From IMG/VR virus record IMGVR_UViG_3300007541_000167, positions 1 to 26,819 of that record: a stretch of DNA of 26,819 nt; one strand, given 5' to 3'. Under the pieces are notes generated by a model. It was not told the origin of the DNA. It worked only from the letters and a program-made list of their open reading frames with translations, and searched no databases. The number at the start of each line of letters is the position of its first letter. The first letter of the stretch is position 1. Origin of the DNA: a virus. Positions 1 to 26,819 of the stretch are shown here, one piece after another. The position numbers and the translations under genes were made by a program.

Positions 1-110
1 CCCATTTGAGGATTTCCAGAATCAATTCTAAAATCTGGACCATAAGATGAATAACATCTTTTTTCCCAATTTTGTTGGGTAGAATTTTGCTCTCTTTCTC
101 TTTCTGCCAT
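1..110 (-). CDS. Partial unknown protein (N-terminus only), cut by the left edge
   Basis: An ATG 1 nt past the gp5 stop codon (stop and start read TAAAATG) opens a frame that stays open to the window edge, giving 36 residues that begin MAEREREQNSTQQNWEKRC. The peptide is polar and charged and I do not recognise it. Its position directly after gp5, in the same direction, suggests another structural or tail-hub gene, but that is inference from context only. Confidence 0.55.
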   Translation of the reverse strand, partial: MAEREREQNSTQQNWEKRCYSSYGPDFRIDSGNPQM

Positions 111-111
111 T

Positions 112-2400
112 TTAGATACAATCGATAATTTGTACAAGTCTTCCTGCAGTATAACCTGCAGCAACATTTGGATCTCCGGGAATTCCAATAATTGGTTTTA
201 AAATAGCACCAGTTCCAGTGCTCGTTCTAATCCTGAATTCTGGTATAGTTGTTCTTGGAATTATAGCAACAGGGTTAGTTGTAACAATTCCAATTGTAAG
301 TGGTTCGTCATCGCCAATATTATTATATGGAATATCAAATGGGTCAACAATAATATCTGTAGAAGAATATCCAACACCAGGATTGACAACTAAGATAGAT
401 GTCAATCCTATATTCATAGAATTGCCAACACCAACGGTGATGTTTCTTGGAAGTCTTCTTCTCCTATCTATTTCAAAAGTATCTGGATCTAGTGGCAATC
501 CTCCAGGAGTTGTTATTCTTGCGTCACTAATTGAACTGTCTGATGTATTTGGATCTATTGCATAATTTTCTCCAATTGAAACCCTAACAAATGCTTCAAT
601 AGACCCAGTTTCAACATTAATTTTACTTCTGTAAACTGCCCCATATCCTTTTCCAGCAGGATCAACAATTTCAACAAAAGGTGGGAATTTATAACCAAAT
701 CCAGGGTCATCCAATATTAAATCAACAACACTGCCAGTAACTCTACCATCCGCATTTTTGACAAATCCTTCAATTACAGGTCTTGCAGATGCAGGTCTAA
801 ATGCTTCATTTGGTATTTCAACTGTCTGTAGACCTTCTTCTGTTTCCTCAACCACTTGAATAGTTTCAATTCCACCACCACCAAATATTCTAACCTCAGG
901 TGGAACTAATGGTACGGAAGTATTACATTCAGGCAATCCAGATTCTGCTCCTGGTTCAATTAACCCAACATCTTCAAGTTTTTTATTAATATCTGTTCCG
1001 ATTGCAACAGCAGCATTACCAATTTCTCTAGTTATTTTTGCATTTTCTAATATTGCCTCAACATCATTAATTGCATCAATAGGTCCCTTACCAATTGTAT
1101 ATTCTTTAACAATACCTCCACATTTTTCATTACTTTGACCACATTCAAATATAGAAGAAATATTAGTAAATGCATCTACACCACTAGTTAAAAGACCAAA
1201 TATATCAAGACCTTCTCCAAGCAATCCTCCAACTATTTCAAGAATAGGACCCATAAAACCTTCAACTCTTGAAATAATATCATTGATTAATGAACCAACA
1301 AATTGTGTACCAACACAACTTACAAAATTTAAAGCATTATCTATTACAGAATTTAATAATGATTCAACCATTTCTGGAAGTTGATTAGTTATATTACCAA
1401 TTCCACAGAATAATGCTTCTTGCAAAAATCCAATTGGTTCTAAAAATGATGCTTGAGCACCAACTCCAGCTAGTAAAGCCTCAGTAAAATCTTCAATTGG
1501 ACTTGTAATTTCAGCAAAAAGTGAACCAAGACCCTCTGATAGTATAGGTGCCAACTTCAATGCTAATGTTGTAAACATATTACTAACAATACTGTTTGCA
1601 GCAGCAGTAATTGCTCTTACAGACTTAGAAATTTCTAAAGCTTGATTAATAAAAGCAGAATTCAAACCCGTAACACTTTCAAAAAGATTATTTACTATTC
1701 CAGTAATTGTTCCAATTGTACTGTCTTCACAAGTATCTGCTAAAGGAACTTTTAATCCAATTCCAGTATATGAAGGAACTTCTTTCCAAAATTCCGGAGT
1801 ATTTTCTGGAAGACCAGAATTTAAATTATTAATATTATTGTTTATATCTTCAATAACTTTTGGTGGAACATCTCTTGGAGATTTTTGACTTTGTGTGCTA
1901 TTTTCATTAGACTCTCCAGCAGGAAGAGTTTGTTGTCCTCCAGATTGTGGTGCGGGAGTTCCAGTCGTATTTTGGGGATTTTCAATTCTACCAGTATATC
2001 CAGTAAACGGTACAAATGGGGCATCATACTTCTCTTGAGAAACTTCTGCAGTTCTGCCAAATACCCCAATAATTACTGGAAGTTGAGCGTTATCACCATC
2101 GAGGAAAAATCCAAATACAGAATCAGAAGGTCTTAGTTTTGTATTTTCAGCAACATTTCCTGCACCAGAACCAGAAGTTGTTGGTAGAAGAATTTGAGCC
2201 CAAGGAAGGTCTTCATTTGATAACTCTTCATCATCAAATGGATGATATCCCATAATACGAACCTTGGTTCGATTTCCCCAACCACCACCATTAGCTTGGT
2301 CGGCAATACCGTCACCATCAAATGGTGCAACAGTTCCTACCCACCATCTAAATCCATCTCTCCCAACAAAATTACTTCTTAATAGTGATTCTTCTATCAT
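112..2400 (-). CDS. gp5: gp5-like baseplate central hub/spike protein without a lysozyme domain
   Basis: 762 aa. Residues about 17-117 look like the gp5 N-terminal OB fold: WWVGTVAP, then a KVRIMGYHPFD stretch, an LPWAQILLP motif, and a strand ending PVIIGVFGRT. In T4, gp5 sits under the gp27 trimer and forms the membrane-piercing spike, with OB fold, lysozyme and beta-helix in order. Here a Pro/Gly/Gln/Asn linker (about 140-190) leads to a long hydrophobic helical region (about 230-440) where T4 has lysozyme. The C-terminal third is beta-rich with Gly-Tyr units near 570 (DDPGFGYKFPP) and 675 (NPGVGYSS). I see no lysozyme motif; one is present in a neighbour at 3730-5784. The ATG has a good AAGGAAAT ribosome site and lies just after the gp27-like gene. 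The OB-fold call is fairly firm; the C-terminal role as spike is inference. Confidence 0.8.
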   Translation of the reverse strand: MIEESLLRSNFVGRDGFRWWVGTVAPFDGDGIADQANGGGWGNRTKVRIMGYHPFDDEELSNEDLPWAQILLPTTSGSGAGNVAENTKLRPSDSVFGFFLDGDNAQLPVIIGVFGRTAEVSQEKYDAPFVPFTGYTGRIENPQNTTGTPAPQSGGQQTLPAGESNENSTQSQKSPRDVPPKVIEDINNNINNLNSGLPENTPEFWKEVPSYTGIGLKVPLADTCEDSTIGTITGIVNNLFESVTGLNSAFINQALEISKSVRAITAAANSIVSNMFTTLALKLAPILSEGLGSLFAEITSPIEDFTEALLAGVGAQASFLEPIGFLQEALFCGIGNITNQLPEMVESLLNSVIDNALNFVSCVGTQFVGSLINDIISRVEGFMGPILEIVGGLLGEGLDIFGLLTSGVDAFTNISSIFECGQSNEKCGGIVKEYTIGKGPIDAINDVEAILENAKITREIGNAAVAIGTDINKKLEDVGLIEPGAESGLPECNTSVPLVPPEVRIFGGGGIETIQVVEETEEGLQTVEIPNEAFRPASARPVIEGFVKNADGRVTGSVVDLILDDPGFGYKFPPFVEIVDPAGKGYGAVYRSKINVETGSIEAFVRVSIGENYAIDPNTSDSSISDARITTPGGLPLDPDTFEIDRRRRLPRNITVGVGNSMNIGLTSILVVNPGVGYSSTDIIVDPFDIPYNNIGDDEPLTIGIVTTNPVAIIPRTTIPEFRIRTSTGTGAILKPIIGIPGDPNVAAGYTAGRLVQIIDCI

Positions 2401-2404
2401 ATTT

Positions 2405-3730
2405 TTATTTCCTTATGCCAAATGTATCTCTCACTAATTTCATAGATGTATATGAAGCATTAGTGTCAAAGTGATGACATAATTCCTTTATCATATATAG
2501 ACCACTTATTTCCTCATCATATTCTTTAGCGTCTACGGAATCAGTTACTTGCGGAAACTCGCATTCAATAACATCCCCAGCATTTAAATCTAGGTTGCAA
2601 GGAACTATCACATTTAATGATTGTGTTAAAATTAAATTATATCTCATCAAAGATTGTGATTGATATTCTGAGGGATCTGCATTATTATCTTTACTAACTT
2701 CTTGAGTCAAAGTTCCAATGTCAAGTATCTGCGAAAAAATTCTTGTTGGTGTGTCCCCCAAAGTTTTTCCGGGTCTTGAACTTATTTTTGGTAATTTAAT
2801 GTCTCCGCCTAAAGTATCAACATTTTTGTAATCTTCAAAACTATATCTTCCAGCATTTGGTGATGTTACAGTAAATGTTAATGGATTAAAAAACATTCTA
2901 TCACTAGAATATGCACCCATTCTCAATTTTTCAACCAAATTTTGATTTTTGTCAACATAATGACTGTAAATTTTATAATCATTATCAACTTTTTTTGTCC
3001 CTTCATATGCAGGATATGATTGGGAGTATGTATATTTTGCCTTTGATTCTTGTTTTGATAAAGAAGTTAGTGACCTAAAATTAAATCCTTCTTTCGTTTG
3101 ATAAAATACAAATCCACCATCACCATCCTTTCCTTTTCTTCTAGATGCATTAGTCGCTGGTAAAGATTTTGATGCTAACCACACTAAAATTGTAAATGGT
3201 TTTCTTAAGTTCCCAATAAAATCATACTTATTAGAAGTTTCTTCTATTTCTTGTATTTGTTCTGTCAAAAGAACTTCTTCTAATATTGTCCTCACAGAGT
3301 CGCTAATTTTTGATGTAAACTTTTTTGTAACTCTATTGGTTTCATTCGATATTGCTTCTCTAGAAACAAGATTAAGAGTAAAACTTTCTCTGGCATTTTC
3401 TGCAATAACATCAGTTATACTTTGAACATAAAAATACTTTTCTACAGTACTAAAATCCAAACTTGAATTCATTGTTTCAGAGTTTGGATTTATTTTTAAT
3501 GCCACTCTTTCACCTCCCCGTAAAGGAAGTCCATTATAAATTGATTGATTTTTTGAACCATCACTTACAGTGTTTCCAACATTAAATATTTTTAACTTTG
3601 CAGTTATTGTTGGAGAAAAAATATCTTCATAGTAATCAAAAGTTATCGCACCATTAATCAAATCAAGAGTTTTTGATTGATCGTTTGATTCAATTGTTAA
3701 TACTTCGTATATTGACTTTTGTACTGCCAT
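2405..3730 (-). CDS. gp27-like baseplate hub protein
   Basis: 441 aa, beginning MAVQKSIYEVLTIES. It has alternating beta-strand and polar segments and a stretch IQEIEETSNKYDFIGNLRKP followed by FTILVWLASKS, which I associate with the T4 gp27 / Mu gp44 hub fold; the size (T4 gp27 is 391 aa) and position next to gp5 agree. In T4 gp27 forms the trimeric torus joining tail tube and gp5 spike. The start codon overlaps the stop of the upstream gene (TAATG), so translation is probably coupled. The name rests on context and overall look rather than on a catalytic motif. A structure prediction against gp27 would settle it. Confidence 0.6.
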   Translation of the reverse strand: MAVQKSIYEVLTIESNDQSKTLDLINGAITFDYYEDIFSPTITAKLKIFNVGNTVSDGSKNQSIYNGLPLRGGERVALKINPNSETMNSSLDFSTVEKYFYVQSITDVIAENARESFTLNLVSREAISNETNRVTKKFTSKISDSVRTILEEVLLTEQIQEIEETSNKYDFIGNLRKPFTILVWLASKSLPATNASRRKGKDGDGGFVFYQTKEGFNFRSLTSLSKQESKAKYTYSQSYPAYEGTKKVDNDYKIYSHYVDKNQNLVEKLRMGAYSSDRMFFNPLTFTVTSPNAGRYSFEDYKNVDTLGGDIKLPKISSRPGKTLGDTPTRIFSQILDIGTLTQEVSKDNNADPSEYQSQSLMRYNLILTQSLNVIVPCNLDLNAGDVIECEFPQVTDSVDAKEYDEEISGLYMIKELCHHFDTNASYTSMKLVRDTFGIRK

Positions 3731-5784
3731 TAGAGGTAACTAAGATCTAAGAGGAATTTTTGTTTCATAAAGTTATTTAACAACTCACCCATTGATGGTC
3801 CAGAAGATTGTTGAGATGAACCACCAGAAGACGCTACAGACTGCTGTGGTTGCTGTGATGAGGGAACAACTACAGAAATATCTTGACCTTTTCTTTCTGG
3901 TGTAATTTGTTGTGCTACTGCTTGTTGCCTTTGCTGAGTTGGTGCTGAGGATATTTGTGCTTGTGGAGTAGATTGGCGTTCTTTTTCTGTAGAAATTTTA
4001 CTTGCAGAAGAACCAGTTGCTCCATGAGAAACAGTAATTCCTCTACTACCTATAATTTCAGCCTCTCTACCATATCCACCCCTAAAATAAACTTCACCAA
4101 CTGCAAATGGGAATTTAGTTGCAGAACCTGGTTGGGAAGGAAAAGTGCGTTTTACATTTGGATTAGTTTCTTGAATATCAACTGCAGCACTACTTCTAGA
4201 ATCGTGTGCTCTTTGTTCTGCTGCAATTTGATTTCTAAGTATTCCAGGATCTTTAGATGCATATTGGTCTAAATTTCCAAACCATACGGTAGAACCTCTT
4301 GCGTGCATTGCCATTACTGCCTGAAAGGATACTTCTCTAATATTTGCCAATTCCTCTTTTGATGGATTTGCAGTTTTAGCATCAATATGAAAGTGTGTAG
4401 CATATTGTGCTTCGCCTTCACTTCCAGAGCCACCTTGAACAAAACCACCAGCACCTGTTTGAGGAATCAACTTCATAGTGCCCGTTGATATTGATGTTGG
4501 TGTTCCTGTTGTTCCTGTTGGAGATGTCTGTGTTCGTTGTCTTTGTAAAGATTGTTGATACCTTTGCTGTATTCCTTCTAATTTTTTAACAGGTTGTCCA
4601 TAGTAACTATTACCACTCAAAGTTGGAAAAGATGCCCATTCGGGAGAAAGTTTTGATGATATTTGTGGACTTATCCCCTGTTTTTGTAATAAATTTTCTA
4701 ATTCTTCTGGACTGTTAAGTTTCAATCTTCGCAATATCAATTGAACAGCGGCTGCATCTTGCCTCTCTGGTGTCATAGCTCCACCTCCCACAGTATTCCA
4801 AGTGCCAGGCATAAATTGATATCTACCAAAAGCAGCACTGGAATAGTCTTTGCTATGAAAAACTTTATCCGGGTGTTTTTCTGGGTATCCTTTTCCAGAA
4901 TACTGAGCACCAGTAAAATGAGTTAAATATCCATTATTTGGATGACCGGCAGTACCCTCAGCATAAGCAATTGCATCCAATAAAGCATTAGTTGCTGGAC
5001 CAAATTTTCCAGAGGAACCACCAGTGCCGGAGGAAGAAGAACCACTATAATCACTACTATATGTCTGAGTTTGACTGGCAGCATCCTCAGTAAATCCTTC
5101 CCCAGGTTCTGGAATTTCCTCTCCACTATAAGAACCAACTTTTATACCATCAATTTCTTTTGTAATGTCAGTTGTAAAAACATCAATAGTGTCTTTAAAA
5201 TCTTTTTGAAGACCTTCTATAGAATTGCCAAGTTCTGTAAAAGAATTTCTAAGTTTTCTTTCACTATCAAGAAAATCAAATTTTAATATATTATCTTTGA
5301 GTGAAGTTAATACTCTAAACGAAGATTGTAGTATATTTCCAACATTAATCACAAAACTTTTTATAATTCTTCCAATTTCATTAACTCTAGCAATAAATTC
5401 TTTAGCATATCCAATCCAAGTAGGAAGTGTTCGTAAAATCCAACCAGCAGCAATAAAACCAAGTGCTTTAACTAATCTACCAATTAAACTTCCGCCAGTT
5501 TTTGATACTGCAGCAACAACATTGGATGTTCCACTTGGAACTGACCTCCTTGCCTCTCTTTCATCTTCCCTCTCCATTCTCCTAGTATCAAATTCTCTTC
5601 TTCTTTTTGTCTCAAAGATATCAGAAAAAATTTGCTTACGAACTTTAATTCTAGTGTTAAGGAGTTTGCTAATATTTTGAACACTTTTTTGTGTCTGATT
5701 AAAACTCTTAGAAGATTTCTTAAATAAAGAATTTGTTTCTTTTGTATCTAATGGTTTTGGTGGAATTAATGTTGTTGCTGCCAT
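3730..5784 (-). CDS. Large tail protein with a lambda-R-type lysozyme (lytic transglycosylase) domain
   Basis: 684 aa. Residues 1-80 are helical and end in an Arg/Glu-rich run (KRRREFDTRRMEREDEREAR). Residues 100-155 are hydrophobic (LGFIAAGWILRTLPTWIGY). A Ser/Gly linker (about 240-260) precedes a lysozyme-like domain at about 261-412: LLDAIAYAEGT with candidate catalytic Glu276, then AAFGRYQFMPGTW, a MTPERQDAAAVQLI helix and SPEWASFP. This order matches the lambda R endolysin / GH104 fold. A second compact domain (about 455-595) holds HFHID at 464-468 and RAHDSRSSAAVDIQ at 525-538; I cannot name it. The C-terminus is Gln/Ser-rich. The first 80-150 residues resemble the layout of the 604-aa protein upstream, so the two may be related tape-measure-like proteins. 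It probably acts as virion-borne peptidoglycan hydrolase at the tail tip. The lysozyme call is strong; the role in the tail is inference from position. Confidence 0.72.
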   Translation of the reverse strand: MAATTLIPPKPLDTKETNSLFKKSSKSFNQTQKSVQNISKLLNTRIKVRKQIFSDIFETKRRREFDTRRMEREDEREARRSVPSGTSNVVAAVSKTGGSLIGRLVKALGFIAAGWILRTLPTWIGYAKEFIARVNEIGRIIKSFVINVGNILQSSFRVLTSLKDNILKFDFLDSERKLRNSFTELGNSIEGLQKDFKDTIDVFTTDITKEIDGIKVGSYSGEEIPEPGEGFTEDAASQTQTYSSDYSGSSSSGTGGSSGKFGPATNALLDAIAYAEGTAGHPNNGYLTHFTGAQYSGKGYPEKHPDKVFHSKDYSSAAFGRYQFMPGTWNTVGGGAMTPERQDAAAVQLILRRLKLNSPEELENLLQKQGISPQISSKLSPEWASFPTLSGNSYYGQPVKKLEGIQQRYQQSLQRQRTQTSPTGTTGTPTSISTGTMKLIPQTGAGGFVQGGSGSEGEAQYATHFHIDAKTANPSKEELANIREVSFQAVMAMHARGSTVWFGNLDQYASKDPGILRNQIAAEQRAHDSRSSAAVDIQETNPNVKRTFPSQPGSATKFPFAVGEVYFRGGYGREAEIIGSRGITVSHGATGSSASKISTEKERQSTPQAQISSAPTQQRQQAVAQQITPERKGQDISVVVPSSQQPQQSVASSGGSSQQSSGPSMGELLNNFMKQKFLLDLSYL

Positions 5785-5785
5785 T

Positions 5786-7600
5786 TTATATCACCACATT
5801 ATAATTTAATTTTGAATATAAAACATAAAAATTATCAGGATTGGATGAAGGTATCATAGGAACATCTGTTGGTGTTGGCGGTGCCTGAGGAGATTCCTGC
5901 GGCGCCTGTGGTTGCTGAGCGACTACAACATTTGGTGCAGGTTCTTCAAGAGGTGCAATTGACTGTGGCGAAGTCATTTTTTCTTGTGAAGGATTTATAA
6001 AATCGAATGATAAATTTTTAGATATATTAAAAATATTTGATGTATCGCCAGATGATACTTCTTGAGTGGATGGAGAAGTTAATTCTGCAGGTTGCGCTTT
6101 TTCATTTTGCGGTGATATAGATTCTGCTTTAATTTCAGCAGCAGGCGTAGCACTTTCAGTATTCATTTTAGATTCACTACCCAAAGAAAGTTTCAATTCT
6201 TCAGGTTGAGGCATCATAGTATTTTTTGGTTCCGCAGCATCTTTACCAGTTTCAACTGGCTCTGTTTGGGATTTTATTGGACCTAATTGTTCAGAAGATT
6301 CTGCTGCTTTTGGTGGAGCACCAGTCATTGTCTGTGTTGGTGTAGAAGTTGCTACCGGTGGTTGTTTAGTATTTTGCTGTGGTTGAGTTGAAGTATCTTC
6401 CTTTTTCTTTCCCAATCCAAATGTCCAATCAAAACCACCACCAGAATCTTCTTCTTTTCCTTTTACTAACTCTTTACTTTTCTGCTGTGCCCATATTCCA
6501 GCACCAATCACTGCCAAAGGTTTTAAAAGTCCAGGCAGTGGTAATTTTGATGCTGCTCCTGCAGCTGCAGCACTACCAAGTCCACCAACAGCAGCTGTCG
6601 CAGGGTCTTCTCCAAAAGCAATATCCAATCCTGCTGTAAGTCCTGCTCCACCTAAAAGTTTTGCACCTCCACCCAAAACACCTTTACCAAAATTTTTCAT
6701 TCCACCCCAAAAACCACCACCAGAACTTGCCGATGGTTTTCCCCCAGAAGAAGGTGTACTTGTACTTGAAGGTGAAGTAGAACCCTTTCCAGATGATGTG
6801 GATGATGTAGAGGAAGCAGAAGAATCTGCGGAAGAAGCGGCACTAACCCTAGACGATTTTCCCCCACCAATTCCACTAAAAAGACCAGAAAAAATTCCAC
6901 CAATTTTTGATGCGCCAGAAGTAAATATATTTTTTATCCCACCAAAAAGAAGTCCTGCAACTCCCCCAATTAATTTTCTTAACGCAAATTTAATAGCAGC
7001 AAATCCGGTCTTAATTGCTATAAATGTGCCAATAACAAAACCAACATTCTTAATGACATTATCTTTTATTTCGTTTAATGTTTTTTGGTCATCTTCGGAA
7101 TATGCTTTTATTGTTTTTAAAAGTTGTACCCCAAGATATCCAAAGAATAAAGTTTGAATTGCTCTTCCAACATTAGCAAAAACACCTTCAACTTTTTTTG
7201 CTGCAGAATCAACAGGTGCCATTATGGCAGTTTGAATTCTTTCTTCCAGTCTTGATTCTCTACCTAATCTTATTCTTCTTTGAGCATATCTATTTTCTTG
7301 TTCTTGCTGTTGCTTTAATAATTGCTGCTCAGTTAATGTATCCTTTTGAAGAAGTGCGGCAATATTATTAATACTCTGAGAAAGAGCATTAAGTTGATTT
7401 TGAAAATTCTGAAACTGTTGCTGCATATTTGCAATAACAGTTTGATTTTGTTTTTGTGTCTGAACAAATTGTTTAGTTTGCTCAACAAATTGTTGCTTTT
7501 CAGTTGATGCTGCCTGAACATTAGGGGCTGCCCCACCACCAAAGACAGATGCTCCTACATTTTTTATTGATAGACCACTTGGTAGTAAAGGTACAGCCAT
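5786..7600 (-). CDS. Tape-measure-like tail protein (position of T4 gp29)
   Basis: 604 aa. Residues about 30-115 form a Gln/Asn-rich coiled-coil-like helix, followed by an Arg-rich patch (YAQRRIRLGRESRLEER), then hydrophobic helices about 140-245 (TLFFGYLGVQLLKTI, NVGFVIGTFIAIKTGF). A Ser/Gly/Thr linker leads to a Gly/Ala-rich hydrophobic stretch about 300-375, and the last 200 residues are Pro/Gln/Glu-rich low complexity. T4 gp29 (590 aa) sets tail length and is part of the hub; this protein has similar length and composition and lies just after the gp26 and 58-aa pair, where tape-measure genes sit in most tailed phages. I see no enzymatic motif. The following gene starts 1 nt after the stop. 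Alternative: another hub protein of unknown role. Confidence 0.55.
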   Translation of the reverse strand: MAVPLLPSGLSIKNVGASVFGGGAAPNVQAASTEKQQFVEQTKQFVQTQKQNQTVIANMQQQFQNFQNQLNALSQSINNIAALLQKDTLTEQQLLKQQQEQENRYAQRRIRLGRESRLEERIQTAIMAPVDSAAKKVEGVFANVGRAIQTLFFGYLGVQLLKTIKAYSEDDQKTLNEIKDNVIKNVGFVIGTFIAIKTGFAAIKFALRKLIGGVAGLLFGGIKNIFTSGASKIGGIFSGLFSGIGGGKSSRVSAASSADSSASSTSSTSSGKGSTSPSSTSTPSSGGKPSASSGGGFWGGMKNFGKGVLGGGAKLLGGAGLTAGLDIAFGEDPATAAVGGLGSAAAAGAASKLPLPGLLKPLAVIGAGIWAQQKSKELVKGKEEDSGGGFDWTFGLGKKKEDTSTQPQQNTKQPPVATSTPTQTMTGAPPKAAESSEQLGPIKSQTEPVETGKDAAEPKNTMMPQPEELKLSLGSESKMNTESATPAAEIKAESISPQNEKAQPAELTSPSTQEVSSGDTSNIFNISKNLSFDFINPSQEKMTSPQSIAPLEEPAPNVVVAQQPQAPQESPQAPPTPTDVPMIPSSNPDNFYVLYSKLNYNVVI

Positions 7601-7604
7601 TTAC

Positions 7605-7781
7605 TTATGAAACCCCGCTTTTATGCTTTAAATTTTCTTCTTCAATATATTGTTGAAGTAATGTAACATAAACTTCTTTTTCCCAAGGTATCATATTTTC
7701 AATCTCTGTCAAAGAGTATTTATGATGTTGAACTAGTGCAAAATTAACTTGATAATATGATGCAAGACTCTCATGCACCAT
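7605..7781 (-). CDS. 58-aa tail assembly protein, candidate second half of a gp26 frameshift fusion
   Basis: 58 aa, beginning MVHESLASYYQVNFALVQHH, with the core YSLTEIENMIPWEKEVYVTL and a charged helical end (QQYIEEENLKHKS). Short helical peptides with a Pro-Trp-x-x-x-x-x-Tyr core and Glu-rich end occur as the T half of tail assembly chaperones; this resemblance is from memory, not a search. In T4 the gene after 26 is 51, so a gp51-like role is an alternative, though T4 gp51 is much longer (249 aa). The ATG lies 3 nt past the gp26 stop in the -1 frame relative to gp26, and that frame is open back through the gp26 end, so the protein may be made as a gp26 fusion, from its own ATG, or both. 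No clear ribosome site precedes the ATG. Confidence 0.75.
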   Translation of the reverse strand: MVHESLASYYQVNFALVQHHKYSLTEIENMIPWEKEVYVTLLQQYIEEENLKHKSGVS

Positions 7782-7796
7782 AGCTAGGCGAAAAAA
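7757..7796 (-). promoter_or_regulatory. Candidate -1 programmed ribosomal frameshift signal
   Basis: In the gp26 reading frame the mRNA ends TCT TTT TTC GCC TAG. The heptamer T-TTT-TTC (7796-7790) fits the X-XXY-YYZ rule for -1 slippage. An 8-nt spacer (GCCTAGCT) is followed by an 8-bp hairpin: ATGGTGCA (7781-7774) pairs with TGCATCAT (7764-7757) with one G-U pair and a 9-nt loop. After slipping, the ribosome reads CGC CTA GCT ATG and continues into the 58-aa ORF without a stop, giving a fusion of about 298 aa. All three parts are seen directly; function is inferred. Confidence 0.65.
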
Positions 7797-8500
7797 GATG
7801 AAAGACCCTCCAACACTACAGTGCTTTTTACATTAGTTTTAGGATTTGTTACCTTAATTTCATGACTTAATTTTGGCATAGTCTCAAAGAAAGATTCAAC
7901 TTTTCTAAATTGCTGTGGACTTAACTGCTCAATAAATTCTGCCAATTCTTTTTTCGTACATTCTGCTGCAGACCAAGATTCTTCCTTATTGTAAACTTGA
8001 TCAATACTTGAATAGATTAATTCAAAAGTATCATTAATACTATAATCTTCCCCAACAAAATTATTTTTTATAAACTGATCCATTGATGGGTATTTTAATC
8101 TAAGTGTCAAATCATCATCAAGTTTAATGTCTCTAGAGTGTTTAGGATCAATTTTGACTTTAATATCATCCAAATTGATTTCCATAGGAACTTTTGTTAC
8201 ACCATCGTCTGGACAGGTAATCAATACCTCAACAGTTTCACCGACAGATTTCCCCCGAATATTCAAAAATAAGTATTCAATATCAAATGATGATAATTCA
8301 TTAACTTTAACCCCTCTTGTTAAAATACAATTTGAAATAACATCTTTAACTGCATTTGTTATTTGTTGGGGGTCTTCACTTTCCTGTGCAATAATTAAAA
8401 TTTTCTCTTCTTTAACTAAAAAAGGTCTAAACTTTATTTTTTTATTATTTGATGGAATAGTCAACTCATATGTTGGAGTTGCAATTTTTGGTAATGGCAT
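7784..8500 (-). CDS. gp26: gp26-like baseplate hub / tail assembly protein
   Basis: 238 aa (T4 gp26 is 208 aa). The N-terminus (MPLPKIATPTYELTIPSN, then KIKFRPFLVKEEKIL) and the segment ISNCILTRGVKVNELSSFDI match what I know of the T4 gp26 family (Pfam T4_baseplate). The known role is in assembly of the baseplate hub. A late-promoter-like AATAAATA lies 22 nt before the ATG, inside the end of the upstream gene. The last sense codons are TCT TTT TTC GCC before TAG, containing a slippery U-UUU-UUC heptamer; see the separate regulatory entry. Placed upstream of a tape-measure-like gene and followed by a small -1-frame ORF, it may be the G-like half of a tail assembly chaperone pair. Family call is good; the chaperone role is inference. 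Confidence 0.8.
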   Translation of the reverse strand: MPLPKIATPTYELTIPSNNKKIKFRPFLVKEEKILIIAQESEDPQQITNAVKDVISNCILTRGVKVNELSSFDIEYLFLNIRGKSVGETVEVLITCPDDGVTKVPMEINLDDIKVKIDPKHSRDIKLDDDLTLRLKYPSMDQFIKNNFVGEDYSINDTFELIYSSIDQVYNKEESWSAAECTKKELAEFIEQLSPQQFRKVESFFETMPKLSHEIKVTNPKTNVKSTVVLEGLSSFFA

Positions 8501-8522
8501 AATCTATTATTACTATATTTTT

Positions 8523-8530
8523 TATTTATT
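8523..8530 (-). promoter_or_regulatory. T4-late-type promoter upstream of gp26
   Basis: AATAAATA on the minus strand, close to the T4 late consensus TATAAATA recognised by the gp55/gp33 polymerase, 22 nt before the gp26 start. It overlaps the end of the gp54-like gene. Confidence 0.5.
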
Positions 8531-9284
8531 ATCTTAATAGCGTACCTAAATCACCAAGATTATTAGAAATTTGACTAACAATATCTACACTATCACTTCT
8601 TCCAGGAATATATCTATCATATGAAAATGTTACATAAATTTTTAATATTTGCGAATCACTATAACTAACTTGCACTGGTTGAATTGCTTCTGGAAATAAT
8701 CCCTCAAAAGTATATGATATTTGTCTTTTATAATCTCTATCAAATTTATAAATTCTAGTTTTATTTGATTTATACTTTTCCGGATACTTTATTCTTGTAA
8801 AATAATCTTGGTCATTAATGGAATCAATACTACCAATTCCATATGAACCACTACTTATAAATTCCAACCAAGTTTCAAAAAACAATAAAGATTTATATTT
8901 TTTATCAACATAAAATCCCATTCCTATAGTATTGCCATAATCATTTCTAGCGTGGGCAAATTTTTCAACCATTCCAGTCCTATGACCAAATGCCTCAAAT
9001 GTAGCAACACTAGTTCCTGGAAGATTTGCTTCGTAACAAAGAAGACCCAAATCTTGTGTAATAAATTCATTACTTATATTTTTTGCTGCCATATACGAAG
9101 TCAATTCCCCGGATGGAATAGAAAATTGAACTTCATAATGAGAAGTTTGTGCCAGATTGCGGAATAAATTGGCAAAATCGCTTATTGTAGTTCTATCTCC
9201 TGGTGATTTATTATTCTTCCATACACCAGATTTTTCTCCACCTTTTCCAAAATCTTTTCTTCTTCCTGGTCCTTGTACGGCCAT
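8529..9284 (-). CDS. Tail-tube-like protein, probably gp54 baseplate tail tube initiator
   Basis: 251 aa. The first 25 residues are basic and Gly-rich (MAVQGPGRRKDFGKGGEKSG). The rest looks like the gp19/gp54 tube fold: SHYEVQFSIP, LGLLCYEANLPGTSVATFEA, a GHRTGMVEKFAHARNDYGN loop, FYVDKKYKSLLFFETWLEF, and a closing strand QILKIYVTFSYDRY. T4 gp54 (320 aa) starts the tail tube on the baseplate and is homologous to the tube protein gp19. Next to gp26 and diverging from the gp4-gp48-gp53 block, gp54 is the best fit; a tube protein paralogue is the alternative. No clear ribosome site or promoter was found in the 35-nt divergent gap on this strand. Confidence 0.6.
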   Translation of the reverse strand: MAVQGPGRRKDFGKGGEKSGVWKNNKSPGDRTTISDFANLFRNLAQTSHYEVQFSIPSGELTSYMAAKNISNEFITQDLGLLCYEANLPGTSVATFEAFGHRTGMVEKFAHARNDYGNTIGMGFYVDKKYKSLLFFETWLEFISSGSYGIGSIDSINDQDYFTRIKYPEKYKSNKTRIYKFDRDYKRQISYTFEGLFPEAIQPVQVSYSDSQILKIYVTFSYDRYIPGRSDSVDIVSQISNNLGDLGTLLR

Positions 9285-9286
9285 TT

Positions 9287-9293
9287 CTAAATA
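9287..9293 (+). promoter_or_regulatory. T4-late-type promoter for the gp4-gp53 block
   Basis: CTAAATA on the plus strand in the 35-nt gap between the divergent gp54-like and gp4 genes, 26 nt before the chosen gp4 start. A transcript starting about 6 nt downstream would exclude the alternative upstream gp4 ATG at 9299. Confidence 0.5.
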
Positions 9294-9319
9294 CTACTAT
9301 GGAATCTATACTATGTATA

Positions 9320-9763
9320 ATGGCATATAAGGGAAAGTATCAACCATCATTTCCAGAAAAGTATAAAGGAGACCCAACCAATATAATCTATCGTTCTTTA
9401 TGGGAACGAAAGTTTATGGTCTATTGTGATAAAAATGAAAATGTCCTTGAATGGGGAAGTGAAGAAATTGCCCTTCCCTATCGTTCTCCAGTTGATGGAA
9501 GAATGCATAGATACTTTCCAGATTTTTATATTAAGGTGAAAGAAAGTAATGGAAATATTAAAAAATACTTGATTGAAGTTAAACCAAAAAAGCAAACAGT
9601 CAAACCAAAAGTTCCCAAAAGACAAACCAAAGGATATATTCGTGAGGTTTATGAATATGCTAAAAATATGGCAAAGTGGGAATCTGCAAAAGAATTTTGT
9701 AAAGACCGAAATTGGGAATTTAAGATACTCACAGAAGATGAATTAAATATTAATAAATATTAA
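9320..9763 (+). CDS. gp4: gp4 head completion protein
   Basis: 147 aa (T4 gp4 is 150 aa). The family pattern is clear: YKGKYQPSFPEKYKGDPTNI, IYRSLWERKFMVYCD, WGSEEIALPY, DGRMHRYFPDFYIKVK, KYLIEVKPKKQT. The FPDFY...IEVKPK part is the D...ExK core of a TnsA-like endonuclease fold shared by the gp4/gp50 family. In T4 the protein acts on filled heads before tail joining. The open frame reaches further upstream, but the homologous N-terminus starts at this ATG and the late-promoter motif lies just in front of it. First gene of the only plus-strand block in the window. Confidence 0.9.
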   Translation: MAYKGKYQPSFPEKYKGDPTNIIYRSLWERKFMVYCDKNENVLEWGSEEIALPYRSPVDGRMHRYFPDFYIKVKESNGNIKKYLIEVKPKKQTVKPKVPKRQTKGYIREVYEYAKNMAKWESAKEFCKDRNWEFKILTEDELNINKY

Positions 9764-9766
9764 TTA

Positions 9767-10162
9767 ATGCCAAGAAAATCTCTAAAACAAAGAAGGGAAA
9801 ATATCCTTCATAATAGTAAAAATAGAATTGCCCCAGTTCTGGATGTTCTGATTGGTATAGAAGACCCTGATGATTTAATGTTGGAGATTATGGGTGTGTT
9901 AACTGATGTAACACCAGTTCCTGATGTTGGTAAGTTCTATACATTCCTATATCAACCAAAATCTGAAAATATTCAATATGATGCACATCCACTTGTTGCA
10001 GTGACTGGTGTGTTTCAGTGGGGATTTAAAGCAATAAATTTTCACTGGGGAGAACCAAGGCAATATACATACATAGAACTTCTTGGAAATTTATATGAAG
10101 TGCGTCCAGAAGAGTTGGATGATATTAGAACTTTACCATTTGCAAAATTCCAAATAAGTTAA
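9767..10162 (+). CDS. Conserved-looking structural-block protein, function unknown
   Basis: 131 aa, beginning MPRKSLKQRRENILHNSKNR. A basic N-terminus precedes a mixed beta domain with KFYTFLYQPK, YDAHPLVAVTGVFQWGFKAI, NFHWGEPRQYTYIEL and a final RTLPFAKFQIS. The pattern of a Tyr-Asp-x-x-Pro-leu strand followed by Gly-Phe and Asn-x-His-Trp recurs in small myovirus proteins as I remember them, but I cannot attach a name or function. It lies 3 nt after the gp4 stop and 25 nt before gp48, so a role in head completion or tail assembly is likely by context. An AATAAATA motif just upstream is too close to the ATG to be convincing as its promoter. Confidence 0.75.
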   Translation: MPRKSLKQRRENILHNSKNRIAPVLDVLIGIEDPDDLMLEIMGVLTDVTPVPDVGKFYTFLYQPKSENIQYDAHPLVAVTGVFQWGFKAINFHWGEPRQYTYIELLGNLYEVRPEELDDIRTLPFAKFQIS

Positions 10163-10168
10163 TAAATA
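10161..10168 (+). promoter_or_regulatory. T4-late-type promoter upstream of gp48
   Basis: AATAAATA beginning just before the end of the 131-aa gene and 19 nt before the gp48 ATG. The spacing is similar to the other late-type motifs in this window. Confidence 0.45.
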
Positions 10169-10187
10169 TTTAAAAAGTAATGGCATA

Positions 10188-11054
10188 ATGGCCCCAACAC
10201 TAAGATATCCTCAAAAAAAGATAAGGGATAAAGATGATTGGATGATGATTAACATTTACCAATATAAACCGGGAAGTTTTTCAAGTTCTGGGTTCTCTGT
10301 TGGTGCTGGAGGAGCGCAAGGTTCAATAATTCAAACCATTTTACTACCAATCCCTGTAAATTTACCCGCCAATAATTTAATGACTCCTTGGGGGGAAAGC
10401 AGATTAAATCCTCTTGAGGCTGCTGGGATGGGTGTAGCGGGAACAGCAATAAATGAAGGTATCCCAGAGGGATTAAAAACATTAGTTGACAGTGGAAAGA
10501 AAGTAATAGATGTAGCTAAGTCTAACACTGCAATAAAAGGTTCTACTATAGCATTATCTGCATTAGCAGTTCAACAACTTGGGGGAAATCTAAGTCCACA
10601 ACAAGCACTATCAAGATTTGCTGGAATTACATTCAACGAAAATGTTGAATTAACTTTTAATGGAGTTCAACTTAGAGGACCAAATACATTTGAATTTCTC
10701 CTTACACCAAGAAACGAAAGAGAAAAAGATACAATAAGAGATATAATTTTATCTTTAAAAGAAAATATGACTCCTTCACAAGGAACTGCTGGTGGAGTTA
10801 GTGGAATATTTTTAAATGCTCCAAATGTTTTTGAAATTTCTTATATGAAAGGTGGAAGTAAACATCCATTTTTAAATCAATTTAAAACAACTGCACTCCA
10901 AAATTTATCAGTAAATTTCACTCCGCAAAATTATGCCACATATGAAGATGGGACCCCAGTGAGTATGACACTCACACTCACATTCCAAGAATTGACACCA
11001 ATATATAAAGAAGATTATCAAAATGGAAAAGCAGGTACTACTGTAGGATACTAA
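10188..11054 (+). CDS. gp48: gp48 baseplate tail tube cap protein
   Basis: 288 aa. The N-terminus has the family pattern LRYPQKKIRDKDDWMMINIYQYKP. A Gly/Ala-rich middle (SFSSSGFSVGAGGAQG) follows, then the gp19-like tube half: NVELTFNGVQLRGPNTFEF, LLTPRNEREKDTIRDII, FLNAPNVFEISYMKGGS, and the closing strand SMTLTLTFQELTPIYKEDY. In T4, gp48 (364 aa) caps the central baseplate hub and with gp54 nucleates the tail tube; the shorter length here comes mostly from the middle. An earlier ATG two codons upstream is out of frame and hits a stop at once. gp53 begins 4 nt after the stop. Confidence 0.85.
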   Translation: MAPTLRYPQKKIRDKDDWMMINIYQYKPGSFSSSGFSVGAGGAQGSIIQTILLPIPVNLPANNLMTPWGESRLNPLEAAGMGVAGTAINEGIPEGLKTLVDSGKKVIDVAKSNTAIKGSTIALSALAVQQLGGNLSPQQALSRFAGITFNENVELTFNGVQLRGPNTFEFLLTPRNEREKDTIRDIILSLKENMTPSQGTAGGVSGIFLNAPNVFEISYMKGGSKHPFLNQFKTTALQNLSVNFTPQNYATYEDGTPVSMTLTLTFQELTPIYKEDYQNGKAGTTVGY

Positions 11055-11058
11055 ACTA

Positions 11059-12135
11059 ATGCCATACTTCAGAGAACTTCCAGAAATAGATTACCTTTCA
11101 TTTTTGCCAGACAGGCAAAAATCTGATGAATATGTGAGAGTAAAGAATTTATTTCGTAGAGCAAAATTAAGAGATGATATTATTAATCCCCTAATTGTAT
11201 TTGATAAGTATATCATTCCTGATGGTTATCGTCCAGATAATGTTGCAGAAGAACTTTATGGAAGTTCTCAATATGATTGGGTAGTTACCATATCTGCAGG
11301 ACTAACAAATATAAGAGATGAGTGGCCATTGTCGGATAATGATGTTTATAGATATGCATTCAAGAAATATGGAGATAATCTTTACGGAACACATCATTAC
11401 GAAACAGTTGAGCAAAAAGATTCTGGTGGAAGAATCATTCTAGATGGTAAAAAGACAGTAAGTAATGTAATGCAAATACCATATCCATCAAGTGGAGTCG
11501 AACTTGGAGAAAATGAATTAATTGTTGGGATAGACCCAGTATTACAAACGCTATCTGGTAATTTATATGTTCACGATACAAATACCATAAAAACAACCGA
11601 ACAATATGGTGTTTTTAACTTCAGTATAGACAATGAATCCCAATCTGGCGGGTCTTGGGTTTATACACTTGCCGCAGAAAGTATAGAAAGTGATTTAGTT
11701 TACGATTCAATATCATTCTTATCTAAAGATGGTTATACAAAAAATATAAAAATTTATATTGAAACCGACAATGATGAACCTTACATTTCATCATACAAAT
11801 TAGATTCATCTCAACAGTCTTACATTACATTTTACGACAATAAAACCGAATCTACTGTTACTAGAACAAATATTATTAGAAGAATAACAAATTACAGTAA
11901 TGAAATACTAATTAATAATGCAAAAAGAGAAATTAATGTATTGAAACCTAGATATTTACAAGAATTTATTCGTGATATGAGAAGTATTATGAAATACAAA
12001 AAATCATCACAATCATTTCTTGATGCAAATGGAAATAGAATTATTAAAACTGAAAATGTTAGAAATTATGATACTTATGGAAGAACATTTATTAGACCAA
12101 ATCCAACAGAAGTTATTGTTAACGAATTGGCATAA
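11059..12135 (+). CDS. gp53: gp53 baseplate wedge protein
   Basis: 358 aa. The N-terminal half carries the gp53 pattern: RELPEIDYLSFLPDRQKS, KNLFRRAKLRDD, a YRPDNVAEELYGSSQYDWVV motif (T4: RPEELANAIYGNPQLYWV), then ISAGLTNIRDEWPLSDNDVY and RYAFKKYGDN. Residues about 115-280 form an inserted beta-rich region absent from the 196-aa T4 protein, and the C-terminus returns to a helical part (LQEFIRDMRSIMKYKKSS). In T4 gp53 joins the wedges around the hub. Last gene of the plus-strand block; it converges on gp32 with a hairpin in the 34-nt gap. Confidence 0.85.
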   Translation: MPYFRELPEIDYLSFLPDRQKSDEYVRVKNLFRRAKLRDDIINPLIVFDKYIIPDGYRPDNVAEELYGSSQYDWVVTISAGLTNIRDEWPLSDNDVYRYAFKKYGDNLYGTHHYETVEQKDSGGRIILDGKKTVSNVMQIPYPSSGVELGENELIVGIDPVLQTLSGNLYVHDTNTIKTTEQYGVFNFSIDNESQSGGSWVYTLAAESIESDLVYDSISFLSKDGYTKNIKIYIETDNDEPYISSYKLDSSQQSYITFYDNKTESTVTRTNIIRRITNYSNEILINNAKREINVLKPRYLQEFIRDMRSIMKYKKSSQSFLDANGNRIIKTENVRNYDTYGRTFIRPNPTEVIVNELA

Positions 12136-12157
12136 AAAAGTCCCCTTAAGGGGACTT
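12134..12157 (-). terminator. Intrinsic terminator of gp32 at a convergent junction
   Basis: A perfect 20-nt palindrome AAGTCCCCTTAAGGGGACTT (12138-12157) lies between the gp53 and gp32 stops. On the minus strand it is followed by a run of six T (12139-12134), which makes it a good intrinsic terminator for gp32. On the plus strand there is no T run, so for gp53 it would act mainly as a 3' end-stabilising hairpin. Confidence 0.8.
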
Positions 12158-12169
12158 GTAATTAACTAA

Positions 12170-13069
12170 TCACTCTTCAGCAAGTCGTGCGAAGTATGAA
12201 AGTTCATCATCATCTTCAAGAGAAGGACTGAGACTGCTGAGTTCACTACGGAATTCGTCAGTCAGAGGAGGTGCGGAACCTTCATCTTCATCTTGTACTT
12301 CAGGGTCAAGACGAGGGCGGGAAGTAGAACCTTGAATACCTAGAACACTATCAAGACGCTTTTTGAGGTCTTCATATGACTTGAAGTTTGTAGGGTCAAT
12401 AAACTCATTCAGAGAATACTGCTTCTTCCAAATTGCTTCTAGAACTTCATCATCACCGTGAAGAACTGACATTGGTGCAAAGGAAGAAGAATCATAGTTG
12501 CGATAACCAGCAACATTCTTTGCCTTCAGTTTAAAGTCTGCGCCAGTCCAGAAGTCAAATGGGTCAATTTTTGCATCATCCTCAAACTCAGGATTCATTG
12601 CTTCTAGAATCTTATCAAAGATTTTTTTACCATACTTAAACAGGAAGACTTTACCTTCGTTTTCAGGATTTGCTGGGTCTTTCACAACATAGATGTTGGA
12701 AATATAAGACAGTTTGCGTTTTTGCTTTCGCGCAACTTCTTTGTTTGCATCAATTCCAGAGTTCCAGAGAGAGGAATTGTGCTCACAAACAGGACACTTT
12801 TGATTGAGAGTGGTAAGGCAGTTATCAATTAGCCAACCACCAGTTCCTTGGAAAGCGTGTGAATAAGTCTTGACAAAGGGCATATCTTCGCCCTCTGATG
12901 CTGGTAGGAAGCGAATAACTGCAAAACCGTTGCCAGCTTTGTCACACTCTAGTTTCCAGAGACGGTCATCTGCAGAACCAGCAGAATTATTCATTTTCTC
13001 AACTTGCTTCACAAGTTTTTCAGTCAGTGAACCAAGTTTGGACTGCTTTTTAAGATCGGAAAAGGACAT
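12170..13069 (-). CDS. gp32: gp32 single-stranded DNA binding protein
   Basis: 299 aa (T4 gp32 is 301 aa). A basic N-terminus for cooperative binding (MSFSDLKKQSKLGSLTEKL) leads to the OB core with LWKLECDKAGNGFAVIRFLP. Zinc ligands are visible: His71 (YSHAF), Cys84 (DNC) and the CPVC pair Cys92/Cys95, the H-x12-C-x7-C-x2-C order known from T4. The last 35 residues are acidic (PSLEDDDELSYFARLAEE), the protein-interaction tail. It protects single-stranded DNA and organises replication, recombination and repair proteins. It has its own near-consensus promoter and a leader of three 9-nt repeats, and is separated from the DUF1825 gene upstream, so it can be expressed apart from the gp59/gp33 operon. 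A CGAGG ribosome site lies 7 nt from the ATG. Confidence 0.93.
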   Translation of the reverse strand: MSFSDLKKQSKLGSLTEKLVKQVEKMNNSAGSADDRLWKLECDKAGNGFAVIRFLPASEGEDMPFVKTYSHAFQGTGGWLIDNCLTTLNQKCPVCEHNSSLWNSGIDANKEVARKQKRKLSYISNIYVVKDPANPENEGKVFLFKYGKKIFDKILEAMNPEFEDDAKIDPFDFWTGADFKLKAKNVAGYRNYDSSSFAPMSVLHGDDEVLEAIWKKQYSLNEFIDPTNFKSYEDLKKRLDSVLGIQGSTSRPRLDPEVQDEDEGSAPPLTDEFRSELSSLSPSLEDDDELSYFARLAEE

Positions 13070-13079
13070 TAGATACCTC

Positions 13080-13106
13080 GGATTAATTGGATTCGTTGGA
13101 TTACTT
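13080..13106 (-). repeat. Three tandem 9-nt repeats in the gp32 leader
   Basis: On the mRNA strand the units are AAGTAATCC, AACGAATCC and AATTAATCC (pattern AAnnAATCC), ending just before the ribosome site GAGG. The predicted transcription start falls at the first unit, so the repeats make up nearly the whole leader. T4 gp32 represses its own translation by binding an unstructured AU-rich leader; this is a plausible counterpart, but that is inference. Confidence 0.7.
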
Positions 13107-13110
13107 GGAT

Positions 13111-13139
13111 AGTATAGCAGGTGTCGGATCGGTTGTCAA
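13111..13139 (-). promoter_or_regulatory. Near-consensus sigma70-type promoter of gp32
   Basis: TTGACA (13139-13134), a 17-nt spacer and TATACT (13116-13111) on the minus strand, with predicted start near 13104, about 35 nt before the gp32 ATG. The -35 box is perfect and the -10 box differs from TATAAT at one position. It should be read by unmodified host RNA polymerase early in infection. Confidence 0.8.
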
Positions 13140-13143
13140 GGGG

Positions 13144-13473
13144 TCAGTCAAGATATTCCTTGAGGGAATTAATCGTCTTCTTCATACTATCAAATAATGT
13201 GTTGATGTTTGTGTCTGAGGAGAACCCCATAATAGCAATTGATTTCCGTATATTCTCTTTCATTTCCAGTGCTTTTGGGTCATCAGAAAGTGAAAGACGA
13301 GTATACATAATCTTCTGTTTTTCAATTAAAGTATTTAATTTTTCAATGTGTTTCAGTTTATCTTCACGATTCATATATCCAAAATTTAAGACACTCTTAT
13401 AAATGTCTTCTTGAAGACTGTTAATATTCTTCAGTTCATTTTGAATAATATCAGAATCAAAGAAGTCAGACAT
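13144..13473 (-). CDS. DUF1825 family protein (cyanobacterial-type)
   Basis: 109 aa. The start MSDFFDSDIIQNE and the helical body (FGYMNREDKLKHIEKLNTL, IEKQKIMYTRLSLSDDP) closely follow the small DUF1825 proteins of cyanobacteria as I recall them, which begin with Phe-Phe-Asp-Ser-Glu-Ile-Val and carry a Phe-Asp-Arg-Glu-Gly-Lys-Lys segment. Function is unknown to me. It overlaps the end of gp59 by 8 nt and ends 4 nt before the gp32 -35 box, so it belongs to the gp33-gp59 operon. All predicted secondary structure is helical. A host-derived gene held next to replication and late-transcription genes suggests an interaction with host machinery; that is inference. Confidence 0.8.
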   Translation of the reverse strand: MSDFFDSDIIQNELKNINSLQEDIYKSVLNFGYMNREDKLKHIEKLNTLIEKQKIMYTRLSLSDDPKALEMKENIRKSIAIMGFSSDTNINTLFDSMKKTINSLKEYLD

Positions 13474-14065
13474 TTATAATTTGCCTCAGAATTTTTCTGT
13501 ACTGTAACACATCGATATTTAGGAATGAAGAATACTTTTTAATTTTTAAACTTACGGTTTCCCACACTGGGTCCAAAAGTTTCTTATCGTAATCTTTTAC
13601 GAAAGAAAATACTTTATCATAGATTACCATAGTTTCTGGAGAAATTTCCCCACCTAAAAATTTCTTCAGTACAAGAGGATGGCCCTTAGAACATTTAAAT
13701 ATATCTTCTAAATTAGTCATCTCAAATAACTTTTCTGATTCTTCTTTGAAGACATAGCTCATACTTTGCTGTCGTCTTTTCCAGTCAGTATAAGTTCTTT
13801 CTCCAGAAGTTATAATTTCACCAATCCAAATTTTAGATGGGTCACTTGCAGAAACAAAATTTGATACAAAATATTCAATGATTTGCTCATCGGACATTTT
13901 GCGGCTTGTTTTTTCAAAGAAGTACTTATCCTTCCTTTTATTAAAAGAAGAGACAGTTGCTCTCGATTTTCCTCCATACTTAAAAAAGTCATATTTACTG
14001 TTCGTAAAATGACTTTTAAGTGAAAGATAAGTTTGATAAGTTTCAAAGGGAGTCACTTTTACCAT
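13466..14065 (-). CDS. gp59: gp59 loader of DNA helicase
   Basis: 199 aa (T4 gp59 is 217 aa). Matches the T4 pattern in order: ETYQTYLSLKSHFTNSKYDF, YGGKSRATVSSFNKRKDKYF with FEKTSRKMSD, IIEYFVSNFVS, WIGEI, a central HPLVLKKFLGGEISPETMVI segment, then LLDPVWETVSLKIKKYSSF and LNIDVLQYRKILRQII. The protein is all-helical and basic. In T4 it binds gp32-coated forked DNA and loads the gp41 helicase. It sits between gp33 and DUF1825, 15 nt after gp33, in the early operon. Confidence 0.88.
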   Translation of the reverse strand: MVKVTPFETYQTYLSLKSHFTNSKYDFFKYGGKSRATVSSFNKRKDKYFFEKTSRKMSDEQIIEYFVSNFVSASDPSKIWIGEIITSGERTYTDWKRRQQSMSYVFKEESEKLFEMTNLEDIFKCSKGHPLVLKKFLGGEISPETMVIYDKVFSFVKDYDKKLLDPVWETVSLKIKKYSSFLNIDVLQYRKILRQIINV

Positions 14066-14080
14066 ACAATAAGATGATTA

Positions 14081-14347
14081 TCAAAGAGGCAGTTTAGCGC
14101 GAGTTGTCTTTTTCATAAAGTTTAGTTGAATTGCGTCCCATTTAAGGCGTTCCTTAAGTGGTTTTGAAATAAGTTTCGTGACGGATTCAATCTCAAGATT
14201 ATTATATTCACAATAAGAAATTATTGCGTCAATATAATTAATTTTTTCCTCAATAACAATTTTTTCAATCTCCAAAGCAAACTTTGAAGGAGTCATAAAT
14301 TTATTTTCTATTGCGGTTTCTAAGTTTTCTTCTTTATTCTGTTCCAT
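14081..14347 (-). CDS. gp33: gp33 late promoter coactivator
   Basis: 88 aa from the chosen start MEQNKEENLETAIENKF. The core (FALEIEKIVIEEKINYIDAI, ISYCEYNNLEIESVTKLI, PLKERLKWDAIQLNFMKK) resembles T4 gp33 (112 aa), which links the gp45 sliding clamp to RNA polymerase at late promoters. An upstream in-frame ATG would add 27 residues and overlap the exonuclease gene by 95 nt without a ribosome site; the chosen ATG has GGAAC 4-8 nt upstream and overlaps by only 14 nt, so the short form is preferred. Late-type AATAAATA motifs elsewhere in the window are the expected targets of this system. Confidence 0.8.
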   Translation of the reverse strand: MEQNKEENLETAIENKFMTPSKFALEIEKIVIEEKINYIDAIISYCEYNNLEIESVTKLISKPLKERLKWDAIQLNFMKKTTRAKLPL

Positions 14348-15017
14348 AGAGTTCCAATTTATCTCTAACAAACTTTCCAATATATTCGGAGAGTAATCTG
14401 ATGTATTTTGATTTGTCATATTCTTCATAAACTACACATTCCCCGTTTTCACAGGACATTAAAATTACAAGTTTTTTCACAGAGATTCCTGTGAGTTCGT
14501 ACAGCATACATCCGTAAGCCATGCACTGAACAAAATAATGCTCAATCCATTCCCTTGGTTTGGGTTTCTTTGATGTTTTAAAATCAATAATTGCTAGTTC
14601 ACCATTATATTCTGCAATACAATCTACAGTGCCAGCAATTCCTAACCTTCTACTATACAATGCTCCTTCAAGAGCATGAATATTATTTATCTTTTTTAAT
14701 TCTGGTTTTAAAATTTGAAAGAGAAATTTGGAAATTGGAAGAACTTCAGAATCATAATTAGTATTCTGAAGATAATGTTCAACCAGTGTGTGCATATCAG
14801 TGCCACGACTGGTTGCTTGCTTGGTTACCCTGTTGGCTTCCTCTTCCCCAACCTTTTTTCTCCAGTTTTCAAAAATATGCTTATTAAAATGACTAGTGAC
14901 TGAAGTGATTGATACTAATTTAATTAGTTCATCATCAGAGGGAACTTTATAATACCGAACTCCATCAATAGTTTCCCTTTCAAGTTGGGGAAGAGAAATA
15001 TCAACATGTTGAAACAT
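14334..15017 (-). CDS. PD-(D/E)XK superfamily exonuclease
   Basis: 227 aa. RecB/Cas4-like nuclease motifs are in order: an RGTDMHTLVEHYL helix at 71-83, Glu117 in ALEGALYS, GIAGTVDCIAEY with Asp132, ELAIIDFKTSKKP with Asp145 and Lys147, and a Gln-containing helix FVQCMAYGCMLYEL at 162-175. These residues form a metal-dependent nuclease site. In cyanophages this gene lies between phoH and gp33 as I recall, and may process host DNA or recombination ends; the exact role is not settled. Its start overlaps the phoH stop (TAATG) and its end overlaps gp33, so it is translationally coupled on both sides. Confidence 0.85.
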   Translation of the reverse strand: MFQHVDISLPQLERETIDGVRYYKVPSDDELIKLVSITSVTSHFNKHIFENWRKKVGEEEANRVTKQATSRGTDMHTLVEHYLQNTNYDSEVLPISKFLFQILKPELKKINNIHALEGALYSRRLGIAGTVDCIAEYNGELAIIDFKTSKKPKPREWIEHYFVQCMAYGCMLYELTGISVKKLVILMSCENGECVVYEEYDKSKYIRLLSEYIGKFVRDKLELYGTE

Positions 15018-15769
15018 TACATACCTACTTCTAGTTTTGAAATAATATATTCTTTGACGAATCCAGAGCGGACAATATCATCAATCCCAAATTCAACAAT
15101 GTCAACAGATGACATATTTCTCAGAATTTTCATAAAATCAACGATACCGTTTCTCTCATTTGTCTTGATTAAGTCTGTTTGTGTTGCATCACCACAGAAC
15201 ATAATCTTTGAGTTGTCTCCAACTCGTGTCATTATACTATCAAGTTCATGAAAATTCAAGTTTTGAAATTCATCTACGATAATAATGGCATTATCTAGAG
15301 TTACACCTCTAAGGAATGAAGTACTCCAGAATTTAATCGTATCTTGAGCACAAAGATTTCCATAGAGCATTTCAAAATCCGAATCTGATGCCATTTCAAA
15401 CATATACTTTACCATATTCTTATATGGAATTTGATAAAGTGCTGACTTATCATCGTGGTCACCAGGAAGAAATCCAATTTCTCTAGTAGGAACTAAAGAA
15501 CGAACAATATAAACTTTTTCGTATGGACTCCTTTCGTTAAGAACTTCTTTGAGTGCATTATACAAGGTTATAAAGGTTTTACCCGTACCTGCACACCCAT
15601 AAGCAACAATCGATTTTCCCTCCTTAAACGATGAAAAAAACTTCTTTTGATTTTCTGTAAGAGGGTCGATATCTATTAGAAAATCATAATTAAGAGGTTT
15701 TTTCCTCTTCATTTGCTTTGCTGTAAGTCCAATTCCAATTGGTTGTTCTGCTCTTCTTTTTCTTGCCAT
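15017..15769 (-). CDS. phoH: PhoH-like ATPase
   Basis: 250 aa. Walker A is GCAGTGKT at 59-66, and Walker B is AIIIVDEFQN at 161-170. The PhoH-typical segments IVRSLVPTREIGFLPGD and MFCGDATQTDL are present. A basic N-terminus (MARKRRAEQP) and an LTENQKKFF helix precede the P-loop. PhoH is a cytoplasmic RecA-fold nucleotide-binding protein; in cyanophages it is almost universal, its role is unsettled, and a link to phosphate limitation has been proposed but not proved. It follows the 82-aa gene by 1 nt and overlaps the exonuclease gene by 3 nt. Confidence 0.92.
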   Translation of the reverse strand: MARKRRAEQPIGIGLTAKQMKRKKPLNYDFLIDIDPLTENQKKFFSSFKEGKSIVAYGCAGTGKTFITLYNALKEVLNERSPYEKVYIVRSLVPTREIGFLPGDHDDKSALYQIPYKNMVKYMFEMASDSDFEMLYGNLCAQDTIKFWSTSFLRGVTLDNAIIIVDEFQNLNFHELDSIMTRVGDNSKIMFCGDATQTDLIKTNERNGIVDFMKILRNMSSVDIVEFGIDDIVRSGFVKEYIISKLEVGM

Positions 15770-15770
15770 A

Positions 15771-16019
15771 CTAGATTTTCTTTACTCTTGAACCAGGCAT
15801 TTTTGCCGCACGTCCTAAAACATCATTCCATCCAGGGTTTCTGGCAACTAGCTTGTTTTGCCAGTCACCAACCTCCCCAGAACCTGGGCAAGTTGAAGGG
15901 TCTGACCAATCCCGATCCCAGTCAGGATTGTCTTTTTTCCACTGGTCCCAGTCATGAACACTAAGAACTATTTCCTTTTGCTCACCAGTTACTTTATTAA
16001 TTACGGGATAAGTTGCCAT
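15771..16019 (-). CDS. Small Trp/Asp-rich protein, function unknown
   Basis: 82 aa, beginning MATYPVINKVTGEQKEIVLS. The sequence is unusual in having six Trp, most in a short Asp-rich centre (VHDWDQWKKDNPDWDRDWSD), followed by TCPGSGEVGDWQNKLVARNP and a basic end. The start loosely recalls FmdB-type small regulators, but only one Cys is present, so a zinc ribbon is not supported. It lies between thyX and phoH, abutting phoH. A CATAAATA motif 40 nt upstream may give it a late start site of its own. I do not recognise a function. Confidence 0.75.
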   Translation of the reverse strand: MATYPVINKVTGEQKEIVLSVHDWDQWKKDNPDWDRDWSDPSTCPGSGEVGDWQNKLVARNPGWNDVLGRAAKMPGSRVKKI

Positions 16020-16059
16020 TATTAGAAATTATGTAAATGTTAGGATATACGCACAAAAT

Positions 16060-16067
16060 TATTTATG
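16060..16067 (-). promoter_or_regulatory. Weak late-type promoter candidate upstream of the 82-aa gene
   Basis: CATAAATA on the minus strand, overlapping the thyX stop and 40 nt before the 82-aa start, further than the 19-26 nt of the other late-type motifs. One mismatch to TATAAATA. Confidence 0.3.
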
Positions 16068-16815
16068 GACTCAGACGAGCACGATGTAGGCGTTTTTCTT
16101 CATAATACTTCCATACATTTGGTGCCCACTTTTCCAGTTCTGGAGCAATCTGTTCGCAAAGTGCCTGGATTTCAAGTTGGGCGTCCATTTTAGCACGAAG
16201 GTCAAGAATGTGAAGAATGGAACGAAGATTGGCAGAAACAACAAAGTTCTGACGAATTCCTTGTACTAGACCATCACGAATGTGCTCTTCACACATTCCC
16301 TTTTCATACTTTGCAGCATACCTCTTACATCCCTCATAGATGAAGTCCAGTTCATCATTATAGTCCGAAAGAGTCCATTCATACTTTTTACCCTTACGGT
16401 TGGTGTAGTACCCTGGAGGACGGATGTAGAACACGTCATCAACTGGAAGTTCATTCTTAGCAACTTGAACTACCCGTTTTCCAGTATAACGTTGAGATTG
16501 AACGTCAAATGTAATACCAGCACGATGAGTTCTTGCCTGAACCATTACATTGTGAACATATCCAGAAACGGAGAACGTAATGCAAGGATGCTCTAGTGGG
16601 CCATAATGACCACGTTCGTTTGCAAGAAGTTGTTCCACAATCCACTCACCACATTTTTGTGGAGAAGGGATTTCTTGGTCGTGAATAGGAATTTCAGAAT
16701 AATCGCATTTTGCTGCTTGATAGATAACTTGCTCTGGAATAGGATACCCCTGAAGTTTTACAACTTGAAGACGGGGATCTAGTTCAAGAAGGTCTTTTGC
16801 TTTTACTGGTTTCAT
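16063..16815 (-). CDS. thyX: FAD-dependent thymidylate synthase
   Basis: 250 aa from the ATG at MKPVKAKDLLELDP. The ThyX signature R-T-H-R-x7-S-x-R is RTHRAGITFDVQSQR at 95-109. The upstream active-site helix (ANERGHYGPLEHPCITFSVS) and the C-terminal LRSILHILDLRAKMDAQLEI are typical. ThyX makes dTMP from dUMP with methylene-tetrahydrofolate, FAD and NADPH, feeding phage DNA synthesis. An in-frame TTG 3 codons upstream is possible, but the ATG is preferred, with AAGGA 10 nt before it. It overlaps the 63-aa gene upstream by 32 nt and belongs to the operon that starts at the promoter near 17149. Confidence 0.93.
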   Translation of the reverse strand: MKPVKAKDLLELDPRLQVVKLQGYPIPEQVIYQAAKCDYSEIPIHDQEIPSPQKCGEWIVEQLLANERGHYGPLEHPCITFSVSGYVHNVMVQARTHRAGITFDVQSQRYTGKRVVQVAKNELPVDDVFYIRPPGYYTNRKGKKYEWTLSDYNDELDFIYEGCKRYAAKYEKGMCEEHIRDGLVQGIRQNFVVSANLRSILHILDLRAKMDAQLEIQALCEQIAPELEKWAPNVWKYYEEKRLHRARLSP

Positions 16816-16975
16816 ATTTTCCAAATCCTTTTGATGTTTTTTGTTCTAGTGTGGATAATTCTTCTTCCAACTGTCTTAGTTGGACTTTCATTTCCCGAAG
16901 TTTTTCAGGCGAAAAAAGATGCTCTTGTTTCAACAATCTTTTGAGCATCTTTACTAATTTATTTCGTCTTGTCAT
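16784..16975 (-). CDS. Small basic coiled-coil-like protein, function unknown
   Basis: 63 aa, starting MTRRNKLVKMLKRLLKQEHL. The middle (SPEKLREMKVQLRQLEEELS) has heptad spacing of a short coiled coil, and the end is basic (GKYETSKSKRPS). The ATG overlaps the stop of the gene before it (TGATG) and has GGAG about 7 nt upstream, better supported than the in-frame ATG 4 codons earlier. The C-terminal part overlaps the start of thyX by 32 nt. I do not recognise a function. Confidence 0.7.
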   Translation of the reverse strand: MTRRNKLVKMLKRLLKQEHLFSPEKLREMKVQLRQLEEELSTLEQKTSKGFGKYETSKSKRPS

Positions 16976-17127
16976 CACATCTCCCAATCATAATGACCAT
17001 CTTCTTCTTCATAATACTCAACTTCATCAGTTGTTGTATAACTTTGTTTACCATAAACTTCAACCTTTAATGAATCAAGAAGAAGTTCCATATTCCGTAT
17101 AATGAGTTTTACCTTTTCTCTGTCCAT
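16975..17127 (-). CDS. 50-aa acidic protein, first gene of the thyX-phoH-gp59 operon
   Basis: 50 aa, too short for many gene callers: MDREKVKLIIRNMELLLDSL, then a Tyr/Glu/Asp-rich second half ending EEEDGHYDWEM. The stop TGA overlaps the next start (TGATG), and a near-consensus promoter lies about 15 nt upstream of the ATG. The first half can form an amphipathic helix. Position behind the promoter, the unbroken frame and the overlap with the next gene support it as real. Function unknown. Confidence 0.7.
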   Translation of the reverse strand: MDREKVKLIIRNMELLLDSLKVEVYGKQSYTTTDEVEYYEEEDGHYDWEM

Positions 17128-17148
17128 ACCTCAAACTCTTACCTACCT

Positions 17149-17177
17149 ATCATACACAAAAAAAGAGAGGGAGTCAA
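17149..17177 (-). promoter_or_regulatory. Sigma70-type promoter of the thyX-phoH-gp59 operon
   Basis: TTGACT (17177-17172), a 17-nt spacer and TATGAT (17154-17149) on the minus strand, with expected start near 17142, 15 nt before the first ATG. The -35 box lies in the loop of the terminator hairpin of the preceding mini-operon, so terminator and promoter share sequence. Confidence 0.7.
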
Positions 17178-17185
17178 CCCCCCTC
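17158..17185 (-). terminator. Intrinsic terminator of the 33-aa/52-aa mini-operon
   Basis: On the minus strand GAGGG, a 9-nt loop (GGGTTGACT), CCCTC, then TC and seven T. The stem begins inside the last codons and contains the stop of the 52-aa gene, and the loop carries the -35 box of the next promoter. Confidence 0.65.
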
Positions 17186-17332
17186 AAAGTTTTTATCATA
17201 AATTTGCTCAAACCACTCAACTAAATGAATACCATAGCAGTGCCAATAATTTTGACCCCTATATGTTAAAAGATAACAAGCAGGTTCTCTGTCATCAATA
17301 TTTTCTTCATGGTAATAATCTTCACTAATCAC
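17174..17332 (-). CDS. 52-aa protein with GTG start, function unknown
   Basis: 52 aa from GTG: MISEDYYHEENIDDREPACY, then LLTYRGQNYWHCYGIHLVEW and FEQIYDKNFEGG. The GTG start overlaps the stop of the 33-aa gene (GTGA), a usual sign of coupled translation. The peptide is rich in aromatic residues and looks like a small folded beta/alpha domain rather than noise. No ATG lies in frame near the start. No function recognised; an early host-takeover role would be a guess from position behind a strong -10 box. Confidence 0.6.
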   Translation of the reverse strand: MISEDYYHEENIDDREPACYLLTYRGQNYWHCYGIHLVEWFEQIYDKNFEGG

Positions 17333-17430
17333 GCTACTTGTGGCTTTTTAGCCATATTAATTTCGGCGTTATGAAGTTTTTTTTGCTTTTTGTCTTTGTT
17401 TTTTAGATATTGAACGAAAGTGATTTTCAT
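17329..17430 (-). CDS. 33-aa basic peptide with a strong ribosome site
   Basis: 33 aa: MKITFVQYLKNKDKKQKKLH followed by NAEINMAKKPQVA. The start is supported by AAAGGAG 7 nt upstream, one of the best ribosome sites in the window, placed directly after a small hairpin. The peptide has 10 Lys and is likely helical at the front. It is the first gene after the 230-nt regulatory stretch and overlaps the next start by 4 nt. It is too short for usual gene callers. Function unknown. Confidence 0.6.
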   Translation of the reverse strand: MKITFVQYLKNKDKKQKKLHNAEINMAKKPQVA

Positions 17431-17660
17431 AAGGTTGCTCCTTTACTAATGAGTAAATTTGCGTTCCTTCCCTTTCGGTACTTCCGTCTCTATTCGCTAT
17501 TCGCAAATAGCAGATGAACGACAAGAGTATTATACTCTTTCTACCATATGTATACACCCGTATTTGTAACATTTGTTACATTTTTATAAAATCTTAAGAA
17601 CCTGAAAAATTTCTGGAGAATTTTTTCTCCGTTTTTTGAAATAAAAGGTCGATTTTTATT
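17431..17660 (-). promoter_or_regulatory. 230-nt non-coding regulatory stretch upstream of the tiny-gene operon
   Basis: The longest gene-free stretch in the window. Reading on the minus strand it holds: a GGAGAA-TTTT-TTCTCC hairpin (17615-17630) after speD; the palindrome GTAAC-N4-GTTAC (17566-17579), which fits the NtcA rule GTA-N8-TAC; a perfect TATAAT -10 box (17534-17529) inside a 17-nt inverted repeat (17523-17539); a leader hairpin GCTATT/AATAGC (17496-17511); and a second hairpin TTTACT/AGTAAA (17442-17457) just before the ribosome site. The -35 position (GTGTAT) is poor, as expected for an activator-dependent promoter. An overlapping 67-aa open frame runs through it but is not supported. 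Confidence 0.6.
17615..17630 (-). terminator. Hairpin downstream of speD
   Basis: GGAGAA-loop-TTCTCC, 6 bp with a 4-nt loop, about 30 nt after the speD stop. On the minus strand it is followed by AGAAATTTTT, an imperfect T run; on the plus strand it is followed by six T but no gene reads into it. Likely ends the speD transcript. Confidence 0.5.
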
Positions 17661-17987
17661 TTACCTTTCAATATAACTAAGGGTATGGTCTGTGGCACAA
17701 AGCTGGTGAATAATTATGTCACATCCAATCTTTGGATTGCAATCGCCACAGGTATAAACATCTACTGCTGCTTTACCCTCTTCTGGCCAAGTGTGAATAC
17801 TAATATGACTCTCTGAGAGTAAGCACAAAACTGTAACTCCTTGTGGGTCAAACTTTTTTGATATCGTTTGACATACTGTTGCTCCACTTGCTGCAGCAGC
17901 ATTTTCCAGCAAGTCAATAAGAAGGTGTTCATCGTTCAAAAGAACAAATGAACACCCATACAAGTTAAGTAAATAATGCTTACCCAT
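17661..17987 (-). CDS. speD: S-adenosylmethionine decarboxylase proenzyme
   Basis: 108 aa, the length of the short prokaryotic SpeD type. The self-cleavage motif is LLSESHISIHTWPE, with cleavage expected between Glu59 and Ser60 and Ser60 becoming the pyruvoyl group; His65 is in the same stretch. The CGDCNP segment (Cys80) and YLLNLYGCSF start are typical. The enzyme decarboxylates S-adenosylmethionine to supply aminopropyl groups for polyamines, which can help DNA packaging or host photosystem stability. It is a known cyanophage auxiliary gene. It is the last gene of a minus-strand run, 6 nt after the 126-aa gene, with a hairpin behind it. Confidence 0.93.
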   Translation of the reverse strand: MGKHYLLNLYGCSFVLLNDEHLLIDLLENAAAASGATVCQTISKKFDPQGVTVLCLLSESHISIHTWPEEGKAAVDVYTCGDCNPKIGCDIIIHQLCATDHTLSYIER

Positions 17988-17993
17988 TTTTGT

Positions 17994-18374
17994 TTATTTT
18001 CTTTTTTTAGATTTTGGTGCTTGGTATCCCCAGAGTTTAGGACTGATTTTTCCGTATCCAAAGTCAATATTATGGATACAATTGCCAATCTTATCGTAAT
18101 ACATATCAAAAATACGAACTCTTTTGCCCCTAACTAAGTCGTGAAAAAGAGTTCCATTTTGATAATAAGAGATAATATAGGTATCACTAGGAAGTTGTGT
18201 ATTTTTCAACTCTTGTTGAGTACACTTTTCCTGCATAATTTCACAACCATAAAGTTTTTTTGAAAGTTCTTTCTCTTCTTTAGTCCAGATAGGAGCAGAA
18301 AAATCTTCATTGAATACTTCAGAATTTTCTACTTGCATTTCCTTTTCTGTCTTCATTTTTTGTTTGCTTCCCAT
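17994..18374 (-). CDS. 126-aa protein, function unknown
   Basis: 126 aa. The first 30 residues are polar and probably disordered (MGSKQKMKTEKEMQVENSE). The rest looks folded: IWTKEEKELSKKLYGCEIMQ, PSDTYIISYYQNGTLFHDLV, RGKRVRIFDMYYDKIG, NCIHNIDFGYGKISPKLWGY, and a basic tail (PKSKKRK). The middle suggests a small beta-sheet domain; no catalytic motif is evident. It lies between the 207-aa gene and speD, in the same direction with short spacers. I do not recognise the family. Confidence 0.7.
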   Translation of the reverse strand: MGSKQKMKTEKEMQVENSEVFNEDFSAPIWTKEEKELSKKLYGCEIMQEKCTQQELKNTQLPSDTYIISYYQNGTLFHDLVRGKRVRIFDMYYDKIGNCIHNIDFGYGKISPKLWGYQAPKSKKRK

Positions 18375-18389
18375 AATAAATTAGTAAAT

Positions 18390-19013
18390 TCAGCGACTAC
18401 GATCATTCCAGACGATATCTGGATATGCCTCACTCACAATTTCTCTTGTGATATTGTATTTATCTTGGAGTTTTTTATCCTTTACTAAAATTAAAATCTC
18501 AGCTTCAAGGGGATGCAAACCTTCAAGAAGGTTAATAAACATTGTCTCTTTCTTCAGTTTTGATAACCCATCATTTCCACCTTTTACATAATTATAGAAT
18601 TTAGTATATTCTTTGCGAATCGTAGTAACTTGCTTTCCAACCTCAGTTGCAGTTCCTAATGAATTTGAATTCAACTCCCCCATTTTGGCAACTGAATCTT
18701 CAATTTTCTCACTTAGAGTTCCACTAAATGAGGTTTGCTTATCAGTAGATGCATAAGGAACATCCCCAACTGGAAGGCAAGATTCAATGGTCTCATTAAA
18801 GTTCCAAATGAAAATTGCCTTTAAAGAGGGATCTTCATACTTTTTTAAAACTTCAACTTTTTTTGCTTTAGTTCTTTGTTTTGATGCTAGACCAAGAACT
18901 TCAAATGCAAATGGATTTGCTGGAAGTTCTACCACGGGCGTTGGAGTTGTCTTTATAGGAGTCTTTGCTCTTGGTTTCGTTTCAATCTTCTTCGCTGTCG
19001 TCTTCGTAGTCAT
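18390..19013 (-). CDS. Conserved-looking phage protein (possibly DUF6433), function unknown
   Basis: 207 aa from the ATG at MTTKTTAKKIETKPRAKTPI; a TTG 4 codons upstream is less likely. A Thr/Lys/Pro-rich leader of about 35 residues precedes PFAFEVLGLASKQRTKAKKV, EVLKKYEDPSLKAIFIWNFN, and a helical C-terminal half with LEGLHPLEAEILILVKDKKL. That pattern (a helix of Ala-Ser-Lys with Lys-Lys-Val-Glu-Val-Leu and a heavy-atom end on Glu-Ala-Glu) recalls the DUF6433 family of marine T4-like phages, from memory only. It overlaps the 74-aa membrane gene by 32 nt. Function unknown. Confidence 0.7.
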   Translation of the reverse strand: MTTKTTAKKIETKPRAKTPIKTTPTPVVELPANPFAFEVLGLASKQRTKAKKVEVLKKYEDPSLKAIFIWNFNETIESCLPVGDVPYASTDKQTSFSGTLSEKIEDSVAKMGELNSNSLGTATEVGKQVTTIRKEYTKFYNYVKGGNDGLSKLKKETMFINLLEGLHPLEAEILILVKDKKLQDKYNITREIVSEAYPDIVWNDRSR

Positions 19014-19206
19014 AATCGTTTTCAAACCTCACGGCTAAAATTTCGTCTGGTATAACATTCCCATTTATATCATACATCTCAGGATGCATTGCAGGGATTT
19101 CTCTATAATTCATCATATATTCTCTAGCAACCCAACCACTTACAAGTCCAACTATAAAAAACAATACTGTTAAAAATGAACCAAATACTAAACTTGTTGC
19201 TAACAT
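18982..19206 (-). CDS. Small single-pass membrane protein, function unknown
   Basis: 74 aa. One membrane helix at about 4-26 (TSLVFGSFLTVLFFIVGLVS) is followed by GWVAREYMMNYREIPAMHPE and a strongly acidic tail (ENDYDYEDDSEED). It resembles short membrane proteins found near speD and the 207-aa type in other cyanophages, as I recall, but no function is known to me. The ATG has GAGGAAG 4 nt upstream. The acidic C-terminus would most likely face the cytoplasm or the stroma side. The downstream gene starts inside its end. Confidence 0.75.
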   Translation of the reverse strand: MLATSLVFGSFLTVLFFIVGLVSGWVAREYMMNYREIPAMHPEMYDINGNVIPDEILAVRFENDYDYEDDSEED

Positions 19207-19223
19207 TGTTCTTCCTCGGGAAA

Positions 19224-19400
19224 CTACTTGTTCTTCCTGATATTCAGGGAAAATTCAAATTTGATGGTAACTTCCCGTTTTAGAAAGCTAACCACCTTGT
19301 TTACATTAATGTGGCAGGTTTTTGGTTGCTTTCTTTTTCCTCCATTAAGAAACAATTCAAGTCCACGATTAACCTGGATATTTTTATTTAGGTCTGTCAT
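19224..19400 (-). CDS. 58-aa basic protein, function unknown
   Basis: 58 aa: MTDLNKNIQVNRGLELFLNG, then GKRKQPKTCHINVNKVVSFL and KREVTIKFEFSLNIRKNK. Its start overlaps the glutaredoxin stop (TAATG), which supports it as real although it is short. It is basic and ends in an alternating beta-strand-like run (VTIKFEFSLNI). A CTAAATA motif lies inside its own fourth codon region and is read as coincidence. No function recognised. Confidence 0.65.
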   Translation of the reverse strand: MTDLNKNIQVNRGLELFLNGGKRKQPKTCHINVNKVVSFLKREVTIKFEFSLNIRKNK

Positions 19401-19636
19401 TAAACGATTTTCTGTTCTTTTAAAAATCTAATAGTGTCACTACAACCACCCAATTTTTGTTCGCCACAGACAACTTGTGGGAAAGTTGCACCGTCACCAA
19501 ACTTTGAATAAAATTCCATTTTTGTAAAATCTTTTCCCATTTTATACTCAATAACATTTTGTTTAGATAACCTAAGAACATCCTTTATTTTTATACAATA
19601 AGGACACCCCTCTTTAGAATAAACCGCAAAATTCAT
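19400..19636 (-). CDS. Glutaredoxin
   Basis: 78 aa with the CPYC dithiol active site at Cys11-Cys14 in YSKEGCPYCIKIKD, a TFPQVVCGEQKLGGCSD stretch holding the cis-Pro and glutathione-binding Gly-Gly, and the usual small thioredoxin-fold length. It reduces disulfides or ribonucleotide reductase at the cost of glutathione, fitting nucleotide supply for phage DNA. It lies 2 nt after the glycosyltransferase fusion gene and overlaps the 58-aa gene. Corresponds to nrdC-type genes of T4-like phages, though orthology is not shown. Confidence 0.93.
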   Translation of the reverse strand: MNFAVYSKEGCPYCIKIKDVLRLSKQNVIEYKMGKDFTKMEFYSKFGDGATFPQVVCGEQKLGGCSDTIRFLKEQKIV

Positions 19637-19638
19637 TT

Positions 19639-21828
19639 TTATGCACCTATTTGTTTTAATACAGTATTTACTTTATTCAAAAAACTATCATCCAATTGAT
19701 AATTATTAAGAATTTCTAAAAGAATATCTTTACATTGATTATTTTTCCCCCACCACCAACTAGCAACTGCCTTTTCATAAAGAAGGCCGTGAACACCAGG
19801 ATATTCTACATCAGTTTTAAGTGGTTGGCAAGTAAAATCGCAGTTATCCAATGCTTCAGATGCGTAGATGTAGCAATCTTGCCACCATTCCCTCTTTCCA
19901 GAAAATCTACTTAACAAATATCTTGCCTCTGGTCTTTCTGGATAAAGACACATTGCCTGTTGAAGAATTCCTTTTGCAGTTGAATCCCTAGTTCCTTGCC
20001 TATCGTAACAATTTGAACCGTGGATGAGTGCTTCATATGCAAGAAGTTTATCTTCACTTCTTTCAGCACACCTCAGAAAATAAGATAGTGCAGCAGCATT
20101 TTGACCATTCTTCTCATACCAAAGAGCAACGTTAAAGTTTAACTCTGCATTTTCAGTATCTAATGAGTATTCAGTAAGTAATTGCTCAATTTCGGATTTT
20201 TTATTTTTGGTAGTTACTTTAAACTTTTTAAACCTTTTACTTTGAGTCTTATTCTTCCACCAATTTAAAACAAGTTCATTTGATATCTGATGATTATTCT
20301 TCTGACCACTATTCACATCATCATCCATTCCAGCAAATGTTGAGGTAAATTTGTTATCTTCAACAAACAAAGGTCTAGTATAAGTCTTTCCCGTAGCAAA
20401 GAATAGATTTTCTACAAGTGGTTGAACATCACAATCAGGAATTTCTAAATGATAAGTTCCATCTTTATAATAGTTATTAATAACTCTTTCAGCGTGCCTT
20501 CTATTAATTAAGTATGCACTTACTGCCCAATCGTCCCACTGTCTATCACGAAGTTCAAAGGTATCAAACTCCTTTCTAATGGTAAGTAATTGAACACAAT
20601 CCCAATCTGAGGGAAGACTATCAAAAAATTCCTTCCAAGTGAAATCCCAATACTTAACAGTTTCTAATGAAAGATCATCTTCACATACAAACAAACAATC
20701 TTCTTTGGTATTATCATACCACTCTTTGATTGCCTTTATATGAGATACTGCACACCCCTTTGTCCCATCATTTAATGTGTGAGAATACTTTCCAGTAACT
20801 ATATCATTGCACTCAGCAAATCTTTTTGAAATTATAGATTTTGGGCGAATACAATATTCTGAGAATTGTGACTCTAAATTTTTTCTCCTATCTAGACTTT
20901 CCTCAAGAGAAATGTAACACGAGGTTGGGAATCCTGAAAGTTTATTGTCCAAAATAATCTTTTCTGCATAATAATGTTGCTCATCCATTTTTTGAATAAT
21001 CCAATCCAACTTTTTAGTGGATTTATAATCAGTTGGATTTGAATACATTTCTTTATTTTTTGCAATATGACATTGCGCCAAATAGTAAGCGTGATTCCAC
21101 TTTTCGTCACCATCCGCCATAGAATCAACTTGTTCTTTTTCACCAGTCTCGTAGAATCCCCTAAAGTGTTCAATTCTCTTATAATCTGAATGCGGAATGT
21201 GAATGCAATGATAATCGTAATTTATCTTATGATGATTCAATCCAAAAAGTTTTAATCTATCGCAAATATTATCATCATCATAAGCATAGAATGTATCAAA
21301 CTTTTCATCATATCCACCAATTGCCTCAAAATCTTCCTTTGAAACTAACAAAAGACCTCTAAGATACTTAAAATAATCACTATAAAGATTTACATAATCT
21401 CTTATTTGATATATTGATAGTTTATCCTTCAGTAAAATAGGAACTCCAGTTTCTTCATCAACTATCTCCGGGTTTTCTATATTTGGATGCCCAGTTACAA
21501 AACTTCCAGTTTTAAGTTTATAAGTTTCAAAAAAATTATTATATGGATTTAAAATATAATCACAATCAACCTTTAAAATATAATCTTGTGAGGCAAATTT
21601 TGCTGCAAGATTTAATGGATGGGGGAGATTGAAATATTCTTCATTAAAAACATTTACTATTTTGATTCTATCATCAAGTTCTGACATTTCATTTATAGTT
21701 TGGTCAGAATCAGAATTCCAATCAACAATGATAATTTCTTTAATTTCATCAAATAATAACCAAGATGATAAAGAAACATACAAAGGTTTTTTTCTATTTT
21801 TATGTGCGCAAATTAATGATACGTTCAT
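19639..21828 (-). CDS. Three-part glycosyltransferase: GT2-like, GT25-like and TPR repeats
   Basis: 729 aa from the ATG at MNVSLICAHKNRKKPLYVSL. Residues about 1-235 look like a GT-A fold: SLICAHKNR start, the DCD metal motif at 88-90 (LKVDCDYIL), GGYDEKFDTFYAYDDDNICD at 171-190. Residues about 303-500 match the LPS-type GT25 family: CYISLEESLDRRKNLESQF, KGCAVSHIKAIKEWY, and CLFVCEDDLSLE with the acidic metal site. Residues about 550-725 are TPR-like helices (NAELNFNVALWYEKNGQNAA). The product may transfer two different sugars to a host or phage glycan or protein. The ATG overlaps the stop of the GT11 gene (ATGA). Each domain call is reasonable; acceptor and sugars are unknown. Confidence 0.82.
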   Translation of the reverse strand: MNVSLICAHKNRKKPLYVSLSSWLLFDEIKEIIIVDWNSDSDQTINEMSELDDRIKIVNVFNEEYFNLPHPLNLAAKFASQDYILKVDCDYILNPYNNFFETYKLKTGSFVTGHPNIENPEIVDEETGVPILLKDKLSIYQIRDYVNLYSDYFKYLRGLLLVSKEDFEAIGGYDEKFDTFYAYDDDNICDRLKLFGLNHHKINYDYHCIHIPHSDYKRIEHFRGFYETGEKEQVDSMADGDEKWNHAYYLAQCHIAKNKEMYSNPTDYKSTKKLDWIIQKMDEQHYYAEKIILDNKLSGFPTSCYISLEESLDRRKNLESQFSEYCIRPKSIISKRFAECNDIVTGKYSHTLNDGTKGCAVSHIKAIKEWYDNTKEDCLFVCEDDLSLETVKYWDFTWKEFFDSLPSDWDCVQLLTIRKEFDTFELRDRQWDDWAVSAYLINRRHAERVINNYYKDGTYHLEIPDCDVQPLVENLFFATGKTYTRPLFVEDNKFTSTFAGMDDDVNSGQKNNHQISNELVLNWWKNKTQSKRFKKFKVTTKNKKSEIEQLLTEYSLDTENAELNFNVALWYEKNGQNAAALSYFLRCAERSEDKLLAYEALIHGSNCYDRQGTRDSTAKGILQQAMCLYPERPEARYLLSRFSGKREWWQDCYIYASEALDNCDFTCQPLKTDVEYPGVHGLLYEKAVASWWWGKNNQCKDILLEILNNYQLDDSFLNKVNTVLKQIGA

Positions 21829-22574
21829 ATTACAATCCAATTGGGAAGATATAAGTCTTTTGTATTCAAACTAGAATAATCATTTTGAAACCATTGGGAT
21901 GGAGATATTGTTTTTTTACTTTTCGATAACCAAGAACCCCACCAACTAAATGAGCTATTTGCAATAATGTGATAGTTACAAATAGTCATTAAACATAAAT
22001 CTATTACTTTATTATTTGTTTCTACAACTATAAATTGTGGAGAATTAAAATTCATTTTACACCACTCAATATCATCAGTAAAAACAAGAACTTTTCTTTT
22101 TGGTAAAATTTTTAAGGATGAATAATAATATTTTAAATTTAAATTAACAAAGTTAGTTTCTTGTAGATAATCCCCTCTACGAACATGAAGAGATATTATT
22201 TCATTATCACCATAAGTTTTTAGATAATGATAACACAATTTATATATTTCATCACTGAAAGTATATTCTTTTCTTAAAATATCTGAGACATTTTTAAAAT
22301 ATTTCTCAGATTGAAAATATCCACATAAATCAACATTGTTTGGACATTTGGAATACAAGTTTTCATCAAACTCAAATCCAAGTGGTTCTATTTTAACACT
22401 ATTAGAATTTCCAAATTTAGTTGGTATTTTGAATATTTTATAAAATTCCAAATTATAATCTGGAATAAAATAATCATATCTATTTTTATCTGATATTCCC
22501 CTGAGAGCAGCATATTGAAACATTTGATTTCCAAGTCTGCCAAGATTTCCCAATGAACTAAATGTCAACGCCAT
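21825..22574 (-). CDS. GT11-family alpha-1,2-fucosyltransferase-like enzyme
   Basis: 249 aa from the ATG at MALTFSSLGN. Family motifs are clear: GRLGNQMFQYAA at 12-23, HVRRGDYL at 130-137 (donor-binding), and NSSFSWWGSWLS at 206-217. These match bacterial alpha-1,2-fucosyltransferases (FutC/WbsJ type), about 290 aa long; this one is slightly short. It would use GDP-fucose or a related sugar nucleotide, which the host must supply. No signal peptide is seen, so it acts in the cytoplasm. Its start lies inside the end of the GH130-like gene, and its stop overlaps the start of the next glycosyltransferase, so the three genes are one unit. An in-frame TTG three codons upstream is less likely. Confidence 0.88.
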   Translation of the reverse strand: MALTFSSLGNLGRLGNQMFQYAALRGISDKNRYDYFIPDYNLEFYKIFKIPTKFGNSNSVKIEPLGFEFDENLYSKCPNNVDLCGYFQSEKYFKNVSDILRKEYTFSDEIYKLCYHYLKTYGDNEIISLHVRRGDYLQETNFVNLNLKYYYSSLKILPKRKVLVFTDDIEWCKMNFNSPQFIVVETNNKVIDLCLMTICNYHIIANSSFSWWGSWLSKSKKTISPSQWFQNDYSSLNTKDLYLPNWIVI

Positions 22575-23565
22575 CAAAAACAAAATTTACAAAATAATTA
22601 ATAGGTACTCTTAGAATATATGCAGCATTGTCTTGATATCCAAATGTAATTAACATATTATCTTTGTATTCCGTCATCCCAACTGCAAATTCAATTTCCG
22701 CATTAATAAACGAAAATTGTCTGCTGACTTTTACAATATTCCAGTCTTCATCCCAAATTACAAATCTATGCCGATATGTACCATCCTTTCTACCTATAGC
22801 ACTTTTAAATAAAAAGGTTTCATGAGTTAAGGAATAGTAATAATTTTTATACCTTAGAACCTGCGAACCACCACGTAAATCAATAGTTCCCAAGTCCTTC
22901 CAATTCTTTAAATGAACTGTAGTTGTAGTATTATTTTTTGGGTCATATCTTACAACTTCCGCACCATTAGTCCACTTTACATAATGGTAAGGTAGGTCAA
23001 CGATTGGCATCCAATTTTTTTCACAATAAGAATCATCATTCCCAGGAGACGGAATTCTATGCTGTGATATTTCCTTTACACCATTATCAGTAAATACCAT
23101 TTCAGAAAGTTCCATTCTTCCAGTACCTTTTTCATCAAGGTCTCTTCTTACACCAGTATTATAAAGTTTACCATTCCAACGGACAATGCGTGCATCTTCT
23201 AATCCAACAAATTCCCAAAGTTCTTTGTTCGGAAAATCAGAAGTATCAATGTGATGATATTCTTTAATGGTCATATCATCATTCATTTCACACATAATAT
23301 TCCAAGTGCGAAGCCTCCAATCATTTTCTGGATGAATATAAACTAAAGGACCCCAAGGATGTTCAAAAACTTTTTTTTCAGAATGGTATAGAGTATAATT
23401 AATATTTCTAATATTCACTAACAATTTATCAGTTACTTTGTCAAAGTAAACTGAAGGATTTGTTAGAGATGGTCCTTTTAAATCCTTCGGTGGAATGGTT
23501 AATGGGTGAATACTTCCACCGTTTTGAATCACCAATTTTACAAAGTTTAACTCATCAACTGCCAT
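22558..23565 (-). CDS. GH130-like beta-propeller glycoside hydrolase or phosphorylase
   Basis: 335 aa. Repeated blades with Trp/Tyr strands suggest a five-bladed beta-propeller. Diagnostic stretches: KGPSLTNPSVYFD, WEFVGLEDARIVRWNGK at 117-133 with Asp124 as candidate acid, CEKNWMPIVDLPYHYV at 181-196, IDLRGGSQVLRYKNYYYSL, SLTHETFLFKS, and INAEIEFAVGMTEY. The EDAR and EKNW blocks recall the GH130 (mannosyl-phosphorylase/mannosidase) and GH43-like clans; the exact family and substrate are uncertain. A GATAAATA late-type motif precedes the ATG by 19 nt. It heads a coupled run with the two glycosyltransferase genes. Confidence 0.7.
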   Translation of the reverse strand: MAVDELNFVKLVIQNGGSIHPLTIPPKDLKGPSLTNPSVYFDKVTDKLLVNIRNINYTLYHSEKKVFEHPWGPLVYIHPENDWRLRTWNIMCEMNDDMTIKEYHHIDTSDFPNKELWEFVGLEDARIVRWNGKLYNTGVRRDLDEKGTGRMELSEMVFTDNGVKEISQHRIPSPGNDDSYCEKNWMPIVDLPYHYVKWTNGAEVVRYDPKNNTTTTVHLKNWKDLGTIDLRGGSQVLRYKNYYYSLTHETFLFKSAIGRKDGTYRHRFVIWDEDWNIVKVSRQFSFINAEIEFAVGMTEYKDNMLITFGYQDNAAYILRVPINYFVNFVFDGVDI

Positions 23566-23568
23566 AAC

Positions 23569-23757
23569 TTAAATTATTTTTTGATATTTATCTTTAAGGT
23601 TTGATGCCATTATTTTTACAGTTTCAACTAAGCATATTTTTATATAATGAAATTCGATTTGATATGTAATATCCTTATCTCTAGTTAGAAATGTTGATAG
23701 GCCTTCCTTCACCCTCAGGAAGTGCTTTCTTATTTGGTCTGGGATTGAGACTTTCAT
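23569..23757 (-). CDS. Possible 62-aa gene overlapping its neighbour, doubtful
   Basis: Begins with ATG at MKVSIPDQIRKHFLRVKEGL in a frame different from the 101-aa gene, overlapping it by 77 nt, and fills the otherwise empty 115-nt gap before the GH130-like gene (IEFHYIKICLVETVKIMASN near the end). The last third reads like an amphipathic helix. No clear ribosome site is seen, and the overlapped part could be chance. Kept as a weak call; nothing else is seen in the gap apart from a late-type motif. Confidence 0.3.
   Translation of the reverse strand: MKVSIPDQIRKHFLRVKEGLSTFLTRDKDITYQIEFHYIKICLVETVKIMASNLKDKYQKII
23585..23592 (-). promoter_or_regulatory. T4-late-type promoter upstream of the GH130-like gene
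   Basis: GATAAATA on the minus strand, 19 nt before the ATG, one mismatch to TATAAATA. Confidence 0.5.
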
Positions 23758-23986
23758 TCTTAATTACAATAAACTTATCTTTATTTAAAGTACCAGCAAC
23801 CTGAACTTCAAAACTATCATCACCAGTCCATCCAATGTCCCTCATAATTTGAAAAACATCTTTCATCACATAATCGTATTTGGTTTCTTCCTTTGAAGTT
23901 CGCATAAGGTCATTAATAAGTTTTTTATACAAATCATCAATATTCTTTTCACCAGACCTATAAGGATTTCCGTAAGTTTCTTTCAT
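23681..23986 (-). CDS. 101-aa protein, function unknown
   Basis: 101 aa, beginning MKETYGNPYRSGEKNIDDLY. The first 60 residues look helical (KKLINDLMRTSKEETKYDYV, MKDVFQIMRDIGWTGDD), followed by a short beta part (FEVQVAGTLNKDKFIVIKNE) and a Pro/Gly-rich end. No family recognised. It lies between two carbohydrate-enzyme genes, 40 nt after one and well before the next. It might be an accessory or structural partner, but that is only context. Confidence 0.65.
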   Translation of the reverse strand: MKETYGNPYRSGEKNIDDLYKKLINDLMRTSKEETKYDYVMKDVFQIMRDIGWTGDDSFEVQVAGTLNKDKFIVIKNESLNPRPNKKALPEGEGRPINISN

Positions 23987-24026
23987 CGTAAAAATATTTT
24001 ACTTTATGTATGGTAGCACAGACTTC

Positions 24027-24941
24027 TCAAGAAATCAACCCAGTAATAAAATCTCTGTCTGGTTGTAAGTTATCACGATTCTTAAGAATCGTTCCACCAA
24101 GACCATCCATTACCCAGAGATTTCTACCCTCTGACCATGCCCTACGAAGTCCTGGAACGTTACTTGCAAGTGCCCAGGCATGGTCTGTATCCAAAACCTG
24201 CGGACCCCTAAATCCGGGGACTTTACGCACACCTCCTGCTCTTGGAGAATTACTTGGAGCAATCCAATCAGCACCAACTCTTTTTAACCATGACTGGTCC
24301 TTATAAACACCAACAGCATAAGAAGCACCGACTGGTTTATCAGTCCACTTCTTCACCCAAGAAATAACTTTCTTCTGAAACCAATTAATACTATCTTTAT
24401 GAAGTTCATTTCCAACCTCATAGATTACATTATTATAAGGTTCAAGAGTTTCCACAACTTTCTTTACGTGAGCACGTTGAAATGCATTCCAAGGTCCCTT
24501 TGTATGAACTTGTTGAGCACTATTTGGACCATCTTTTAGTCCATTGAATGGGTGATTTTCCCACCCACCACGGAAATAAGCATTAAAGGCGTGGTCAAAC
24601 AAAACCACGCCTGTTACAATATCTTTTCTTTTTGCTTTCTTAACTACTCTCTCTAATCTATCATAATATCCTTGGTTTAAGGAACCATCACTATTCCAGG
24701 GAACATCACCAACTTTAGCAAGACCTTTTGTGTTTGAGCCATAAAACATATTGGTCAAATCAACTGCTCTGGTCTCAACAGTCCATAATCTAGTAAAGTT
24801 TCCAGTCAACTTATTCAGTGAGATAACTTCTCCTGCCATTGGTTGGACTGTATTCCAGGTGTGATTTCCTGCCAATCGATAAGGATTTCCGTCGATTATA
24901 AAATCACTTTTTTTTACTGCAATCTCGTTTAAGAAGTCCAT
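24027..24941 (-). CDS. TIM-barrel glycoside hydrolase-like enzyme (GH5/GH140-like)
   Basis: 304 aa from the ATG at MDFLNEIAVKKSDF. The pattern fits a (beta/alpha)8 hydrolase: NPYRLAGNHTWNTVQPMAGE, FTRLWTVETRA, VVLFDHAFNAYFRGGWENH, and the barrel strand-4 motif NVIYEVGNELH with Glu179 as candidate acid/base. Near where the nucleophile is expected there is VLDTDHAWAL at 249-258, giving Asp rather than Glu, recalling DUF4038/GH140-type proteins. Substrate unknown. AAGGA 9 nt before this ATG supports the start; an upstream TTG is less likely. A CTAAATA late-type motif sits 24 nt before, so it is probably made late, possibly as a virion part or for lysis. No signal peptide seen. Confidence 0.72.
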   Translation of the reverse strand: MDFLNEIAVKKSDFIIDGNPYRLAGNHTWNTVQPMAGEVISLNKLTGNFTRLWTVETRAVDLTNMFYGSNTKGLAKVGDVPWNSDGSLNQGYYDRLERVVKKAKRKDIVTGVVLFDHAFNAYFRGGWENHPFNGLKDGPNSAQQVHTKGPWNAFQRAHVKKVVETLEPYNNVIYEVGNELHKDSINWFQKKVISWVKKWTDKPVGASYAVGVYKDQSWLKRVGADWIAPSNSPRAGGVRKVPGFRGPQVLDTDHAWALASNVPGLRRAWSEGRNLWVMDGLGGTILKNRDNLQPDRDFITGLIS

Positions 24942-25038
24942 TGTAATAATCCTTAACAACAGACTTATTTAGAAAGAGATTGGGCCAAGTATCTCTAATG
25001 ATTTCTGCCAGTTTATAGGGTGTTTCTGAATTAATCAT
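24904..25038 (-). CDS. Possible 44-aa gene overlapping talC and the hydrolase
   Basis: 44 aa: [20 protein letters not shown], then LFLNKSVVKDYYNGLLKRDC and SKKK. Its ATG sits in the end of talC (ATGATTAA, 8-nt overlap), and its end overlaps the hydrolase start by 38 nt. It occupies the only gap here and looks like an amphipathic, basic peptide. Overlap with the late-type promoter motif and the next start lowers confidence. No function recognised. Confidence 0.4.
   Translation of the reverse strand: MINSETPYKLAEIIRDTWPNLFLNKSVVKDYYNGLLKRDCSKKK
24966..24972 (-). promoter_or_regulatory. T4-late-type promoter upstream of the hydrolase
   Basis: CTAAATA on the minus strand, 24 nt before the chosen ATG, identical to the motif in front of gp4. 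It also supports the ATG over the upstream TTG, which lies only 6 nt after the motif. Confidence 0.55.
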
Positions 25039-25705
25039 TCCTAAATTTCAGTGCTTCCTCATAATCTTTCTGAAAGATTTCAAGACCCTTATCAGTCATA
25101 ATGTTCTTATACATCTTCCAGAATACTAGTGGTGGAATTGTCACAATATCAGTTCCAGCAAGAGCAGCCTTCTCTACTTGATAAACATCACGAATAGATG
25201 CTCCAAGGATTTGAGGAGTAACCTTTTTCCACCAAGAAGAGTTATCAAAAGTCTTGCGAATATTCTTGATAAGTTCAATGCCATCAACAGAGTTATCAAA
25301 CCATCTACCAACAAATGGTGAGATGTAAGTTGCTCCTGCTTTACCAGCAAGAATTGCCTGAGCAACAGAGAACACCAGGGTTACGTTAGTTTTTTTTCCA
25401 GTGGTTGAGAGTTGCCTACAAGCATTAAGACCTTCTACAGTGCAAGGAACTTTGATAGTAACCGATGGGGCAATTGAGTAATACCTCTGTGCCTGCATAA
25501 GCATCTCCCCAGCAGTATCACCCACAACTTCAGCAGAGATACTTTCAAGTTGTGGACACTTATCATAAATTTCCTTTACTACATCAAGAAGTTCCCTACC
25601 ACTTTTTAGAATAAGAGATGGATTAGTAGTCACTCCATCAATCAGTCCAGTATTATAAGCGGGGACGATTTGGTCAATATCAGCAGTATCTAGAAAGATT
25701 TTCAA
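25031..25705 (-). CDS. talC: Transaldolase (TalC type) with TTG start
   Basis: 224 aa, the short TalC/fructose-6-phosphate-aldolase-like form typical of cyanophages. Motifs: [38 protein letters not shown] with the Schiff-base lysine in the IKVP stretch, [20 protein letters not shown], and a QILGASIR strand near 165-172. It moves three-carbon units in the pentose phosphate pathway and pushes host carbon towards NADPH and ribose. The start is TTG; the AGGAGG ribosome site 7-8 nt upstream is perfect, and the next in-frame Met lies far inside, so TTG is well supported. The start overlaps the petF stop by 4 nt, so expression is coupled. Confidence 0.92.
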
Positions 25706-25992
25706 AGATTTTCCTCCTGTTCAGTTTCAATTACACAATCAGATTTTGGATAAGCAACACAGAGCATTGTGAATCCAGCAGCAAGTTGGTCATCGTCAAG
25801 GAACGATTGTTCCTCATTATCAACTTCACCACTGATTACTTTGCCCGCACAAGAAGAGCAAGCACCAGCACGACAAGAATAAGGGAGGTCAACTCCAGCT
25901 TCGTCTGCTGCTTCAAGAATATATTGGTCTTCAGGACATTGAATAACTTGTTCAGTTCCATCGGGAGAACGAAGAGTAATAGAATAAGTCAT
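25702..25992 (-). CDS. petF: Plant-type [2Fe-2S] ferredoxin
   Basis: 96 aa. Cluster ligands are Cys40, Cys45, Cys48 ([13 protein letters not shown]) and Cys78 (TMLCVAYP), the C-x4-C-x2-C-x29-C order of photosynthetic ferredoxins. It carries electrons from photosystem I, or serves phage reductases such as bilin reductases. It is a known cyanophage auxiliary gene. It lies 3 nt after the 40-aa membrane gene and overlaps talC. Its last codons contain the talC ribosome site. Confidence 0.95.
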
Positions 25993-25995
25993 AGT

Positions 25996-26118
25996 TCAGT
26001 TAGTGTGATTTTTGTTGTTTTTAGTTACAGTATAGGCATAAATCATTGAGGCAACTCCCCCAACGATTGCGAGACAGCATACAAACATATGAATATAGTC
26101 GTTGTGATTGTGATGCAT
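25996..26118 (-). CDS. 40-aa His-rich single-pass membrane peptide
   Basis: 40 aa: MHHNHNDYIHMFVCCLAIVG then GVASMIYAYTVTKNNKNHTN. A hydrophobic helix spans about 11-31. The first ten residues hold four His, and three Lys/His residues follow the helix. Its ATG overlaps the petE stop (TAATG), and ferredoxin begins 3 nt after it, so it is co-translated with both. Too short for usual callers. Function unknown; position between plastocyanin and ferredoxin points to the thylakoid membrane, which is inference. Confidence 0.65.
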   Translation of the reverse strand: MHHNHNDYIHMFVCCLAIVGGVASMIYAYTVTKNNKNHTN

Positions 26119-26441
26119 TATGAGACGTGAATAGTAGCAACCATTCCAGCACCTTTATGAGGACCACACCAATAAGTGTAATCTCCAGGTTCTGTGAATG
26201 TAATATCAAAACTTTCTCCAGGGGAGAACAAAAGTCCATCGTGAGAAAGTTCTGGATGGTCTTCAACAATCACATTATGTGGTGGTAGCATACCATTTAC
26301 AAAATGAACTGTTTCTCCAACAGCAATTGTAGTATCTGCGGGTTCAAAGACCAAGTTACCATTACTTCCCATAGTAATGTCTAATGCCCAAGAAGGAAGT
26401 GCAAAAAATAAGGACGCAAATAAAACGATAAGAAACTTCAT
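26118..26441 (-). CDS. petE: Plastocyanin with signal peptide
   Basis: 107 aa. Signal peptide at 1-19 (MKFLIVLFASLFFALPSWA), cleavage likely after SWA. The mature part has the copper ligands of plastocyanin: His in MLPPHNVIVE, and Cys, His and Met in YWCGPHKGAGM. It carries electrons from cytochrome b6f to photosystem I in the thylakoid lumen. It is a known cyanophage auxiliary gene. First gene of the petE-40 aa-petF-talC run. A 73-nt spacer before it holds no clear consensus promoter; the ATG has no obvious ribosome site. Confidence 0.95.
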   Translation of the reverse strand: MKFLIVLFASLFFALPSWALDITMGSNGNLVFEPADTTIAVGETVHFVNGMLPPHNVIVEDHPELSHDGLLFSPGESFDITFTEPGDYTYWCGPHKGAGMVATIHVS

Positions 26442-26514
26442 AATAGTTATTGAAACTTAACTTATCTATAGGAGTTTCTTATGTTTTAAGTGATTATGTT
26501 AAGAAATACTAATA

Positions 26515-26819
26515 TTATGAATCACCAAGAGAAAAATCTTTTAGTGACGTAGAAGAATTGTATTCTTCCAGTGCTTCTTTTACAGAGTCTTTGATTTGTG
26601 TTTTAGAAACAAAAACATTATCTTTCTTATATTCTGAATGAAGAGTCTCAAATGTTTCAGTTGTCTCATACATTACAGTATTTGTAACATCTGAAAGAAA
26701 CTTTAGAATCCTTCCGTCCAAATGGTCCATACCATATCCTGGGAGAAACTGTTGTAGAGTTTTGTTAAAGATTCCCCAGTAGGTAGCAACCTTTTGTTCA
26801 TAGAGTTCATAATACTCAC
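26515..26819 (-). CDS. C-terminal part of an unknown gene cut by the right edge
   Basis: The frame is open to the window edge and gives at least 100 residues, not only those after the internal Met. Visible segments: YYELYEQKVATYWGIFNKTL, QQFLPGYGMDHLDGRILKFL, TETFETLHSEYKKDNVFV, and a Ser-rich end. It is helical and charged with a C-terminal SSTSLKDFSLGDS. Not recognised. It ends 74 nt before petE in the same direction. Confidence 0.65.
   Translation of the reverse strand, partial: EYYELYEQKVATYWGIFNKTLQQFLPGYGMDHLDGRILKFLSDVTNTVMYETTETFETLHSEYKKDNVFVSKTQIKDSVKEALEEYNSSTSLKDFSLGDS

Follow-up and report, generated by a model that had tools for sequence, protein, structure and literature searches.

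A conserved −1 frameshift site at the end of gp26 probably produces short and fused tail assembly chaperones in cyanophage-like relatives of T4

RESULTS

The 3′ end of gp26 in a cyanophage-like genome fragment very probably carries a real, conserved −1 frameshift site. The site lies in the window, a stretch of 26,819 nt comprising positions 1 to 26,819 of IMG/VR record IMGVR_UViG_3300007541_000167. An earlier note had proposed that a −1 programmed frameshift joins gp26 to a 58-aa ORF in the layout of the lambda G/GT tail assembly chaperones. This reading is now strongly supported because of the conservation of the site, synonymous constraint, RNA structure beyond that imposed by coding, ORFs that lack starts, the fused gp51 of T4, and a predicted fold most like that of the HK97 tail assembly chaperone.

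The window shows a tail region of cyanomyovirus type, read on the minus strand, and the features of the gp26 locus are collected in Table 1. The position of the 604-aa gene downstream of gp26 fits a tape measure gene, and its equivalents in some relatives gave weak matches to tape-measure PHROGs; a comparison of T4 gp29 with the 604-aa protein gave no match. The same tail region holds a gene of 684 aa whose PHROG match is endolysin-like. Reading the window by eye, we also noted genes resembling those for plastocyanin (26118-26441), ferredoxin (25702-25992), transaldolase (25031-25705), and S-adenosylmethionine decarboxylase (17661-17987), all host-type metabolic genes that are common in cyanophages.

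Table 1. Positions of features at the gp26 locus of the window
Feature	Position	Strand	Basis or remark
Tail tube / gp54-like protein, upstream (synteny)	8529..9284	-	PF23849 E 1.7e-11; phrog_45 E 2.5e-37
gp26, predicted short chaperone form (TAC-N, lambda G equivalent), 238 aa; stop TAG 7784-7786	7784..8500	-	PF12322 E 5.3e-74; phrog_150 E 8e-79
GGAGG, Shine-Dalgarno-like, ending 10 nt upstream of the heptamer	7807..7811	-	
Slippery heptamer T TTT TTC, in phase	7790..7796	-	
Candidate stimulatory hairpin: spacer 7 nt, stem 9 bp, loop 9 nt	7756..7782	-	RNAfold
−1 frame past the slip, putative C-terminal domain of the long form (gp51, lambda T equivalent), 61 codons plus stop	7605..7790	-	phrog_634 E 3e-27
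58-aa ORF in the customary annotation, with gp51 begun at an ATG of its own	7605..7781	-	Unlikely to be a gene in its own right
Putative tape measure protein, 604 aa, downstream	5786..7600	-	Position; weak tape-measure PHROG matches in relatives

The gp26 reading frame ends in TCT TTT TTC GCC TAG, which puts the heptamer in the X XXY YYZ phase, one codon ahead of the stop, and bears out the in-phase U-UUU-UUC that had been read at the end of the gp26 mRNA. The −1 frame opens 46 nt before the gp26 stop and stays open through the heptamer as far as 7605. That this frame runs without a stop into the 58-aa ORF had also been claimed, and it held for the window as well as for every locus checked. 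A slip to −1 would give FF-RLAMVHESLASYYQ.. and 61 codons to the end of the 58-aa ORF, so that the predicted fusion is 237 + 61 = 298 aa long. By itself the window is weak proof, since TTTTTTC shows no excess over chance (23 observed, 26.7 expected) and the hairpin is ordinary against dinucleotide shuffles (z −1.18). In-phase slippery heptamers number 96, within 36 genes of the window. One case that we noted is an in-phase TTTAAAA, 22 nt ahead of the stop of a glutaredoxin-like gene (by-eye reading, 19224-19636), with 173 nt of open −1 frame beyond; it is probably due to chance.

The evidence for frameshifting is comparative, drawn from the sequences of relatives and not from the single window. 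The earlier note had suggested aligning the 3′ end of gp26 across related phages, and this check found the heptamer, the −1 frame, and the hairpins at the site mostly kept. T TTT TTN was in phase in 209 of 211 related loci, and the −1 frame was open in all. In a 191-locus set of viral contigs and named phages, the in-phase heptamer was present in 190 and the −1 frame open in 191; the last base of the heptamer was C in 181 loci, A in 7, G in 2, and T in 1, and in 187 loci the heptamer stood exactly 10 nt ahead of the stop. All 17 further divergent loci had T TTT TTN with an open −1 frame, and Aeromonas phage AsFcp_2 and Rhizobium phage LG08 also keep the heptamer. Vibrio phages K476 and D504 keep the −1 ORF and lack the canonical heptamer, the only relatives of this kind with a −1 gp51 ORF. 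The gp26 end reads CTT TTT GCG TAA in K476 (L030:3180-3260) and CTT TTC AAG TAA in D504 (L197:3140-3210), both with a TAATG overlap that may suit reinitiation. No member of the K476 lineage was found in viral_contigs.

As some loci were near duplicates, constraint statistics were calculated on 131 non-redundant loci. TTTTTC was used at the heptamer codons in 121 of the 131, versus 6 of 119 other Phe-Phe pairs in the same gene. The codon preceding the heptamer ended in T in every one of the 131 loci, though the amino acid varies, and where that codon encodes Ser it is always AGT or TCT.

Downstream of the heptamer, the earlier note had described an 8-bp hairpin after an 8-nt spacer. The hairpin was recovered by RNAfold at −11 kcal/mol, and the figures were revised to a 9-bp stem and a 7-nt spacer; the structure described earlier is the same hairpin minus its outer pair. 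Across relatives, the 42 nt past the site folded with a mean of −11.1 kcal/mol versus −4.6 kcal/mol for other windows of the gene. Measured against a synonymous-codon null that keeps the −1 peptide and changes its codons, the hairpins gave a mean z of −3.4, with p<0.05 in 109/131 loci. The stem design varies at this same place: about half of the loci share a long stem, and others have compact stems such as GCCCTC/GAGGGC. A single fixed 11-bp stem for every locus was therefore rejected, as it fits only about half of them. In the synonymous-null folding test, a clear hairpin was absent from loci L031, L026, L015, L041, L032, and L083.

Upstream of the heptamer, GGAGG ends at the 10-nt distance seen in the window in 54 of the 131 loci, against 8.1 ± 2.7 expected under a synonymous-codon null. 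Among the relatives scanned at this position, it was missing in the P-HM1-like group and in the Vibrio and Rhizobium phages. In E. coli dnaX, the spacing from Shine-Dalgarno to heptamer is likewise 10 nt. The dnaX signal consists of an internal Shine-Dalgarno, a heptamer, and a stem-loop (PMC5600365, PMC7282821), and the window contains this type of three-part signal in the same order, an upstream internal Shine-Dalgarno-like element, a slippery heptamer, and a downstream stem-loop. The two differ in that the dnaX frameshift, at A AAA AAG, yields the shorter product, whereas a shift at the gp26 site would yield the longer one, and in that the Shine-Dalgarno-like GGAGG of the gp26 site is not found in all lineages.

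We then compared the locus with T4. Both gp26 and gp51 of that phage are listed among the hub assembly chaperones, and gp51 is needed although the virion does not contain it (PMC3004832). T4 genes 26 (208 aa) and 51 (249 aa) are paralogues of PF12322, and both parts of the predicted fusion have homologues in this pair. The gp26 profile matched T4 gp26 (E 3.4e-13). A profile of the −1 ORF aligned with residues 207-244 of T4 gp51 (37% identity, E 2.2e-5) and gave no alignment with T4 gp26; T4 gp51 itself matched phrog_150 over its length and phrog_634 at its C-terminus. By sequence, then, T4 gp26 corresponds to the short form, and T4 gp51 to a gp26 paralogue fused to the same tail. Like T4, phages 44RR2.8t and Klebsiella CP-p-KP-21068 encode the short and the fused form in separate genes and lack the heptamer, whereas cyanophages have only one copy, which bears the frameshift site. 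In the Klebsiella phage (L198:3001-4292), the gene for the fused gp51-like protein and that for the short gp26-like one are arranged in tandem on the same strand, whereas the T4 pair is divergent. In 686 phage records gp26 was present at one copy per record, and no second copy was found in cyanophages at E 1e-5. Our own record, a 26.8-kb fragment, likewise has a single gp26 copy and no separate fused gene as in T4. From the gp26/gp51 homologies and the fused and short gene pairs, T4 uses two genes for the products that cyanophages appear to obtain from one by frameshifting.

Structure prediction gave a gp26 model (AlphaFold2, pLDDT 86.6) that was compared with 961 chains using VIA-align. The HK97 tail assembly chaperone 2ob9 ranked first at Z 7.9, a match that covers only the N-terminal ~84-90 residues and a score, just under 8, that can reflect a common arrangement. 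The next matches were 3fgx (7.7), 3klu (yqbN, 7.2), and 5ir0 (5.0), followed by a gap to 3.8; we take 3fgx and 3klu to be chaperone relatives. Foldseek of the model against the PDB returned nothing significant, with 2ob9 and 3klu among the weak matches, and a sequence search of solved structures returned only caspase and MtrB noise. The N-terminal part of gp26 is thus predicted to have a TAC-like fold. The gp51-domain model was helical (pLDDT 78.6).

DISCUSSION

The gp51 ORF matches phrog_634 ("baseplate hub assembly catalyst"), and the main alternative is that it encodes a small protein of its own, made from its own ATG by termination-reinitiation beside the gp26 stop, with the heptamer incidental. 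Database records do annotate gp51 as a separate small gene, 88 of the 131 loci have an ATG among the seven −1 codons that follow the heptamer, and in Vibrio phages K476 and D504, where a TAATG overlap replaces the heptamer, reinitiation may apply. Against this, the other 43 loci have no ATG among those codons, and the peptide directly after the heptamer (R-[IL]-x-L-x-H..) is conserved even in them. In 24 loci the first ATG is the nineteenth −1 codon or later, within the conserved domain, though some loci without an early ATG have an earlier TTG or GTG. In P-HM1-type phages, the −1 frame has its first ATG at the tenth codon. The ATG in the window (7779-7781) sits in the 5′ arm of the hairpin stem and has no Shine-Dalgarno at a usable distance, the GGAGG being 25 nt away and thus too far to serve as its ribosome binding site. 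Because of the start-less loci, the conserved pre-ATG peptide, and the ATG buried in a stem without a Shine-Dalgarno, independent initiation is unlikely as the main route. Reinitiation would also leave the constraint on the heptamer and the fused T4 gp51 unexplained, and we regard it as improbable overall. Most likely, gp51 is the C-terminal end of a frameshift product and not a gene of its own. In public annotation, gp51 is unannotated in AS-zj and AsFcp_2 and is 34 aa long in C48C1 (loci L031, L026, and L200), as expected if it has no start of its own.

The fusion could also arise before translation, if RNA polymerase slipped on the six-T run and generated a mixed pool of mRNAs. Such slippage is known to occur where a homopolymer run precedes a hairpin, but it is usually weak on six bases, the run stays at six and does not lengthen in nearly all loci, and the bias toward an upstream GGAGG points to the ribosome; we consider this explanation very improbable. 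Finally, an AT-rich gene might simply end in Phe-Phe beside a short overlapping ORF, and the expected frequency of TTTTTTC in the window would agree with that. The heptamer, its phase, its distance from the stop, the open −1 frame, and the hairpin are nevertheless kept across widely diverged phages when set against synonymous nulls, and these comparative data refute chance, the probability of which we judge to be close to nil.

Under translational frameshifting, we infer the slip itself, its frequency, and the roles of both proteins as follows. Most ribosomes translating gp26 would terminate at the TAG, which yields the 238-aa short form. Some would pause on U UUU UUC, aided by the downstream hairpin, probably by pairing of the upstream GGAGG with 16S rRNA, and perhaps also by the stop codon one codon past the heptamer. 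Slipping back by one base, they would enter the −1 frame and produce the 298-aa fusion of gp26 with the gp51 domain. A chaperone role for the gp26 forms is likely, judging from homology and predicted fold. By analogy with lambda G/GT, both forms would act as chaperones that cover the tape measure protein while the tail tube is assembled, with the C-terminal extension of the fusion docking tube subunits.

Xu, Hendrix and Duda reportedly described in 2004 the −1 frameshift in the tail assembly chaperone genes of long-tailed phages, as in lambda G/GT. As there, gp26 is a short ORF with a heptamer near its end and a −1 continuation into a second ORF, it lies between a tail tube gene and a putative tape measure gene, and short and fused products are predicted. 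It differs from lambda G/GT in that PF12322 is longer, with an extra C-terminal half beyond the TAC-like domain, and in its heptamer, U UUU UUC, often with GGAGG upstream.

Frameshifted tail assembly chaperones are an already known kind. The earlier note knew of no description for T4-like gp26, and this claim of novelty falls because passages of two papers refer to Vladimirov, Gautam & Davidson 2022 (Virology 566:9-15) on such genes. The PRFect paper (PMC10885494) gives that work as its source on T4-like phages in which a short gene accompanies a fused one, and the phage Adele paper (PMC12846349) gives it as the source on −1 signals of the poly-T type within TAC-N genes of T4-like phages. Judging from those passages, chaperone genes of T4-like phages that carry poly-T signals are already in print. 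The chaperone locus of the contractile-tailed Vandenendeviridae and Andersonviridae likewise has a −1 frameshift at a poly-T motif, with the −1 frame open in all members (PMC12846349); there the motif is GTTTTT, and these are other phage families than the gp26 relatives. The GGAGG element, the interchangeable hairpins, and the start-less "gp51" ORFs are possibly new. In the open literature we found no paper on the cyanophage site, on GGAGG upstream of it, or on ORFs without a start, although this does not prove that none exists.

Taken as a whole, we tentatively propose that in cyanophage-like T4 relatives a conserved, dnaX-like three-part signal (Shine-Dalgarno-like GGAGG, U UUU UUC, and hairpin) would drive the shift, with the hairpin rebuilt from different stems at a fixed place in different lineages and no separate "gp51" gene, and that T4 may have lost the signal after gene duplication and fusion of one copy. 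This complete scheme is a possibility that we hold well below our confidence in the site itself. The natural variants of the heptamer, spacer, and hairpin offer a ready test set for frameshifting by cyanobacterial and other bacterial ribosomes. For a core tail gene, the finding would correct the annotation of hundreds of marine phage genomes, in which gp51 most likely represents the C-terminal part of a frameshift product, and it would explain T4 gp51, essential and yet not in the virion, as a fused chaperone derived from a former frameshift pair.
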